A stretch of 64,000 nucleotides of DNA, from positions 434,001-498,000 of the forward strand of contig NZ_OX216966.1 in the NCBI RefSeq assembly GCF_945605565.1. Direction: 5' to 3'. Source of the stretch: Paenibacillus dendritiformis. GTDB lineage: Bacteria; Bacillota; Bacilli; Paenibacillales; Paenibacillaceae. The position numbers and the translations under genes are program-made. This document shows, piece by piece, positions 1-64,000 of this stretch (its first letter is position 1; each line of letters opens with the position of its first letter). Below the pieces are notes generated by a model that made no database searches, was not told the DNA's origin, and saw only the letters and a program-made list of their open reading frames with translations.

Positions 1-2
1 AT

Positions 3-752
3 CACAGCTTCTGGATTCACCCCCATACCGACCGTTATCTGGTCGGCTCGGAGGAAGCCCGGGCCAAGCTGGCCGGACAAGGCATTCCCGCCTGCCGGAT
101 CGAGGTGTCCGGCATTCCGGTTCGTCCGGAGTTCTATGGAAACTATGACAAAGTCGCGCTTCGCCGCCGCTACGGCCTGGATCCGGATCGGATGACCGTG
201 CTGCTGATGGGCGGTGGCTGCGGCCTGCTCGATCCCGATTTCTTCCGCGCAATGGAAGAAGCCGACTGGGCGGCCGACATGCAGTTCATCGTCATCTGCG
301 GGCGGAACGAGCGGCTGCAGCGCCACCTCGAGGAGTGGGCGGCCTCGTCCTCGCTTCACATCCGGGTCGAAGGCTACGTGCAGCCGGTCCACGAATATAT
401 GGCGATGTCCGATCTGCTGATTACGAAGCCAGGCGGAGTGACGACGACCGAGGCGGTCGTTCAGCGGCTGCCGCTGCTCGTCTACAAGCCGCTGCCGGGC
501 CAAGAGCAGGACAACATCCGCTATCTGGTCCGCAAGGGACTGGCCTGCCAAGCCGAGGACCCGGAGGATCTCGTGTCCCAGCTCTCGTCCTTCGCTTCCC
601 GGCCTGAAGCGCTGCAATGGATGAGCGTCCGCGCCCAGGCGGAACGCCAGCATACGCAAGCCCGCGTGCTGGAAGCGATTTTGCAGGTGGAGCGGCACCC
701 GATTGTGCCGCGCAAGACGGCAAGACTTCGTTTCCGCCGCAATTACGTCTAA
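3..752 (+). CDS. UgtP/MGDG-synthase-like glycosyltransferase, 3' part
   Basis: The gene enters from the left edge; frame 3 is open from the first base and ends at TAA 750-752, giving about 249 visible residues. The text HPHTDRYLVGSEEA, then SGIPVRPEF, LLMGGG and TKPGGVTTTEA is the C-terminal, nucleotide-sugar binding half of GT28/MGDG synthase-type enzymes such as Bacillus UgtP, which move glucose from UDP-glucose to diacylglycerol at the inner membrane leaflet. That supplies glycolipids and the lipoteichoic acid anchor. The GTG at position 105 lies inside the domain and is not the real start. A strong terminator follows 20 bases after the stop, so this is the last gene of its transcript. The exact lipid acceptor cannot be told from this half. 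Confidence 0.85.
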   Translation, partial: HSFWIHPHTDRYLVGSEEARAKLAGQGIPACRIEVSGIPVRPEFYGNYDKVALRRRYGLDPDRMTVLLMGGGCGLLDPDFFRAMEEADWAADMQFIVICGRNERLQRHLEEWAASSSLHIRVEGYVQPVHEYMAMSDLLITKPGGVTTTEAVVQRLPLLVYKPLPGQEQDNIRYLVRKGLACQAEDPEDLVSQLSSFASRPEALQWMSVRAQAERQHTQARVLEAILQVERHPIVPRKTARLRFRRNYV

Positions 753-768
753 TCTGCTAAATAAAAAA

Positions 769-801
769 CGGCCGTCAGGGTGCTCGCCCTGGCGGTTTTT
801 T
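769..801 (+). terminator. Rho-independent terminator of the glycosyltransferase gene
   Basis: A 9-bp stem CCGTCAGGG / CCCTGGCGG (772-780 and 787-795, one G-T pair) with loop TGCTCG is followed by seven T. It sits 20 bases past the stop codon. Confidence 0.9.
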
Positions 802-1279
802 GCATGGGTTGAGGCGGTTCAGAGCGGGCTAGTTGGGAGGAGTGTGGAGGCGTTGGGACTAGTTTGGACTAGCTACTTCTGGTGTCTGATACGGTCTGCT
901 GGTGTTCGTTGGTGTGGCGGATGTCTGCTCGTGCTTGCTGGTGTTCCCTGGAGTCTGCAGTACGCTGGGTATACACTGGTATGCGCATGTGCCTGCTTCC
1001 TCCCATATCCTGGCTTGCGATGCGTGCTATTCGTGTTTTCTCGCCAAAAATACTGCAAAATTACAGTTTTCTCATAGGAGCCCTTCTGGATGCGAGGGAA
1101 TCCTGCAAATGTGCAGCAATTTCGCACCAAAGTCGCTTGACTAGCGTTTATCGGGGCAAATTGATGTAATTTTGCAGGATTTTTCCTAAATTCACCCTAT
1201 ACGCACCAAAAATGATGTAAAATAGCAGGAATTTTATAATCGAAAGAGAGCCGCCAGGGCTCCCTTTTATAAACTTGCC
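802..1279. repeat. Gene-free stretch with four short CTGCAAAA-type palindromes
   Basis: No credible gene is seen. From about 810 to 1020 the plus strand is unusually rich in G and T (repeated CTGGTGTT/TTGGTGTGG). From 1050 onward four imperfect palindromes of the type CTGCAAAANTGCAG occur at 1053-1066, 1103-1116, 1164-1177 and 1215-1228, spaced about 50-60 bases and in alternating orientation. The same motif family fills the gaps at 37.5-38.2 kb and 45.5-46.1 kb. Short frames here are not preserved between copies, so I read it as non-coding repeat DNA. Confidence 0.6.
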
Positions 1280-2827
1280 TCACTTCGTACCGCCTCGTAT
1301 CTGGCGGACAAGCCGGTTCACCGTCTCGTCCGGAACGTCGCCCTTCCCGTATCGGGCTTCGGTGTAGGCATCGCCCAGCTCGCTCTCGACGGAACCGGTG
1401 TAGGCGTCAACCAACTCGATCTCAACGGCTCCTCTGTACCCGTCGCCCAGTTCGCTCTCGCCGCCTTGACCGCCCCTCGCTCCCCGCTCCTCCCATTGCC
1501 GAAGATGCTCCATCGTCTCCTTCGGCGTGCGGCCCGGGTCAGGCTTATACCCTTGCCCGATTGCCTGGCGTAGCCGCTCCCGGTACAGGAAGCGGACACG
1601 CTCGCGATTCGTCTTCAGGTCGTCATAGCGCTCCCGGCGCCAGCGGCGCGTGGTCTGCGCCCACGGCTTCATGACGCGGCGGCGAAGCTTCTCCCATTCG
1701 AACGTGGAGGATTGTTCGTCGACATAGTCGGCCGGCTCCGGCTCTGCTTCCCGCTTGCGCAAAAATCGCAGCAGCGCATCCCAGGCCTGCGGGAACAGCT
1801 TCTTCATCAGGAAGCGCAGCAGGAACCACGTTCCGACCATCGCACCGACAGCCAAAGCGACCCAGAAGACGACGGTAATGACACGCTCCAGCAGCTTCCA
1901 GAACAAACTCGGCTCGGCGTTCGCATCGGCCCCGAATAGAGGCATCTGCGGTGCGGCCTGCGGCGGCGGTGGCTCGTCCATGACGACCTGCTCGCTCCCT
2001 GAGAAGATCCATCCGAGTAGCATGCGCGTCCACTCCATCAGTGTGTCCATCGCCGTCCCGAAGGTGAAGGCGACGATAAGCACCAGCGCAAGGAAGAACA
2101 GAATGACATAGGACGCATTGAGGCGCATCACCTGAGCCGGAACGGAGCCGCGGGCCTCTGCGCTGTAATTCGCCTTGTTCAGCTGCCCCCAGTTCATCTG
2201 CCACAGCGTGCCGAAGACGAACAGCACCCCGACGGCGGCCAGATGCGGCTGCAGCGCACGCAGCTCCGGGCGGAAAAAGGAGAGCGCAAATACAAGAAAA
2301 TACATGCCGAGCGCCGCCCAGTTCCAATGCACGGTATCTCCGAACGCTGACCGGCTCGCCACAGCCGACGTCCCTCTTGCAAATACGAGAAAGCCGACTG
2401 CATACACCGCTATCATCGACAGCCGAAGCGGTACTACGGCCGCCAGCGCGGCGCTGCCGGCCACGAATAACAGCAGCAGCCAGAGGCGAAGCCGCTTGAA
2501 GCGCGCCGCAGACTGGAGCGCCGTCCCCGCGGCCGCGCAGGCCGGCCATAGTCCGTACCACAGATGAGATCCGGCCTCTTCGGGCGCCGCATACACGCTG
2601 ATCAGCAGCAGGACCGGGAACAGGATGAGATAATCGAGCAGCGCCCGCAGCAGCGAAATCCCGAAGTCTCGCCCCCGATTCCAATACCAACCGCGGCTGT
2701 CTTCCCGGTTGAAGTCCCGCTTTCGTTCCCGATTGCCTTCGCGGTTCAATTCCCGGCTGTTTTCACGGTTCAGTTCCCCGCTCTGATTCCGGCTTCGTTC
2801 CAAATCCTTTTCCCGGCTATTGAGCAT
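1280..2827 (-). CDS. DUF4129 domain membrane protein
   Basis: A 515-residue membrane protein. The first 45 residues are a low-complexity run of NRE/NRED-like units, very rich in Arg, Asn and Glu. Several hydrophobic segments follow (about 55-270), then a helix near 310-340 and a cytosolic C-terminal DUF4129 domain (about 385-515). Members usually close a MoxR-DUF58-transglutaminase operon. Here the transglutaminase core found in many relatives is not visible, so this is the membrane/DUF4129 part only. Near the C-terminus three similar units of the form ELGDAYTG precede ARYGKG, where family members normally carry one. The start ATG 2825-2827 has an AGGAGG site 6 bases upstream and overlaps the end of the DUF58 gene. 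The molecular function is unknown; the operon suggests a role in cell-envelope assembly or stress. Confidence 0.8.
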   Translation of the reverse strand: MLNSREKDLERSRNQSGELNRENSRELNREGNRERKRDFNREDSRGWYWNRGRDFGISLLRALLDYLILFPVLLLISVYAAPEEAGSHLWYGLWPACAAAGTALQSAARFKRLRLWLLLLFVAGSAALAAVVPLRLSMIAVYAVGFLVFARGTSAVASRSAFGDTVHWNWAALGMYFLVFALSFFRPELRALQPHLAAVGVLFVFGTLWQMNWGQLNKANYSAEARGSVPAQVMRLNASYVILFFLALVLIVAFTFGTAMDTLMEWTRMLLGWIFSGSEQVVMDEPPPPQAAPQMPLFGADANAEPSLFWKLLERVITVVFWVALAVGAMVGTWFLLRFLMKKLFPQAWDALLRFLRKREAEPEPADYVDEQSSTFEWEKLRRRVMKPWAQTTRRWRRERYDDLKTNRERVRFLYRERLRQAIGQGYKPDPGRTPKETMEHLRQWEERGARGGQGGESELGDGYRGAVEIELVDAYTGSVESELGDAYTEARYGKGDVPDETVNRLVRQIRGGTK

Positions 2828-3935
2828 GTCGCACCTCCTCTTCCTGCGGCTTCATAGCGGGCTTCGGCAGCACGAGCCATTCCACGGCGCTGCCCCGCAT
2901 GCGCATCCGGTTCGCAATCGCCTCGGCCTGACGGGAAGGCGGAAGCGGCGTCACGATAATATAGTCGGTATCCCCTGCCGGCTCCCATTGCGCGAGGAAG
3001 GTGGCGAACGTCATCGTCAGTTCCAGCTCCAGCTTCGCCATCCATTCGAACAGCTGGTGCAAATGCACCGTTCCCGCTCCGGGCGGAAAGGTCAGCGCGG
3101 TCCCTCTAGTATGGCCGGGCAAGTTTCCGTTGCAGCTGACGCCCGTCTCCATCCCCTGCTTCACCGTCGCATGAGCGATGGAAGCCGCATAAGACAGCGC
3201 CTTCTCGACCTGCTCCGGAATCGTCACCTTCGACCACATCCCGTCCGATGTCTCGAAGTTGACCAGAATCATCAGCTTGCGGTCGGCCGTATAATCGAAC
3301 TTGTGTACTTGAAGACTGTTGGTGCGGGCCGTCGCCTTCCAATGCACCAATTTGAGCGTATCGCCCGGGCGGTACGGCCGGACGCCAGATTTCCAGAACG
3401 GATCCTCCAATATCCAGCGGCGTACAGGGATGTCCCCAATCCAGCTCTTCGTCGACAGCGGAAGCTGATCCAGAGGGATGAGGGCCGGGTACACGGTCAG
3501 CTCCAGCCCCAGCGGAATCCGGCGCACCGAATCGAACACGCCGAACGGATCGCCCGCCGTCATCGTGACACTGTCCAGCCGGTAGATCCCCCGCTTCACA
3601 CATGTAATCTGATGACGCCGAATCACGCGTGTATACGGTTTCAATGCAAATAAGCTTCGATGGTTCTGGGAGAGCTCCCCGACGTCCATCTCCAGATTAT
3701 GCTGCTTCCCGAAGCGAAGGGCGCTCGGAATCATCGACTCGAGCCGGACCCAAGGTAGCGGCAGCAGCTTGTCGTTGCCGATCGTTTCCGTCATCTCCAC
3801 CGTCTCGCCGGCGAACAGCTTCTGCTTCGAAAATGTGCGGGTATAGGAGACCCGCCGCAGCGCCCAGCGTCTATACAGCATGCCCTGCGCAGCCAGCGCA
3901 AGGCCGAGGAACACAATCAACCAATGCAGCGGCAT
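2817..3935 (-). CDS. DUF58 domain protein
   Basis: A 372-residue protein with an N-terminal pair of hydrophobic segments and the DUF58 signature RPYRPGDTLKLVHWKATAR in the second half. It is the usual partner of MoxR ATPases and is thought to be their client or effector; relatives carry a vWA-like fold. The stop overlaps the DUF4129 start by 11 bases. Two starts are possible: GTG at 3944, overlapping the MoxR stop as GTGA, or ATG at 3935. I chose 3935 because GGAG lies 8 bases ahead of it. The order moxR, DUF58, DUF4129 with overlapping ends indicates one transcript. Confidence 0.85.
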   Translation of the reverse strand: MPLHWLIVFLGLALAAQGMLYRRWALRRVSYTRTFSKQKLFAGETVEMTETIGNDKLLPLPWVRLESMIPSALRFGKQHNLEMDVGELSQNHRSLFALKPYTRVIRRHQITCVKRGIYRLDSVTMTAGDPFGVFDSVRRIPLGLELTVYPALIPLDQLPLSTKSWIGDIPVRRWILEDPFWKSGVRPYRPGDTLKLVHWKATARTNSLQVHKFDYTADRKLMILVNFETSDGMWSKVTIPEQVEKALSYAASIAHATVKQGMETGVSCNGNLPGHTRGTALTFPPGAGTVHLHQLFEWMAKLELELTMTFATFLAQWEPAGDTDYIIVTPLPPSRQAEAIANRMRMRGSAVEWLVLPKPAMKPQEEEVRHAQ

Positions 3936-3940
3936 AGGCG

Positions 3941-4900
3941 TCACTCCGCCGCACGGGCTTCTGCCGGAACCGGCACCTGACTTACGATCTGGGCCAGGAC
4001 GGATTCGGCTTGATCGTCCCGCGATCCGGCCGCATGGTGAAGGAGCAGGCGATGCGCCAGCACCGGAGCGGCCATCGCCTTCACATCATCCGGCGATACG
4101 TAATCCCGCCCGCGGATGACGGCAAAGGCCTGCACAGCGCGAAGCAGCGCCTGACTGGCCCGCGGACTGGCGCCCAGCGCGATGTCCGGGTGGCTGCGCG
4201 TCCGCTCGACAATGCCGAGCACATATTCGAGGATGGCATCGTCCACATGGACCCGGGTATATCCGGCGCGGGCCGCCTTGATATCCTCCCGCGTCGCCAC
4301 CGGGGCAAGCTCCTGTATCGGATCCTCGGTGCGGAAGCGGGAGAGAATGCGCAGTCCTTCCTCGAACGTCGGATAGCCAAGCTTCAGCTTCAGCATGAAG
4401 CGGTCCAACTGGGCCTCAGGCAGCGGGAACGTGCCGAAATTGTCGAGCGGGTTCTGCGTCGCCAGCACGATGAACGGCTCTTCGAGCTGCATCGTGACGC
4501 CGTCGATGCTGACCTGACGCTCTTCCATGCATTCCAGCAGGCTGGACTGGGTGCGCGGCGTCGCCCGGTTAATCTCGTCAGCGAGCAGCAGGTTCGTGAA
4601 GACCGGACCCGGCCGGAACTCGAATTCGCCCCGCTTCTGGTTGTACACATTCATGCCGCTCAGATCGGTAGGCAGCAGATCTGGCGTGAATTGAATGCGC
4701 TTGAAGGTGCCGTCGATCGACTTGGCGATGGATTTGGCGAGCAGCGTCTTGCCTGTGCCCGGCACGTCCTCCAGCAGCACGTGGCCGCCAGTGAACAGGG
4801 CGACGAAGATGCGGTCCAGCGTATCGTCCTTGCCGACGATAACCTGCTGCACATTGCGCTTAATAGCTTGGGCAAGCGTATGAATACGGGATAAGTCCAT
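3941..4900 (-). CDS. MoxR-family AAA+ ATPase
   Basis: About 319 residues. Walker A VPGTGKT, Walker B LLLADEINRA and a sensor I-like ATQNP are all present, so this should be an active AAA+ ATPase of the MoxR/RavA type. Such proteins act as chaperones that load metals or remodel vWA-domain partners. It is first in the three-gene operon with DUF58 and DUF4129 and overlaps or abuts the DUF58 gene. A GTG at 4912 is an alternative start; ATG 4900 (MDLSRIH) has GAGG 11 bases upstream and fits the family N-terminus better. Confidence 0.9.
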   Translation of the reverse strand: MDLSRIHTLAQAIKRNVQQVIVGKDDTLDRIFVALFTGGHVLLEDVPGTGKTLLAKSIAKSIDGTFKRIQFTPDLLPTDLSGMNVYNQKRGEFEFRPGPVFTNLLLADEINRATPRTQSSLLECMEERQVSIDGVTMQLEEPFIVLATQNPLDNFGTFPLPEAQLDRFMLKLKLGYPTFEEGLRILSRFRTEDPIQELAPVATREDIKAARAGYTRVHVDDAILEYVLGIVERTRSHPDIALGASPRASQALLRAVQAFAVIRGRDYVSPDDVKAMAAPVLAHRLLLHHAAGSRDDQAESVLAQIVSQVPVPAEARAAE

Positions 4901-5127
4901 AGATCGAAGCACCTCGTTTCCGTCGTGGTTACTGCTTCTATGTTACCCTTTTTTGGGAGACTCGGCTACGGTTAACCCTGAACAGGAGCGGCAAGGGCAA
5001 GCGAAAAGGGGATCTGAGGTTAAGGGAAATGGAAAGGGAGAAAGAGAAGGAATGGATCTGGCCATCCGTCGTTCAGTGGAGAGAATAGGCCAAGAGGAAC
5101 GCAGCCTCCCGGCCGCGTTCCCCCGAC

Positions 5128-5826
5128 TTATGTCGTCACATCGACATGCTCGATATTGCGGATAGTGAAGTAAGCGATCAATCCGCCAATGACCGCCAAA
5201 GTCAGAGGGATGAAGATAATCGACCCCAGCGAGAACCCGTTGGTGCTGGAGGTGATAATCGCCATCATCAGAATCGAAGAGACGATGGTCGCCGAGACCG
5301 AATGCTTCCGCATCCCGAAGAATAGCGGGATCAGTCCCATGCCGCTGGCGGCGATCGCATTGATGAAGGCCTTCAAGCCTTGGGAGGCGAGCGCCGATAA
5401 CGGCAGGCCCCCGGGTACCAGATCGAGCCACCGGTTCAGGAGATAATAGCCGCTTGTCACGAACAGGGTAGACAGGATGATGGCGCAGAACGTGAAGACG
5501 ACAACAATCGCCAGCTTGGCCGCGATAAGCTTCTTACGGTTGATCGGGTACATGAACAGCACCGTAATCGACTTGCTCCGGAATTCCTCGATGACGAAGC
5601 GCGAGAGCAGCACCGCCGCGAACACAATGAAGGTGCCGCGCACGATCGTGACGCCGAAGTCGAACGCCTCGAGCAGGCTGGTAAAGGCAGGAGTGCCCTC
5701 ATCCACCTTCTGCACGAAGCTGACGAACAGCATGAAGAGGAGAATGATGGCGCTGGCGATGACGGCTCCGCGGATGTAGCCGCCGATCTTATATTTTTTC
5801 ATTTCCAGCCTCATCAAGTTACGCAT
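5128..5826 (-). CDS. ABC-2 type transporter permease
   Basis: A 232-residue protein with about six membrane helices, of the BcrB/NatB-like ABC-2 class. Its start overlaps the last codons of the ATPase gene (5819-6742), with GGAGG 8-9 bases upstream of ATG 5826, so the two are translationally coupled. With the ATPase it forms a small export or peptide-resistance type ABC transporter in the inner membrane. A GGAACGC/GCGTTCC hairpin just past the stop (about 5095-5125) may end the transcript, but it lacks a clear T run. The substrate cannot be read from sequence; resemblance to bacitracin-type systems is only general. Confidence 0.85.
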   Translation of the reverse strand: MRNLMRLEMKKYKIGGYIRGAVIASAIILLFMLFVSFVQKVDEGTPAFTSLLEAFDFGVTIVRGTFIVFAAVLLSRFVIEEFRSKSITVLFMYPINRKKLIAAKLAIVVVFTFCAIILSTLFVTSGYYLLNRWLDLVPGGLPLSALASQGLKAFINAIAASGMGLIPLFFGMRKHSVSATIVSSILMMAIITSSTNGFSLGSIIFIPLTLAVIGGLIAYFTIRNIEHVDVTT

Positions 5827-6742
5827 GGATGCCGCCTCCGTTCAATAAATTGAGGAAGTAGTCTTCCAGGGAGTGGTTTTTCTTATGAATCGACTCGATA
5901 ATGACATCGTTCATGATCAGCGTCTTCGCAATCTCGTTCTGCGGCAGATCCGTGTCATATACCCGTATGACCTGCTCGTTCATCAACCGCAGGTTCGTGA
6001 GGTTCATCTTGTTCTCCAGCACGAACACCGCATGCTGGCTGTTCGCCGTGACGATCTCGATATAGGCGGCGTTCTGCTCCCTCACTTCCGCCATCCCCAC
6101 CTCGGCGAGCAGCTTGCCATGATTGATGACGCCGATCGTATCGGCCATCTGCTCGATCTCCCCCAGCATATGGCTTGAAATGAGCAGTGTAATCCCGTAT
6201 TCGCGGGACAGCATCCGGAACAGATCCCGCAGCTCCTTGATGCCGATCGGATCGAGTCCGTTAATCGGCTCGTCGAGCAGGAGCAGCTCCGGCTTCGTCG
6301 TGATGGCGCGGGCAATGCCAAGCCGCTGCTTCATCCCCAGGGAGAAGTCCTTGACCATTTTCTTGTCGATGCCGCGCAGATTGACCAGCTCCAGCGCCTC
6401 GTCAATCGCCTTTTTATCATGATATCCCATATATTCGCAGTGCAAATCCAGATTCTCGCGCGCCGTGAGCTTATCGTAGAAGATCGGATATTCGATAATC
6501 GATCCCATCCGTCCGAGCAGCTCATAGGACGTGTCCGTCAGCTTCTGCCCGAGAATTTCGATCTCGCCGCTGGTCGGCTTGACCAGATTCGTCATCATTT
6601 TCATCAAGGTCGTCTTGCCGGCGCCGTTCGGCCCGAGAAATCCGTAGATTTCCCCCCGCCGGATATTCATGCTGACTTCCGACACGACTTCATTGCCTTG
6701 ATAGCTTTTCGTGACCCGATAGGTTCGCAATGCATAGGTCAT
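5819..6742 (-). CDS. ABC transporter ATP-binding protein, BcrA-like
   Basis: A 307-residue ATPase with Walker A GPNGAGKTT, signature FSLGMKQRLG, Walker B LLLLDEP and the usual roughly 80-residue C-terminal extension of the BcrA/drug-exporter subfamily. The start ATG 6742 has GGGAG 8 bases before it. It pairs with the overlapping permease gene. The two-component system 6885-8526 lies directly upstream on the same strand, and a TAAGAA direct repeat lies in the gap, which suggests that the response regulator drives this transporter. The closest functional class is antimicrobial-peptide or bacitracin response, by inference from gene order. Confidence 0.9.
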   Translation of the reverse strand: MTYALRTYRVTKSYQGNEVVSEVSMNIRRGEIYGFLGPNGAGKTTLMKMMTNLVKPTSGEIEILGQKLTDTSYELLGRMGSIIEYPIFYDKLTARENLDLHCEYMGYHDKKAIDEALELVNLRGIDKKMVKDFSLGMKQRLGIARAITTKPELLLLDEPINGLDPIGIKELRDLFRMLSREYGITLLISSHMLGEIEQMADTIGVINHGKLLAEVGMAEVREQNAAYIEIVTANSQHAVFVLENKMNLTNLRLMNEQVIRVYDTDLPQNEIAKTLIMNDVIIESIHKKNHSLEDYFLNLLNGGGIHA

Positions 6743-6815
6743 CGCAATAACTCCCTTCGCTCATGTGCCTTATGCTTCCATCGTATAATCTGAAATTCTC
6801 TTTTTTCTTTCCTGA

Positions 6816-6832
6816 TTCTTACGAGTTTCTTA
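6816..6832 (-). promoter_or_regulatory. Candidate OmpR-type response-regulator site
   Basis: On the minus strand the hexamer TAAGAA occurs twice with an 11-base period (6827-6832 and 6816-6821). That is the geometry of OmpR/PhoB-family direct-repeat operators. It lies about 80-90 bases upstream of the ABC ATPase start, ahead of a TATA-like element near 6781-6790. Regulation by the neighbouring response regulator is inferred. Confidence 0.4.
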
Positions 6833-6884
6833 AGAACGGCACATAGCCCGCAGACAGCCGTTCCGGTCTGTCCGCAGGCGAAGA

Positions 6885-7826
6885 TCAATAGGTGAGAGCG
6901 CGCAGCCGAATCGTGAAGACGGTCTTCTCATACGGCTTGCTGTCCAGATGAATGGTGCCGCCCATATGCTCCACGAGCCGCTTCGTAATCGTCAGGCCGA
7001 GCCCGCTGCCTTCGAATGATTTGTTCCGTGAATCCTCCATCGTATACATCCGTTCAAATACCCGATCGCGATGCAGCTCCTGAATGCCTTTGCCTCTGTC
7101 CCACACATCGATCAAAATGAAGCCTTCCTCCTCGCGGGTCCGGATGCCGATCGCCTGGCCGTCGCCGCCATGATGGATGGCGTTCGAGATAAGATTGTTC
7201 AGAATGCGTTCCAGGGCCTCTTCGTTCGCGTGCGCATACATCGGTGTCTCCGGGATTCCGATATCCACCTCGAAGCCTCGCGAAGTCAGCGTATCATAGA
7301 ACTGAAGCATGCTCTTCCGGCATGCCTCATTGATATCCAGCCGGGTCAGCGGCAGCTCCTTGTCTCCCGACTCCAGCTTCGCCAGATCGAAGAAGGTGCG
7401 GATCAGCTTCAGCACATCGTGCAGCTTCTCATTCACACGTTCCAATAAGCGCTGCCGCTCTTCCGCAGGCATATCGGGATCCAGGCTTAGCGTCTCGATA
7501 TACCCAAGGATGACGGTCAGGGGCGTCTTCAGATCATGGGAAATGTTCGACAGCATGCGGCGAATCGACTGCTCCGTGCGGTTGTATTGGGCCGTTACTT
7601 TCTGATTCTCGCTCAAGAGGCGGTTGATCTCAATCAGGATCGGCCGCAGCTCGGGATCGCTCGTGACGACCAGCAGCTTCTCGCGTGTCGGCTCGGTCAA
7701 TATGAGATGCAGCTTCGAATGGATATAAGCGAGCTTGGCGCTTCGAACCCGCCGCGCCCGCCACTGCAGCAAGAGGAGAAGGAGCAGAATGGCAATCAGT
7801 GCGCCGTATACGAGATGGATGATCAT
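6885..7826 (-). CDS. Sensor histidine kinase, single N-terminal membrane helix
   Basis: 313 residues. One hydrophobic helix (about residues 2-20) is followed directly by the kinase core: H box NISHDLKTPLT, N box NNLISNAIHHGG, G1 DRGKGI and G2 GSGLGLTI. There is no sizeable extracellular sensor, as in kinases that sense within the membrane or through a partner ABC transporter. The frame is open further upstream, but ATG 7826 is one base after the regulator stop and has a GGAAGGGAAG site, so I chose it. The ABC exporter genes downstream are its probable target. A GC-rich inverted repeat just beyond the stop (6848-6880) may be the terminator. Confidence 0.9.
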   Translation of the reverse strand: MIIHLVYGALIAILLLLLLLQWRARRVRSAKLAYIHSKLHLILTEPTREKLLVVTSDPELRPILIEINRLLSENQKVTAQYNRTEQSIRRMLSNISHDLKTPLTVILGYIETLSLDPDMPAEERQRLLERVNEKLHDVLKLIRTFFDLAKLESGDKELPLTRLDINEACRKSMLQFYDTLTSRGFEVDIGIPETPMYAHANEEALERILNNLISNAIHHGGDGQAIGIRTREEEGFILIDVWDRGKGIQELHRDRVFERMYTMEDSRNKSFEGSGLGLTITKRLVEHMGGTIHLDSKPYEKTVFTIRLRALTY

Positions 7827-7827
7827 C

Positions 7828-8526
7828 TTACTTCCCTTCCCACTTGTAACCGATGCCCCATAGGGTCGTAATATAGACGGGATGGGAAGGATCGTCTTCG
7901 ATCTTCTCCCGCAATCGGCGGATATGGACATTAATGACATTCTCGTCGCCCAAATAGTCGTCACCCCAGACGAAGCCGTAGATCTGGGCCTTCGTAAATA
8001 CCCGGTTCGGATTCGTCATGAACAGCTTCAGCAGCTCGAACTCGGTCGAGGTCAGCTTAATCTCCCGATCCTGCTTGGTGGCGCGGTAGCCGTCTACATA
8101 CAGGCTGAGCGGGCCATAAGTGATAACGCGCTCCTCAGGTTCGGCCGGCCGCGCATATTCGGTGGCGCGCCGGATAGACGCCTTCACCCGGGCCGACAGC
8201 TCGATCAAGGAGAACGGCTTCGCCACATAATCATCTGCGCCGAAGCCAAGCCCCAACGCTTTGTCCACGTCGCCGTCCTTCGCCGACATGATCAGGATCG
8301 GAACCGAGCTTCGCTCCCGTATCCGCTTGATCACTTCGAAGCCGTCGAGCTTCGGCATCATCAGATCCACGATGACAACATCATAGGAACGCTGGCCGAA
8401 GAGGGTCAGGCCCTCTTCCCCATTGCCCGCCGCCGTGACGGCGAACCCTTCCTTCGTCAAATGATTGCCCACCATCTCCACGATGCCGGGATCGTCTTCA
8501 ATCAGCAAAATATGCTGCTTCATCAT
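7828..8526 (-). CDS. OmpR/PhoB-family response regulator
   Basis: 232 residues. An N-terminal receiver with the acidic pair (IEDD), phosphoacceptor Asp in VIVDLMMP, Thr/Ser switch in LIMSAKD and Lys in VAKPFS is joined to a C-terminal winged helix (RRLREKIEDDP... GIGYKW). The gene is first in the pair with the kinase, one base apart. The start has GAGGAGAG immediately upstream; ATG 8526 or the next ATG could both serve. It probably binds the TAAGAA repeat ahead of the ABC exporter. Confidence 0.92.
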   Translation of the reverse strand: MMKQHILLIEDDPGIVEMVGNHLTKEGFAVTAAGNGEEGLTLFGQRSYDVVIVDLMMPKLDGFEVIKRIRERSSVPILIMSAKDGDVDKALGLGFGADDYVAKPFSLIELSARVKASIRRATEYARPAEPEERVITYGPLSLYVDGYRATKQDREIKLTSTEFELLKLFMTNPNRVFTKAQIYGFVWGDDYLGDENVINVHIRRLREKIEDDPSHPVYITTLWGIGYKWEGK

Positions 8527-8556
8527 CTCTCCTCACACCTTCACTGTTGTGTTGCG

Positions 8557-9243
8557 TTACGGCTTGCGTTGCGGCGTGGCTGCCGGATGCCCTGGATTAC
8601 CGTTCTGCCAAGCCGCCGTCCCAGGCAGGCAGACCATGCAATACTGCTTCAAGCCGCTGTTCCGCAGCCGGATCGTATCCACGACCGTGAAGCCGTAATG
8701 CTCATACAGCCCGACATTGCGCGGATTTTGCGTCTCCAGGGTACAGGCGATTCCCTGTTCGCGGCATTCAGCCAGCAGCGGGGACATCATCTTCCGCACC
8801 CAGCCCTGGCCCCGGTATTGCGGCTGTACCACGAGCATATCGAGATGCAGATAAGGCTGGTCGCCCAATGAGGCCAGCCAGGCCGAGCTCATGCTGCGCA
8901 GGCCCGACAAGCCGCGCAGGAAGCGGGCGGGACTGATGTAACGGCACATGCGCAGCGACTTCGCGACGGCCCGGGCAACGCCCCATGCGTAGCTCGCGCG
9001 GGAAGCCCAGGACGCCCCCATCCGCTCCGAGCGGAAGATGAGCGCGACGGCCTCCATGTTCTCGGATGTCGCATATAAGCCGCCGTAATCATACAGCAAT
9101 TCGATATAATTGCAGAAAAACAGCTTCAACACTTCCACGCGGGTGGACGGATCGGGCAGCAAATGCACATACAATCCGTCTTCCTTGAAGCCTTCGGCCA
9201 TGACCGCGGCCGCGGCTTCCATATGCTTGCGTTCCAAGAGCAA
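8557..9243 (-). CDS. GNAT-family N-acetyltransferase
   Basis: Up to 228 residues with the acetyl-CoA binding text LDMLVVQPQYRGQGWVRKMM (motif A, Q/RxxGxG/A form) and the GLYEHYGF motif typical of GNAT enzymes. The acceptor substrate is unknown. The start is uncertain: TTG at 9243 has no clear ribosome site, and ATG at 9222 (MEAAAAV) has only a weak GGAA ahead of it. The gene lies just upstream of the two-component system on the same strand with a 30-base gap, so it could be cotranscribed with it. The C-terminal 20 residues (Pro-, Asn- and Gly-rich) look disordered. Confidence 0.8.
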   Translation of the reverse strand: MLLERKHMEAAAAVMAEGFKEDGLYVHLLPDPSTRVEVLKLFFCNYIELLYDYGGLYATSENMEAVALIFRSERMGASWASRASYAWGVARAVAKSLRMCRYISPARFLRGLSGLRSMSSAWLASLGDQPYLHLDMLVVQPQYRGQGWVRKMMSPLLAECREQGIACTLETQNPRNVGLYEHYGFTVVDTIRLRNSGLKQYCMVCLPGTAAWQNGNPGHPAATPQRKP

Positions 9244-9572
9244 CAGCTTGGTACTACAAATAGTTCCACCCCGAATCTTCGAATATGGCTCCTCCGCCGG
9301 CTTGCGGCGCCGGAGCTTCTCCTGTCATCGTACTGCGCCGGGGGAGCCGCGTCAATTGTTGCCGGTGCGGCTCGAACGGATTCGCCCAACCCCGAGACGG
9401 CGACGGTCCGTGTTCCGGAACAAGCAACAAGCCGCCAGGATTCCCTGACGGCCGCTTACAGTCCGATCTGGACAAACAAAATTGTGGGCGGTATGGAACA
9501 GTTCGGGCGCTCATAGCTATCCCGTCGCTTCCACATGCATCCTGCGTTAAGAGGGATTTTATCAGACTTGCG
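9244..9572. other. Gene-free gap between kinase-like gene and GNAT gene
   Basis: About 330 bases of GC-rich DNA. Frames are open on both strands but their translations have no domain-like features and no usable ribosome sites. I see no clear promoter or terminator here. Confidence 0.5.
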
Positions 9573-11396
9573 CTACGGCCCCCGCTCATCCAGCCAACCG
9601 AGCGTCTTCGCTACGGAGACGGCCTTCATGCGGCGATCGACCCCGAGCTTCTTGAACAGGTTTTTGATATGGGCCTTCACCGTCTCGGCCGACACCAGCA
9701 GTTCTTCGGCAATCTCCTTGTTCGACAGGCTGCGGGCCAGCAGGCTGAGCACTTCCCGCTCGCGGGCGGTCAGTTCCTCCACCTTCGCCAGCCGCTGCAG
9801 CTCCTCCCGGGACGGCGGCAGCCTTCTGGCCTGGGCTTCGGCCACGTACAGCAGCTGGCAAGCCAACACGTGCAAGGTTCCCAGACGTCCCGGGACGAAG
9901 GCGTGCCCCGTCCGTCCATTGACCAGATACAGGCAGCCTCGCACCTGCTCGTGCAGCCGAATCGGCAGCACCAGCACCGAGGCCGGGCGGCCTTCCGCCG
10001 CTTCGGGCGGGCGCGTCGCCGGCCCATGCTGATCCGGCCCGGCGGAGCGCCTCTCGGTCTCGGTGCGCAGCAGCATCGGCTCGCCCGATTGAAGCGCAGC
10101 CCGGATAAGCTCCTCCGGCACATCGCCGCACTCGCTCAGCGGACAGGGCCGGAATTCGCCACAGCCGCTCATCCCGTCCCTATCCGGATCTATCGCCGCT
10201 TCCACGTAGGGCTCGCCCTGGCGCAGGACGATGAGATGCCCCTGCCCCGCTCCGGCCTGCATCACAATCGTAGCGAGCAGCTTCTCCGCCAGTCCGCGTC
10301 CCTCCCAGCCCTCCGCGAAGCTGTGGGATGACTGGACGACCGCCGCCAGATCCAGCGTCTGCGGATAGCCGCCGCTGTCGTCCCCCGCCAACGGTCCGGT
10401 CAAGCCGAATAACGGAGCGTCACCGGCCTGGCCAAGCGCAGGGTGCGGCAGGATAGGCCCCGGATCGTCAGGGTAGAGCGCTGTCACCGATAGCTGCCGC
10501 GCCGGCGCAGTCTGATCCCGCAACGTTCCCTCCGGCAGATCCAATGCGTAGCTGTTCCGCCGCCCCTCCAGGCATTCCTCCAACGCGACGCGCAGCGTGC
10601 GCGCATCCGGATAGCGCGCTTCCGGGTCCTTCTCCAGCAGCCTCGTCACGATCTCCGCCAGTTCCGGCGGCAGTTCCGGCCTCCGTTCGGTTAACGGCAC
10701 GGGGCGCCGCGCCATATGCGCATGCGACCAGGCAAGCGCGTTGTCCGCCTCGAACGGCAGCTCTCCTGCCAGGAGCTCATACCAGGCCACGCCCAGGGAG
10801 TACAGATCCGAATACGGGCCGAGGTCGCAGCTCATGCGCCCGGTCTGCTCCGGTGACATATAGATCGGATTGCCCTCCAGCAGAGGGCGCTTCATCGGCT
10901 GCCCCTCGCCCTGCTGCAAGAACAAGGCATACCCGAAGCCGGTCACATAGATTCGCTTCGTCACCATTTGCACGAGGATCGTATCGGGCTTGAGATTGAG
11001 ATGGAGCACCTGCTGCTGGTGGAGCGCCTCGATCATCCGGCACATGCCGATGCCGAGCTCCAGGAACTCGTTGCACGATACGGATTGCATCTCGAAGTAG
11101 CGCCGCAAGGTTACCCCGTTCACCGGCTCATACTCCAGAATCAGGGCGTGGCCATGCGGCACGACCGCGACCGGCCGCAGGATGCCGTCGATATGTACGC
11201 GAGCGGTGCCTTCGTATTCATGCAGCAGCTTCGCGTTCTCGATGATGGTGCGGCTGCCTTCCTTCACCACCTTGAGCAGGGCAGGCCGTTCCTGCTTCAG
11301 CCCATAGGCGTAACAGACGTACAGGAAGGGATCTTCATATATGATTTTGTCCACTTCATATCCGGGAAGCGTGAGGCCGTTCGTCATTGCATTCAT
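9573..11396 (-). CDS. Degenerate Ser/Thr kinase - GAF - LuxR regulator
   Basis: 607 residues from ATG 11396 (GAGGGA 6 bases upstream). Residues about 10-275 are a protein-kinase fold of the type that heads the large PknB-AAA-histidine kinase proteins; the family text YMSPEQTGRM and YSDLYSLGVAWYELL is clear. The ATP-site Lys is kept (LLKVV), but the catalytic HRD/HKD Asp is Asn (HLN, about 132-134) and DFG is GFG (about 153-155), so phosphotransfer is unlikely. A GAF-like domain follows (about 360-520), then a C-terminal LuxR/GerE helix-turn-helix (LTAREREVLSLLA... VKAHIKNLFKKLGV). The AAA, TPR and histidine kinase modules of its relatives are absent. It probably binds a ligand or nucleotide and acts as a DNA-binding regulator. 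It is monocistronic, divergent from the thiamine operon. Confidence 0.8.
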   Translation of the reverse strand: MNAMTNGLTLPGYEVDKIIYEDPFLYVCYAYGLKQERPALLKVVKEGSRTIIENAKLLHEYEGTARVHIDGILRPVAVVPHGHALILEYEPVNGVTLRRYFEMQSVSCNEFLELGIGMCRMIEALHQQQVLHLNLKPDTILVQMVTKRIYVTGFGYALFLQQGEGQPMKRPLLEGNPIYMSPEQTGRMSCDLGPYSDLYSLGVAWYELLAGELPFEADNALAWSHAHMARRPVPLTERRPELPPELAEIVTRLLEKDPEARYPDARTLRVALEECLEGRRNSYALDLPEGTLRDQTAPARQLSVTALYPDDPGPILPHPALGQAGDAPLFGLTGPLAGDDSGGYPQTLDLAAVVQSSHSFAEGWEGRGLAEKLLATIVMQAGAGQGHLIVLRQGEPYVEAAIDPDRDGMSGCGEFRPCPLSECGDVPEELIRAALQSGEPMLLRTETERRSAGPDQHGPATRPPEAAEGRPASVLVLPIRLHEQVRGCLYLVNGRTGHAFVPGRLGTLHVLACQLLYVAEAQARRLPPSREELQRLAKVEELTAREREVLSLLARSLSNKEIAEELLVSAETVKAHIKNLFKKLGVDRRMKAVSVAKTLGWLDERGP

Positions 11397-11505
11397 GGAG
11401 ATTCCCTCGTATTCTCTCGATTCCAAGCGATTAAATTTCTTCTTTTCATTATAACGAAAGATCGCCGGGAGGAACGATGAAAAAGCAGTTTACTCGAAAA
11501 GAGTC

Positions 11506-11533
11506 TTTACATTCGGGCCGGTCCCGGTATAAT
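11506..11533 (+). promoter_or_regulatory. Promoter of the ykoFEDC riboswitch transcript
   Basis: A TTTACA-like -35 (11506-11511), 16-base spacer and perfect TATAAT -10 (11528-11533) lie about 40 bases before the TPP aptamer. Confidence 0.7.
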
Positions 11534-11572
11534 GGGAAGCGTAAAAGAGGCAATGCCAACCGCATATTCGTG

Positions 11573-11668
11573 AACACTAGGGGTGCTTGCTTGCAGGCTG
11601 AGAGACGGCGAATCGCTGTTAACCCTTATAACCCGAACTAGATAATACTAGCGTGGGGAAGTGTAGGT
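11573..11668 (+). ncRNA. TPP riboswitch (THI box)
   Basis: The conserved THI-box elements are all present in order: GGGGTGC, GGCTGAGA (about 11597-11604), AACCC, then ACCCGAACTAGATAATACTAGCG and GGGGAAG (about 11630-11662). The aptamer binds thiamine pyrophosphate and should repress the downstream ykoFEDC genes. A terminator 70 bases further on provides the likely transcriptional off-switch. Confidence 0.95.
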
Positions 11669-11734
11669 AGATTACGATGATTCGCGCTCGCCGAAGGAGG
11701 CTTTCCTTCATGGCAGCCGTTCTTCCGTATGGCG

Positions 11735-11764
11735 AACCGCACTTCCCGGAGGTGCGGTTTTTTG
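11735..11764 (+). terminator. Riboswitch-controlled terminator ahead of ykoF
   Basis: Stem AACCGCACTT / AGGTGCGGTT with a short loop, followed by a T run ending in TTTTTT. It lies between the TPP aptamer and ykoF and is the probable expression platform. Confidence 0.85.
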
Positions 11765-11806
11765 CTGTTTTTTTACGATCATTCGCAGATACGGGAGGAA
11801 TTCGCA

Positions 11807-12403
11807 ATGAAAAAAGCTATGTGCGGCACCGGCCAGATCGCCGGCTGCCGGTTCTCGCTCTATCCGATGAGCGATCGGTTCGCGGAGTTGATTCTCGGGG
11901 CCTTGAAGGCGACGGACCTGTCCAAAGTATGGTCGAAGACGGATGAGGTAAGCACCTGCGTCCGCGGCAAGTCGGAGCATGTCTTCGACGTGGTGAAGTC
12001 GATCTTTCTCCACTGCGCCCAGTCCGGCGTCCATACCGTGCTGAATGCCACCTTCTCGATCGGATGCCCCGGCGATAGCGAGGCCGATTATTACATGACG
12101 GAGGACGCCCATCGCCTGAATGAAGAGCGCTCCCGCCTCATCGCGGTTCAGACCGATGCCCAGTTCTCGCTCTACCCGCTCGGCACGCCGGATTATATGG
12201 ATACCATCTATGACATTATCGATCTTGCCCGGGAGGAAGGCACCTTCACCAAGGGAGTGCATTATGCGAGCGGGCTGCAGGGCGACGCGCATGACGTGTT
12301 CGCCACGCTGGAGCACGCCTTCGAGCGGGCGAAGAAGAGCGACAGCACTCATATCGTGCTGACGACGAATATTTCGGCGCACAGCCCGAGCCGGAAGTCA
12401 TGA
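11807..12403 (+). CDS. ykoF: YkoF thiamine/HMP-binding protein
   Basis: 198 residues matching YkoF, a cytoplasmic protein made of two ACT-like YkoF repeats that binds thiamine or its hydroxymethylpyrimidine (HMP) precursor. The two halves each carry the RFSLYPM / QFSLYPL motif (about residues 12-20 and 115-125). The start ATG 11807 has GGAGGA 7 bases upstream; the frame is open further back into the terminator, which I reject as coding. It is first in the ykoFEDC operon, under the TPP riboswitch, so expression should rise when thiamine pyrophosphate is scarce. Confidence 0.92.
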   Translation: MKKAMCGTGQIAGCRFSLYPMSDRFAELILGALKATDLSKVWSKTDEVSTCVRGKSEHVFDVVKSIFLHCAQSGVHTVLNATFSIGCPGDSEADYYMTEDAHRLNEERSRLIAVQTDAQFSLYPLGTPDYMDTIYDIIDLAREEGTFTKGVHYASGLQGDAHDVFATLEHAFERAKKSDSTHIVLTTNISAHSPSRKS

Positions 12404-12435
12404 ACGCGGGAAGCGGAAGGGAGAGCCATATACCG

Positions 12436-13008
12436 ATGCGACATTGGAAATTAAAAGATATCGTCATGCTCAGCTCGCTGTCTGTCGTCTTTGCCGTTGT
12501 TTATTTGCTGTTCTTCCAGGTGGGCAATGTCCTGGTCGGCTTCATGGGGCCGATGGGCTATGAGGTCATCTTCGGCATCTGGTTCATCGTGTCGATTATC
12601 GCTGCCACGATTCTGCGTAAGCCGGGCGCCGCCGTCATCTCGGAGACGGTGGCCGGCGTCGTCGAGGTGCTGATCGGGAACGCGGTCGGGCCGATCCTGA
12701 TCGTGTCCGCCCTCATTCAAGGGCTGGGTGCCGAAGCGGCCTTCGCTGCTACCCGCTACCGCAGCTACAGCCTGAAGACGCTGATGCTGGCAGGGGTCGG
12801 GGCGGCCCTGTTCAGCTTCGCGTGGGGTTACTTCCGCAGCGGCTTCGGCGCGTACTCCGCCGGCCTCGTCATCGCGATGCTAGCCGTCCGCTGCGTCAGC
12901 GGGGCGCTTATCGCGGGGCTGCTCGGCCACGGGATCGCCCAATCGCTGAAGCGGACCGGCGTGCTGCGCAGCTATCCGATCGCGAAGGAAGGCACCCGCG
13001 CCGCATGA
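12436..13008 (+). CDS. ykoE: YkoE, ECF transporter substrate-binding (S) component for HMP/thiamine
   Basis: 190 residues, with about five or six hydrophobic helices, beginning MRHWKLKDIVML as in YkoE. This is the membrane S component that captures hydroxymethylpyrimidine or thiamine for the energy-coupling-factor importer. An earlier in-frame ATG at 12400 overlaps the ykoF stop; I prefer 12436, which gives the family N-terminus and has GGAAGGGAG upstream. Its stop overlaps the start of ykoD by ATGA. Confidence 0.9.
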   Translation: MRHWKLKDIVMLSSLSVVFAVVYLLFFQVGNVLVGFMGPMGYEVIFGIWFIVSIIAATILRKPGAAVISETVAGVVEVLIGNAVGPILIVSALIQGLGAEAAFAATRYRSYSLKTLMLAGVGAALFSFAWGYFRSGFGAYSAGLVIAMLAVRCVSGALIAGLLGHGIAQSLKRTGVLRSYPIAKEGTRAA

Positions 13009-14792
13009 GCCGCGTGAATGAGAGCCGCGTGAATGAGCGCGTGGCGGCGATCGAGGCCGAGGGGCTGACGCTCGCCTTCGAGGCGGGCGCGGACCCGATC
13101 CTGTCCGGCATCGACGTCCGCATCGGCGACGGCGAGACGGTGCTGCTGCTCGGGCCGAGCGGCTGCGGCAAAAGCTCGCTTGCCCTCTGCCTGGCCGGGC
13201 TGTACCCGCACGCCATCGACAGCGAGGTGCGTGGCCGGGTGCTCGTGTACGGGAAGCCGGTCGCCGAGCGGGCGGCGGGCGATGCCCCATGGGCGGCCGG
13301 CATCGTGTTCCAGGACTTCGAGAGCCAATTCTGTCTGCTGCGGGTCGAGGAGGAGATCGCCTTCTGTCTGGAGAACCTCGGCTGTCCGCGGGAGGAGATG
13401 GACGGGCGCATCAGCGGGGCGCTGGCCGCGGTGGACCTGGCCGCCTGGCGCGCGGCCCCGATTCACGAGCTGTCCGGCGGCATGAAGCAGCGCCTGGCGC
13501 TCGCCTGCGCCATCGCGATGGAGACGCGCCTGCTCGTGCTCGATGAGCCGACGTCAAATCTTGACCCGTCGTCCCGCCGGCAGTTCGCGGCGCTCGTCCG
13601 CGATCTGGCCCGGGCGCGCGGTCTGGCCGTGCTCGTCATCGAGCATCAGCTCGACGAGTGGATCGGCCAGGCGGACCGGCTGCTCGTGATGGACGCCGCC
13701 GGCGCCATCGCTTACGACGGGCCACCCGCCGCGTATTATGCCGGCGCGGTGCCGGAAGCGCCCGGGATCTGGCTGCCGGGCCCGCTCCGGCTGTACCGCG
13801 AGCTGCGGCGGCTTGTCCCGGGCGAGGAGCCGCCGGCGCTGGCCGCGGTCCTGACCGAGCCGGACCTCGCCGCGGAGCTGGCCCGGTGGAGCGAGGCGGG
13901 CCAGGAGCGCGCGCTGCAGGCGCTGACCGCGCCTTCGCCGTCCGGCGGCAGGCCTGCCGGAGACCACGCCGGCGGCAAGCCTGCCCCTCTTCTGGAAGCG
14001 GAAGGCTTGCGCTTCCGGCGCGGCGGCCGCCCGGTGGCAGACGGCATCTCGCTGACGCTGCGCACGGGAGAATGGGTCGCCATCGCCGGGCCGAACGGGG
14101 CGGGCAAATCGACGCTCGCCTCGCTGCTGGCCGGGCTGAACGAGCCGGAATCCGGAGCAGTCCGGCTGCAGGGAAAACCTCTCGGCGACTACACGGAAAA
14201 GGAGCTCCGGACCTGGATTGGTTACGTCTTCCAAAATCCGGAGCATCAATTCATTACCGATACGGTCGCCGATGAGCTTGCCTTCGGGCTGCGGCTGCAG
14301 GGCATCGCGCCGGCCGCGATCGAACAGGCGGTTCAGGAAGCGCTGCGCCGCCTGCGGCTGGAGAATGCCGCCCAGGCGAGCCCGTTCTCGCTCAGCCAAG
14401 GCCAGAAGCGGCGGCTCAGCGTCGCTTCGGCGCTGACCGATGCGCAGAGGCTGCTCATCCTGGACGAGCCGACCTATGGCCAGGACGCCGATACGACCCG
14501 CGAGCTGATGGACATGCTCGGGGAACGGGTCCGGCAGGGGGATGCGGTCATCATGATTACGCATGATATGGAGCTGGCGCACGCGTATGCGGACCGCATC
14601 GTTGTCCTCCGGGACGGACGTACCGCCTATGACGGCCCGCCCGCCACGCTCTGGTCGGACCATGCGGAGTTGGCGGCGGACTGCCAGCTGCTGCCCCCGC
14701 TCCGCTGCGCGGCAGCCGGCAGGCTGACCGAACTTATCGCGAGCAGGAGGGAGAAGCATGCTGAATTTGCAGGATTGGAATCCGAGCATTAA
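13005..14792 (+). CDS. ykoD: YkoD, double ABC ATPase of the HMP/thiamine ECF importer
   Basis: 595 residues with two complete ABC domains. The first has Walker A GPSGCGKSS, signature LSGGMKQR and Walker B LLVLDEP. The second has GPNGAGKST, LSQGQKRR and LLILDEP. It supplies ATP energy to YkoC and YkoE. The start ATG 13005 overlaps the ykoE stop, and the N-terminus carries a small duplicated SRVNE segment. The frame is open upstream into ykoE, but that part has no relatives-like sequence. The central linker (about residues 300-330) is rich in Gly, Pro and Ala. GC content looks higher here than in the genes on either side. Confidence 0.93.
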   Translation: MSRVNESRVNERVAAIEAEGLTLAFEAGADPILSGIDVRIGDGETVLLLGPSGCGKSSLALCLAGLYPHAIDSEVRGRVLVYGKPVAERAAGDAPWAAGIVFQDFESQFCLLRVEEEIAFCLENLGCPREEMDGRISGALAAVDLAAWRAAPIHELSGGMKQRLALACAIAMETRLLVLDEPTSNLDPSSRRQFAALVRDLARARGLAVLVIEHQLDEWIGQADRLLVMDAAGAIAYDGPPAAYYAGAVPEAPGIWLPGPLRLYRELRRLVPGEEPPALAAVLTEPDLAAELARWSEAGQERALQALTAPSPSGGRPAGDHAGGKPAPLLEAEGLRFRRGGRPVADGISLTLRTGEWVAIAGPNGAGKSTLASLLAGLNEPESGAVRLQGKPLGDYTEKELRTWIGYVFQNPEHQFITDTVADELAFGLRLQGIAPAAIEQAVQEALRRLRLENAAQASPFSLSQGQKRRLSVASALTDAQRLLILDEPTYGQDADTTRELMDMLGERVRQGDAVIMITHDMELAHAYADRIVVLRDGRTAYDGPPATLWSDHAELAADCQLLPPLRCAAAGRLTELIASRREKHAEFAGLESEH

Positions 14793-15546
14793 GGGCCTGG
14801 CGGTCATCATTGCCGTTATTCTGTTGTCGCTGACCCTTGATCCGATAACGCCGCTGCTGGCGCTAATCTGGACCGCAGGGATGACGTTCGCGCTTGGCCG
14901 CGTGTCGTGGAAGAAATGGCTGCTCGGCTTCGCTCCGTTCCTGATCATGAGTGCCGGGTATGTATGGACGGCGATATTGCTTCCCCGGGCAGGGACGGGC
15001 GGGTCTTCTGACGTGATATGGGAATGGGGATCCTTCTCGGTAACGGCGGTGGTGCTGCATCAAGCGCTATCGCTCGGGCTGCGGGTGCTCATCTTCTCGG
15101 CGCTGTCGCTGCTCTTCATTCTGACGACAGACCCCGTCCGCTTCATGCTGAGTCTGATGCAGCAGTGCAGATTGTCTCCGAAGTGGGCATACGGCATCCT
15201 GGCAGGCTACCGCTTCCTCCCCTTCTTCCGGGAGGAGCTGCGGATTCTGCAGCATGCGCACCGCATGCGCGGCGTGGAACGGGAACGCGGCTGGCGGGGC
15301 CGGCTGCGCGCCATGAAGCGGTACGCCATCCCGCTGCTGGCCTCCGCCATCCGCAAGTCGGAGCGCGTCGCCGTCGCCATGCTGTCCAAAGGATTTACCG
15401 GCAAGCGGGAGCGCCCCTATTACGTGCGCCTGCGGGTGACCTGGAAGGATTGGCTGCTCCTGCTGCTGCTGGTTGGGGGCGTCTGCGGGTGCTATCTCTT
15501 GTCCTGGCAAATCGGCTCGGTGAGGCTCTATCGGGGGGAATTGTAA
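14758..15546 (+). CDS. ykoC: YkoC, transmembrane (T) component of the HMP/thiamine ECF importer
   Basis: 262 residues with about six membrane helices and the two cytosolic coupling motifs expected of an EcfT protein: HAHRMRG (about 162-168) and SAIRKSERVAVAM (about 198-210). It couples the YkoD ATPase to YkoE. The gene overlaps the ykoD end by 35 bases and has GGAGGGAGAAGC before its ATG. It closes the operon; the next gene is convergent. Confidence 0.92.
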   Translation: MLNLQDWNPSIKGLAVIIAVILLSLTLDPITPLLALIWTAGMTFALGRVSWKKWLLGFAPFLIMSAGYVWTAILLPRAGTGGSSDVIWEWGSFSVTAVVLHQALSLGLRVLIFSALSLLFILTTDPVRFMLSLMQQCRLSPKWAYGILAGYRFLPFFREELRILQHAHRMRGVERERGWRGRLRAMKRYAIPLLASAIRKSERVAVAMLSKGFTGKRERPYYVRLRVTWKDWLLLLLLVGGVCGCYLLSWQIGSVRLYRGEL

Positions 15547-15610
15547 TCGCTCCGCTGCGCACCCGCTTCTAGGAACGCGGCGGCCCTTCCCTCATCAGCC
15601 GGCTTGCCGT

Positions 15611-16318
15611 TCAGCGGATCGGGATGTAGATATCATACTGATTATGGGGGGAGGAAGGCGCGAAGCGCTCATCAAACGATTCGATAATAAGCGCCTCCCT
15701 ATCCTGCTCATACCCATTCTTCTCCAGCCAGCGGTAAATGGAATGATAGGTTGCATGAACGTGCGCCCGCTCTAAAGAGCCATAGTGCGTGAAAAGAGCA
15801 TACATGCGCGCGGGGATGTGCAGTTGAATAAAATCTTCGGGAATCGGTTCAACATGTTCTACCTCTAAGGTGACATAATAGGTGAACTCTTTGTCCCGAT
15901 TGTGAGAGAGACCGAGGCGTATGCTGGAATTGACGCATGGAATTTCCTCCTGGCGGCGCAGCAATTCAAGCCATAGCCTGGGCGCCAAAACCTCCACCTC
16001 GCCGAACGCCGTATAGGGAGCCGTAAATTCAAATCCCGAAACCAGGAAAGAAGGCTTACTGATAATCTTCCCTCTCACCTCTGTTTGCTTCCCGACCGGA
16101 ATGGAGGGAACTTTCCGTTCCGGCAGCACCTGATACCCGCCATGCATCCCGCTCTCGGAGTATAAAGGCAGCCCCATGGCGCTTAACTCCTGCAGATAGC
16201 GCCACATCGTGCGATAAGACACGCCGAACTCATCCGCCAGTTCCTGCACCGTATACCTTTTTTTCGAATTCAGTTTCATCATCAGTTCGATTAACCGCCT
16301 GCTTTTTGCCACGTCCAT
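15611..16318 (-). CDS. HTH_11/GyrI-like effector-binding transcriptional regulator
   Basis: 235 residues. An N-terminal helix-turn-helix of the HTH_11/DeoR-like type (YTVQELADEFGVSYRTMWRYLQEL) is followed by a linker and a C-terminal GyrI/AraC effector-binding (SOUL/BmrR-like) domain ending in YDIYIPIR. Such proteins bind small hydrophobic or cationic compounds. It is transcribed divergently from the GyrI-like gene 16422-16892, whose ending (FEIYIPL) is alike, so the two probably share ligand and control. GTG at 16312 is an alternative start. Confidence 0.8.
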   Translation of the reverse strand: MDVAKSRRLIELMMKLNSKKRYTVQELADEFGVSYRTMWRYLQELSAMGLPLYSESGMHGGYQVLPERKVPSIPVGKQTEVRGKIISKPSFLVSGFEFTAPYTAFGEVEVLAPRLWLELLRRQEEIPCVNSSIRLGLSHNRDKEFTYYVTLEVEHVEPIPEDFIQLHIPARMYALFTHYGSLERAHVHATYHSIYRWLEKNGYEQDREALIIESFDERFAPSSPHNQYDIYIPIR

Positions 16319-16421
16319 CCCCTGCCATCAATTTTTTTTGAACTATGACAGTTATTGACCAAGTTTACTGCTAGCGTAAAGGAGAAAGAAAAAATGATCA
16401 AGCCGGGAAGGAGCATGAACG

Positions 16422-16892
16422 ATGGAAGGAAGTATTGTGACCAAAGGTGAGTTCAAAATAGTGGGGATGGGATGGACAGGCCCTTTTTCGGCTGCGCCTG
16501 CGATTCCGAGTCTGTGGCGAGAGTTCGCGGAACGCGTGCATGAGATTGAATACCGGATCCACCCCTTCCAATTTGTCGCGGCTAGCCATGACCGCCCGAC
16601 GGACTTTACGTATTATATCGGTGTAGAGGTGTCTGATTGGGGTCAACTGCCCGATGGAATGATCGGCCTTACGATACCAACGCAACGGTACGCCCGCTTC
16701 ACCTGCACAGGTCCCATGGCCCAAGTGTCCGATTTCTATGTGCGATGCTTTGACTGGATAAGGCAGGAAGGCTATGAAAAAAACAATGCCGTGCTCGGTC
16801 TCGAAAGCTATGATCAACGCTATCATCCCGCCATTGACGATCCGGATCGGGAAACGAACGAGTTCGAGATCTATATCCCCCTCCAATCCTAG
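16422..16892 (+). CDS. GyrI-like (AraC effector-binding) domain protein
   Basis: 156 residues forming a single GyrI-like small-molecule binding domain (TYYIGVEVSD, IPTQRYARF, FEIYIPL). There is no DNA-binding domain, so it is a stand-alone binder like B. subtilis YtkL/YobU-type proteins. It is divergent from the regulator that carries the same domain fused to a helix-turn-helix. A GGAGC site precedes the ATG. The ligand is unknown. Confidence 0.8.
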   Translation: MEGSIVTKGEFKIVGMGWTGPFSAAPAIPSLWREFAERVHEIEYRIHPFQFVAASHDRPTDFTYYIGVEVSDWGQLPDGMIGLTIPTQRYARFTCTGPMAQVSDFYVRCFDWIRQEGYEKNNAVLGLESYDQRYHPAIDDPDRETNEFEIYIPLQS

Positions 16893-16945
16893 CCGCTCCT
16901 TGAGGGTGAAGCGAAGGATGGGGAGGCCTTCCCTCCTGCCCGTGA

Positions 16946-16984
16946 GGCTCCGGTGCCCGGCGGTAAGCCGGCCGCACCGGAGCC
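16946..16984. terminator. Bidirectional hairpin between convergent genes
   Basis: A long GC-rich hairpin, arms GGCTCCGGTGC (16946-16956) and GCACCGGAGCC (16974-16984), extended inside by CCGGC/GCCGG. It lies between the convergent ends at 16892 and 17033. It has no T run, so termination is inferred from position. Confidence 0.6.
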
Positions 16985-17032
16985 GCTTAGGCAAGTTATG
17001 ACGAGCTCCGCCTGCAGCCGCTCCCGATCTGC

Positions 17033-18478
17033 TCACCCCTCGAGCCAGACCTTGCTCAGGCGGCGGATTCCCTCGTCGATCCGGTCGATCGGAATGCCGC
17101 CGAAGCCGAGGAAAAATTCTTTGCGGCTCTCTGCGGGCGGGCGCAGCCAGGTGAACGACGCGGAGGCCAGGCGAATGCCGGCCTCTCTGGCCCGCCGCAC
17201 CAGCTCTTGATCGCTATGAGGGCTCTCGAACCTCATCAGCATATGGAACCCGGCATCCGTCCCGGCAATGTCGGCGCTCTCGCCGAAATGCCGCCGGATA
17301 GCCGAGATAAGGCAGTCATGCTTGTTCCGGTACAAGGTGCGCATCCGGCGCACATGCCTCTCCAGATGCCCCCGCTCCATGAACAGCTGCAGCGCGTGCT
17401 GGTTCCAGCGGGGGGCCGACTGCTCGAACAGCGTATAGTATTCCATAAGCTGGTATGCGCCCAGGAGCGACGGCGGCAGGATCATATAATGAATGCCGAC
17501 CGCGGGAGCGAGCACCTGGGCGAACCCGCCCAGATAGATAACATCGGATTCGGGAATAAGCCCTTGCAAAGACGGAATCGGGCGGCCGTAATAGCGCAGC
17601 TCGCCGTCGATGTCGTCCTCGATGATGAAGCCGTTCGTTCGCCGGGCCCATTCCAGCAGCTGAAGCCGCTTCGCAATCGGCATAATCATGCCGCGCGGGA
17701 ATTGATGGGACGGGGAGACGCAGACGATGCGGGCGGCGCTGTCATAGAGCTCGCCGATATGAATGCCGTCCTCCTCCAGCGATACGGGCGTCACCTCGTA
17801 GCCCTGCTGGCGGAACGTGGCCGGGCAGAGCAGATAGCCCGGATTCTCCACGGCGATATGGCCGGCATGCTCCCGCAACAGCTTGGCCAGCATCGTCAGC
17901 AGGACATGCGGATCCGAGCCGACGATGACCTGCTCCTTCGTGCAGCGCACTCCTCTGAATTGATGCGCATAGTTCGCGATTTGCTCCCGCAAGCCCGGCT
18001 CTCCCTGCGGGTCCCCGTACCAGAGCAGCTCCTTCCGCTCCGGGACGAGAAGCTCCTGAAAGATGCTTCGCCACACCCGGTATGGAAAGTGGGCGCCATC
18101 GATGCTGGACAAGTGAAAATCGTACGGATACGTCCTCGCGTCACGGGCGGGCGCCGCCCGCTTCATCACGCCGTCCGCTTCCGAAGGCCGATGCGGCTCC
18201 GCGTCCCCGATCCCGAGCTGCAGGTACGGCTCCGGCAAATGCTGCACATAATATCCTTTGCGCGGCACGCTGGCAATGAATCCTTCCGCGGCCAACTGGT
18301 TATAAGCCAATTCCACCGGCGTCGGACTGAGCGACAAGTAGTCGGCCAACGCGCGGATAGAAGGAAGCCGCGTCTGCTCAGCCAGACGGCCGGATGCGAT
18401 TTCGCGTTTGATATAATCGACAAGCTGCAAATATTGCGGTATGGGACTCTTATCATCAAGCTTCGGAATCAACAACAT
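17033..18478 (-). CDS. MocR-type GntR/aminotransferase-like regulator lacking the PLP lysine
   Basis: 481 residues. An N-terminal GntR winged helix (LPSIRALADYLSLSPTPVELAYNQL) is joined to a fold-type I aminotransferase-like domain. Family landmarks are clear: ENPGY, SPSHQFPRG and EDDIDGELRY. But the Schiff-base position, normally Lys in GTFSKTLAP, reads GGFAQVLAP: the codon at 17516-17518 is CAG (Gln, residue 321). Pyridoxal phosphate could still bind without the covalent link, or the ligand may have changed. I chose ATG 18478, with GGAGG five bases upstream, over the upstream ATG at 18502. The target gene is not evident; nothing is divergent next to it. Confidence 0.85.
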   Translation of the reverse strand: MLLIPKLDDKSPIPQYLQLVDYIKREIASGRLAEQTRLPSIRALADYLSLSPTPVELAYNQLAAEGFIASVPRKGYYVQHLPEPYLQLGIGDAEPHRPSEADGVMKRAAPARDARTYPYDFHLSSIDGAHFPYRVWRSIFQELLVPERKELLWYGDPQGEPGLREQIANYAHQFRGVRCTKEQVIVGSDPHVLLTMLAKLLREHAGHIAVENPGYLLCPATFRQQGYEVTPVSLEEDGIHIGELYDSAARIVCVSPSHQFPRGMIMPIAKRLQLLEWARRTNGFIIEDDIDGELRYYGRPIPSLQGLIPESDVIYLGGFAQVLAPAVGIHYMILPPSLLGAYQLMEYYTLFEQSAPRWNQHALQLFMERGHLERHVRRMRTLYRNKHDCLISAIRRHFGESADIAGTDAGFHMLMRFESPHSDQELVRRAREAGIRLASASFTWLRPPAESRKEFFLGFGGIPIDRIDEGIRRLSKVWLEG

Positions 18479-18684
18479 GGCAACCTCCACTGGCCTGTTC
18501 ACAAGGTGAGAATCTGGATAATCAAAGTATACAGGAGCTGGCGCTCATGAAATAGGCCAATCGGCCAGACTGCCGATAATTCCCGACTGGCGGCTTGGTT
18601 CCTTCCTTGACGCGCTGGCGGTTTGGCCGCTTTCTTGGCGCAAGGCGGGAAGCGGCGGCGATGCCGCATCGCTCTGATATCAGG

Positions 18685-20703
18685 TCACATCCCCTTGAGC
18701 ATCAAATCCATCAGCTTCGACATGACCAGCGCCGCTTCCTGGCGGGTCATCGCCTGCCGGGACGCGAAGTCGATGGCCCCGTCCGCGAGCAGCTTGACTT
18801 CCGGCCCGTACAGTTCCAATGCCGCCATCGTCTTCACGCTGTCCGCATACGTATCGTCGGTTCCCCCGGCCAGCTTCACGCCGCTCAGATCCGGGCGGGC
18901 ATTCTCCAGAATCGGCGCCATGCCGCGTACGATCATCTCTGCCGCTTCCTGCCGGCTGATCGTCTCCTCCGGACCGAACCGGTCTTCCGATACTCCTTCC
19001 GCCAGACCGAGCTCAAGGGCCGTCTGAATCTCGGCATGGGCCCAATGTTTCGCCGCATCGGAGAACGCCGGATGCTGTTCGGACAGCGGATAGCCTAACG
19101 CGCGCATCATAAGGGCGATCAATTCCGCCCGTGTCACCGGCTTCTCCGGACGGAATGTCCCATCCTTGAATCCCGCCGCCCGATCAATGGCCTGCAAATA
19201 ATGAATATGCGAGGCATAAGGGCTGTCCTGGGCCACGTCACGGAAGGCTTGCTTCGTGCTCTTCTTGGCGTAGCTGACCGGGTTCAGGTATTTCAAATAA
19301 TCGACCGTACGATCGCTATTCTCCTTGAAGGCAAGCAGCTTCCCAGCCTCGTCCTGGAACAGAAGCGTATCGATCTGCTTCGCGGTGTGCCGCCCCAGCA
19401 CATCCTCCACCAACAGTTCTCCGTCTCCCGTTGCCGTAACGGAGGTCTGCATAATGTTCACCCTCAGATCGAGATAGACCCCTTCCAACCTCCGAAGCTG
19501 ATCCATCGGCGTCCGAAGGAACGTCTGCGCCTGCTCCTTCTTCGGATAGTACTGGTTCATGAAGGCGGCATACCAGTCCGAGCGCAGCATTCCTTCCGCA
19601 TTGGCGGAGATGAATATGCCTGTCTTCTGATCCGGCAGCAGCCACATGCAGGAGGCGAAGCCGAGCAGATCCCCGCCCTTGGAAATGACATGCTGCCCGT
19701 TGCTGGCCGCAGGCTCGCTCTCGAAGCCGTACGTCGCATCGGGGAACGCCGGATGTATCGGCTCACGGTAGAGCTGCATGGCCTCGACCGTCTCCGGACG
19801 AAGTATCCGGCCGTGGTTATTGGCGCCGCCATTCAATTGCGCAATCATGAATTGGGCCATATCGCTGCCGGTCGTGTTCATCGCTCCGTCCGGCCCCTCC
19901 GTAGGCGTTACGCCATATACCGAAATCGGCTTGCCGCCACGCTCATAACCGGTAGCCAGACGCTCCAGCACCTCCTTCGTCAGCAGATAATCGCTGCTCG
20001 CCATCCCTAGCGGCTTGAAGATATGCTCCTTCATATATTGATGGAATGGCATCCCGGAGACTTGCTCTATAATATAGCCTTGCAGGATGTAGGCGAAATT
20101 GTCATACATATAAGCTTCGCCCGGCTTGCGAACCACCGGCGGCATTCTATCCTTTATATAAGATTGGATCGAGACCGTGCGGGACAGATCTTCCGGGAAA
20201 TCCTCCATCGTCTCCAATGTAACTTGAAATCCAGACGTATGCGTCAGCAGATGATGCATCGTCACGGGCTCCTTGAACGGATTGTCAATGCGAATATCCC
20301 CCATATAGCGGTTGATATCGGCGTGCAAATCGATCTTCCCCTGCTCCGCAAGCTGCATGACGGCGGCCGCCGTAAATGTCTTGGAGACGGAGGCGATGCG
20401 GAATACGGTTTTATCCGGATCAACCGGCACCTTCCGTTCCATGTCGGCATACCCGTACCCCTTCTTCAGCAGCACTTTCCCATCCTTGACGACGACAACG
20501 ACGGCGCCGCCGGCATCCTTCGGTTCTCTCTTGTCAAAAAAAGCATCCGCAAACTGCTCCAGTTCACGCGCATCAGCCGGACCGGCTTGACGGGCCTCGC
20601 CCGCCGCAGCGAATGTGGTCCGATCGTGCCCAAGACCGGAAAAGACCATTCCTGCAATAATCATGACTATCGCTCCTTTGACCGCTCTGTTCCTTATTTT
20701 CAT
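18685..20703 (-). CDS. Surface-anchored serine beta-lactamase-like hydrolase with SLH domains
   Basis: 672 residues: signal peptide (hydrophobic run, about 10-35), a class C beta-lactamase/esterase-type domain and three C-terminal SLH repeats (from about 490) that bind secondary cell-wall polymer. Catalytic features are SVSK (nucleophile Ser and Lys, about 107-110) and YDN; the KTG-like third motif is not obvious. Substrates of this family range from D-alanyl peptides to esters. I chose ATG 20703 (GGGGAG just before it) over an ATG 12 bases upstream. The second hydrolase gene lies 80 bases upstream on the same strand, so the two may be cotranscribed. Confidence 0.88.
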   Translation of the reverse strand: MKIRNRAVKGAIVMIIAGMVFSGLGHDRTTFAAAGEARQAGPADARELEQFADAFFDKREPKDAGGAVVVVVKDGKVLLKKGYGYADMERKVPVDPDKTVFRIASVSKTFTAAAVMQLAEQGKIDLHADINRYMGDIRIDNPFKEPVTMHHLLTHTSGFQVTLETMEDFPEDLSRTVSIQSYIKDRMPPVVRKPGEAYMYDNFAYILQGYIIEQVSGMPFHQYMKEHIFKPLGMASSDYLLTKEVLERLATGYERGGKPISVYGVTPTEGPDGAMNTTGSDMAQFMIAQLNGGANNHGRILRPETVEAMQLYREPIHPAFPDATYGFESEPAASNGQHVISKGGDLLGFASCMWLLPDQKTGIFISANAEGMLRSDWYAAFMNQYYPKKEQAQTFLRTPMDQLRRLEGVYLDLRVNIMQTSVTATGDGELLVEDVLGRHTAKQIDTLLFQDEAGKLLAFKENSDRTVDYLKYLNPVSYAKKSTKQAFRDVAQDSPYASHIHYLQAIDRAAGFKDGTFRPEKPVTRAELIALMMRALGYPLSEQHPAFSDAAKHWAHAEIQTALELGLAEGVSEDRFGPEETISRQEAAEMIVRGMAPILENARPDLSGVKLAGGTDDTYADSVKTMAALELYGPEVKLLADGAIDFASRQAMTRQEAALVMSKLMDLMLKGM

Positions 20704-20785
20704 CGTTCTCCCCATCCTTGGCTATTTTCTGTCTCTGACATGAATTGCCCTCAACAGCAGGTACGTCTGCAGCGGGTCAGCCGAC

Positions 20786-22150
20786 CTATCGGATCCGTAC
20801 GGAATGCGTCTCGTATCCATCCTCGACGATCACCAGCTTCTCCGCCTGCTCCTTCCCCGCCTCAACGACGAACTTCACTTCAACCGGAATCAGCCGAACG
20901 AAAAATCTCGTGGCACTGGCGGGATACAGTTCCACGCGTACCTTGCCGGCAACCTGCAGGTAGAGCCTGCCGTCCTCAATCGAGACGGACATTAGAATGT
21001 CCCCTCCGTCCTCCTGTTGGTATAATCCGGCATAACGCTCATATAAGTCCGTGTCGACGGCGGCAATCTGTCTCTCTAACGGCCGCTGCGGAATCTCATA
21101 AGGCTGGTCGAACAAAATTTGTTCGGCAGCGTCGATTACCGCCTGGTCGAACTCGACATCCTGCTCCCGGTTACGCAAATAAATCAACGTCATATCGGCC
21201 TCCAGATAGCGGTTCAGGAGGGAGGCATAACCCGGCCAGCCGCCGCTATGGCTAACGACACGCCCCATTCCTTCCTTATCTTCTAATATCCAGCCGAACC
21301 CGTAATCGAATGTTTCCCCATTGTGCAGGCGAACGGGAGCATACGCTTGCTCCAGCGATGGCCTGCTGACAAGCTTCCCGTCTTGGAGTGCCCGGTCGAA
21401 GGCGAGCAGATCATGCACGTTCGAGCTCATTGCGCCATCCCCCTGGATGCCGTCAAGGAACACGGCGAAATACGTCTCCGGCACAAGGTCGGGCAGCTCA
21501 TACCGGGAGGAATGATGATCATAGACATAACCGTATGCGTAATTGTCCATGGCGTCACCTTCCACTCTCCGGCTGTAGATTCTCGAAGCGTTCATCCCGA
21601 GCGGAAGGAAGACGCGCTCGCGCATGAAGTCGGCGAAGGTCCGGCCCGTCGCCCGCTCAATAATCAGCGCAAGCAGCACATAACCGGTATTGCTGTACAA
21701 CCAGCTCTCATTCGGTTCGAAATAAACCGGCGGCCGATGCTCCGCCAGCATCGCAAGCACATCTGCGTTCGTCGCGATTCGCTTCCGATCCCAACGTTCG
21801 AAGAACAGCTCCATAAAATCGGGCAGCCCAGACGTATGACAGAGCAGCTGCCGTACGGTAATCCCCGGATAAGGAAGCTCCGGCAGCCACTGGGCTACCG
21901 GGTCGTCAAAGCCCAGCTTGCCCTCCTCTGCCAGCACCATGATTCCCGCTGCCGTGAACGGCTTCGCCAATGAGGCCAGATCGAATACCGATGCCATCGT
22001 CAACTGTCGGCCCGTCGCCAGGTCGGCTTCTCCAAAGGCCGCTTGATAAATAATCTCGCCCTGCTCGGCGGCCAGGAAGACCCCGCTCATTCCTCCTTGT
22101 TGTTCCAGCTTCTTGAACAATCGTTCTAACCGCTCCCGTTTCGTCTCCAT
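20786..22150 (-). CDS. Serine hydrolase of the beta-lactamase/penicillin-binding family
   Basis: 454 residues, cytosolic in appearance as no signal peptide is seen. Motifs are SLAK (nucleophile), YSN and HSGG, in the class C/esterase order, followed by a roughly 100-residue beta-rich C-terminal domain. The start ATG 22150 has GGAGAGGGAG upstream, preferred to the earlier in-frame ATGs. The promoter region carries a 13-bp palindrome that is repeated in front of the neighbouring MarR gene, so this hydrolase is a likely MarR target. Confidence 0.85.
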   Translation of the reverse strand: METKRERLERLFKKLEQQGGMSGVFLAAEQGEIIYQAAFGEADLATGRQLTMASVFDLASLAKPFTAAGIMVLAEEGKLGFDDPVAQWLPELPYPGITVRQLLCHTSGLPDFMELFFERWDRKRIATNADVLAMLAEHRPPVYFEPNESWLYSNTGYVLLALIIERATGRTFADFMRERVFLPLGMNASRIYSRRVEGDAMDNYAYGYVYDHHSSRYELPDLVPETYFAVFLDGIQGDGAMSSNVHDLLAFDRALQDGKLVSRPSLEQAYAPVRLHNGETFDYGFGWILEDKEGMGRVVSHSGGWPGYASLLNRYLEADMTLIYLRNREQDVEFDQAVIDAAEQILFDQPYEIPQRPLERQIAAVDTDLYERYAGLYQQEDGGDILMSVSIEDGRLYLQVAGKVRVELYPASATRFFVRLIPVEVKFVVEAGKEQAEKLVIVEDGYETHSVRIR

Positions 22151-22204
22151 TCCGCTCCCTCTCCTTTTCATAGATGTCATCGAAAACGAATATAATTCAA
22201 TTAA

Positions 22205-22217
22205 CTTAATTATTAAG
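22205..22217. promoter_or_regulatory. Palindromic operator ahead of the serine hydrolase gene
   Basis: CTTAATTATTAAG is a perfect 13-bp palindrome (odd centre), followed by a second half-site CTTAA at 22221-22225. The identical palindrome, read from the other strand, lies at 22777-22789 before the MarR gene. Binding by that MarR protein is inferred. Confidence 0.6.
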
Positions 22218-22292
22218 ATAGCTTAACAATTGGATAAAGGAGAGCCCTCCCTCTCCTGCCCGGGGATGTTCATCCGATTCCGCATGAAGCAA

Positions 22293-22763
22293 TCAATTCG
22301 TCTCCGTCCTGCCCTTGCAATCCTTCTCTACGATTCCTTTGAGCTTCAAGATGATGTTCCTCAATGTCACAACTTCCTCATAATCGAGCTGGGAATAGTA
22401 GCGGTCGATAATGGTCCGCTCGAGCTCCTCCTCCTTGGCGAAATGCTCCGCTCCGCGCTCGTCCAGGCGAACGAAAATTTCCCGGCGGTTGTTCGGGTTA
22501 ATCTCCCGGCTGACGTACTTCGCCTTCTCCAGCTTGCTGACGATCTGGCTGACCGCACTGGAGGAGACCTTCATCCGCTCCGCAAGCTCGCTGACCGTCA
22601 GACGTCCATGCTTGTGAACGAATTCGAGCAATATCGTCTGCTTGGCCGTAATCTCGCTATCGTTCAGAAACTCGTGAGCTTGAATCAGCATGACATTCAT
22701 GGCATAATCCGCTTCATTCATCTCTTTGACGAGACGGACAAGGTCGTCGCTTGCCTTCTTCAA
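22293..22763 (-). CDS. MarR-family transcriptional regulator
   Basis: 156 residues with the MarR winged helix (RLTVSELAERMKVSSSAVSQIVSKLEKAKYVSRE and RREIFVRL wing). The start appears to be TTG 22763 with AAGGTGG upstream; no ATG is in frame near it. The repeated CTTAATTATTAAG palindrome both upstream of this gene and upstream of the serine hydrolase gene supports autoregulation plus control of that neighbour. The ligand is unknown. Confidence 0.88.
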   Translation of the reverse strand: MKKASDDLVRLVKEMNEADYAMNVMLIQAHEFLNDSEITAKQTILLEFVHKHGRLTVSELAERMKVSSSAVSQIVSKLEKAKYVSREINPNNRREIFVRLDERGAEHFAKEEELERTIIDRYYSQLDYEEVVTLRNIILKLKGIVEKDCKGRTETN

Positions 22764-22776
22764 TCACATCCACCAC

Positions 22777-22789
22777 CTTAATAATTAAG
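22777..22789. promoter_or_regulatory. Palindromic operator ahead of the marR gene
   Basis: CTTAATAATTAAG, the reverse complement of the site at 22205-22217, lies 14-26 bases upstream of the TTG start and is followed by a further TTATCTTAATTG half-site. Confidence 0.6.
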
Positions 22790-22934
22790 TTATCTTAATT
22801 GTTTTATATTCTAATCGATTCCGTTCGGTTCTGCAACCCTGACTCCCTCCCTCGCCTCAATGCGCGGCATTCCCTACACAAATAGGAGCGTACACGTCTG
22901 AACGAGCCGATCTGTCCTTTTAATTTCCGATAAT

Positions 22935-22956
22935 CTGTATATTTCTGTGTATACAG
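22935..22956. promoter_or_regulatory. Inverted repeat ahead of a GNAT gene
   Basis: CTGTATA (22935-22941) and TATACAG (22950-22956) are separated by 8 bases, just upstream of a TATAGT -10-like hexamer (22965-22970). It is a candidate operator with no assigned regulator. Confidence 0.4.
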
Positions 22957-22998
22957 TTGTTGGGTATAGTAGAGGTAGAACATTCAGGAGGGAATAAG

Positions 22999-23565
22999 AT
23001 GGCCACGCACAGACAAACAGACGCACCCGTACGATTTCTTGAAGGCAAGGGCATCTATTTGCGGCCGATCGGCCCGGAGGATGCGGACCTTTATTACCAC
23101 ATGCTATTTGATCCGGAAATGAGACGATTAACGGGGACGCAGAGGCATTTTTCCAAGGAGCAAGTCGCCCGCCATATCGAAGGCAAAACGCAATCCGCTT
23201 CCGACATGCTGCTGCTGATCGCGCTCCGCGAATCCGATCAAGTCATCGGGGATATTGAGCTTCAGGATATCGACAGCATTAACCGCAGCGCCAGCATGCG
23301 CATCGCGATTGATGCGCCGGCGAATCAGGGCAGAGGGTTCGGCAGCGAAGCGATCGGCCTGCTGCTGGAATACGCCTTCGGCATTCTGCAGCTTCATCGG
23401 ATTGAATTGAACGTATTCGCCTTCAATGAACGCGCCATTCACGTCTACGAGAAAATGGGCTTCCAGCGCGAGGGCGTGCAGCGCGATGCCCTATATTACA
23501 ATCATGCGTATCATGATTCCATTATGATGAGCATCCTGGAGCATGAGTACCGCAACCGCGCATAA
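22999..23565 (+). CDS. GNAT-family N-acetyltransferase (RimJ/RimL-like)
   Basis: 188 residues resembling RimJ/RimL-type acetyltransferases: LRPIGPEDADLYYHML at the start, acetyl-CoA loop ANQGRGFGSEA (about 110-120), then LHRIELNVFAFNERAIHVYEKMGFQREG. ATG 22999 has AGGAGG 9 bases upstream, so the longer upstream frame is not used. An inverted repeat lies in the promoter region. The substrate is not predictable; members modify ribosomal proteins, polyamines or drugs. Confidence 0.85.
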   Translation: MATHRQTDAPVRFLEGKGIYLRPIGPEDADLYYHMLFDPEMRRLTGTQRHFSKEQVARHIEGKTQSASDMLLLIALRESDQVIGDIELQDIDSINRSASMRIAIDAPANQGRGFGSEAIGLLLEYAFGILQLHRIELNVFAFNERAIHVYEKMGFQREGVQRDALYYNHAYHDSIMMSILEHEYRNRA

Positions 23566-23672
23566 CCAGCCGATCAGGAGCGACTAGCTCCTGATGTTTG
23601 CGTCTGGGCGAACGGAATGAAAACATTGGAGTTGGCAATAGTAAGAGCCTAAGGACTAAGGAGGTGCCGACG

Positions 23673-23804
23673 ATGGAAAATACGCATGATTATGTAGAGA
23701 AGCTGAAGGAGACGCAGGAGAAGGCGGAGCGCAATCAGCAGCGCCAGGGCAAAGGCTCGCCGGGCAACAAGCTGCCGAACAAGCAGCACAGCACCAATAA
23801 GTAG
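23673..23804 (+). CDS. Small DUF4023-type protein
   Basis: 43 residues, highly charged (VEKLKETQEKAERNQQRQGKG), matching the small DUF4023 family of Bacillales. ATG 23673 follows AAGGAGGTGCCGACG. The function is unknown; the composition (Lys, Gln, Asn, no hydrophobic core) suggests a disordered, possibly spore-associated protein. Confidence 0.75.
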   Translation: MENTHDYVEKLKETQEKAERNQQRQGKGSPGNKLPNKQHSTNK

Positions 23805-23866
23805 AGGAAATGCCAAGGGGACGAGGGAACAGCCGTGTTCTCGCTCCATCCCCCTGCAACCTACCC

Positions 23867-23906
23867 ATCCCCCCTGCTCCGTCTGATTAGGCGAGAGCAG
23901 GGGGGA
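23867..23906. terminator. Strong hairpin between convergent genes
   Basis: Perfect 13-bp arms ATCCCCCCTGCTC and GAGCAGGGGGGAT with a 14-base loop, located between the convergent DUF4023 and GNAT genes. It is probably a shared terminator, although there is no long T run. Confidence 0.65.
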
Positions 23907-23913
23907 TGATGCG

Positions 23914-24726
23914 TTACGGAACAAAATGAATGTCTGCGATGATACCGTGCTCCATAAATCCGATGTTCCGATAGACCCGGTTGGAATCCGGGTTCGCGGC
24001 ATCTGCATACAGCACCGGGATACGAGCTCCCGCAAGGATCAATCGGCACAGTTCGGCGACCAAGCCGCTGGCGAACCCTTGCTTCCGGTGTTCCGGCGGA
24101 GTGTACACCGCATTAATCCGCGCATGCCGGGCGGAGCGGTGCGTAATGTTCGCCATGGAGACAAGCTGCTCCCCGGCCATCCAGCCGTAGAGATGGCCCG
24201 CTCTGACCGTCTGCTCCGCCGCCGCTCTCCGGCTCGACGGAGGAACGAATGTCCCGTATGCTTCCGTAGAGAACGCAGCCAGGAAGCGGGCCACGGTCGG
24301 TATGTCGTCCTCTGACAGCTTCCGCATTTCGCCCGCTGGACGACTTGGCTCCATCACCCGAGGACATGCGTAAGATCGCATCACCATGCGCGTCTCCTGG
24401 CGGAGACCGCGCTGTGACGCATATTCACGGGCGAACGCTTCGGCGAGGCGCGGCTCGCTCGAGATGCCCGGCAGCTCGATTCCGGTTAATTGCCGGCACA
24501 AGGCGTGCAGGAGCAGGATGCGCTCCGCCTCGCTCACGCCGGCATCCATCCATAGCCAGGCAGGGTATCCCGGGGTCTGGCCCAGGACAGCCCGCCCATC
24601 CTCCAGCTTCATCCGCAGCGATTCGCCGGATTCGCATACTCGATGAAGCACATGGTACTGCACTTCATCCCTCATGAACGCGGGCTCATGGAGAACCGAG
24701 TCGCCCGAAGAGAACGCAATGAACAT
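23914..24726 (-). CDS. Two-part GNAT acetyltransferase
   Basis: 270 residues. The C-terminal half is a GNAT domain (INAVYTPPEHRKQGFASGLVAEL is motif A; VYRNIGFMEHG motif B). The first 120 residues look like a degenerate GNAT copy, as in FR47-like two-domain enzymes. The start has GGGAGG 9 bases upstream. The acceptor is unknown. The menA gene lies 37 bases upstream on the same strand, so the two may be cotranscribed. Confidence 0.82.
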   Translation of the reverse strand: MFIAFSSGDSVLHEPAFMRDEVQYHVLHRVCESGESLRMKLEDGRAVLGQTPGYPAWLWMDAGVSEAERILLLHALCRQLTGIELPGISSEPRLAEAFAREYASQRGLRQETRMVMRSYACPRVMEPSRPAGEMRKLSEDDIPTVARFLAAFSTEAYGTFVPPSSRRAAAEQTVRAGHLYGWMAGEQLVSMANITHRSARHARINAVYTPPEHRKQGFASGLVAELCRLILAGARIPVLYADAANPDSNRVYRNIGFMEHGIIADIHFVP

Positions 24727-24763
24727 GGCGGAATACCTCCCTCACGGATTTGGAACGGCTAGA

Positions 24764-25717
24764 CTATATCAGGTTGAGCAAAATCGCGGCGCCTAGAGCG
24801 GCAATTCGGGCCACATTCGTGATGATGAAGTTTTTGACCGCCAAGACGAAGGTATGCTCCTTGGTCTGCTTCTGCTGGAAAGCGCGGATATTGCGCTGTA
24901 CCGGTATCAGCGTGCACAGGACAAGCAGCAGAATAATCGGGTTGACCTTCAAGATGAACAGGACGATGAGGTCCAGATAGGATGCATAATAGATGATACG
25001 GAACAAAGTCAGCGCATTCGGCTTCCCAATATAGACCGGAAGCGTATACCGTTTATTTTCCACATCGTCTTCCATATCGCAAATATTGTTGGCCAGCATA
25101 ATATTCGCAATGCACAGAATCGCCGGTATCGAGATAAGGAACACCAGCAGCACTTCGATAATGTTGATATCGACCTTCACATGCCAGTCTTCCAGCCACA
25201 AGGCCGCCAGCTGATGATCTTCCACATGGATATACGTGGAGATGAAGATGATGACGAACCCCATGAACAACCCGGAGAACAATTCCCCCAGCGGCATGCG
25301 GGAGATCGGGACCGGTCCAAGCGAGTACAAAAAGCCGACCAAAAACGATAATCCGCCTAAAAGAAGAATCAGCAGGCCGGTCTGCAGAAACAGAACAACC
25401 CCTGCGCTAATCGCAATGACGAGCAGCGTCACGATGGTGGCGACGACCGTCGATTCCTTCAATTTGTACTGCACGATCGCATTATGGACCTCATAGCCGT
25501 AGCCATGGGTTTTGATCGCCTTTTTGTAATCGTAATAGTTGTTGATGGCCGTGGTCGCCATATCGAAGGACAGCAGAGAGGCGAGCATCAGCAAGAAATG
25601 GCTGACTTCGAAGGATTGGAACCGAAACACGGCGTACAGCGTCCCGATAAAGAAGGGGATCATGCTGGCTGTTTTGGTCTGGATCTCGACCAGCTTGAGA
25701 AAGCTTTTGATTGTCAC
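24764..25717 (-). CDS. menA: 1,4-dihydroxy-2-naphthoate prenyltransferase
   Basis: 317 residues and about eight membrane helices of the UbiA family. The two Asp-rich motifs that hold Mg-prenyl diphosphate are NNYYDYKKA (about 59-67) and DMEDDVENKR (about 212-221). MenA attaches the polyprenyl tail to dihydroxynaphthoate to make demethylmenaquinone, the quinone used by the QoxABCD oxidase encoded downstream in this window. The start is GTG 25717 with AAAGGAG upstream. A UbiA enzyme with another aromatic acceptor cannot be excluded, but size and motifs fit MenA. Confidence 0.88.
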   Translation of the reverse strand: MTIKSFLKLVEIQTKTASMIPFFIGTLYAVFRFQSFEVSHFLLMLASLLSFDMATTAINNYYDYKKAIKTHGYGYEVHNAIVQYKLKESTVVATIVTLLVIAISAGVVLFLQTGLLILLLGGLSFLVGFLYSLGPVPISRMPLGELFSGLFMGFVIIFISTYIHVEDHQLAALWLEDWHVKVDINIIEVLLVFLISIPAILCIANIMLANNICDMEDDVENKRYTLPVYIGKPNALTLFRIIYYASYLDLIVLFILKVNPIILLLVLCTLIPVQRNIRAFQQKQTKEHTFVLAVKNFIITNVARIAALGAAILLNLI

Positions 25718-25956
25718 GTTTCATACTCCTTTGCATGTACAGCACCCGTAGAGGCATCTTTCTGTCTCGTATCTTTTCCTCTAAACTTTATCACCAGTTC
25801 CAAGGGCCGTCCAGTTCCTTCGTTTCTCCCGAAAAGCCGCAAAAAAAGCCCGTAAAAATCAAGTCCGCGCACGCCGGTTCTTCTTGACAAGCTATTCTAT
25901 CAATATTACTCTAAAGGTAGATAGTTCACTAGATTTTTCTTCCAATCGCATATCTA

Positions 25957-26058
25957 TCCTAGTGATAAAGGCAAACCCATCGAAAGATGGCGACGCAAAG
26001 CTACAGGGGCTTCAGCGATGATACTCGCTATGCCAGCCAGTTACCGATAGAGATAGCT
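25957..26058 (+). ncRNA. c-di-GMP-I (GEMM) riboswitch, first of two
   Basis: The GEMM core is easily read: AAGGCAAACC, GAAA tetraloop stem, GACGCAAAGCTACAGGGGCTTC, and GCCAGCCAGTTACCG at the 3' side, closed by a CTATC.../GATAG helix. It is followed at 26084-26117 by a terminator. The terminator's 5' arm AAGCCC can also pair with GGGGCTT inside the aptamer (about 26006-26012), so ligand binding should free it to terminate. That predicts an OFF switch for the protease gene downstream. Confidence 0.93.
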
Positions 26059-26083
26059 TGACGTGTCTTTCGCGAACGTTCTC

Positions 26084-26117
26084 AAGCCCTTCTTACTTCG
26101 GTAGGCGGGGCTTTTTC
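26084..26117 (+). terminator. Terminator of the first c-di-GMP riboswitch
   Basis: Stem AAGCCC / GGGCTT with an inner CTTAC-TTCG-GTAGG hairpin, followed by TTTTTC. It lies between the two aptamers. Confidence 0.8.
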
Positions 26118-26152
26118 ATTAGGATGGACAAGCGAAGGAACAGGTCAACTCC

Positions 26153-26247
26153 GTATTGACAAAGGCAAACCTGTTGAAAAGCAGGGACGCAAAGCTATAG
26201 GGGCTTCAGCGCCGCCAGCGCTCAGCCAGCCAGCTACCAATATTGAA
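26153..26247 (+). ncRNA. c-di-GMP-I (GEMM) riboswitch, second of two
   Basis: A second full GEMM aptamer (AAGGCAAACC, TGAAAA loop, GGGACGCAAAGCTATAGGGGCTTC, AGCCAGCTACC) closed by GTATTG/CAATAT. No T-run terminator follows. Instead TTGAAGC (26243-26249) can pair either with GCTTCAG in the aptamer (26203-26209) or with the same heptamer at 26322-26328, right next to the AGGAGAG ribosome site. This suggests translational OFF control. Confidence 0.92.
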
Positions 26248-26341
26248 GCAAGCGCCGAACTGCGCCGATCAACTCTACCAATCCGGATGGAATGGAAGAG
26301 TCGCGGAAGCAGAGACGCCAGGCTTCAGAGGAGAGATTGCG

Positions 26342-26992
26342 ATGAAATGGGACAAGCGTCTGTTGGGCCTGCTTGTATTGGCCGCTATCTTGTTCACGGT
26401 ACCGGTCTATCCGGTTCACGCTGAGGATGCCATTATCGATAAATTAGTCGTGCTGCCAAGCAGTGATTATAATGTCAAGGAAGCCGAAGCCATGAAGGAA
26501 CGGCTGGACAAGATCCCCGCCCGCATTCTGAGCATGCTGTATGACAAGGGCGTCAAAATCAAGCTGACGAACGACATCATTACGAACGAACCGGAGTTAA
26601 GTTATTTGAAGGGCGTTACCCCGCGAGGCTGGGAAGGCACTGGCATGACATGGGACGATGTTCCCGGCGTCAGCGAGCGTGTCGTCGTCGCCCGCATCGG
26701 TTACAGCAAGAAGGGACAGGGACACAATTCGTTCAATCTGGAAATTCACGAGACCATGCATGCGGTCGACCGCATCGTCTTCAATGAAATCAGCAGCACC
26801 GAGGAATTCAAGAACATTTTCAATCAGGAAGCGAACGTCAACTATAACGGGGACGGCTACGTGTCGGTCCATCCGACCGAATACTTCGCGGAGACCGCGA
26901 GCTTGTATGTATACAGCGACGCGACACGGGAAGAACTCAAGGAGACTACCCCGCTCACCTATGAATTCATGGACAAGCTGTTCGCTAGCTAA
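26342..26992 (+). CDS. Secreted Pro-Pro endopeptidase, PPEP-2-like
   Basis: 216 residues: signal peptide (hydrophobic run, cut after VHA, about residue 26), then a small zinc metalloprotease of the PPEP/anthrax lethal factor-like clan. The zinc site is HETMH (about 137-141), with a further Glu in PTEYFAETAS. The loop text GVSERVV contains SERV, the specificity loop reported for Paenibacillus alvei PPEP-2 (PPEP-1 of Clostridioides difficile has GGST). PPEP enzymes cut between two prolines in surface proteins; PPEP-2 prefers PLP-PVP. The convergent neighbour encodes a surface protein with exactly that motif. Two c-di-GMP riboswitches precede it. The ATG has GAGGAGAG 7-8 bases upstream. Confidence 0.93.
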   Translation: MKWDKRLLGLLVLAAILFTVPVYPVHAEDAIIDKLVVLPSSDYNVKEAEAMKERLDKIPARILSMLYDKGVKIKLTNDIITNEPELSYLKGVTPRGWEGTGMTWDDVPGVSERVVVARIGYSKKGQGHNSFNLEIHETMHAVDRIVFNEISSTEEFKNIFNQEANVNYNGDGYVSVHPTEYFAETASLYVYSDATREELKETTPLTYEFMDKLFAS

Positions 26993-27006
26993 TCCATAAC
27001 AGACAT

Positions 27007-27046
27007 AGAAGCTCCTTCCAGGCAGATGCCTCGGAAGGAGCTTCTT
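27007..27046. terminator. Bidirectional terminator between protease and adhesin genes
   Basis: Arms AGAAGCTCCTTCC (27007-27019) and GGAAGGAGCTTCT (27033-27045) with a 13-base loop, placed in the 75-base gap between the two convergent genes. Confidence 0.85.
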
Positions 27047-27067
27047 GTTCATGCAGGCGAGCCTGCC

Positions 27068-30000
27068 TTATGGGTATACCCGGTCCGGTTGGATGGAATC
27101 CCACGTCTCATAACCGTCTTCGGAACGGCTGTACTCGTGGTGGTTCGTCGCTTCCAACACATCCGAATAGTACCATTTGCCCGGCTTGTTGTCCGGCCAT
27201 TGCTTCGCATCCTCATGAATATCGGCTGCCTTCACCTTCCGATTCAGCACACTGTTGATGAAAGCCATCGCTTCCGCCCGCGTAATGTACTGGTTCGGCT
27301 TGAAGGTGCCGTCCGGATAACCTTTAATCCAGCCTTTGTTGGCGGCCGATACGATATATTTCTCCGCCCAATGTCCGGAAATATCCGAGAACATGCCGTT
27401 CGCTTGATCATTGAGCTTGTCGAATCGGGACGCAATCGCGGCGAATTCCGCCCGCGTAATCGATTGGCCCGGCTTGAAGGTGCCATCTTGATATCCGGTG
27501 ATGATGCCGGCCCGCTCCATCGTCGAAATATGTTTGTTCGACCAACGCTTCTTGGCTACATCCGAGAACGAATTCTGGTCGGTCAGATAGTTCACGCGGC
27601 TCTCGTTCTCCATCAGACGATAGAAGATGGCGGCGACTTCTTCCCGGCTAATCTGATTCTCCGGCTTCACCGTGCCATCCGGGTAGCCGTTGATGTAGTT
27701 GTAGTGATTCTCCATATCCAGCTTCGGCGGCACCGGCGGCAATGGCGGCACCGGAGGCAGCGGCTTCGGCGACGGCGTTATTGTATACGAGCTACTTTCG
27801 CTGGGATTACCGCCGGAACCCGGATCCGGATTGGACGAATTTTTCGTGTAATAGAAAATGTATTCCTGTCCTTCCGCATCGGTGAACGTGTACGTATCGC
27901 TGGACTTTACCGGCGTATAGCCGGATACCGAGACCGCCGTCAACGTGACTTGGTCGCCCGGCTTGCCGCTCTTCGACGTCGGCGATGCCAGCTGCTTGCC
28001 CGTTCCCTGCTCCAGATACTTCACGGTCACCTGGCGCTCCGTCTGGGATGGGTCCTTTTGGTAGAAAATAGTAAGCACTTGCTCCGATTCGTCACTGAAT
28101 GTATACGGGTAACTTGGATGCTCAGGGTGATACACGGCGCCCGTTACCGTAATCGGAGACGTCCGGTACAGGATCTGCTCGCCGGCTTTGCCTTTGACTC
28201 GCTCGGAGTCTTTCAGCACATGGTTCGTCCCGGCTTCCAGATGGTTAATCGTCAGAAGCTGAATATCCCCATGCTCGCCCTTCACATAGTAGAACGTATA
28301 CTGTTGATCAGGAGCCGTTGTAATCGTGTAAAGCTCATTGAATTTCAGCGGCGTGTATACGGCGTCTGTAACGGTAATCTGATCCGCTCTCAACCACAGC
28401 ACTTCCCCGGCCTTGCCGGAATGAATTGACGGAGCTTGCAGGGCCAGATTCGATTCTTGATCCACGTAGTGAACCGTTACCGTGTACGTCTCGCCTTCAT
28501 CTACTTTGTTGTAGTAGAAGGTGTATTCCTGCTCGGTGTCCGCTGTAACTGTGTACTCCACGCTATAACGTTCTGGCTTGTATACAGCGTCCGTCACCGT
28601 AATGTCTTCCGCTGTCAACGTAATCGTCGAACCAACTTCCCCAGTGCGCGAAGTCGACTCCTTCAGGGATTGTTCCGTCGCCCGATCCACGTAATGCACG
28701 ATGACGGTGCGCTCTTCGCCTGTCGGATCGTCTTTGGTGTAGTAGAACGTATACACTTGGTCAGCTTCCGCCGAGAACGTGTACGTGTGCGTCGCGTTCA
28801 ACGGCTTGTAGCCCGGCACTTCTTCCGCCGTCAGCTCGATGGTCTGCCCGGTTACGCCTTCGAGCATCTTCTCCGCTGCCAGTTCTTTCTCCGTTCCTTG
28901 CTCCAGATACTTCACGGTCAGCGTCTGACTGCTTCCGACGTAATAGAAGATGTATTCGTTCGTTCCTGCTTTGAACGTGTACTCATATTCATCGTTCAAC
29001 GCTGTGTAACCCGGGATCGGCTTCGCTTCCAGCGTTACGGTCTGGCCCGTTGCGCCTTCAACCGTCGTTTCTTCAGCCAGTGCTTTGTCCGTACCTTTTT
29101 CCAGGTACTTCACTGTCACGGTCTGCTTCTCCGCCGTGTAGTAGAACGTATACTCGTTCTTACCTGCTTTGAACGTGTACTCATGCGTATCGTTCTCCGC
29201 TTGATAGCCTGCGATTGGCTTTGCATTCAACGTTACGGTCTCACCCGTTACGCCTTCATGCGTCGTTGCTTCAGCCAATACCTTATCCGTGCCTTTTTCC
29301 AGGTACTTCACGGTTACGGTCTGCTTCTGCGCCTTGTAGTAGAAGATGTACTCCTGATTGGCGTCCGCTGTGAACTTATACGTATGTTCACTTGGCTCTA
29401 CCGGCTCATATCCTTCTACCGGTTTTGCTGTTAGCAGCTTCTCGGAACCCGTTGGGCCTGTGAATGTATCCGGTGCGGCAACTTCGACATCCGTTGTGCC
29501 TTCCAGCAGATACTTCACCGTGACCGTTTGTTCCTTAGCCGTGTAGTAGAACGTATACTCGTTCTTACCGGCTTGGAACGTGTACTCATGCGTATCGTTC
29601 TCCGCTTGATAGCCTGCGATTGGCTTTGCATTCAGCGTTACGGTCTCACCCGTTACGCCTTCATGCGTCGTTGCTTCAGCCAATACCTTATCCGTGCCTT
29701 TTTCCAGGTACTTTACGGTTACGGTCTGCTTCTGAGCCTTGTAGTAGAAAACATGATCCGGATTTTCGCCAGCCTTCAGCTCGTATGTCAGTGTTTTCGG
29801 CTCTTCCGCTTCATAACCCGCAATTTCTTCGGCTTTCAGCGTAAGCTCTTCCCCGGTCTTCCCTGTCTTCACGCTTGGTTCCAGCAGATCCTTGCCTGTA
29901 ACTCGGTCAACGTAGCGAACCTTTACGCTCTGTCCCAATCCGTTGTAGTAGAAGACATGATCTGGGTTTTCATCGGCCTTCAGCTCATATGTCACTGTTT

Positions 30001-32125
30001 TCGGCTCTTCCGCTTCATAGCCCGCAATTTCTTCGGCTTTCAGCGTAAGCTCTTCCCCGGTCTTCCCTGTCTTCACAATTGGGGCCAGCAATTCCTTGCC
30101 GGTTCCACGGTCCACATAGCGCACCTTTACGCTCTGCTCTGTCCCGTTGTAGTAGAAGACATGATCCGGATTTTCGCCGGCTTTTAGCACGTATTCCACG
30201 GTTGTCGGCTTTTCCGCTTCATATCCCGCAACATGTGCGGCTTCCAGCGTCAGTATTTCTCCCGTCTTCCCTGTCTTCACGCTTGGTTCCAGCAGATCCT
30301 TGCCTGTTGCCCGGTCTACGTAACGGACTTTTACGCTTTGATCTTTTGCGGTGTAATGAAAAGTAATCGTTACATCCTTGCCAGGCATCACGCCCGTTAC
30401 ATGCCCGTTGTCCACAGTGAGTCCGCTGCCCTCGCTAACCTCGACATTGGCGAACTCGTATCCGGCGAAATTCTTGCTGGTTACATCAATCGATTCGCCG
30501 GGCTTTTTGTCCGCATCGCTGCGCTCCAGCACCTTGTCTCCCGATTGGTGAACAATCGTCAGCTTGTTAGGGACATCATTGTAACCGAACCAAATAATTG
30601 GCGAAGGCTTGCTTACCGTCAAATCAACTTTCGTTGGGTTGTCGCCAACTCTTAACGTGTAACCTGGCACTGTTGGCGCAGGTACGGTATAGGATTTGCC
30701 GACCTCAAGCGCGTCGCTTCCATCCTCCTCGTGATAGCGGCTGTACAGCTCTTGGGCCAAATCCGGGCGCTCGACTTCTTGACCGTCTGAATTGACCGGC
30801 TTGCCGTTGGCGTTGACCTTATACGCCTTGACGAGAATCGAACCTTTGCCCAAGCCCACTCTCGGCACTTCGAAATCCTTCGATGTACGATCACCTTTGG
30901 CATCGGTGTAATTCATCGTCGTTGTCTTATTGGTCGGGTACAATTGTTTCGGATCCGGGTTTTTGGAATGATCCATTTTGACCCGGTAAGTAAGCGTCGC
31001 CGGATTGCCTTCCGTAACATTGCCGATGTTCCAGGTAAACGTTTCGGTTTGCGGGTTCCAGGTTACCTCCCCTTGAGAGGCCTTGTAGTCGTCCGGGCCG
31101 AAGGAGCTTCCCTTCAACTTCAGGTCGAACATGTCTCCCATCGGGTCAGTGACTACCGCATTCTCTGCGGCAAAGGCAATTTTGCTGGCCAGTTCGGAGA
31201 AGATTCGCTCCAGACTGTCGCTGGTGCCCGAATAATAGCCTTTGTTCGCAACATCCTTCAGCGTATTGGTAGCATTGCTATTGCTGCCGACATCCAACCC
31301 AATAGAATAAATATGAATTCCTGCATCATGGGCCAGCTTGGCTTCGGAAATCGTGCCGATGCCATTGTCTTTAATTTCAAACTCATAGCTGCAGCTCCAC
31401 CAACCACAAGTTTCCTTGCCCAAACCATACCAGCTAGATCCTAGGCTATAACTGGAGCCCGACCCGATAATGTTTTTGTAGTTAAAATCAGAAAGGATAA
31501 ACTGATGGCTATTATTTCCCCATGAACCTTTTACTGCAGCAGACGCCTTGTAACTATACGTCGGCTCCCCGTCACTCAGCAGAACGATCACTTTGTTCTT
31601 GGCCTGGCTTGTCTTTAAAAGCTCCTGAGCTTCGTGCAGTCCGGCCTGAATATTTGTTCCCCCGGTCGCCTGTATATTATCAATGGCACGTTTCAATTCC
31701 GTCTTCTGGTCAAGGCCCTTGAAGTCAGATACCTGATCAGAAGTCTTATTGAAGGTCACTACTGCAATTCTCGTGTCCGAGTCTTCAATCAACAGATTGT
31801 CAACGAATTTCTTGGCTGCATCCTTCGCCTTTGGCAATCGATTCTGGTTCGGTTTTTGGGTCATGCTTCCCGACTTGTCGATTACGAGCACGATATCCGA
31901 GGAGCCCGATTTCAGGTTCTTGCCTTCGACTGTCAGTGTAATATCCCATTCATCCAGCTTGCCTTCAACCGGGTTCGCTTCCTTCGTGAGCTTCACGGCT
32001 CCCGGATTCGGCCACTCAAGCTCCCCGGAATTCGCCGCCTGGGCCCCGAGCGTGCCCGGAATCGTCCCAAATGCGACACTCAACATACACAACCATGTGA
32101 CTAGTAGTCTGAATCGGCGTTTCAT
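27068..32125 (-). CDS. vWA-MucBP-SLH surface adhesin (VMSP-like), PPEP substrate
   Basis: 1685 residues. Order: signal peptide (1-30); von Willebrand A domain (about 76-325) with intact MIDAS DKSGS (83-87); a connecting region; about twelve MucBP/beta-grasp repeats (about 593-1430), each starting near VKVRYVD or VTVKYLE and ending near FYY; a Pro-rich linker with two overlapping PLPPVP motifs (about 1453-1469); three SLH repeats (1470-1685) for cell-wall polymer binding. The PLPPVP motif is the PPEP-2 cleavage site and sits just outside the anchor, so cutting would release the whole adhesive part. The convergent protease gene ends 75 bases away. ATG 32125 has GAGGAG. The leader carries a promoter, an apparent c-di-GMP-I-like aptamer and a terminator. 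Confidence 0.93.
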   Translation of the reverse strand: MKRRFRLLVTWLCMLSVAFGTIPGTLGAQAANSGELEWPNPGAVKLTKEANPVEGKLDEWDITLTVEGKNLKSGSSDIVLVIDKSGSMTQKPNQNRLPKAKDAAKKFVDNLLIEDSDTRIAVVTFNKTSDQVSDFKGLDQKTELKRAIDNIQATGGTNIQAGLHEAQELLKTSQAKNKVIVLLSDGEPTYSYKASAAVKGSWGNNSHQFILSDFNYKNIIGSGSSYSLGSSWYGLGKETCGWWSCSYEFEIKDNGIGTISEAKLAHDAGIHIYSIGLDVGSNSNATNTLKDVANKGYYSGTSDSLERIFSELASKIAFAAENAVVTDPMGDMFDLKLKGSSFGPDDYKASQGEVTWNPQTETFTWNIGNVTEGNPATLTYRVKMDHSKNPDPKQLYPTNKTTTMNYTDAKGDRTSKDFEVPRVGLGKGSILVKAYKVNANGKPVNSDGQEVERPDLAQELYSRYHEEDGSDALEVGKSYTVPAPTVPGYTLRVGDNPTKVDLTVSKPSPIIWFGYNDVPNKLTIVHQSGDKVLERSDADKKPGESIDVTSKNFAGYEFANVEVSEGSGLTVDNGHVTGVMPGKDVTITFHYTAKDQSVKVRYVDRATGKDLLEPSVKTGKTGEILTLEAAHVAGYEAEKPTTVEYVLKAGENPDHVFYYNGTEQSVKVRYVDRGTGKELLAPIVKTGKTGEELTLKAEEIAGYEAEEPKTVTYELKADENPDHVFYYNGLGQSVKVRYVDRVTGKDLLEPSVKTGKTGEELTLKAEEIAGYEAEEPKTLTYELKAGENPDHVFYYKAQKQTVTVKYLEKGTDKVLAEATTHEGVTGETVTLNAKPIAGYQAENDTHEYTFQAGKNEYTFYYTAKEQTVTVKYLLEGTTDVEVAAPDTFTGPTGSEKLLTAKPVEGYEPVEPSEHTYKFTADANQEYIFYYKAQKQTVTVKYLEKGTDKVLAEATTHEGVTGETVTLNAKPIAGYQAENDTHEYTFKAGKNEYTFYYTAEKQTVTVKYLEKGTDKALAEETTVEGATGQTVTLEAKPIPGYTALNDEYEYTFKAGTNEYIFYYVGSSQTLTVKYLEQGTEKELAAEKMLEGVTGQTIELTAEEVPGYKPLNATHTYTFSAEADQVYTFYYTKDDPTGEERTVIVHYVDRATEQSLKESTSRTGEVGSTITLTAEDITVTDAVYKPERYSVEYTVTADTEQEYTFYYNKVDEGETYTVTVHYVDQESNLALQAPSIHSGKAGEVLWLRADQITVTDAVYTPLKFNELYTITTAPDQQYTFYYVKGEHGDIQLLTINHLEAGTNHVLKDSERVKGKAGEQILYRTSPITVTGAVYHPEHPSYPYTFSDESEQVLTIFYQKDPSQTERQVTVKYLEQGTGKQLASPTSKSGKPGDQVTLTAVSVSGYTPVKSSDTYTFTDAEGQEYIFYYTKNSSNPDPGSGGNPSESSSYTITPSPKPLPPVPPLPPVPPKLDMENHYNYINGYPDGTVKPENQISREEVAAIFYRLMENESRVNYLTDQNSFSDVAKKRWSNKHISTMERAGIITGYQDGTFKPGQSITRAEFAAIASRFDKLNDQANGMFSDISGHWAEKYIVSAANKGWIKGYPDGTFKPNQYITRAEAMAFINSVLNRKVKAADIHEDAKQWPDNKPGKWYYSDVLEATNHHEYSRSEDGYETWDSIQPDRVYP
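27719..27769 (-). other. Segment encoding the Pro-Pro cleavage linker
   Basis: This stretch encodes PKPLPPVPPLPPVPPKL, with two overlapping PLPPVP hexamers between the Ser/Pro-rich stalk and the first SLH repeat. PPEP-2 is known to cut such sites as PLP-PVP. Confidence 0.85.
29141..29345 (-). repeat. Near-identical MucBP module, copy 1
   Basis: About 205 bases that recur almost unchanged at 29549-29753 (only a handful of differences visible), encoding the module with GTDKVLAEATTHEG. This indicates recent internal duplication or gene conversion in the adhesin. Confidence 0.8.
29549..29753 (-). repeat. Near-identical MucBP module, copy 2
   Basis: The partner of 29141-29345, offset by 408 bases (two modules). 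Slippage or recombination between them would add or remove two modules in frame. Confidence 0.8.
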
Positions 32126-32135
32126 AGTTTCCTCC

Positions 32136-32147
32136 TCATTTTTTCAT
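32136..32147 (-). other. Three-codon leader frame MKK ahead of the adhesin gene
   Basis: AAGGAGG, seven bases, then ATG AAA AAA TGA. Its stop is 10 bases before the adhesin start and overlaps that gene's GAGGAGG site. It could tune ribosome loading; function is not shown. Confidence 0.35.
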
Positions 32148-32237
32148 CTGAGTCCTCCTTTGCAGAGTAAAATTGCCTCCTCACGTCTTATTTATATCGT
32201 TCTGCGGACCAAAAATACCGCGGAGAACCGCCCTATG

Positions 32238-32286
32238 AAAAATAAAAAATCCGGCTGCAATTTAACGATTGTTAAATGCAGCCGGA
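32238..32286 (-). terminator. Intrinsic terminator in the adhesin leader
   Basis: A 16-bp stem TCCGGCTGCATTTAAC / GTTAAAT(T)GCAGCCGGA with one bulged base, followed on the minus strand by TTTTTTATTTTT. It lies between promoter and start codon, so it must be conditional. Confidence 0.9.
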
Positions 32287-32287
32287 C

Positions 32288-32360
32288 GATCATGGGCCTG
32301 ACGACCTTTAGATTCCTAAGCTTTGCGGCCTAATCTTTCGATTAGTGTGCCCTATGTAGT
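32288..32360 (-). ncRNA. Putative divergent c-di-GMP-I (GEMM-like) riboswitch of the adhesin gene
   Basis: Read on the minus strand: AGGGCACACTAATC, GAAA loop, GATTAG, GCCGCAAAGC, a short TTAG-GAAT-CTAA hairpin, AGGTCGTC and AGGCCCATG. This parallels the Vibrio Vc2 aptamer order AGGGCAAACC, GAAA stem, GACGCAAAGC, P3, AGGTAGC...ACC, with a closing helix CAT(A)GGGC/GCCCATG. The ligand-contact positions (third G of GGGC, middle A of GCAAAGC) appear kept; P3 is much shorter than normal. It is directly followed by an intrinsic terminator. The assignment is by eye and needs a covariance search. Confidence 0.6.
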
Positions 32361-32403
32361 TGTTGTATCCAATCATACCCAGCTAAAGCACTATTCAATG
32401 CTC

Positions 32404-32432
32404 AATATATGGGACAGCTTCCTATTTGTCAA
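32404..32432 (-). promoter_or_regulatory. Promoter of the adhesin gene
   Basis: Minus-strand TTGACA (32427-32432), 17-base spacer and TATATT (32404-32409), a near-consensus sigma-A promoter. It predicts a leader of about 270 bases containing the aptamer-like RNA and terminator. Confidence 0.8.
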
Positions 32433-32771
32433 TCACTTTTTTGAAAATTGTTCGATGCGCTTCCAAAGGCAGCAAAATCCCCGAAATATCCCCTGATTGG
32501 GGGATTTCTTTCAATGATGATATGGTATAAAATATTCATTTCTTTGAAAATTTATCGCGCATTATTTTCATTATTATGGGTACTTCGACCTAATATCTCA
32601 CAATTCGACTCGCCGCAAATAAATGGACAAAAAAAGAAGATAAAAGGAAATAAATCCACCACTCACATTCCATCGCTTCATGCCAAATCGGGTCATAATA
32701 TAAGTGACAGTTGCCGGACTCCGACCAGAAGAGACAACAAAATAACAAATTGATTTGCAGATCTTGGATCG
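32433..32771. other. AT-rich gap between adhesin and lacI-type promoters
   Basis: About 340 bases of AT-rich DNA without a convincing gene. It holds a small inverted repeat (AATCCCC/GGGGATT, around 32469-32511). Short frames have no ribosome sites. Confidence 0.5.
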
Positions 32772-32800
32772 TTGACAAACAGACAAGCAGGACATATGAT
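32772..32800 (+). promoter_or_regulatory. Promoter of the lacI-type regulator gene
   Basis: TTGACA (32772-32777), 17-base spacer, TATGAT (32795-32800). The operator palindrome starts 15 bases after the -10. Confidence 0.85.
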
Positions 32801-32814
32801 AAATGATGTAACGG

Positions 32815-32834
32815 ATGTGTAACCGGTTACACAT
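32815..32834. promoter_or_regulatory. LacI-type operator, copy 1
   Basis: A perfect 20-bp palindrome with half-site ATGTGTAACC, of the central-CG type bound by LacI/GalR regulators, located between promoter and ribosome site of the regulator gene. An identical copy lies at 33972-33991. Confidence 0.85.
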
Positions 32835-32855
32835 AGAAAGGGAGGATACTCCGTC

Positions 32856-33833
32856 ATGGCCACGATCAAAGATGTGTCGAGATTGGCGGGCGTATCGGTC
32901 GCAACCGTCTCCCGGGTCCTTAACCAAAAAGGGTATGTCCACGAGGACACCGAGAAGAAAGTGATGAACGCGATTCGGGAACTGGACTATATTCCGAATG
33001 ACGTCGCCAGAAGCTTGACCAAAAAATCGGCGAAAATGCTGGCGCTTCTTGTCCCGGACATCACGAACCCGTTCTTCAATGAACTTGCCCGTGCTGTGGA
33101 GAAGGTAACCCAGTTATACGGATACGCGACCATTCTGTGCAACTCCGACGACACCCCTGCCAATGAGAAGCAATATATTCATGCGTTGAAGCAGAAATAC
33201 ATCGACGGCTTCATCCTTGCATCCAATACGCTGTCGGCGGAAGAGGTCCAACAGCTGGATGTCCCGGTGGTTACGTTGGATCGGACGATTTCGGACACCA
33301 TTCCGACGGTCGCCTCCGACAACCGCGAGGGCGCACGGCAAGGCGTGCAATTTCTCCTCGATCGGGGCTGCAACAAAATCGCCCATATTCGGGGACCGCA
33401 GCAGCTATCGATTGCGGACGAACGATGCCAGGGATATTTGGATGTGGTGCAAGAGACCGCATGGTTCTCTCCCGATCTCATATTCGAAGGCAACTTCAAC
33501 CTGAACCAGGCGACCGAAGCAGCTAATCGCTTGCTGGACCGCCACCCCGATCTCGACGGGATCTTCGCCGGCAACGATATTATGGCGATGGGAGCGCTGC
33601 GGGCCGTCCAGAAACGGGGCATCCCCGTTCCCGACCGGATGCAGATTGTCGGCTTCGACGGTATCTCGCTCGGCGAGATGGTCTACCCGGAATTGACGAC
33701 GATTGCGCAATCGATCTATGAAATGGGGCTGCTGGCCGCGCGAATGCTGATCAAAATGATCGAGAGAAAGCCGCTGGATACGATGCATTACAAGCTTCCC
33801 GTAGAGCTGATTCGGCGAGGGACGACGCGATAA
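32856..33833 (+). CDS. LacI/RbsR-type transcriptional regulator
   Basis: 325 residues: N-terminal LacI helix-turn-helix and hinge (ATIKDVSRLAGVSVATVSRVLNQKG), then a periplasmic-binding-protein-like sensor domain (LVPDITNPFFNELARAVE, ITNPF being typical of RbsR/CcpA-like members). It likely represses itself and the nucleoside hydrolase-permease-ribokinase operon through the two identical palindromes. The inducer is probably ribose or a nucleoside-derived sugar, inferred from the genes it precedes. Confidence 0.9.
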   Translation: MATIKDVSRLAGVSVATVSRVLNQKGYVHEDTEKKVMNAIRELDYIPNDVARSLTKKSAKMLALLVPDITNPFFNELARAVEKVTQLYGYATILCNSDDTPANEKQYIHALKQKYIDGFILASNTLSAEEVQQLDVPVVTLDRTISDTIPTVASDNREGARQGVQFLLDRGCNKIAHIRGPQQLSIADERCQGYLDVVQETAWFSPDLIFEGNFNLNQATEAANRLLDRHPDLDGIFAGNDIMAMGALRAVQKRGIPVPDRMQIVGFDGISLGEMVYPELTTIAQSIYEMGLLAARMLIKMIERKPLDTMHYKLPVELIRRGTTR

Positions 33834-33923
33834 TCGACCCGGCCGTATGTCACGTTTCATAGAACTTCATTTTAAGGGAATGCTAACCTTCAGAAAAAAC
33901 AGGTTCCCTGACCGTTCTGATTT

Positions 33924-33958
33924 TTCTTCATGCCCATACGACAGCTTGGGATGAAGAA
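33924..33958 (+). terminator. Terminator after the lacI-type gene
   Basis: Arms TTCTTCAT(G)CCCA and TGGGATGAAGAA followed by GTTCTTTG. It lies just upstream of the second operator. Confidence 0.65.
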
Positions 33959-33971
33959 GTTCTTTGTCGGA

Positions 33972-33991
33972 TGTGTAACCGGTTACACATA
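33972..33991. promoter_or_regulatory. LacI-type operator, copy 2
   Basis: The same perfect 20-bp palindrome (half-site ATGTGTAACC) as at 32815-32834, 60 bases before the nucleoside hydrolase start. Confidence 0.85.
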
Positions 33992-34051
33992 CAATTGATT
34001 TGTTTTCATAGGTCTCTTTCAACCCACTACATCCAAAAGGAGTGCTTGAAC

Positions 34052-34978
34052 ATGGAAACTGTTAAAAAAATTCCTATCATTCTGGATACGGACCCCGGAA
34101 TTGATGACGCCGTCGCCATTGCGGCCGCCCTGTTCCATGAGCGCATCGATGTCCGGCTGATCACGACGGTTGCAGGCAATGTCGGACTCGACAAGACGAC
34201 CAATAACGCCTTGAAGCTGCTCGAGTTCTTCGGCAAAGAAGTGCCTGTCGCCCGGGGCGCGGCCAAGCCTCTCGTACGCCCGGCCGAAGACTCCAGCCAT
34301 ATTCACGGAGAATCCGGCATGGACGGCTATGATTTCGACGAACCGAAGCAGGCTGCGCTCGATCATGCCGTATTGCAGATGCGCGACACCATTCTCAACA
34401 GCCCGGAGCCCATCACGATCGTTCCGATCGGGCCGCTTACGAACGTGGCGCTGCTGCTGACGCTGTTCCCGGAATGCAAGGAGAAGATTGAGCGAATCGT
34501 GCTGATGGGCGGCTCCGCTTCCCGCGGCAACCATACACCGAATGCAGAATACAACATTTATGCCGATCCGGAAGCCGCCAGCATCGTATTCAATGCCGGT
34601 CTGCCTCTGGTGATGGTCGGACTTGATGTGACCAGCCTGGCTACATTGACGACCGAGATTGTGGAGAAGATAAAGGAAATGAACAAGACGGGCTTCATGC
34701 TCTACTCCTTGTTCCAGCATTACCGGGGCGGCAGCCTGAAGAGCCGCGGTCTGAAAATGCATGACCTATGCGCCATTGCCTATCTGGTCAATCCAGGGCT
34801 GTTCAAGACGCAGGACTGCTTCGTTGCCATCGAGCTGGCAGGAACTTATACGGCCGGCACGACGGTCACCGATATTACGAACCGCCTTGGCAAGCCAAGC
34901 AACGCCACCGTATGTCTGGACATTGATGTTCCCGCTTTCCGCGAGTGGGCAATTGAAGTCCTTGGCAAAACCGTATAA
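34052..34978 (+). CDS. Ribonucleoside hydrolase
   Basis: 308 residues of the inosine/uridine-preferring nucleoside hydrolase family. The N-terminal calcium-binding motif [11 protein letters not shown] is intact (about 13-23) and [26 protein letters not shown] is the second family signature. It splits nucleosides to base and ribose, the ribose then being used by the ribokinase two genes on. ATG 34052 has AAAGGAG 10 bases ahead. It is first of three genes behind the LacI operator. Purine or pyrimidine preference is not clear. Confidence 0.92.
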
Positions 34979-35010
34979 ACCTTCTTATTATATAAGGGAG
35001 CGTGTTCAAC

Positions 35011-36372
35011 GTGTTGGAGATCATCATCAGCATCGTTCTTCTTGTTGCAACCGGGTATTTGATCGCCAAGAACTATGACGCTAAATTTGTGCTCCTGGCC
35101 GCAGGTATCGTGCTTATGATCGCTGCCGCGCTGCTCGGACATCAAGTTCTGTCACCTGAAGATACAACCGGGCTCGCCCTGCTTGATCCGTTCAAACAGA
35201 TTGGGTTAGTTTTCGTCAGACAATTGGGCGGCGTCGGGTTAACGATTATGGTGTTGTTCGGTTTTTCAAGCTACATGACGCACATCGGAGCCAGTGATGT
35301 CGCCGTGCATTTATTGACAAAACCATTGGGCCGCATCAAGTCGCAGTATATCCTTGTGCCAATTGTGTTCCTGCTTGGTAACCTGCTGTCTCTGGTCGTG
35401 CCAAGCGCGTCCAGCCTGGCGGTTCTTCTCATGGCCACCCTTTATCCGGTCTTGAAGAACACGGGAATGTCATCGCTCACGGCTGGAGCTATCATTGCAA
35501 CCACGGCGACGATTATTCCAACGCCTCTGGGAGCGGACAATGTCGTCGCTGCGGAAAATCTGGGGATCGATATTATCGACTATGTATTTACCTATCATGC
35601 CAAGATCTCGATTCCCGTGCTGCTGATTATGGCTGTCGCTCATTATTTCTGGCAGAAATATATGGATAAGCGCCAGCAAGGCGCCCTGCATCAGGACATC
35701 AATGATGAAAAGCTGTCCGTGAAAAAAGATTTGCCGCCAGCCTACTACGGCTTGCTGCCAATATTGCCGCTTGTTCTCGTGTTGGTATTTGGATTATTGA
35801 TCACGAGTGTCAAGCTTGGGCTGGTGGAAATTACGTTCATTTGTATGGCGCTGGCCCTGCTCATTGAGATTATTCGCAAAGGTTCCTTCAAAGAAACCTC
35901 TAAACAGCTCTCGATCTTCTTTACGGGCATGGGAACAGGGTTGGCTCAGGTCGTCTCCCTGATCGTCGCTGCAGGTATGTTGGTCGAAGGCTTAAAAGCA
36001 ATGGGCATTATTGATATGTTAATCGAATCGGTTAGACATATCGAGAGCGCCGGCGTCATCCTGATGCTGACCTTCGCAGGTGTGGAAGGCTTGATTACGT
36101 TCATCAGCGGCAGCGGATTGGCTGTTTTCTATTCCGTGATTAACATCATTCCGGATATTTCCGAGAATCTGGGGATCAGCGGTGTTATGATTTCGCTGCC
36201 AATGCAGCTCATTGCGAACTTGGTCCGCTCCATCTCGCCGGTAGCGGCCGTCATTATCGTCGTCGCCTCAATTATTAAGGTTAACCCGATACAAATCGTG
36301 AAACGGACATCCGTGCCGGTTCTGGTCGGGGTCGTCTCTTGCCTCATCTTGTCGTTCATTATGTTCGCCTAA
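35011..36372 (+). CDS. DcuC-family permease in a nucleoside/ribose operon
   Basis: About 453 residues and 11-12 membrane helices, matching the DcuC/C4-dicarboxylate anaerobic carrier family of the ion-transporter superfamily. Its place between a nucleoside hydrolase and a ribokinase, under the same operator, argues for a nucleoside or related substrate rather than dicarboxylates. GTG 35011 is my preferred start (GGGAG 10 bases upstream); GTG 35002 is also possible. The gap to the previous gene is about 30 bases. Confidence 0.8.
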   Translation: MLEIIISIVLLVATGYLIAKNYDAKFVLLAAGIVLMIAAALLGHQVLSPEDTTGLALLDPFKQIGLVFVRQLGGVGLTIMVLFGFSSYMTHIGASDVAVHLLTKPLGRIKSQYILVPIVFLLGNLLSLVVPSASSLAVLLMATLYPVLKNTGMSSLTAGAIIATTATIIPTPLGADNVVAAENLGIDIIDYVFTYHAKISIPVLLIMAVAHYFWQKYMDKRQQGALHQDINDEKLSVKKDLPPAYYGLLPILPLVLVLVFGLLITSVKLGLVEITFICMALALLIEIIRKGSFKETSKQLSIFFTGMGTGLAQVVSLIVAAGMLVEGLKAMGIIDMLIESVRHIESAGVILMLTFAGVEGLITFISGSGLAVFYSVINIIPDISENLGISGVMISLPMQLIANLVRSISPVAAVIIVVASIIKVNPIQIVKRTSVPVLVGVVSCLILSFIMFA

Positions 36373-36436
36373 GAGGACAAGGGATTTGAGAGGATCCCTC
36401 CAGGGATCTTCTCCAGGTAGGAGGGAGTGTAAGAAA

Positions 36437-37369
36437 ATGAACCATATATGTGTCGTGGGCAGCTTGAATAGAGATACAAGCCATCTGCTCGCAAGACTGC
36501 CGATGGTGGGGGAGACGGTGCACGGGATCAGCACCTCTTCCAGCGCCGGAGGCAAAGGCTGCAACCAAGCCGTATCCGCTGCCCGCTTGGGCGCGAAGGT
36601 CGCCTTCATCGGCAAAGTCGGTGAAGATAAAGCCGGCGATCAGCTTCTAGCGGTGCTGAAGGAGGAGCAAATCGACACCTCGCATATCGATGTCGATCCG
36701 AAGGTGCATTCCGGAGAAGCGACGATCCTGATTCAAGAGGACGGGAAAAATGCCATTATCGTCACGCCAGGCGCCAATATGAGCATCCGCGAGGAAGATA
36801 TAGAGCGGGCTTACTCGGCCATCGATAAGGCGGATATCGTCATCGCCCAATTCGAAATTCCGATTCCGGCGGTGACCCAAGCGTTCGTCTATGCCAAGCA
36901 GCAAGGCAAAGTGACGGTTCTTAATCCGGCTCCGGCCAAAGTCATTCCGGAGGAGCTGCTCCGGGCGACCGACATTCTGGTGCCGAATGAGTCCGAGATG
37001 CAGATCATCACGGGAGTGGAGCCGTCCAGCGACGATGCCATTCGCCAGGCGGCGGACCGGCTGCTCGGGTACGGCATCCGTTACGTCATCGTCACGCTGG
37101 GCGAACAAGGGGCGCTCATCTGCCATGCGGATGGAGCCGCGCATGTGCCGGCGAAGCGCGTAACCGCGGTCGACACGACGGCCGCCGGCGATTCGTTCAT
37201 CGGCGCCTTGTGCAGCCGCCTCGATCTCGCCCAATGGCAGGATGTCCGCCATATGCAGGACATCGTCCGGTTCGCCAATTCCTTCTCGGCACTGGTCGTG
37301 CAGCGCAAGGGAGCCATCTCGTCGATTCCTTACGCGCATGAGCTGGAATCTTTGCAGGAGAAGCTGTGA
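36437..37369 (+). CDS. rbsK: Ribokinase
   Basis: 310 residues of the PfkB family. The N-terminal VVGSLNRD region, the SSAGGKGCNQA signature (about 34-44) and the C-terminal DTTAAGDSF with catalytic Asp are all present. It phosphorylates ribose to ribose 5-phosphate. ATG 36437 follows AGGAGGGAG; the frame upstream is not used. It ends the nucleoside salvage operon. Confidence 0.92.
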   Translation: MNHICVVGSLNRDTSHLLARLPMVGETVHGISTSSSAGGKGCNQAVSAARLGAKVAFIGKVGEDKAGDQLLAVLKEEQIDTSHIDVDPKVHSGEATILIQEDGKNAIIVTPGANMSIREEDIERAYSAIDKADIVIAQFEIPIPAVTQAFVYAKQQGKVTVLNPAPAKVIPEELLRATDILVPNESEMQIITGVEPSSDDAIRQAADRLLGYGIRYVIVTLGEQGALICHADGAAHVPAKRVTAVDTTAAGDSFIGALCSRLDLAQWQDVRHMQDIVRFANSFSALVVQRKGAISSIPYAHELESLQEKL

Positions 37370-37454
37370 ACTTTCCAGAGCTCAAAACTTGGTTCCGCCC
37401 GTCATCGCGACAATTTGTCTAGCATGACCAAATTCGGATAACCTAATAATACGA

Positions 37455-37506
37455 AGGGGCTGTCCCATAAGCTGAAATTAGCTTATTATGAGACAGCCCC
37501 TCCTTA
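37455..37506 (+). terminator. Terminator after rbsK
   Basis: Arms GGGGCTGTC and GACAGCCCC with an inner ATAAGCT/AGCTTAT stem, followed by TCCTTATTC. It probably ends the salvage operon. Confidence 0.7.
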
Positions 37507-37530
37507 TTCTCAAAACTCGACTCTGAAATA

Positions 37531-37694
37531 CTGTAAAACTGCAGTTTTTCTGTAAGACGCTTATTCCGTTACCACGATTCCTGCAAAACTCTGAATGTCA
37601 GCCTCTGCAACAGAATTGAAAGGAAGAATGGGCGGAAATGATGCACTTTTGCAGGAATCTCATCAGCTATCGGAGCAACTAGGGTAAATTCCTG
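37531..37694. repeat. Array of CTGCAAAA-type palindromes
   Basis: Motif copies at 37531-37544, 37581-37593 and 37641-37654, and a broken one at about 37690, spaced 50-60 bases. They lie immediately left of the mobile-looking repeat at 37702. No gene is seen between 37370 and 38552. Confidence 0.55.
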
Positions 37695-37701
37695 CATTAA
37701 C

Positions 37702-38416
37702 CAGGCTGTTGAGAAAGTCCAAGGGATCTTGTGGCACTTCATTTTTTATGTGGTAGATCTCGCCTCTCAATAGAAAAAATCAATTTAAAACGCTATGGGT
37801 GCCGAGTTTTGAGCAGGAAAATGGATAATCTCCCCCCCTTCGTAAAAACAGGGGTTTTCCAACAGCCTGAAAACTGCACCATTTCCCTAGACACGTCTAT
37901 CCGGTAGCGAAATCCGCAAAACTGCACGATTTCTCCAGACACGCCTGTTCGGTAAGCGAAATCCTGCGTAAATACAGCAATTCGATATGGACGACTTTAC
38001 CAGAATGGGAATCCTGCAAAACTGCAGGAATTTCACCCGTTTCACTCCGACTTGAAGCAAAAGGGCCTAAAATGATGCAGATTTGCAGCAATTCCTTGGG
38101 ATGTGGACTCATTGAGCCGAAATTCCTGTAAAATAGCAGCAATTCCCTCCACACGTTCAAGCCCCGAGAGGCAACGATGCCTCCTGAAGGCAACGAGGCG
38201 ATGATACCTCCTGGAGGCGATGATGCCCCCAGGATCCGACGCGGTCTCTTGGATCCGTAAAATAAGGCCATTGAGAAGCCTATAGGAACATTTCCCCACT
38301 TCATTTTTTGTAGAGTAGAGCTCGTCTCTCCGTAGAAAAAATTCTGAGTGTCAAGTTTTGATTGTATAAAGGGACATCTCCACCCCATGATAAAAACAGG
38401 GTTTTCCAACAGCCTG
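37702..38416. mobile_element. Non-autonomous composite repeat element, copy A (715 bp)
   Basis: Ends are perfect 10-bp inverted repeats CAGGCTGTTG (37702-37711) and CAACAGCCTG (38407-38416), and the 7-bp sequence CATTAAC directly flanks both sides (37695-37701 and 38417-38423), as a target-site duplication should. Inside are two mini-elements, 37702-37869 (both ends intact) and 38265-38416 (left end degenerate), around a core of about 395 bp holding five palindromes of the CTGCAAAANTGCAG type. No transposase is present. An inverted, diverged copy lies at 45297-45894. Frames that cross the core are interrupted in one copy or the other, so I do not call a gene. Confidence 0.75.
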
Positions 38417-38552
38417 CATTAACGCATGATATCCAGTTTCTTCCCTCTTTCTCCGCTTTTCCCGCCGCTGTCATCCCGCCTCAATTTTTCCTGTTGCTCC
38501 GTTCTACCCCGCATCCTTGTGCACTCCCTATGGGGCTGCCTCTGTTTCTGCT

Positions 38553-39374
38553 TTATTTGCGATATTTCTCAACGGCCAGAGCGGCCTTCACCGCCTGATC
38601 GATATCCTCATCCAGAGGCCTCATTCCTTCGTTCCCGCGAAGGAATAGATGGAGGAAGAACTCGAGCGTGCCCCGGTTCCCTGTTACCGGGCTATGCGTC
38701 ACGCCGGAAGGGGCGTACCCGAGCTCCCTTACACTTTGCACGAGGTCTGTTAATATGTCCCGATACACGTCCGGCGACGTAATGACGCCGGTTCGCCGCA
38801 TCCGCGGATCGATCGCTTCGAATAGCGGCTTGACGAGACAGAGCAGTTGGCCGTCCGGCTCCAGCAGGGCTCCTGCAAGCGGAATCGCCTGCTTCAGAGA
38901 TAAGTAGGACAGATCAAGCGTAGCAATAGACGGCTTCGGCTGCAGCATATTCGAAGCGAGCTCTCCGATATTCATTTTCTCCATGCAGATGACACGCGGA
39001 TCCTGCCGCAAGCGCCCCGCCAACTGGCCGTAGCCAACGTCAACGGCATATACTTGCGCCGCCCCATGCTGGAGAAGGCAATCCGTAAATCCGCCCGTGG
39101 AAGCGCCGGCATCCAGCGCAATCCGGCCCGTTACGTCGATCTGGAAATGCCGCAGCGCGCCCTCCAGCTTCAGGCCGCCCTTCCCGACGTATTTCCTCTC
39201 GCTCCCTTTGACGGCAATCCGGGCATCCACTTTCACCGGTTCACCCGCATAAGCCGCTTGCTGCCCGTTCACGAAGACGCTCCCCGCAAGAATCAGACTC
39301 TCTGCCTGTGCGCGGTTGTGAACATGTCCGCCATCCATTAGTGCCCTCCATAAGGGCATTGTCCGTCGTCCCAT
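38553..39374 (-). CDS. TlyA-family RNA 2'-O-methyltransferase
   Basis: 273 residues: N-terminal S4 RNA-binding domain (about 8-70) and an FtsJ-like methyltransferase domain with SAM motif ALDAGASTGGFTDCLL (about 93-108) and KYVGKGGLKLEGAL. TlyA enzymes 2'-O-methylate cytidines of 16S/23S rRNA and affect capreomycin sensitivity. The usual recN/argR neighbours of tlyA are missing, so this could be a second, stand-alone copy. GGGGAGG lies 7 bases ahead of the ATG. It sits between the two inverted repeat elements. Confidence 0.9.
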   Translation of the reverse strand: MGRRTMPLWRALMDGGHVHNRAQAESLILAGSVFVNGQQAAYAGEPVKVDARIAVKGSERKYVGKGGLKLEGALRHFQIDVTGRIALDAGASTGGFTDCLLQHGAAQVYAVDVGYGQLAGRLRQDPRVICMEKMNIGELASNMLQPKPSIATLDLSYLSLKQAIPLAGALLEPDGQLLCLVKPLFEAIDPRMRRTGVITSPDVYRDILTDLVQSVRELGYAPSGVTHSPVTGNRGTLEFFLHLFLRGNEGMRPLDEDIDQAVKAALAVEKYRK

Positions 39375-39509
39375 AATGAATCCTCCCCGAGATAGAAGTC
39401 TGAATGATCAGAGTCTTCTTCCGGGAGGAGGGGCACGGATTGGACAGCCGCGTTATATCTCGACTATCAGATGATACATCGCTATCTCCTTCCTGGTACG
39501 TCGTCTGTT

Positions 39510-40604
39510 TTAATCTTGATTCAGCACCGGAAGTCGGCTTAACAGCCGCTGCGCCTCTTCCATGATCTCCATCACAATGCGGGAAGCCGGATCGCCGTCC
39601 GTCAGCAGCCGCGTAGCTTGACCGGCCCACAGCGACATGTAGCCCGCTTGATTCCGTGCTGCCGCGGCCTTCCGAATCTCATTCGTTGCCGAGTTCTGCG
39701 TCGGAAACGGCAGCGGCTCTACCCCGCTCTCATCGAACCGGCGAATAAACGCATTGCTGATCCCCCGTGCCGGCCGTCCCGAGAATACCCGCGTAATGAC
39801 GGTGCTCTCCTCCGTGCTGTCCAGCAGCGCTTGCTTATAGGCCGGATGGGCCCCCGACTCGGCGGCGGTGAGGAACCTCGTTCCGAGCTGAACTCCGCTC
39901 GCTCCCAAGGCCAAGGCCGCCACCAGACCGCGCCCGTCCATGACACCGCCCGCCGCGACGACCGGGACCCGAACCTGATCGGCAATCTGAGGCACGAGAG
40001 AGAAGGTGCCGATATTGGCTCCGTTCGGGTGCACGCCGACGTCGAACGTGCCGCGATGCCCGCCGGCGTCGCTGCCCTGAGCCACGATGACGTCGCTGCC
40101 TGCCCGTTCCGCTTCCACCGCTTCGCGGACTGTCGTCACCATCGTCGTGACCCGAATCCCCCGCCGCTTCACTTCCTCCATGAACCGGGCAGGCAGAATG
40201 CCGAATGCGGTGCTGATAACAGGCACGTTCTCCTCGATCAGCACCTGCATCTGCTGCTCGAACCGATCGGGCGTATGCAGCTCCGCGGCCGGCTCTCCGA
40301 GTCCGAGCTCGGAACGGATACCGCGCAGCACTTCGTTCACCTCGGCGATGCGGCTCGCATCGTCCGTCATGTCGGCTGCGAACAGATTGACCGCGAAGGG
40401 CTTGGCGGTCCGTTGGCGTATGAGCCGAATCGCCGCCCGGATATCGTCCGGCTCCATATAAGCCGCGCCCAGCGTTCCGAGGGCGCCTGCCTCGGATACG
40501 CTCGCAACGAGGTCCACGGTCGTCGGTCCGCCCGCCATGCCGGCTTGCACGATAGGATACGCAATATTCAAAGTTGTGCACAGTTCCGTGGTTATCTTCG
40601 TCAT
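39510..40604 (-). CDS. Nitronate monooxygenase (2-nitropropane dioxygenase family)
   Basis: 364 residues, FMN-dependent TIM barrel. PIVQAGMAGGPTTVDLVASVSEAGALGTLG at the N-terminus, AQGSDAGGHRG (FMN/catalytic His region) and AAGGVMDGRG, GVQLGTRF are the family signatures. The enzyme oxidises alkyl nitronates such as propionate 3-nitronate. I start at ATG 40604 (GGAGGAATGGAG upstream); the 47 residues before it in the open frame do not look like protein. It appears monocistronic. Confidence 0.9.
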   Translation of the reverse strand: MTKITTELCTTLNIAYPIVQAGMAGGPTTVDLVASVSEAGALGTLGAAYMEPDDIRAAIRLIRQRTAKPFAVNLFAADMTDDASRIAEVNEVLRGIRSELGLGEPAAELHTPDRFEQQMQVLIEENVPVISTAFGILPARFMEEVKRRGIRVTTMVTTVREAVEAERAGSDVIVAQGSDAGGHRGTFDVGVHPNGANIGTFSLVPQIADQVRVPVVAAGGVMDGRGLVAALALGASGVQLGTRFLTAAESGAHPAYKQALLDSTEESTVITRVFSGRPARGISNAFIRRFDESGVEPLPFPTQNSATNEIRKAAAARNQAGYMSLWAGQATRLLTDGDPASRIVMEIMEEAQRLLSRLPVLNQD

Positions 40605-41249
40605 GATCTCAGCTCCATTCCTCCAATTATGGGTCCTCCCGTTGCTAAGCCGGGCATCCTTTAAGTTCCAATACTTACCTTTCGGCAGCAAACGAGAGCT
40701 TAAGCAAGATCGCTTATCGCATGAAGCTATTTTTGTGTACGACAAGAAGACAATTGTACAACGAGAAGAGAGTTTTCCTTAATCGGATGTTACGATTTTA
40801 TGACAGCGGATTTCGCATGAGGAACCGTCCACCGTGAGTTCGGTCCACTCGTGAATGAAGCCGAAAAACACGGATACAACAAGGCCCGCCCGATAATGCC
40901 ATAGCTCTATTGTACAAATAATTACCAGCTAAAGCGAGGCCTAACAAGGTAAAAACCATGCTTTCCATCCCGTCTCTAATGTGACAATATTGAGAACTCG
41001 GCCTTTCCGCCCATAAATGTGTACAAAAATCAAAACGGCCGATTTCGGCCGAATATCCGTGATTTTTGTCACATATCAGAAATAATCATTTATTTTTTTG
41101 GTTTTCACGCCCAATTGTATGGTAGTTAATGTCATATATGGTTTTCTATATGCTTTGTTTTTCTACTCCCTTCTTACTAACATAGACTGTGAAATCATTA
41201 TCCCGACATATTTCAGCGAAGTTAATCACACATAGAAAGGGGTATTTTT
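40605..41249. other. Long leader region upstream of qoxABCD
   Basis: 645 bases without a convincing gene, clearly AT-rich towards its right end. It carries a perfect inverted repeat ACAAAAATCA (41023-41032) and TGATTTTTGT (41060-41069) enclosing GGCCGATTTCGGCC. The region probably holds the qox promoter and sites for respiration-linked regulators; I could not assign a promoter with confidence. Confidence 0.5.
41023..41069. promoter_or_regulatory. Nested inverted repeat upstream of qoxA
   Basis: Outer arms ACAAAAATCA/TGATTTTTGT (10 bp, perfect) and an inner GGCCGA/TCGGCC hairpin, about 180-230 bases upstream of the qoxA start. It may be an operator or an RNA hairpin. Confidence 0.4.
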
Positions 41250-42275
41250 GTGAAAAAGAGATGGTCGCTATCTTTTCTTTTCCTATCTCTTATCATCCTG
41301 CTGACCGGATGTGATTCATCACTGCTCGTGCTGGATCCAAAAGGTCCGGTGGCCAAGACCCAATCGGACACGATCATCTTCTCCATGTTTATTATGGCGG
41401 GTGTACTGCTGGTCGTCTATATCCTGTACATCTACATGCTGACCAAGTACCGGGCGTCGAAGGCTGCGCCGGGTTATGAGCCGCCTCATATGGAGGGAAG
41501 CACATGGCTGGAAATTACGTGGACGCTGATTCCAGTCATTATCGTCATCGTTCTGTCGGTCGTTACGGTTCGATCGACCAATGCCGTTGAGACAACGCCG
41601 GCGGGTTATGAGGATCAGAAGCCGCTTATCGTCTATGCTTCCTCCTCGAACTGGAAATGGCATTTCAGCTATCCGGAGGAAGGCGTCGAGACGGTCAACT
41701 ACGTCAACATTCCGACGAACCGGCCAGTCGAATTCCGGCTCTATTCGTACGGGCCGATTACAAGCTTCTGGATTCCGCAGCTCGGCGGCCAGAAGTACGC
41801 CATGAGCGACATGGTGACCAAGCTGCGGCTCGTCGCCGAACATGAGGGATCCTTCATGGGCAAGAACTCCAACTTCTCGGGCGAAGGCTTCGCTCACATG
41901 GATTTCGAGGCATTGGCAATGTCGCCGGACGCCTTCGACAAATGGGTGAACGAAGTGAAAACCACCGCGCCGGAACTGACGAGCGGAGAGTTCGATACCT
42001 TGCTCGCGACGGAGCATGTCGGACGCAAAAGCTACTCGTCAACCCATCTGGACTTCAAGCCTGCGCCTGAAGGCGAGCATGCAGGCCATCATCACGGATC
42101 GGACGATGCGACCGCTCCGGAATCAGACTCGGAACACTCCGGCATGAACCATACTGGAACGGATCATTCGGATACCGATCATTCGAATTCGAATCATTCG
42201 GATATGGATCACGGTGCGATGAACGGTTCAGAGCCGGATCATGAGCAGACGGAGCACTCTCAGCATGGCAACTAG
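41250..42275 (+). CDS. qoxA: Cytochrome aa3-type menaquinol oxidase subunit II
   Basis: 341 residues: lipoprotein signal (LLTGC, Cys about 21), two membrane helices and an extracellular cupredoxin-like domain. The CuA cysteines of cytochrome c oxidases are absent; the equivalent text is NSNFSGEGFAHM, as in quinol oxidases. The last 70 residues form an unusual His/Asp/Ser-rich tail with repeated DHSD and NHSD units. GTG 41250 follows AAAGGGG. First of the qoxABCD operon, which passes electrons from menaquinol to oxygen and pumps protons. Confidence 0.92.
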   Translation: MKKRWSLSFLFLSLIILLTGCDSSLLVLDPKGPVAKTQSDTIIFSMFIMAGVLLVVYILYIYMLTKYRASKAAPGYEPPHMEGSTWLEITWTLIPVIIVIVLSVVTVRSTNAVETTPAGYEDQKPLIVYASSSNWKWHFSYPEEGVETVNYVNIPTNRPVEFRLYSYGPITSFWIPQLGGQKYAMSDMVTKLRLVAEHEGSFMGKNSNFSGEGFAHMDFEALAMSPDAFDKWVNEVKTTAPELTSGEFDTLLATEHVGRKSYSSTHLDFKPAPEGEHAGHHHGSDDATAPESDSEHSGMNHTGTDHSDTDHSNSNHSDMDHGAMNGSEPDHEQTEHSQHGN

Positions 42276-42302
42276 ATTCGCAGAGAAAGGAGTCAAATCT
42301 GT

Positions 42303-44246
42303 ATGAAATGGGACGAATTTTTCGTTACCGGAGAACCGATGATCTACGGCGCGATGGCCAGTATTGTCATCGTGTCGCTTGCCATCCTCATCGGGTTAAC
42401 CTATTTCAAAAAATGGGGGTACCTGTGGCGTGAATGGCTGACGACCGTCGATCATAAGCGCATCGGTGTCATGTATATTATCGCCGCGCTCCTCATGCTG
42501 TTCCGCGGAGGCGTCGATGCCCTGCTGATGCGTACGCAGCTCGCAGGTCCGGATATGAAGATCCTGAATGCGCAGCACTATAACGAAATCTTTACGACAC
42601 ACGGGGTCATCATGATTCTGTTCATGGCGATGCCGTTCATTATCGGCTTAATGAACGTCGTTATCCCGCTCCAGATCGGGGCCCGCGACGTCGCATTTCC
42701 TCGCTTGAATGCAGTCAGCTTCTGGCTGTTCTTCTCCGGGGCGATGCTATTCAACATTTCGTTCGTTATCGGGGGTTCGCCGGACGCCGGCTGGACCGCT
42801 TACTTCCCGCTCGCGAGCGTGGAGTTCAGTCCGACCGTCGGCATGAACTTCTACTCGATCGCGCTGCAGATTGCCGGTATCGGTACCTTGATGACCGGGG
42901 TCAACTTCATCGTGACGATTCTCAAAATGCGCGCGCCTGGCATGACGCTGATGCGCATGCCGATGTTCACGTGGTCGGTTCTCATCACTTGCGTCATCAT
43001 CCTGTTCGCGTTCCCGGTTCTGACGGTAGCGCTCGCCTTGATGATGTTCGACCGGATGTTCGGGGCGCAATTCTTCACGATGGCCAATGGCGGCATGGAT
43101 ATGCTCTGGGCCAACCTGTTCTGGGTATGGGGCCATCCGGAGGTCTATATCGTCGTCCTGCCTGCGTTCGGGATTTACAGTGAGATTATCTCGACATTCT
43201 CGCGCAAAAATTTGTACGGCTATAAATCGATGGTATTCAGTATGGTTGCCATCTCGCTCCTGTCCTTCGTCGTATGGGCGCACCACTTCTATACGATGGG
43301 TCACGGGGCCATGGTCAACGGCTTCTTCTCCGTCACGACGATGGCGATTGCCGTGCCGACCGGCGTCAAAATATTCAACTGGCTCTTCACGATGCAAAAA
43401 GGGAAGATACAGTTCACTACACCGATGATGTATGCCCTCGCCTTCATTCCGATCTTCACCATCGGAGGGGTAACGGGCGTCATGCTCGCGATGGCGAGCG
43501 CCGACTATCAATACCATAATACGATGTTCCTGGTCGCGCACTTCCACTATGTGCTGATTCCGGGCACGGTGTTCGCGGTCATTGCCGGCATGTACTACTG
43601 GTTCCCGAAAGTTTTCGGCTTCCGTCTGAACGAGCGTCTGGGCAAAATCAGCTTCTGGTTCATCGCGATCTGCTTCAACGTCACGTTCTTGCCGCTGTTC
43701 TTCCTCGGATTGAACGGTATGACGCGCCGGATGTACACGTACTCGGCCGAGACCGGCTTCGGTCCGCTGAACCTGATCGCCACGATCGGCTCCTTCGGTC
43801 TGGCTATCGGCTTCGCGATTCTCGTGTACAACATTTACTGGAGCGCCCGGTATGCGCCAAGAGACAAGACCGGCGACCCTTGGGATGCGCGCACCCTGGA
43901 ATGGAGCACGCACAGTCCGGTGCCGGAGTACAACTTCGCCGTCATCCCGAATGTGAAGAGCATGGACGCGTTCTGGTTCTGGAAAAAAGACAAACAGCCG
44001 TTGTATGAAGGAAAAATCGAAGAGATCCATATGCCGAATAACAGCGGGCAACCGTTCGTTCTGGGCGTCATCTTCTTCTTCCTGGGCTTCTTCCTCATCT
44101 TCAGCTGGTGGATTCCGTCCATTATCGCCGGCCTGGGTGTGCTGATTATGCTCGCGGTCCGCTCCTTCGAGCGCGATCACGGCCATCACATCCCAGTGAA
44201 GACGATTCAGGAGACGGAACAACGATTGCGGGGTGAACAAGCATGA
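42303..44246 (+). CDS. qoxB: Cytochrome aa3-type quinol oxidase subunit I
   Basis: 647 residues and about 14 helices. Haem and CuB ligands are recognisable: the low-spin haem His in FTTHGVIMI, WGHPEVYIVVLP (His and Tyr of the His-Tyr cross-link), VWAHHFYTMG (two CuB His) and VAHFHYVLIPG. It is the catalytic core that reduces oxygen. AAAGGAG lies 10 bases before ATG. The stop overlaps the qoxC start by ATGA. Confidence 0.96.
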   Translation: MKWDEFFVTGEPMIYGAMASIVIVSLAILIGLTYFKKWGYLWREWLTTVDHKRIGVMYIIAALLMLFRGGVDALLMRTQLAGPDMKILNAQHYNEIFTTHGVIMILFMAMPFIIGLMNVVIPLQIGARDVAFPRLNAVSFWLFFSGAMLFNISFVIGGSPDAGWTAYFPLASVEFSPTVGMNFYSIALQIAGIGTLMTGVNFIVTILKMRAPGMTLMRMPMFTWSVLITCVIILFAFPVLTVALALMMFDRMFGAQFFTMANGGMDMLWANLFWVWGHPEVYIVVLPAFGIYSEIISTFSRKNLYGYKSMVFSMVAISLLSFVVWAHHFYTMGHGAMVNGFFSVTTMAIAVPTGVKIFNWLFTMQKGKIQFTTPMMYALAFIPIFTIGGVTGVMLAMASADYQYHNTMFLVAHFHYVLIPGTVFAVIAGMYYWFPKVFGFRLNERLGKISFWFIAICFNVTFLPLFFLGLNGMTRRMYTYSAETGFGPLNLIATIGSFGLAIGFAILVYNIYWSARYAPRDKTGDPWDARTLEWSTHSPVPEYNFAVIPNVKSMDAFWFWKKDKQPLYEGKIEEIHMPNNSGQPFVLGVIFFFLGFFLIFSWWIPSIIAGLGVLIMLAVRSFERDHGHHIPVKTIQETEQRLRGEQA

Positions 44247-44839
44247 AATTAGACAATACGCTGCCGCTTGAATATCGCTCGGAGGAGAACAGCAACCGTA
44301 TTTTCGGATTCTGGTTGTTCCTGGGGGCAGAGATTGTCCTCTTCTCCACTCTCTTTGCTGTCTATCTGACATTGTGGAACCGTACGGGCAGCGGCCCGAC
44401 GGGTACGGATATTTTTGAACTGAAGGGCGTCCTGATCGAGACGTTCCTGCTTCTGACCAGCAGCTTCACCTGCGGTCTCGCGATTCACAGCATGCGTCTT
44501 GGATTGAAGAAGCCGTCGCTCGTCTTCTTCGGCATCACTCTGCTGCTCGGCCTTGGCTTCCTGGGCGTCGAGATTGCCGAGTTCGTGACGTATGTCCATG
44601 AAGGCGCAACCCTGCAGACGAGCGCCTTCCTGTCCAGCTTGTTCGTGCTGCTGGGCACGCACGGCGCACACGTCACGCTGGGTCTGCTGTGGGGAGCGGG
44701 GATTATGATTCAGATTTCACGCGAAGGCTTCACGCTGGATACATCGAACAAGTCGTTCATCTTCTCGCTGTACTGGCATTTCCTTGACGTCGTCTGGATC
44801 TTCATCTTCAGCTTTGTCTACTTGAAAGGATTGATGTGA
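44243..44839 (+). CDS. qoxC: Cytochrome aa3-type quinol oxidase subunit III
   Basis: 198 residues with five membrane helices, the heme-copper oxidase subunit III family (FGFWLFLGAEIVLFSTLFAVY, GTHGAHVTLG, YWHFLDVVWIFIF). It overlaps qoxB by four bases and stabilises the proton-pumping complex. Confidence 0.95.
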   Translation: MKLDNTLPLEYRSEENSNRIFGFWLFLGAEIVLFSTLFAVYLTLWNRTGSGPTGTDIFELKGVLIETFLLLTSSFTCGLAIHSMRLGLKKPSLVFFGITLLLGLGFLGVEIAEFVTYVHEGATLQTSAFLSSLFVLLGTHGAHVTLGLLWGAGIMIQISREGFTLDTSNKSFIFSLYWHFLDVVWIFIFSFVYLKGLM

Positions 44840-44840
44840 C

Positions 44841-45128
44841 ATGAAACAACTGTTCCCGATTCGTCATGTGATGGGATATGTCTTCTCTCTCATCCTTTCT
44901 GTCGTCGCGCTGGCCGTCATCTTCTGGGATATGTCGTTCGCCATGGGAATGACCATCCTGCTCGTCTGTGCAGCAATCCAGGCATCTGTGCAGCTATTCT
45001 TATTCATGCACGCTACGGAAGACAAGACGACGAAGTCGTCCAACATGACGAACCTCGTCTATGCGCTGTTCGTCGGGCTGGTGACCGTCTTCGGTACGCT
45101 GTTCACGATGATCTGGGGTTATCAATAA
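44841..45128 (+). CDS. qoxD: Cytochrome aa3-type quinol oxidase subunit IV
   Basis: 95 residues with three helices, matching the small CyoD/QoxD subunit (QLFLFMHATEDK). It begins one base after the qoxC stop. Two hairpins follow, ending the operon. Confidence 0.93.
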   Translation: MKQLFPIRHVMGYVFSLILSVVALAVIFWDMSFAMGMTILLVCAAIQASVQLFLFMHATEDKTTKSSNMTNLVYALFVGLVTVFGTLFTMIWGYQ

Positions 45129-45151
45129 TCGGAAATATTCACTTGCGAATA

Positions 45152-45220
45152 ACGCCTGTTCCTATCATGGAGCAGGCGTATTTCAGACTGTCGGCAAAGT
45201 CCTGTCGACAGTCTTTTTCT
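45152..45220 (+). terminator. Two successive terminator hairpins after qoxD
   Basis: First ACGCCTG/CAGGCGT (45152-45179, followed by ATTT), then GACTGTCG/CGACAGTC (45186-45213) followed by TTTTTCTT. The second is a textbook intrinsic terminator. Confidence 0.85.
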
Positions 45221-45296
45221 TAGGCAGGGCGGGGCCGGGGAAGGCAGGACCGTTAGGTCAGGGCAAGCGGGTACGGCAGGAAATTGCTGCACAGGC
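45221..45296. other. Spacer left of the repeat element
   Basis: G-rich spacer with no gene, ending in GCTGCACAGGC directly before the left end of repeat element copy B. Confidence 0.5.
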
Positions 45297-45894
45297 CAGG
45301 CTGTTGGAAAACCCCTGTTTTTTTGCGAAGGGGTGGAGATGGTCCATTTTCCTCATCCAAACTTGGCTATCAGAGCGTTTTTAAATCGATTTTTTCTACC
45401 GGGTGAAGAGATCCATCACAGGTAAAAAGTCCAATAGACTACTCAATAGCCTGATTTTACGGGATCCAAGCGACCGCGTCGGATGCTGGGGGCGTCATCG
45501 CCTTCAGGAAGCATTATCGGCCTGCTGGAAGCATCGTTGCCTCCTGGGGCTTGGACGTGCGGAGGAAATTGCTGCTATTTTACAGGAATTTCGGCTTAAT
45601 GAGTCCACATCCCGAGGAATTGCTGCAAATCTACATCATTTTAGGCCCTTTTGCTTCAAGCCGAAGCGAAACCGGGGAAATTCCTGTAATTTTGCAGGAT
45701 TCCCTTTCTGGAAAAGTCGTCCATATCGAATTGCTGTATTTATGCAGGATTTCGCTTACCGAATAGACGTGTCTGGAGAAATCGTGGAGTTTTGCGGATT
45801 TCGCCTGCCGGATGGGCGTGTCTAGAAAATGGTGCAGTTTTCAGGCCGGTAGAAATATCCATTCCCTACTCAAAACTTCTTTCTCAACAGCCTG
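45297..45894. mobile_element. Non-autonomous composite repeat element, copy B (598 bp)
   Basis: Inverted relative to copy A. Ends are CAGGCTGTTG (45297-45306) and CAACAGCCTG (45885-45894), flanked on both sides by ACAGGC (45291-45296 and 45895-45900), a 6-bp direct repeat consistent with target duplication. The left mini-element is 45297-45453; the right one is shortened (about 45850-45894). The core (about 45454-45845) matches the core of copy A in reverse, including the palindromes and text such as GGATCCAAGCGACCGCGTCGG. No transposase is present. Confidence 0.75.
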
Positions 45895-46082
45895 ACAGGC
45901 GCAGCATTTTTAGCCTCAAGACGTTAAATTCCGAGAAAATTCTGTAAAACGGCATCATTTCGCCATTTTGAACGCTATCTGCGCCTTGCCGCAGGATTAT
46001 TACTGTATTTTCGCAGTAATCCTATGTTCGCATACTCGTGCCAATGAAATTGCTGCATTCTTGCAGTATTGGCAGAGCAGAT
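45895..46082. repeat. Array of CTGCAAAA-type palindromes right of copy B
   Basis: Further motif copies such as CTGTAAAACGGCA (about 45938), ACTGTATTTTCGCAGT (about 46002) and GCTGCATTCTTGCAGT (about 46051), spaced roughly 50-60 bases. Between 46083 and 46301 I see only two very short frames: 46209-46241, ten codons after a strong AAGGAGG site, and one from an ATG near 46252, which may be gene debris. Confidence 0.5.
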
Positions 46083-46301
46083 AGCTCCGTTCAGAAGCTC
46101 AATCCATATCATGGTGTAAAAAGCAAATGGCACAAAAGAAGAGCCACAGCAAGGATCCTCGTATAGGAATAAGGTTGTCGAGACAACATGCCGAAGGAGG
46201 ATCTAGCTATGACCAGAGATGAGGGGATAGCGCCTTATTAGAATCTATCATGAATCAAGTTCTTCAGGCGCAGGCAACGTAACAGTGGAAGACGAGACAC
46301 T

Positions 46302-46559
46302 ATGAGGCGCAGGTTTTCATCTTTTTTATTGGCTTTCCTGTCAATTGTCGTCCTGTCGCAACTTGCTTCAGTGGCTTCCGCATACGAAGATAACACAGAC
46401 CGTATATCGACTCCTTGTACCCCCCTTTTTATCAATGCGATCCGCCGCCTATGTGACCCATCGCCCCCTTCCAGAATAGGATGCTCTAGGCGAATAACTA
46501 GAGGGAGGATCCGAACGCTATGCATGATTACCCCATGTATCCATATTACAGTACAATGA
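46302..46559 (+). CDS. Possible small secreted protein (uncertain)
   Basis: 85 codons. The first 27 residues form a good signal peptide (RRR, hydrophobic core, cut after VASA). The rest is short, Cys- and Arg-containing and unlike any family I know, and its last 40 bases overlap the start of the dehydrogenase gene in another frame. A GGAAG lies 10 bases before the ATG. It may be a real small secreted peptide or the remnant of a broken gene; I am not sure. Confidence 0.3.
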   Translation: MRRRFSSFLLAFLSIVVLSQLASVASAYEDNTDRISTPCTPLFINAIRRLCDPSPPSRIGCSRRITRGRIRTLCMITPCIHITVQ

Positions 46560-47425
46560 CGAAGTGCAAGGAGCAGCCGATTACGTTCCCGCCCCAGCAT
46601 CAAGATCAACAGCCGGGATTGGAATATGTAATGTATCCGCGGCCGATCGCGGAGAATCCGCACTATACCGGCAGCGGCAAGCTTCGGGATCGGGTCGTGC
46701 TCATTACGGGCGGAGACAGCGGCATTGGCCGGGCCGTGGCCATTGCTTGCGCCAAGGAAGGCGCGGCGGTGGCATTCGCTTACTTGTATGAAGAGGTCGA
46801 GGCGCAGGAGACCCGCACCCGGATCGAACAGTTAGGAGGGCCCGTCCTGGCGATGAAGGCTGATCTGCGCACTAGGGCGGCGTGCTGCGATATCGTGGAG
46901 CAGACGGTGCGCCGCTTCGGACGGCTCGATGTGCTGGTGAACAATATTGGCGTGCAGTATCCGCAGCACAGCCTGCTTGATATTACGGAGGAGCAGCTGG
47001 AGCAGACGTTCCGCACCAATATTTTCTCCTTCTTCTTCGTCACGCAGGCGGCACTGCCTCATCTGAAGCCGGGCAGCTCGATTATCAATACCGCCTCAGT
47101 TACCGCTTACCGGGGCGAAAAGACCTTGATTGACTATTCATCGACGAAGGGAGCCGTCGTATCCTTCACCCGCTCATTGTCCCTCTCGCTGGTCGATCAG
47201 GGCATCCGCGTCAACGCCGTCGCTCCTGGCCCGATCTGGACGCCGCTCATTCCGTCCAGCTTCTCCGCCGATCGGGTGGCGGTCTTCGGCTCGAATACGC
47301 CAATGAAGCGGGCCGGCCAGCCGTTCGAGCTCGCTCCCGCCTACATCTACCTGGCAAGCGACGATTCCCGCTACGTCACCGGCGAGACGATGCATGTGAA
47401 CGGAGGCGGGTTCATTACCTCCTGA
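46520..47425 (+). CDS. SDR-family oxidoreductase (YhdF/YhxD-like)
   Basis: 301 residues: an N-terminal extension of about 50 residues rich in Tyr, Pro and Gln (HQDQQPGLEYVMYPRP), then a classical short-chain dehydrogenase with NAD(P) motif TGGDSGIG (about 63-70), NNIG and catalytic YSSTK (about 203-207). This extended form is the general-stress YhdF/YhxD type. Substrate is unknown. GGGAGGATC lies 10 bases ahead of the ATG. Confidence 0.9.
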   Translation: MHDYPMYPYYSTMTKCKEQPITFPPQHQDQQPGLEYVMYPRPIAENPHYTGSGKLRDRVVLITGGDSGIGRAVAIACAKEGAAVAFAYLYEEVEAQETRTRIEQLGGPVLAMKADLRTRAACCDIVEQTVRRFGRLDVLVNNIGVQYPQHSLLDITEEQLEQTFRTNIFSFFFVTQAALPHLKPGSSIINTASVTAYRGEKTLIDYSSTKGAVVSFTRSLSLSLVDQGIRVNAVAPGPIWTPLIPSSFSADRVAVFGSNTPMKRAGQPFELAPAYIYLASDDSRYVTGETMHVNGGGFITS

Positions 47426-47493
47426 CTCTGACCGCAAGGAGCAGGACGGATCGCTGTCCGGCGGCCAGCCAGGCAGCCGATTGCCGGCCGAGG

Positions 47494-47925
47494 CTAGGCC
47501 GCCTTTCTTCGCATGACTTGATAGATAACCTCGGAGAAGACCAGCCCCATCGCGATCGCCCCCGAGATCATCGCCGCCTTGACCGCAAGCTGAACCGCAA
47601 TGTCGTATTGATTCCCGACCGCGTGCCGCATCGCGTCATAGGCCATGCCGCCGGGGACAAGCGGGATAATGCCGGAGACATTGAATACAATGATCGGGGT
47701 CCGGTACTTCTTGGCGAACACGTGGCTCACCATCGTCACGACGAAGGAGGCGATCAAGGTCGCCGGAATCGTATCGATCGCGACCATCGTACACGACAGG
47801 TAGACGAGCCACCCGATTAAGCCGACGAAGCCGCACTGCACGAGATTTTTCCCGGGAACGTTGAAAAGAATGCCGAAGGCAGCCGTCGCGAAGAAGCTGA
47901 CCGCCAGTTGTTCGATGAAGCTCAT
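47494..47925 (-). CDS. Threonine/serine exporter family, YjjB/DUF3815 half
   Basis: 143 residues with about five helices, matching the C-terminal (DUF3815, YjjB-like) half of ThrE exporters; text SGIIPLVPGGMAYDAMRHA is typical. It works with the YjjP-like partner encoded directly upstream. ATG 47925 has AGGAGG; ATG 47931 is also in frame. Related YjjPB exports succinate in E. coli, so the substrate may be an amino acid or a dicarboxylate. Confidence 0.88.
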   Translation of the reverse strand: MSFIEQLAVSFFATAAFGILFNVPGKNLVQCGFVGLIGWLVYLSCTMVAIDTIPATLIASFVVTMVSHVFAKKYRTPIIVFNVSGIIPLVPGGMAYDAMRHAVGNQYDIAVQLAVKAAMISGAIAMGLVFSEVIYQVMRRKAA

Positions 47926-47941
47926 TCCCATCCTCCTTCCA

Positions 47942-48700
47942 TTATCCGAGGGACAAGACGCATGCGATGCCGGCTCCGATCGCGAAGGCGGTCAGGAAGG
48001 CTTCCGCGCCCTTCGAGATGCCGGAGACGAGATGTCCGGCCATCAGATCCCGTACGGCATTCGTAATCAGCAGTCCGGGCACGAGCGGCATGACCGAGCC
48101 GATGATGATTTTATCCAATTCGCGCCCCAACCCATATGCGACGCATAGATAGGATACCGTCCCGATGGCGATCGATGCCAGGAACTCGGCGAAAAACTTG
48201 ATGCGTACCAGCCCGTGCACATACAGCAGCAGTGAGAAGCCGATGCCGCCCGCCAGCATCGCCGGCACGAATTCCGGCCAGCCGCCCCGGAACATAATGG
48301 CGAAGCAGCCGCTCGATATCGTCGCCGCGGCGATCTGCATCCATAGCGGATAGGCCAGCCGGGCCTTATCGATCCGCTGCAGCAAGCGCAGCGCCTCTGC
48401 CGCCGGGAGCCCGTCGCCGCTAATCTTGCGCGATATATTGTTGACGAGCGTCACCTTCTTCAGATCGGTCGACCGCTCCTCAATACGGAACAGCCGTGTC
48501 GCCGTCGCGGAGCCGTCGATGGCGAAAATGATGCCGGTCGGCGTCACGAAGCTGTGACTGTTCTCGTATCCATAAGCAGCCGCAATCCGCCTCATCGTGT
48601 CCTCCACCCGGTACGTCTCGCCGCCGCACTGGAGCATAATTTTCCCCGCGAGAAGACATACCTGGGTCACCTCGTAGCTTGCACTCGGCTGTGCGCTCAT
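47942..48700 (-). CDS. Threonine/serine exporter family, YjjP/DUF1212 half
   Basis: 252 residues. The N-terminal cytosolic DUF1212 region (GGETYRVEDTMRRIAAAYG) is followed by about five helices with PLVPGLLITNAVRDLMAGH. It pairs with the YjjB-like gene 16 bases downstream to form a ThrE-type exporter split over two genes. ATG 48700 is preceded by GGAGTGAAGG; an ATG at 48715 is less likely. Confidence 0.9.
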   Translation of the reverse strand: MSAQPSASYEVTQVCLLAGKIMLQCGGETYRVEDTMRRIAAAYGYENSHSFVTPTGIIFAIDGSATATRLFRIEERSTDLKKVTLVNNISRKISGDGLPAAEALRLLQRIDKARLAYPLWMQIAAATISSGCFAIMFRGGWPEFVPAMLAGGIGFSLLLYVHGLVRIKFFAEFLASIAIGTVSYLCVAYGLGRELDKIIIGSVMPLVPGLLITNAVRDLMAGHLVSGISKGAEAFLTAFAIGAGIACVLSLG

Positions 48701-48852
48701 TCCTTCACTCCCCATACTGGCATCTGCGCTTCCATAGATGAGATGATTGGGACATCGGCGATGTCCATTCGCAAAAAGGAGAGCCTTCGCTCTCCTTCTC
48801 TATCATGCTGCCTATAGTGTAACCGACGCCTCCCGGTTTAGTCCAGATGAGG

Positions 48853-48877
48853 AAAATGCAGCCTGAAGGCTGCATTT
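48853..48877 (-). terminator. Terminator after the TVP38-like gene
   Basis: Eleven-base arms AAATGCAGCCT / AGGCTGCATTT with a two-base loop, ending in TTTTCC on the minus strand. Confidence 0.75.
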
Positions 48878-48882
48878 CGAGC

Positions 48883-49599
48883 TCATGACCCTATCGATTC
48901 CTTCCGCTCGAGCACCGGCGGCTCCTGCTCTTCTTCCGGCGGGAGATCCTTGGTGAAGCGCGCTTCGATCTTCTTGCTTACCCATAGCGAAGCGGCAAGG
49001 AACAAGACGACATAAATAATCTGAACCGGATGATGAACGAACCGCATGAGATCATGCCCAATATAAGAGACCGCGAACACCATAATCGCCTTGCCGAACG
49101 TGACCGCAATGAAGAAGGAGCGGATGCGCATCCGGGCGATCGCGGCCGCCATATTGATGATGACGAACGGGCCTACCGGAAAAATACTGAGAAGGAAGAC
49201 ATAGCTGAACGCATTGCGCCGTACCCACAGCAAGCTCTTCTTCACCTTGGGCTTCTGCGCGTAGCGCTGAAAATAACGATGTCCGGCGATGGAACGGACG
49301 ATGAGGAACGTGACCATGCATCCGGCAACCATGCCGAGCCAGGAATAGAAGAACCCGAGCCACAGCCCGTATACAGCGGCATTGACGCCGACAATCACGA
49401 TCGTCGGCAGCGGGGGAATGAACGACTTCATGAAGGTCAGCAGAATACCGGGCAGCGGACCGAACGAGCGGAACTGCTCCAGCAGATTCCTGAGGTTCTC
49501 CTCCGTCACGTAAGACATGATATTCGATAACTCCATATTTTCTATGCACCAACTTCTATTCAGCTTGATGGGACAGAGCCGAGCTATCCGCTTCGCCAT
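48883..49599 (-). CDS. TVP38/TMEM64 (VTT-domain) membrane protein
   Basis: 238 residues with a DedA/VTT-like domain: FMKSFIPPLPTIVIVGVNAAVYG, GYLxG-like VAGCMVTFLIVRSIAGHRYF and PVGPFVIINMAAAIARM. Such proteins act in the membrane, possibly in lipid scrambling. ATG 49599 has GGAGG four bases upstream; later ATGs at 49536 or 49518 would drop a 20-28 residue basic N-terminus and cannot be excluded. The C-terminal tail is acidic and Pro-rich. Confidence 0.82.
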   Translation of the reverse strand: MAKRIARLCPIKLNRSWCIENMELSNIMSYVTEENLRNLLEQFRSFGPLPGILLTFMKSFIPPLPTIVIVGVNAAVYGLWLGFFYSWLGMVAGCMVTFLIVRSIAGHRYFQRYAQKPKVKKSLLWVRRNAFSYVFLLSIFPVGPFVIINMAAAIARMRIRSFFIAVTFGKAIMVFAVSYIGHDLMRFVHHPVQIIYVVLFLAASLWVSKKIEARFTKDLPPEEEQEPPVLERKESIGS

Positions 49600-49826
49600 C
49601 TATCCTCCGCCTAAGCATAGCATAAATATCGGGCCAGGAGATTACCGATCCGCGCTGCCATCAATTGTTCAATAATGGAACAGGGACGCCCGCCGCCGGC
49701 CGCCCCTGAAGCAGGCTTAGGGCCGCTTCCTGATAAGCGGCGGCATTTCCCAATAGGTCAGCATCCGCCAGAACCACTCCAACGGTTCGCGCGAAAGGGC
49801 TAGCCGGCATGCCGCACCAATCCCCA

Positions 49827-50522
49827 TTAGCCGGCCATCAGATTTTTGGCCCCTTGCGGATAGAACACGGAGATATGATCGACATGCGGATTCGGGTTCT
49901 TCGCGGTTGGCTTCGGCACAATGAATTTGAGTTCATAATCCGGGCTGGCCTTGTACACATAGATCGCATCGCCTCCGGTCTCGCGCACATCCTTCGACTT
50001 GCCGAGCGCCTTCTCCACATCCTCCAGCGTCAGCTTTTGCACTTCCGGATCGTCCGAACGGACGTCGAACAGCTGCATGCCCTTGTTATAGCCGAAGACG
50101 ATATGCCGCTTCTCATACGTGGCGTACATGCCCTGTCCCGCGAACTCGTCCTTGTCCGGCTCGCCCCATTCCTTCTCCACGTCATCCATCAAGCCATGCT
50201 CGACGGCGAAGTCACTGTGCGCGACCCGGCCTTCGGCAGCGAGCTTCATCATCTCCTCTACCTCTTGCTCCGCAGTCGGCTCGCCCTTCTCCGGCACCGG
50301 CTTCGTCACCCCGGAAGTCTCGGATTCGCCGGAAGGCACCGATGCGGGCGGCTTCTCCGTCGAGGACGCATCCGTTGAAGGGGACGGTGTCCGGGACGCG
50401 GTATCAGTGGTAGTGGCGGGGGTATTGGCCGGCGCCTGCGCTTCCGGCTCCGTGCCGCAAGCGCTGAGCAGCAGGGCCAGCGACAGACTTAACGCCATCG
50501 TTATCATCGTATTGCGTTGCAT
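49827..50522 (-). CDS. YjgB/DUF4309-like lipoprotein
   Basis: 231 residues: lipobox LLSAC (Cys about 22), then about 75 residues rich in Thr, Pro, Ser and Glu (cell-wall spanning linker), then a DUF4309 domain with repeated pattern EKEWGEPDKDEFAGQGMYATYEKRHIVFGYN and VEKALGKSKDVRETGGDAIYVYKA. Likely exported and membrane-anchored; function unknown. I chose ATG 50522, 8 bases after GGAG; the upstream frame is not coding-like. Confidence 0.85.
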   Translation of the reverse strand: MQRNTMITMALSLSLALLLSACGTEPEAQAPANTPATTTDTASRTPSPSTDASSTEKPPASVPSGESETSGVTKPVPEKGEPTAEQEVEEMMKLAAEGRVAHSDFAVEHGLMDDVEKEWGEPDKDEFAGQGMYATYEKRHIVFGYNKGMQLFDVRSDDPEVQKLTLEDVEKALGKSKDVRETGGDAIYVYKASPDYELKFIVPKPTAKNPNPHVDHISVFYPQGAKNLMAG

Positions 50523-50806
50523 GGCCATCACTCCTTTAGGTTCGGATGATTTACATGCAGATATGTTAACATTGACGTATTCATTCCGCAAATAGACAAT
50601 CGGCTCTCCTGCATCGTTTTCCCTTTTCTGACACAAAAAAGCGCTTCAACAATGTATCGGCCTCCCTGGTCAACCTCCATTTCTCCCTCACAATCACCCT
50701 CCGCTCAGCCGGAGGAAGATTGCAACCGTACACGGCAAAACAGCAGATAGCCGAAGCCATCTGCTGTAAGCTGCCATGCCGCCCGACCTCGAGCGAATGG
50801 TATATA

Positions 50807-51664
50807 TCAGGATTGAACTTGCAGAATGAGATGAATCCCGTTCGGATCCACTGTTCGTACCGCGCCCGCTTCCTCCTCAATCGGCGCATGAAGCTGACGC
50901 AGCCGTTCCACGGTCTGCTTCCGCGTCTCCTCGTCCGGCAGCATGAGCGTGAACCATTTCAAGCCAGCGCTATGCTTCGCGGGAGCTGACGCCCCAGCGC
51001 TATGCCATGTATTCAAGCCAATATGATGATGGTATTTGCCGGTCGAGATGAACAACGCTTGCCGGCCATAACGGGCGACGGTCTCGAAGCCCAGCCCCCG
51101 ACCGTAAAATTCCTCCGTCTTCTCCAACTCGGATACCTGCAAATGAATATGGCCGATGATGGTGCCGCTTGGCATCGCCGTCCATGGGCGTCCGGTCGCT
51201 TCATGCAGCAGGCTGTCAGCCTGCAGCGCCACCGTCGCCATGCCGACCTGGCCGTCATTCCAGCTCCATGTATCCGGCGAGCGATCGGCATAAATCTCGA
51301 TGCCGTTCCCTTCCGGATCGGCCAGATAGAGCGCTTCGCTCACATAGTGATCCGATGCTCCCTGGAGAGGGTACCCAATCTGGATGAAATATTGAAGAAT
51401 ATCGGCCAGATCGGATCGGCTCGGGAGCAGGAACGCAATATGGTATAGCCCGGTTTTGCGCGGGTTCCTAGGCTCGATCGTATCCGGCTGCTCCAGCGTG
51501 ACGAGAGGCGTCACGCCATCCGCCGTCAATACGGCGCTGGCGCCGGATTGCTCAAGCACCTGGAACCCGAGGATATCGCGGTAGAACAAGAGCGAGCGTT
51601 CGAGACTCTCGACGGCCAGTTGAACATGCCCGACATAAGTAGACGGGTGACGATGAAAATTCAT
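50807..51664 (-). CDS. catE: Catechol-2,3-dioxygenase-like VOC protein
   Basis: 285 residues forming two paired VOC/glyoxalase modules. Metal ligands fit CatE: His in YVGHVQLAV or IGHIHLQV, His in YHHHIGLNTW and Glu near LADPEGNGIEIYADR. CatE opens catechol rings in response to thiol-reactive quinones. It follows the DoxX gene by 32 bases and is divergent from an HxlR-type regulator, the catDE/catR layout known from Bacillus subtilis. GGGGGAACC lies ahead of the ATG. Confidence 0.85.
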   Translation of the reverse strand: MNFHRHPSTYVGHVQLAVESLERSLLFYRDILGFQVLEQSGASAVLTADGVTPLVTLEQPDTIEPRNPRKTGLYHIAFLLPSRSDLADILQYFIQIGYPLQGASDHYVSEALYLADPEGNGIEIYADRSPDTWSWNDGQVGMATVALQADSLLHEATGRPWTAMPSGTIIGHIHLQVSELEKTEEFYGRGLGFETVARYGRQALFISTGKYHHHIGLNTWHSAGASAPAKHSAGLKWFTLMLPDEETRKQTVERLRQLHAPIEEEAGAVRTVDPNGIHLILQVQS

Positions 51665-51696
51665 AAGCTGGTTCCCCCTTCAGGCTCTAGGCCTGT

Positions 51697-52107
51697 TCAT
51701 GCGCTCGGCTTGCTGCCGAACAAAAGACGATCGAGCGACCACGTATTGCTTGGTGCCAGGACCAAATATACCGCCATCACAAAGTAGGCCAGATCCAGTT
51801 CATAGCCCGCCATTTCCGGACTGCCGGTAAAGCCTGCTGCGAACTTCACCTTCACCATCGCCCCAGCCATGATAATAATGAACAGGGCAGCGAAGAGGCG
51901 GGTGCCCAGCCCAAGAATAAGAGCGATGCCTCCGATAATCTCAATCAGTGCAACAGCATAAGCCGCAAATCCAGGCAGCCCCAGACTCTCGAAGAATCCC
52001 ATCGTATTGCCAATGCCGCCCTGGAACTTCTGAAAGCCGTGAATAAGAAACGCCGCTCCCAAAAAGATCCTTAACAGCAGAGCACCTAGTTCGTGAAGTT
52101 TTGTCAT
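51697..52107 (-). CDS. catD: DoxX-family membrane protein (CatD-like)
   Basis: 136 residues and four helices of the DoxX family (LLRIFLGAAFLIHGFQKF, FFESLGLPGFAAYAVALIEIIGG). In B. subtilis CatD accompanies the dioxygenase CatE and helps with quinone/thiol stress. A GTG at 52119 would add four residues. The promoter and operator region lies at 52170-52212. Confidence 0.82.
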   Translation of the reverse strand: MTKLHELGALLLRIFLGAAFLIHGFQKFQGGIGNTMGFFESLGLPGFAAYAVALIEIIGGIALILGLGTRLFAALFIIIMAGAMVKVKFAAGFTGSPEMAGYELDLAYFVMAVYLVLAPSNTWSLDRLLFGSKPSA

Positions 52108-52169
52108 TTCCGAATACACATCCTTTAATTTTAGAATAGCTGCAACCTGGCGTTGCCATCACCTCGGTT

Positions 52170-52219
52170 ACTAATTACAAGTAAATATAAATTAGTCAAT
52201 CAATATTGTCAAGTAATTA
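52170..52219 (-). promoter_or_regulatory. catDE promoter with candidate HxlR operator
   Basis: Minus-strand TTGACA (52207-52212), 17 bases, TATATT (52184-52189), followed at once by TACTTGTAATTAGTAAC. TTAC/GTAA half-sites recur on both sides of the -10, as expected for a DUF24/HxlR operator. The divergent regulator has an extended -10 (TGCTATAAT at about 52257-52265). Confidence 0.65.
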
Positions 52220-52287
52220 TATTTTTTTGAGAAAGATGCTTATTTCCCATCACCAGTGCTATAATAGAGTTGTAGAGGTGATGGAAC

Positions 52288-52605
52288 ATGAACGGAACAT
52301 CCAGTGAACGATGCCCCCGCTTCGACAAAGCGATGAGCATTTTGAGCCAGCGATGGACAGGGCTTATCATCCATCAATTGTTGGCAGGCCCGCAGCGCTT
52401 CTGCACGATGGAATCGGCAATCGCCATCAGCGGCCGGGTCCTATCCGAGCGATTGAAGGATCTCGAGCGCGAAGGCATCGTGCGCCGTGAAGTATATCCC
52501 GACACGCCGGTGCGCATCGAATATTCTTTGACGGAGAAGGGACACGCTCTCGAACCGATCATTCGAGACATTGAAGCTTGGGCCGCGCAATGGATCGAGC
52601 TGTAA
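52288..52605 (+). CDS. HxlR/DUF24-family regulator (CatR/YodB-like)
   Basis: 105 residues with the HxlR winged helix (RWTGLIIHQLLAGPQRFCTMESAIAISGRVLSERLKDLEREGIV). It carries Cys at about residue 9 (ERCPRFDKA), the conserved N-terminal redox Cys of YodB/CatR-type thiol sensors, and a second Cys about residue 38. Divergent from catDE, it is the probable repressor released by quinones or other electrophiles. GAGGTGATGGAAC precedes the ATG. Confidence 0.88.
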   Translation: MNGTSSERCPRFDKAMSILSQRWTGLIIHQLLAGPQRFCTMESAIAISGRVLSERLKDLEREGIVRREVYPDTPVRIEYSLTEKGHALEPIIRDIEAWAAQWIEL

Positions 52606-52702
52606 CCCGCCGCTGCGCAGCGCCTCGCTGCCGATAACATCAAAGCCGGATCTCCTTCGCGGGAGACTCCGGCTTTGTTCGCTTTCTTTTACCTATAAAT
52701 AC

Positions 52703-52990
52703 CTACTCCGTCGGCTTCTTCGTGAGCTGCTCCTGCGCGAGACGAATCATCTCCCGCACCATCGTGCCGCCAATCCGGCCCCCGACGCGCCCTGCCGATT
52801 CCGTCGACAACTCTCCGTTGTCTCCCGGCTGCAGCGGCACGCCCAGCGTCTTGGCGACCTCGTACTTGACGTCGTCCGGCCGGTTCGGATCTACGGCGAA
52901 GCCTTCCTGCCGCATCACTTCCGCCTTGAACGCGTTGACGCCCTGCTCTGCTCCGTTCACGAGCAGCCTTCTTCGGTTCCTGCGGGCCAT
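52703..52990 (-). CDS. Alpha/beta-type small acid-soluble spore protein
   Basis: 95 residues with the SASP signature: EVMRQEGFAVDPNRPDD... near the N-terminal half and GGRIGGTMVREMIRLAQEQL at the C-terminus. These proteins coat and protect spore DNA and are degraded on germination by GPR. AAGGAGG precedes two adjacent ATGs (52993 and 52990). The N-terminus RRNRRR is unusually basic. It indicates an endospore former. Confidence 0.92.
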   Translation of the reverse strand: MARRNRRRLLVNGAEQGVNAFKAEVMRQEGFAVDPNRPDDVKYEVAKTLGVPLQPGDNGELSTESAGRVGGRIGGTMVREMIRLAQEQLTKKPTE

Positions 52991-52993
52991 CAT

Positions 52994-53470
52994 CCTGCCT
53001 CCTTGCCAGCATAAAGTATGAATCCTTCATACAATGGCCCGGAAGCGGTCAAATTATGTGCCACGCCTCCACTCTCCATCCTTCCGGCCATCCAAACAGC
53101 AGCATGCCGCCCCGGCCTCAGTACGCGTAATGCATCGTTATTTTCGTAATGAACATCACGGCTTGATCGTCTTCTTCATTGCTTATCTTCTCCGTTTCCT
53201 TACGTTTTTAACAAGACATAAATAGGCCTATAGTGAACGATTCTCGGTGACGGCATGATCCCGAATGCTGACGGAACGCATACGAGGTAAGCTCTCAAGA
53301 AATGATAAGTTCAACAGGTCCATACAATCAGGACCCGCATTTTTTTCATTCATCTCATCCTTCGTTCCTTCCCGAACTGTTGTATGTCTGCAGGGTGAGA
53401 TGTGTCCTTCGTTCATCGGTGTGGTAGTATGGGAAAAGGGAGTACATACCATTGTTTGAGGTGAATTATC
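52994..53470. other. Gene-free gap upstream of pepT
   Basis: About 475 bases. Frames here are short and unlike protein. A TAGTAT -10-like hexamer lies near 53424, about 45 bases before the pepT start, and may be its promoter, but no good -35 is seen. Confidence 0.4.
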
Positions 53471-54709
53471 GTGAAAAATGAAATTATTCAACGATTTACA
53501 ACCTACGCCAAAGTAGATACCCAATCAAATGATGACAGCCAGACATGCCCGTCGACACCGGGGCAATTGGATCTGGCCCGCTTGTTAGCGGAAGAGCTGC
53601 AAGCGATCGGCATGCAGGAGGTTACCCTGGACGAGAATGGCTACGTCATGGCCACGCTGCCGGCCAATACGGACAAGGATGTCCCGACGATCGGATTCCT
53701 CTCCCATCTGGATACGGCGACGGATTTCACCGGGGCCAACGTCAATCCGCAGATCGTGGACAAGTACGACGGGAATGCGATTGTCTTGAACGAAGCGCTT
53801 CAGGTCGTGCTGTCGCCGACTGAATTCCCGGAGCTGGCCAATTACAAGGGCCATACGCTGATTACGACGGACGGAACGACGCTGCTCGGCGCGGATGACA
53901 AGGCAGGCATCGCCGAGATAATGACCGCGATGGCCTATCTTCTCCAACATCCGGAGATCAAGCATGGCAAGGTGCGTGTCGCCTTCACCCCGGACGAGGA
54001 GATCGGGCGGGGGCCCCACCGCTTCGATGTCGCCGCCTTCGGCGCGAAATATGCCTATACCGTTGACGGCGGCCCGCTCGGGGAACTCGAATACGAGAGC
54101 TTCAACGCGGCACAAGCGAAGATTACGGTCAAGGGGACGAATGTCCACCCCGGATCGGCGAAGGGCAAGATGATCAATTCGGCCAAAATCGCCATGGAGC
54201 TGCATAACCGGCTTCCGGTCGAGGAAGCTCCTGAATTCACCGACGGCTATGACGGCTTCTATCATCTCATCTCCATCCAGGGAGATGTGGAGCGGACCGA
54301 ACTGCGTTATATCATCCGCGACTTCGACAAGGCCAACTTCGAAGCCCGCAAAGCGAAGCTCGAAGCGATCGTGAAGGAGCTTCAAGGCAAATTCGGTGAA
54401 AAAAGCATCATTCTCGACATGAAAGACCAATACTACAACATGAAAGATAAAATCGAGCCCGTGAAGCATATTGTCGATATCGCCTACCAGGCGATGAAGC
54501 AGGTCGGCATCGAGCCGATCATTACCCCGATCCGGGGCGGTACGGACGGCTCACAGCTGTCCTATATGGGGCTGCCGACACCGAATATTTTCACCGGCGG
54601 AGAGAATTATCACGGCAAGTTCGAGTACGTCTCGGCTGATAATATGGTGAAGGCGACAGAGGTCATAATTGAGATTATCAAGCTGTACGAACAGCAGGCT
54701 GCGCAATAA
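53471..54709 (+). CDS. pepT: Peptidase T (tripeptidase)
   Basis: 412 residues of the M20 metallopeptidase family. Zinc-site motifs [11 protein letters not shown] (His and Asp), [11 protein letters not shown] and [10 protein letters not shown] are in place, with the typical ending [32 protein letters not shown]. It removes the N-terminal residue from tripeptides in the cytosol. GTG 53471 follows GAGGTG at 7 bases. A terminator follows the stop. Confidence 0.95.
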
Positions 54710-54717
54710 AGCATGAT

Positions 54718-54766
54718 AAGGGGCTATCCGTATCTGTCACCGTTCGTGACGATGGGATAGCCCCTT
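54718..54766 (+). terminator. Terminator after pepT
   Basis: Arms AAGGGGCTATCC and GGATAGCCCCTT with an inner GTCAC/GTGAC stem, between the convergent pepT and GTPase genes. It could serve both strands. Confidence 0.8.
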
Positions 54767-54816
54767 GCTATGCAGGCCGGCCTTGCGGCCCGGACAGGCT
54801 GCTCTCATGCCGTGCC

Positions 54817-56766
54817 TCAACAATGCATATGACGCGCCGCTTCCTTCCAGGGCACGCTGTAACCCTGCCCTTTGGCGCAGAAGATAGAGGCTGAGGTGTA
54901 GAGCGGATCCGCGTCTTTATTGTACGCCTTCGCCTCTATAATCTCCTCGGCATCATGGCAGCGCTCATACCCGCCGAAGCGCAGCTGTAGCATCCCTTTG
55001 CCCTGGGTATAGGCGGCCAGCTCGGCACTGTAATTCATAAAGGTGGCCACCGGCGCCTTGCCCGTTATCACGACCTGCTCTCCGGCGAACTCGGGCGGAT
55101 CGAATCGGCCGGACGCCTTCTGGATATCGGTCATGACACGTCCCATATGCTCGGACGCGACCTTCACCTTCACCTCATAATACGGTTCCAGCAGCACATT
55201 GTCCGCCTGCTCAAGCCCTTGCCGGAGCGCCCGGTAGGCCGCCTCGCGGAAGTCGCCGCCGCTCGTGTGCTTATTATGGGCACGGCCCTTCGTCAGCGTC
55301 ATCATAACATCGGTGACGGGGGAGCCGGTCAGCAGCCCGTGGTGATCCCGTTCCAGCAAGTACTGCTCAATAACATGCTGATAGTTGACGGTGAGCACAT
55401 CGGGATGACACTCGTTCCGGAATACCATCCCGCTGCCTCTCGCACCAGGCTCCAGCCGAAGATGCACCTCCGCGTAATGCCCGAGCGGCTCGAAATGCCC
55501 GCATCCCGTCACCGTCGATGCAATCGTCTCCTTGTACAAAATGTCCGGGGTCCCGAATGACACGTCGATGCCGAACCGCTCCTTGACCAGCCGCTCCAGC
55601 ACCTCCAGTTGAATCACGCCCATCACATGGATATGAATCTCCTGCAGCGCTTCATCCCACTGAACCTGAAGCGAAGGATCTTCGGCATCGAGAAGGCGGA
55701 AGCACTGGAGCACCTCCTTCACATGGAGCGAAGGCGGGTAGATGACCTTCGACGTCAGCATCGGCACCATCTCGTATGCCGCCCGATCGTCCAGCGCGCC
55801 CAAGCCTTCCCCCGCCGCAGCAGCCGACAGGCCGGTAACGGCGCAGAGTTGGCCTGCCTCCGCCCGGTCGGCATTGTCATATTTGCGGCCGTTATATATC
55901 CGAAGCGAGGTCACCTTCTCGGCGATGCGGTCCGGCTCAGCACCATAGCAGACCTCGTCCCTCACCTGCAGTGTTCCGCCCAGCACCTTCAAATGGGTGA
56001 CCCGGGTGCCGTTCGCATCATGGCGGATCTTGTATACCCGGGCTGCGAACGGCTGCTCCTTCGGGCAAGCCCCCGGCGTGAAGGCATCCACCAGCTTCAG
56101 CAGAGCGGTTACGCCCACATCCTGCAGAGCGGATCCTGCGGCGCAGGGGAAGAGACGGTGCGTCCGAATCAGTTCGGCCGCCGCGTTCCGCCACACATCC
56201 CGGTCGTATTCGTCCTCCATATAACGGGCGAGCAATTCCTCATCGCGTTCGGCGAGGAAGGTGATCAGCCCGTCATCCCATTCCCCTTCGCTACAGGCGG
56301 AGCTCATATCGACCGCGTCCGGGGTCAGATGGCCGCGAATATCGTCCAGTACCCTCCCGGCATCCGCTCCGGTCCGATCCGTCTTATTAATGAAAAAGAA
56401 GACCGGCACCCGGTGCCTGTCCAGCAGCTGCCAGACCGTCTCGGTATGACCCTGCACGCCCTCCACCGCGCTGACAACGACAATGGCCGCATCCATCACC
56501 TGGATGGCCCGTTCCATCTCTGCGGAGAAGTCGACGTGCCCCGGGGTGTCGATCAAGGTATACGTGCTGCCATTGTATGTCATCACCGCCTGATCGGCGA
56601 AGATCGTAATGCCCCGTTCCTTCTCGATCTCATGGCTATCCATGTAGGCGTCCCGGTTATCGACCCGTCCACGGCTCCGTATGCTGCGGGTATGGTACAG
56701 CAGCTGCTCGGCCAGCGTCGTCTTCCCTGCGTCTACATGAGCGAATATGCCGATTGTTCTATGCAT
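54817..56766 (-). CDS. TetM/TetO-type ribosomal protection GTPase
   Basis: 649 residues, EF-G-like. G1 AHVDAGKTT, G2 region ERGITI, G3 DTPGHVDF and G4 NKTD are intact; later domains follow EF-G/TetM order, ending with a short C-terminal helix. TetM-type proteins free the ribosome from tetracycline. Sequence features and the lack of any mobile context suggest a resident chromosomal paralogue rather than an acquired tet gene; whether it gives resistance cannot be told. AGAGGTGTCAGG lies directly before the ATG, with no attenuator-like leader peptide of the tet(M) kind seen. Confidence 0.88.
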   Translation of the reverse strand: MHRTIGIFAHVDAGKTTLAEQLLYHTRSIRSRGRVDNRDAYMDSHEIEKERGITIFADQAVMTYNGSTYTLIDTPGHVDFSAEMERAIQVMDAAIVVVSAVEGVQGHTETVWQLLDRHRVPVFFFINKTDRTGADAGRVLDDIRGHLTPDAVDMSSACSEGEWDDGLITFLAERDEELLARYMEDEYDRDVWRNAAAELIRTHRLFPCAAGSALQDVGVTALLKLVDAFTPGACPKEQPFAARVYKIRHDANGTRVTHLKVLGGTLQVRDEVCYGAEPDRIAEKVTSLRIYNGRKYDNADRAEAGQLCAVTGLSAAAAGEGLGALDDRAAYEMVPMLTSKVIYPPSLHVKEVLQCFRLLDAEDPSLQVQWDEALQEIHIHVMGVIQLEVLERLVKERFGIDVSFGTPDILYKETIASTVTGCGHFEPLGHYAEVHLRLEPGARGSGMVFRNECHPDVLTVNYQHVIEQYLLERDHHGLLTGSPVTDVMMTLTKGRAHNKHTSGGDFREAAYRALRQGLEQADNVLLEPYYEVKVKVASEHMGRVMTDIQKASGRFDPPEFAGEQVVITGKAPVATFMNYSAELAAYTQGKGMLQLRFGGYERCHDAEEIIEAKAYNKDADPLYTSASIFCAKGQGYSVPWKEAARHMHC

Positions 56767-56974
56767 CCTGACACCTCTCGTAGCGGTTTCCGTTTATTGG
56801 TACCGTTCCATCTTCGTCATGTTCCATCGCTAAAGAGCTGTTCCCATCATAGCACAGAGTTCGCGGAGGCATCACGGGTCGGCATGGATATGCCGTCATC
56901 CGCCCGTTCTTCCAGCTGGCTCAACAGCCGGGCAGCGCGAGCGTATCCCAACAACAACGGTGTGTCACGATATT

Positions 56975-57532
56975 CTATGAGGCAGAGTGTATGAAAGCGT
57001 CCAGCCGCTCCTTCTGAAGAAGATGGTGGCGATAATGCATCTCCGGCATTGCGAACCATTCGGCCGCATTCAACGCGCCGAAGGCCGGATGAGCCGCCGT
57101 CCGCTGCAGCCGATCCGCAGCTACGCCCTGCAGAGACGCCCCGATCTCATGCATGCGGCGTCTCGCTTCCTCCAGCTTGGCGGCAAGCTGCTCCTTGCTC
57201 TCTGGCTGCGGAGGCGTATACTGCGCGCTGGCCGGCACCTGAATGCGCACCGGCGGGAAGCTCCCTTGCTCGAACACGGCCCGGCCGGCCTCCGTTTTCT
57301 CGCCGGCCCCCTCGCTGCCCCCGCCGGGCGCCATGCACTGCTCCGCAAGGCGGAGCTGCATATTCAGCGCGGAATGGGCCAGATGAAGGTACATTTGGCC
57401 AAGCGACCACTCGTTCTCGGCCGGCTTCCGCCGCAGCTCCTCCATGCTATACTTGTCCAGCTCCCGCACATATTGCTCCGTAATCTCGTCGAACCGTACC
57501 AAAATATCCGTAATGTTCATGTTCTTGTCCAT
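56975..57532 (-). CDS. DinB-family four-helix protein
   Basis: 185 residues of the DinB/YfiT superfamily. Likely metal ligands are the His in LGQMYLHLAHSALN and the His cluster in MPEMHYRHHLLQKERLDAF. Relatives include thiol transferases using bacillithiol. ATG 57532 follows GAGGAG at 9 bases. The WYL regulator lies 64 bases upstream on the same strand, a frequent pairing, so it may be regulator and target. A Gly/Glu-rich insertion (about 70-90) interrupts the helices. Confidence 0.82.
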   Translation of the reverse strand: MDKNMNITDILVRFDEITEQYVRELDKYSMEELRRKPAENEWSLGQMYLHLAHSALNMQLRLAEQCMAPGGGSEGAGEKTEAGRAVFEQGSFPPVRIQVPASAQYTPPQPESKEQLAAKLEEARRRMHEIGASLQGVAADRLQRTAAHPAFGALNAAEWFAMPEMHYRHHLLQKERLDAFIHSAS

Positions 57533-57596
57533 TAAAATCATCTCCTCGAATACTGAAGTCCTCTCAGTATACGGGAGGCCTCCTGACAGCAGTATG

Positions 57597-58544
57597 TCAG
57601 TAGCGATCCGATATTTTCTTCGCTTCTTCGCGAACCTGCCGGCGCAAGGATTCCGGCTCGAGCACGACGACATTCCCGCCCCAGCCGAGCACCCACGACA
57701 GCAGATCTTCAGGCCGGCGGACGCGGCAGGTGACCAGCATCCCCTCCGGACAAGGCTCTGCCGATTCCATGTAGTAAGTATTCGATTCCGCCACCCGATC
57801 CACGATGCAGGCGTCTACCTGCAAGCGGACCCGGACCGTCCGGTCATCCGGAGGCGTGTAGTCCGACAGGCGGAAATCCGGAGGAAAAGCGAACCGTTCT
57901 TCGAGTACAGCCAGATCGGTCATGCGCGATACCCGGAAGTGGCGAATCGCCTGGCGCAGATGACAATAGGCAATCAGCATCCAGATGCCGCGGACGAGCA
58001 CAAGTCCGTATGGGGCAGCATCACGGATACTGTCGCGGTTCCCGTTGTCATCCGATACGGCCTTCGTATACTGGAACCGAATCATGCGCCTGTCCAGTAT
58101 CGCTTGATGCAGCCGGTCGAGGCGCTCCTTCTCCGGCCTCCGGTTCGATGCCCGCCGCTCGGAGAGCAGCCGGATGGCGCGGCGTGCGCGATCCGCCTCT
58201 TCGCGGACAGGCTGCGGCAGGAGGGCATCGATTTTGCGCCGGGAAGCCTCGGCACATGCGGCGTAGCCGGCAGCGAACTCCTGCGTGACGAAATCGGTGC
58301 CGATGAGGAGGGAAACGGCTTCCTCCACGGTGAAGCTGACCGGAGGCAGGAAGTACCCCTCCATCAGGGAATAGCCCTGACCCGGCGTGCCGGAGATCGG
58401 CACCCCGGCTTCGCTCAGCGCCTGGATGTCCCGATAAATGGTCCGCACGCTAGTCTCGAATGTTGCCGCCAGATCCTCCGCGCGCCGGAGCCCGCAGCGC
58501 TGCAGCTCGAGCACTATCGCCAAGAGGCGGTCCGTCTTGTTCAT
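57597..58544 (-). CDS. HTH_11-WYL (YafY-type) transcriptional regulator
   Basis: 315 residues: N-terminal helix-turn-helix (LRRAEDLAATFETSVRTIYRDIQALSEAGVPI), then a WYL ligand domain (YGLVLVRGIWMLIAYCHLRQAIRHFRVSRM) and a WCX tail. ATG 58544 follows GGGAGGACAGGGGAGC. It probably controls the DinB gene downstream and itself. The ligand is unknown. Confidence 0.88.
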   Translation of the reverse strand: MNKTDRLLAIVLELQRCGLRRAEDLAATFETSVRTIYRDIQALSEAGVPISGTPGQGYSLMEGYFLPPVSFTVEEAVSLLIGTDFVTQEFAAGYAACAEASRRKIDALLPQPVREEADRARRAIRLLSERRASNRRPEKERLDRLHQAILDRRMIRFQYTKAVSDDNGNRDSIRDAAPYGLVLVRGIWMLIAYCHLRQAIRHFRVSRMTDLAVLEERFAFPPDFRLSDYTPPDDRTVRVRLQVDACIVDRVAESNTYYMESAEPCPEGMLVTCRVRRPEDLLSWVLGWGGNVVVLEPESLRRQVREEAKKISDRY

Positions 58545-58719
58545 GCTCCCCTGTCCTCCCTCTCGTCTCGATTCAAATTTATTGTAATTTCCATTGTAAC
58601 CACAGCCGAGCCGAATTGGCGATACCAATTAGGCGCTCTGCTCTGGCCATCGGACAAGCCCTCAGAATTTTCTTCTCTTCCGCGTTGGATGATATTTACA
58701 TCGGATCACGTTCATGATA

Positions 58720-58743
58720 TTATGTAATTATGTAATTACGTAA
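58720..58743. promoter_or_regulatory. Three abutting 8-bp repeats ahead of the HTH-ATPase gene
   Basis: TTATGTAA, TTATGTAA and TTACGTAA follow each other without a gap, 29-52 bases upstream of the ATG. The last two also form a near-perfect palindrome. A likely operator for the winged-helix protein encoded next. Confidence 0.6.
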
Positions 58744-58771
58744 AATAATAAAAAGGAAAGGTTGTGAGAAC

Positions 58772-59911
58772 ATGACGAACCGGGATTACGGAGCAGAGCT
58801 CGATGCCTTGCAGTCCCAACTGAATGAAATCCAGCAGCTCGTGAAGCAGCTTGCCGACATACAGTCGGAGATAGAGCTCCATGTCGAGGAGGGAGAAGTC
58901 GGCGGAGAAGCCCCGGCAAGACACGAGAGTGAAGGAGAGGAAGCTGGAGGCATCCTGTATTCCGGCCGCTATCGGGGAGAGAAAGAAAGCTGCCGATGGA
59001 CGCCGCAGGAGAGAACGGTCCGGCAGCTGCTCGATCTGGACGGGGAGAAGGCAGCCAAGGTGCTGGCCGCCCTCGGGCATAAGCAGCGAATCGATATTCT
59101 CAAGTCCGTATTTACCGCTCCGCTCACCGGAGCCGAGCTCGTCGAACAGCTCCATATGGGCACAACCGGCCAGTTGTACCATCATCTGAAGGCACTGCAG
59201 GGAGCCGATCTGCTTGTCCAAGAGGAACGGGGCGGCACGTACGCCATCCCTCTCCACCGGGCCCTTCCCCTGCTGCTGCTGTGGGCCGCCGCTTCCGAGC
59301 TGCTCGATGCGAGCGATTATATTGCCCTGACAGAAGCCCGGAACAATGCAGGCGACTACTTAGGGAGCAATCAGAATGGATACGACCCGCTCCATTTGGT
59401 AGCGGCGCTCGTCGAGAACTCGATCCTGGAGCACCGAGCCGGGCACTGCAGCGAAGTGCATCTCTTCGTGCACGATGACGGCAGCGTAACCATCGCCGAC
59501 AACGGCCGCGGGATCCCCGTTCAGGCCTTCGCCCCCGCAGACAAGACGCCGCTGCAGGCGATTCTTACGGACATCGGCCGCAGCAGCCCCAGCGCCTTCA
59601 TTACAGCGCCGGGCGCCGGGCACAAAATCAATGCCGCTGTCGTTAATGCGCTCTCGCAAAGACTGACGGTCGAGATTCGCCGCGGCGGCAGCATATTCCG
59701 GCAGGAGTTCAAGCATGGAATTCCCCAGACCGGATTATTGACGGTAGGGGCGACGCGGGAGACCGGCACAAGCATCACCTTCCTGCCGGATCGGGATCTG
59801 TTCCTCCTCCCGGTGTCACCGGAATCTCTGAGCCAGTATACCCGGTCCGTCTCCGAAGCGAACCCTGGGCTGAGCATCCAGCTTCATCGAAGCGACACAC
59901 GTCCAGATTGA
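58772..59911 (+). CDS. Winged-helix / GyrB-like GHKL ATPase fusion
   Basis: 379 residues. Residues 8-40 are coiled-coil-like. About 85-165 form an ArsR-like winged helix (LAALGHKQRIDILKSVF, LYHHLKALQGADLL). About 205-345 resemble the ATPase domain of DNA gyrase B: HLVAALVENS, DDGSVTIADNGRGIPV, AAVVNALSQRLTVEIRRGGSIFRQEF, TGTSITFLPD. The Asn (216) and DNGRG (243-247) that hold Mg-ATP are kept, but the catalytic Glu of gyrase is Ala (212) and the GLHGVG loop reads GAGHKIN, so it may bind but not hydrolyse ATP. Three 8-bp repeats precede the gene. Probably an ATP- or ligand-responsive transcription factor; the target is unknown. Confidence 0.8.
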   Translation: MTNRDYGAELDALQSQLNEIQQLVKQLADIQSEIELHVEEGEVGGEAPARHESEGEEAGGILYSGRYRGEKESCRWTPQERTVRQLLDLDGEKAAKVLAALGHKQRIDILKSVFTAPLTGAELVEQLHMGTTGQLYHHLKALQGADLLVQEERGGTYAIPLHRALPLLLLWAAASELLDASDYIALTEARNNAGDYLGSNQNGYDPLHLVAALVENSILEHRAGHCSEVHLFVHDDGSVTIADNGRGIPVQAFAPADKTPLQAILTDIGRSSPSAFITAPGAGHKINAAVVNALSQRLTVEIRRGGSIFRQEFKHGIPQTGLLTVGATRETGTSITFLPDRDLFLLPVSPESLSQYTRSVSEANPGLSIQLHRSDTRPD

Positions 59912-59930
59912 TGGCCTCCGAGCCCCCTCT

Positions 59931-59947
59931 TCCGGAGGGGGCTTTCA
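59931..59947 (+). terminator. Terminator after the HTH-ATPase gene
   Basis: AGCCCCCTC / GAGGGGGCT arms (nearly perfect, short loop) followed by TTTC. Confidence 0.8.
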
Positions 59948-60039
59948 GCGCGAGGCACGTCCAACCGGAACAAGTTATTTAACATCATCAACCCCTGTCT
60001 ACAGGACAATCTTGGAGAAGATGAAAATTCAATGCATAC

Positions 60040-60318
60040 CTACGAATTCTGTAGAAGGATAGCTTCAATGAGTTCGCCTACACTAATCTCATTGAGTTCC
60101 TCCGCAAGCCGATCCGCTTTCGTTTTTTTGCGAATCGAGCCTTCAAGAACAATTTGAATCGTTTGGTTTCTATCGATGAGGACGGAATCGACCTCCAGCA
60201 CATTAGCCAGCAGACCGACGACCACTGCAATCTGCTGCGGCGTCAGCTTCGATGGAGAGGATTTTTTTTTGCCGTTTTTTTTATTGCCGCCGCCTGTTCC
60301 ATTTCGGTTCCTTGCCAT
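60040..60318 (-). CDS. Small conserved-looking protein of unknown function
   Basis: 92 residues: a basic Asn/Lys/Gly-rich N-terminus (about 1-28), then a compact alpha/beta part (LTPQQIAVVVGLLANVLEVDSVLIDRNQTIQIVLEGSI) and an amphipathic C-terminus. I do not recognise the family. ATG 60318 has GGTGA upstream; an ATG at 60330 lacks a ribosome site. It follows the 39-residue membrane protein gene by 16 bases, so the two are one transcript. Such pairs occur near sporulation genes, but that is only a guess. Confidence 0.65.
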   Translation of the reverse strand: MARNRNGTGGGNKKNGKKKSSPSKLTPQQIAVVVGLLANVLEVDSVLIDRNQTIQIVLEGSIRKKTKADRLAEELNEISVGELIEAILLQNS

Positions 60319-60334
60319 GGCCGTCACCATCCGA

Positions 60335-60454
60335 TCAGACTATAATCGTTTCCGTAGGCTCCCCTCCCTTGGCTCCGAGTCCCATGATGAAGGAAGTAGC
60401 AATTACGATGAATACGATAAAAGTAATAATTCTTGCGTTATCCTCTTCGCTCAT
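60335..60454 (-). CDS. Small single-helix membrane protein (39 aa)
   Basis: 39 residues: acidic start MSEEDNAR, one hydrophobic helix IITFIVFIVIATSFIMGLG and a polar tail. ATG 60454 has AGGTGG 7 bases upstream. It lies directly ahead of the 92-residue gene. The composition is like small sporulation membrane peptides, but I do not recognise the family. Confidence 0.6.
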   Translation of the reverse strand: MSEEDNARIITFIVFIVIATSFIMGLGAKGGEPTETIIV

Positions 60455-60633
60455 ACTAACCCACCTGTTCCCTAAATGCGTTTTACTTCATCATATGAAG
60501 ATAACGCTCCCGCGTACCGGATATCGAGCAATTTAGCGAGTTCGTCCGTCAACGTATGGCCTGTTCCTTGAAGTTACGCCGGGGCCATCGTACAATTTCG
60601 GTAAAGAGGATACGAAAGGAAGGTACGATCGAC

Positions 60634-60660
60634 ATGCCGAAGCTCAAAGTGCCCCGTTAA
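60634..60660 (+). other. Eight-codon leader frame upstream of the ANT gene
   Basis: AAAGGAAGG, 10 bases, then ATG and a frame reading MPKLKVPR before TAA, 70 bases upstream of the nucleotidyltransferase start. It may be a leader peptide or chance. Confidence 0.3.
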
Positions 60661-60729
60661 TCCCGAGGCCCGCCGTCCAACTTGTTCAGACTCGCCTTGA
60701 CCGCCAATAACACAAAGGGAGATGGAGCT

Positions 60730-61500
60730 ATGAACAAGCTCGGACCTGTGCCGATATCGAAGCAAGCGCGAATGGAGACATGCCGCAAGATTGCGGCCCG
60801 GCTGCATGAGAAATACGGAAAGCGAATTAAAGCGATTGGTGTATACGGATCGATTGCCCGCGGCATGGACGGCCCGTATTCCGACATCGAAATGTTCTGC
60901 GTGCTGCGGAAATCGAGTGAAGCCGCAGACCACTGCTATGAATGGTCTGCGGGGCCATGGAAGGCCGAGGTAGACGTGCTATCCGAGAATCTTTTGCTGC
61001 ACCAGGCGACAGAGATCGAAGGCCGATGGCCGCTTACGCATGGCCCGTTCTTCACGGCGCTGGCCTTGCATGATCCGGAAGAGTTCTTCCCGAAGCTGAA
61101 GGCCGCGGCCGAATCCCCGCCTGCGTCGGAATTCCGCCGGGCTATCTGCGAGGTGCTGGTCGGCGAAATGTATGAGTTCGCGGGCAAGCTTCGCAACGCG
61201 AGCCTGCAAGGTCCCGCTTCCTGCCTGCCTTACCTGGCTATGCAGTTCGCCCACTACGGCGCGATGATACTGGGCCTGCATCATCGGACCTTGTTCACGA
61301 CCGGGGCCCGCGTGCTGCCGGAAGCGCTGGCGCTGCCCGATCGCCCGCAAGGCTATGATGAGCTGGCAGGGTTGGTCATGTCCGGGGAGCTGTCCGACCC
61401 GGAGCGGATCGTCACAGCCTGCGAAGCGTACTGGCAAGGACTCACCGCCTGGGCGGCCAAGCATCATTACACGATTGTGTCGCCGCCGATTCCATTTTAA
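60730..61500 (+). CDS. ANT(4')-like aminoglycoside nucleotidyltransferase
   Basis: 256 residues, collinear with kanamycin nucleotidyltransferase ANT(4')-I. The active-site block KAIGVYGSIARGMDGPYSDIEMFCVL holds the Gly-Ser and Asp/Glu metal ligands; EVDVLS supplies the next acidic residue, and GPFF, GLHHR, MSGELSD and the terminal IPF match the family end to end. It would adenylylate the 4' hydroxyl of kanamycin-type drugs. The context is chromosomal with no mobile element, so it is probably an intrinsic gene. AAGGGAGATGGAGCT precedes the ATG. A strong terminator follows. Confidence 0.88.
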   Translation: MNKLGPVPISKQARMETCRKIAARLHEKYGKRIKAIGVYGSIARGMDGPYSDIEMFCVLRKSSEAADHCYEWSAGPWKAEVDVLSENLLLHQATEIEGRWPLTHGPFFTALALHDPEEFFPKLKAAAESPPASEFRRAICEVLVGEMYEFAGKLRNASLQGPASCLPYLAMQFAHYGAMILGLHHRTLFTTGARVLPEALALPDRPQGYDELAGLVMSGELSDPERIVTACEAYWQGLTAWAAKHHYTIVSPPIPF

Positions 61501-61504
61501 AAGA

Positions 61505-61538
61505 AGAGAGACCCGCGTTCCGCTGCGGGTCTCTCTGT
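61505..61538. terminator. Terminator between ANT gene and FAD oxidoreductase gene
   Basis: GAGAGACCCGC / GCGGGTCTCTC arms with a short loop and flanking A and T stretches, between convergent genes, so usable on both strands. Confidence 0.85.
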
Positions 61539-61576
61539 CTGTCCGGCTCCCTCGGGTTTCCCCCGCTTCTTACCGG

Positions 61577-63031
61577 TTAACGGTTCAACACAATGCCGTA
61601 ATTCCGTTCCAGATACTTATGGATCCGTTGAAAGTCGGCTTGCGTCAATTGCTTCAGGCGCTTATGCTTCAGCTCTTTCCCCAAAATAATGCCGATCGTC
61701 TCCGCGGCCAGCGCGGTGTTCGGCATAATCCGGGCCGTGCCGTACGCTTTAATCGTCGCCCCGACATTTTTCCCGACGACAAGCACATTCTCATAGTTCT
61801 TCAATTCGAAGGAGCGCAGCGGCATACCGTACCGGTTCGGCTTGCCGAAGCCGATTCCTTTTGGAATCGCCCGCACCGCCTGCAGATCGACCGAGTAGCC
61901 GCCGATGCTGACATTATCCCAGAACATTTTGCCTGACATCACGTCCGGGTAGTCCAAAATATAGTCGGTCTCGAACCGGTTGTAATCCCGAATATATAAA
62001 TAATCGGGAAACCCGTCCAATTCGGCGTTTTTATATCCGGGAATATGCTTTTGCAAAAATTTCAGAATATCAGGCGCCTCGGCCTTCCCCTTCTCGACGG
62101 CGGATCGGACCGATTCCGGATTCGCCGGATCGACGTTGAAGATAAGCAGCGCGTTCATTATCACTTGACCATTCCGCTGATAGGTGGAATTGATGCCGCG
62201 AAAAACGAGCTGATCATCCTTCGGCTTGTATTGGAAGGTCAGATTGCTGAAGCCCGTCGCCGTGTTCCAGTCGACGTATGTATTCGGACCATACTTCTTC
62301 TGCAGATTGGTCAACGGATAGTCGAGCAGCACCTGCTCGTGCAATTCATTCCAATCCACATTTTTGAACCTCAGCATGAGGGTAGCGGCCATATGATCCG
62401 GCTTCTTGCCCTTATAGACGCTCTCCATGCCGGGAATCCGCTTCACTTCCAGCTTGCTCGTCAAGGCGTTGAAATCGGTATTTTCCACGAAATATTCCGC
62501 TTCCGCCTTATACTGCTTGCCCTCCTTCGTCCGATACGTAAGCGATTGGAGCGCCTTCTCCTTCCCCCGGGGAACGACCTCTACCGCTTCGATGCGGATG
62601 CTGCTTTGGATTGGAATATTTTTGATGACCGATTGGAAGTAGCGGTTGAACTCTTCTTCCTTGCGAATGGTGCCTGCGTTATAGCCATTGAATAACCTCC
62701 GGATCTCGCCCTGCACGAGGCTTCGCTTCTGATTGTCATTCGGTTGGTCCAGCACGAGCATCTGTCCTTGAATCAGCTCGCCTCCCGGCTTGCTGCGCGG
62801 ATCGAGGATCATCACCTTCAGCCCGAGATCGCGGGCGGCCTTCGCCAGGAGCACCCCCTGAATCTCGCTGCCGATGACGACCACGTCGTAACGGTCGCAG
62901 CCGGGTCCGCAGGAAGACTTCGCTCGGGCGGCAGCGACTCCCGCAGGAAGGACGGATGCGGCGACGAGGACGGCAACGAACAACAACATCATGCACCGGA
63001 TGAAGGTGGTACGGTTCTGTGACTGTTTCAT
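61577..63031 (-). CDS. Exported FAD-dependent oxidoreductase
   Basis: 484 residues: signal peptide (hydrophobic run about 12-35), then a Rossmann FAD site DVVVIGSEIQGVLLAKAA with the acidic LDPRSKPGGEL end of strand 2, and a C-terminal NVLVVGKNVG segment as in FAD_oxidored/GMC-like flavoproteins. Two Cys in SSCGPGC follow the signal. Substrate unknown. Start choice is weak: ATG 63031 lacks a close ribosome site, and a TTG at 63043 right after GAAGGAG is an alternative. It appears monocistronic. Confidence 0.82.
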   Translation of the reverse strand: MKQSQNRTTFIRCMMLLFVAVLVAASVLPAGVAAARAKSSCGPGCDRYDVVVIGSEIQGVLLAKAARDLGLKVMILDPRSKPGGELIQGQMLVLDQPNDNQKRSLVQGEIRRLFNGYNAGTIRKEEEFNRYFQSVIKNIPIQSSIRIEAVEVVPRGKEKALQSLTYRTKEGKQYKAEAEYFVENTDFNALTSKLEVKRIPGMESVYKGKKPDHMAATLMLRFKNVDWNELHEQVLLDYPLTNLQKKYGPNTYVDWNTATGFSNLTFQYKPKDDQLVFRGINSTYQRNGQVIMNALLIFNVDPANPESVRSAVEKGKAEAPDILKFLQKHIPGYKNAELDGFPDYLYIRDYNRFETDYILDYPDVMSGKMFWDNVSIGGYSVDLQAVRAIPKGIGFGKPNRYGMPLRSFELKNYENVLVVGKNVGATIKAYGTARIMPNTALAAETIGIILGKELKHKRLKQLTQADFQRIHKYLERNYGIVLNR

Positions 63032-63198
63032 TCTCGTGTACAATACTCCTTCTACTAAAATTTTCATAGTTCTATAACAACATATCTTTCCGTGGTAAAG
63101 GTTACAAACAAGTTGTCACTTGCCGGTGAGGTCAAGGCTTGACTTCCCGCTTCGCCCGGTGAAATCGTAATAATAACTCTAGGAGAGGCGGTATCCAT

Positions 63199-64000
63199 AT
63201 GACTCACCCAATGACAGAGCTTACCGATTGGCAGAGGAGCAAATCAAGGAATACGAACTGGAGCCTGCGGCCCGGCACTTGATGGCGGTCTGCAGGCAGG
63301 GAATCCGCCTCGACATTGGCGAGCCGGATGACGGAGCGTCCCGAGGCCGCTCCCGCGTGGGCGGCACCCCCGATCTCCCGCCGCAAGCCGAATGGCCGCG
63401 GACAGCGGATGGGGAGCCGATGACCTTCCTGGCGCAGCTCAACCTGGAGCAGCTCGCCGCCTGCGATTCGCTGAAGCGGCTGCCTGCGCAAGGCATGCTC
63501 TATTTCTTCGTCGGCATCGACGAGCCCGCGTACGATATCGAGCACCGGGTCATCTATGCGGCATCCGCGGACGGCCTGGAACGGCGGGCGCCCGGCGGAT
63601 CTACCGCGCTCGACCAGGAATTCGACTCCTTCGATGCACTTGTCCGCCCAACGCTGGAGTTCCCCAACTATGCATATGTTGACGAAGATATGGTGTCCTT
63701 CGATGACGATTCATATGAACGGTATCTTGATTTCGCCCTGGAGATGTCCTCGGCGGGAGAAGCTTGGGAGAATTGGGGCTCGATGTTCGGCTTCGCGGAA
63801 GGCCAGCATGGGGATGATGAGTTCGAGGCCGCTTGCGCGCTGATTCTGCGCCAGAAGTACGGGTATAATCCCGGTCAGACGATGGAAGCTCTGGCTGCGC
63901 ACTACGGAGGGGACGCCGAGCGGGCCCGGCACGAGGTGGACGATATCGTCATGCTGCTGGAGATCGACAGCTCGGATGCCGTCGGATTCCAATGGTGGGA
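63199..64000 (+). pseudogene. DUF1963 (YwqG-like) gene with apparent frame break, 3' end outside window
   Basis: ATG 63199 has AGGAGAGG at 9 bases and encodes MTHPMTELTD, but this frame then stops at 63283. From about 63228 another frame (no ATG, open to the window end) encodes a DUF1963/YwqG-like protein: LAEEQIKEYELEPAARHL, GGTPDLPPQAEWP, PMTFLAQLNLEQLA, GMLYFFVG, FGFAEGQ. Adding one base near 63225-63232 would join both into a normal protein. So either the gene has a 1-base deletion or there is a sequence error; a TTG start at 63228 without a ribosome site is less likely. Function of the family is unknown. Confidence 0.7.

Follow-up and report, generated by a model that had tools for sequence, protein, structure and literature searches.

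A predicted class I ON c-di-GMP riboswitch of a Paenibacillus adhesin gene faces tandem class I aptamers of a PPEP-2-like protease gene

The window analysed here is a 64,000-nt stretch of a Paenibacillus dendritiformis genome in which genes for a secreted protease and a large surface adhesin converge. The protease gene (26342–26992, plus strand) codes for a 216 aa protein that matches the Pfam family ATLF (PF07737) and has no match in NCBIfam. Its best PDB match is 6fpc (319.8 bits over residues 28–215), with the next Pro-Pro endopeptidase and Zmp1 chains scoring 179.5 bits or less; 6FPC is reported to be PPEP-2 (PMC7765274). The product is accordingly described as a PPEP-2-like secreted Pro-Pro endopeptidase, and cleavage at Pro-Pro bonds is predicted for it from this similarity.

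The adhesin gene (27068–32125, minus strand) encodes a VMSP-like protein of 1685 aa with VWA and GBS104-type Ig domains, seven MucBP and three SLH stretches; the closest named N-terminus is also from P. dendritiformis (96%). Two PLPPVP motifs (27728–27763, minus strand) lie between the repeats and the SLH part, directly before the latter, and PLPPVP is the reported cleavage sequence of PPEP-2 (PMC10413326). A PPXP motif is present in 15/15 switch-side relatives whose frame reaches an SLH-type end (L060–L065, L067, L070, L074–L077, L079, L081 and L090), a count that leaves out the truncated, masked or split frames of L066, L068, L069, L072 and L080; the SLH-side piece of L080 (L053) carries the motif. 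The adhesin of Paenibacillus sp. 32O-W (L078) ends in an LPQTG motif and not in SLH domains, and the C-terminus of J2TS4 (L073) looks similar to it.

The adhesin leader begins with a SigA-type promoter (TTGACA—17 bp—TATATT; 32404–32432, minus strand) matching the consensus at 11 of 12 positions, so that the near-consensus promoter named in a first-pass annotation of this DNA is present; in 22 of 25 leaders the aptamer is preceded by the pattern TTGAC...TA(N3)T, the exceptions being L078, L089 and L091. It is followed by a c-di-GMP-I aptamer (RF01051; 32274–32361, minus strand) that aligns to model positions 1–87 of 87 with 63.8 bits, far above the gathering score of 35 (E values of 3.7e-10 for the 64-kb window and 4.7e-12 for 801 bases). 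The first-pass annotation had proposed a divergent c-di-GMP-I-like aptamer here from its parts, namely AGGGCACAC, a GAAA-capped stem, GCCGCAAAGC, an apical hairpin and AGGCCCATG, and all of these fall, in that order and on the minus strand, within the single covariance-model match. The P3 helix had been described as shrunken, which does not hold, since the cmscan alignment runs from end to end of the model with no deletions, one inserted base and no non-standard pairs; likewise divergence is confined to the score and to some bases (A15C, A34 to C or U and C84A in model numbering) and does not extend to the architecture. The stem with the GAAA tetraloop (32330–32345, minus strand), which we take to be P2, has changes on both sides at four of its six pairs, and a P3-type helix with the 3′ strand TCCGGCT (32280–32322, minus strand) is placed by the model alignment, strand comparison and covariation. 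Three positions presumably correspond to residues of Vc2, in a numbering that we assume: a G at 32350 to the ligand contact G20 (where an A would suggest cGAMP), an A at 32323 to A47 and a C at 32278 to C92 (all minus strand). All three are invariant in 23/23 aligned leaders, in keeping with the earlier claim that the contact G and A are retained.

An intrinsic terminator hairpin (32249–32287, minus strand; −24.8 kcal/mol) with a T-run from 32248 comes next. A terminator had been anticipated here, but the stem folds as 17 pairs with one bulge and not as the 16 bp given previously. A simple terminator scan did not list 32287–32249, we think because of the bulge. The first 14 bases of the hairpin (32287–32274) lie within the aptamer match. 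Closer to the gene, a mini-ORF (ATG AAA AAA TGA; 32136–32147, minus strand) with its own AGGAGG overlaps the ribosome-binding site of the adhesin gene. It recurs in 14 of the 25 leaders inspected as well as in G015 and G018, and this conservation suggests either coupled translation or an additional level of control. Elsewhere in the window there is a TPP riboswitch (11569–11676, plus strand; 75.8 bits).

A scan with the adhesin N-terminus gave 41 loci, and the RF01051 search covered the 34 that were mapped (28 and 6 further). Twenty-three of the 34 have an RF01051 match beginning no more than 700 nt upstream of the adhesin match, comprising all 20/20 Paenibacillaceae, one locus labelled Neobacillus mesonae, one Sedimentibacter and one Clostridiaceae MAG; six Bacillaceae loci (L082–L086 and L092) have no RF01051 match within those 700 nt. 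The counts leave out L071, L073 and the distant, unmapped matches L096–L100, as well as L088 (aptamer start 832 nt upstream) and L095 (759 nt upstream), both past the 700-nt limit. Adding the window, G015, G018 and the second leader copy of Paenibacillus sp. 2.1 to the 23 loci gives 27 adhesin-type leaders, and 23 of these 27 were aligned for base and covariation counts; the four not aligned are L060, G015 and G018, which lie close to the window in sequence, and L089, which has no terminator. The adhesins behind the aligned leaders are as little as 54% identical within Paenibacillus and 38% identical in Sedimentibacter. In the alignment 99.6% of the 506 aptamer cells are paired, and 9 of 22 pairs have changed on both sides; none of 500 shuffles reached any of these measures. 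Pairing is thus conserved with compensatory changes in orthologous leaders, which, along with the covariance-model score, answers both of the sequence comparisons proposed in the first-pass annotation in favour of an aptamer. In the terminator stem 93.7% of cells are paired and just one of 11 pairs has changed on both sides. Such constraint is expected where one strand takes part in two structures, and the stem adds no covariation evidence of its own.

The 5′ arm of the terminator contains the same bases as the 3′ strand of P3 (TCCGGCT, the outer P3 pairs), and in 26 of the 27 adhesin-type leaders it begins 10–21 nt inside the aptamer end; the exception is L089, for which no terminator was returned. 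Folding of successive prefixes of the leader gives P3 base pairing of 0.86–0.91 up to 105 nt and 0.24 at 108 nt, and at full length the terminator has a probability of 0.95. The minimum energy of the leader is −41.0 kcal/mol unconstrained versus −27.3 kcal/mol with the aptamer forced. The 11-nt complement to the aptamer 3′ strand was reached in none of 2000 shuffles of the tail (mean 4.8). For the 3′ arm of the window terminator, the 5′ arm offers an 11-nt partner and the remaining upstream sequence at most 4 nt; in the leaders that have a terminator (26), the corresponding lengths are 9–12 nt and 4–8 nt, and the value of 8 nt comes from the second leader copy of Paenibacillus sp. 2.1. Because the terminator 5′ arm is the P3 3′ strand, a ligand-held aptamer and the terminator would be mutually exclusive, which is an ON design, and we infer both this direction and c-di-GMP as the ligand from the anatomy of the leader.

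Overlap between aptamer and terminator was also scored outside the adhesin leaders, in 31 readable class I aptamers from the genus (the short loci L008 and L010 were dropped). Eight of the 31 score strongly (L002, L014–L016, L018, L019, L025 and L034; by eye these look like antiterminators) and five weakly (L001, L009, L012, L022 and L033), so the criterion alone is no proof of an ON switch and was rejected as a general ON/OFF classifier for want of specificity. What argues for ON control of the adhesin is instead that its hairpin is compact and that the 3′ arm lacks a competing partner.

The protease gene is preceded by two class I aptamers (RF01051) on the plus strand, at 25960–26048 (78 bits) and 26154–26241 (78.5 bits), in agreement with the two c-di-GMP-I switches recognised on this side in the first pass. 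A terminator hairpin followed by a T-run lies past aptamer 1 (26084–26113, plus strand; −15.9 kcal/mol), and TTACCGA at the 3′ end of the aptamer (26041–26047, plus strand) is complementary to TCGGTAG within the terminator (26098–26104, plus strand), the two forming a proposed antiterminator. Fifteen leaders of this type are readable (L090 is masked), and TACCG (TGCCG in L074) in the aptamer 3′ end with its complement CGGTA in the terminator is present in 15/15 and is the longest run found by the script in 11 of the 15. The terminator starts 28–36 nt downstream of aptamer 1 in 10 of these leaders; in L067, L069, L070 and L074 the script returned a longer hairpin beginning in the aptamer 3′ end, and in L063 it found no terminator past aptamer 1 though the letters of a hairpin are visible, a miss that we think reflects its T-run rule. 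An alternative antiterminator, GGGGCTT/AAGCCC, was dropped because several relatives lack that complement but retain TACCG/CGGTA. A downstream terminator and a conserved antiterminator strand in the aptamer 3′ end are the arrangement expected of an OFF switch, and the protease switch after aptamer 1 looks OFF on these grounds. No terminator was found past aptamer 2 within the window, nor in other relatives, where the stretch includes masked bases, and translational control by aptamer 2 is possible in the window; in P. apiarius (L063/L030) aptamer 2 has a terminator of its own 32 nt behind it. A consensus scan gave no promoter on the protease side.

The convergent arrangement is conserved. Of 17 Paenibacillaceae loci with sufficient flanking sequence, 14 have aptamers on the opposite strand that converge with the adhesin, as does L090; L066, L068 and L072, whose contigs end too early, are outside the 17, and in all 14 the adhesin-side and protease-side matches are on one contig (as checked by contig number). 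Among the others, L075 and L076 have the adhesin switch and no protease-side aptamer within 8 kb, and in L078 the aptamers are on the same strand as the adhesin, downstream of it. In three of the 14 (L061, L067 and L081) the second aptamer is absent from the hits or cut short, with masked bases in L061 and L081. By coordinates, 9 of 19 genomes of the genus of the window have the convergent set, including Paenibacillus alvei DSM 29 (L080/G002), the organism of PPEP-2, which carries the same three aptamers. At these other loci the protease beside the adhesin is read from the aptamers and, for P. alvei, from the literature, not from a protease sequence.

Taken as a whole, the locus very probably constitutes a circuit in which a class I ON switch of the adhesin faces a class I OFF switch of the protease, and a single messenger sets the two genes oppositely; the anatomy favours the earlier suggestion that protease and substrate are under opposite control by two type I platforms. 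At low c-di-GMP the P3 3′ strand would leave the aptamer and become the 5′ arm of the 17-pair terminator, and transcription would end ~120 nt ahead of the adhesin start codon. When c-di-GMP is high, the aptamer, held by its ligand, would retain the strand and polymerase would enter the adhesin gene. In the protease mRNA the free 3′ end of aptamer 1 would pair with the terminator as an antiterminator, and ligand binding would let the terminator form. High c-di-GMP would then give adhesin and no protease, and as c-di-GMP falls adhesin synthesis would halt and the protease, now released, would cleave the adhesin at the PLPPVP motifs that separate the repeats from the SLH anchor. The genome has eight matches to GGDEF domains.

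One alternative is that the adhesin switch too is OFF, by way of an antiterminator that escaped detection, in which case both genes would go off together. Class I switches of C. difficile have been termed uniformly OFF, and one C. difficile gene, behind Cdi-1-1, is reported to have risen more than 30-fold (PMC6200980); the protease-side switches of this locus look OFF as well, and some relatives have a second upstream complement of up to 8 nt to the terminator 3′ arm. This alternative is nevertheless improbable: a bound aptamer opposes the terminator wherever the two share a strand, as they do in 26 of 27 leaders, the terminator of the window lacks a second upstream partner longer than 4 nt, and there is a precedent for a class I ON switch in an adhesin leader in Bc2/cap.

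The ON reading leaves the identity of the ligand as a separate matter, on which the bases of the aptamer bear. In model numbering, A15 is replaced by C and A34 by C or U in 22/23 aligned leaders, and C84 by A in 23/23; this last site, a C in the Rfam consensus, is the one that we take to be C93, presumably part of the closing contact of P1, so that an outer ligand contact may be missing. A subgroup this divergent might sense another cyclic dinucleotide (e.g. 3′,3′-cGAMP) in place of c-di-GMP. We regard this as very improbable, as the G at the presumed G20 site is invariant in all 23 leaders and the A15C/A34U swap is also found in L020, ahead of a gene outside the adhesin/protease system. GEMM-I relatives specific for cGAMP are on record, and it is the change G20A that lets a class I GEMM aptamer accept cGAMP, as described in PMC6274999. 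The A15/A34 swap was also considered as a private signature of the adhesin leaders and rejected, since L020 has it and the Sedimentibacter leader does not; the gene behind the L020 aptamer, which has the adhesin-type C/U swap, resembles a gamma-glutamyltransferase by eye. That the aptamer is a relic, decaying or already silent, and that the adhesin is simply attenuated constitutively by the terminator, as the aptamer's lower score beside the protease aptamers and the A at the presumed C93 site might suggest, is barely credible given the strong compensatory change and the invariance of the presumed ligand-contact positions across 23 leaders.

With c-di-GMP retained as the likely ligand, the same bases allow a further reading, in which the adhesin leaders are a distinct class I subtype with a higher c-di-GMP threshold than the two canonical protease aptamers. 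The features of such a subtype would be an internal loop changed from A/A to C/C or C/U, no C at the presumed C93 site and a weak or absent P1; a P1 pairing test gave 4.48 for 21 adhesin leaders versus 4.58 permuted (377/500), and 5.0 for 25 other aptamers versus 4.77 permuted (61/500). The reading is doubtful. If it were true, the protease would go off first and the adhesin on second, with the order reversed on detachment, and shedding and synthesis would never overlap.

Parts of this design have counterparts elsewhere. As a member of RF01051 the adhesin aptamer is matched over its full length with all model pairs and keeps the presumed contact G, A and C, and its subgroup differs in having C and C/U for the two model A residues and A at the presumed C93 site. 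The Bc2 RNA of Bacillus thuringiensis (cap/cbpA) is likewise a class I aptamer with an intrinsic terminator and an adhesin target, and measurements show it to be an ON switch; its target, a collagen adhesin, belongs to the MSCRAMM/Cna_B type whereas the adhesin of the window is VWA/MucBP/SLH, and the text available of the two reports describes no paired protease switch (PMC4933901; PMC7423583). In C. difficile, PPEP-1 is reported to be under a class I OFF switch and the CD2831 and CD3246 adhesins under class II ON switches (PMC6200980; PMC11477304; PMC6366702), so that there, too, c-di-GMP riboswitches set a protease and its adhesin substrates oppositely; here, however, the adhesin switch is class I, the adhesin has SLH domains and the genes are convergent. 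There is no c-di-GMP-II (RF01786) match at the gathering score in the 64-kb window, and the single class II switch found in the genome is at 1045282. PPEP-2 and VMSP of P. alvei share with the window adjacent genes for protease and substrate and the PLPPVP site (according to PMC10413326). The words "riboswitch" and "c-di-GMP" are absent from PMC10413326 and PMC12828418, as is "riboswitch" from a paper on SLH proteins (PMC3776848), and the literature searched, which did not extend to the original 2018 PPEP-2 paper, held no paper on riboswitches at PPEP-2/VMSP. The pilM (cGAMP, ON) and Cd1 (c-di-GMP, OFF) switches place the 3′ strand of homologous aptamers in a terminator and an antiterminator respectively (as reported in PMC9262584), the same strand logic as proposed for the adhesin ON and protease OFF switches; they belong to two organisms and two ligands, whereas here both designs are at one locus, with presumably one ligand.

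Class I ON control of an adhesin is thus already known, as is opposite c-di-GMP control of a Pro-Pro endopeptidase and adhesins in C. difficile, and the aptamer itself belongs to RF01051; what would be new is the face-to-face circuit of class I ON and class I OFF switches proposed here. It predicts the attach/release logic of C. difficile across many Paenibacillaceae by a different RNA solution, in which two expression platforms of opposite sense, both built on one aptamer class, face each other within a single locus. Should this be confirmed, the circuit would provide a natural matched pair for how the same aptamer acquires ON or OFF wiring and a regulatory context for PPEP-2/VMSP, and would suggest that opposite control of protease and substrate, and not the class of RNA, is the selected property.

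Further class I switches lie outside this system. Another class I switch of the genome (L002, 1501–1590) is ahead of a gene for a secreted CAP-domain protein, and two hairpins appear by eye to compete past its aptamer. Switches are also located ahead of a phosphopantetheinyl transferase-like/NRPS-like region (L001) and a GH18-like secreted protein (L004), both named by eye. In Paenibacillus sp. 2.1 the second ON-type leader (L039, 593–711; L052) precedes a surface frame with RCC1 repeats, and a further overlapping frame with MucBP and SLH domains and a PLPPAP motif resembles a second protease substrate.
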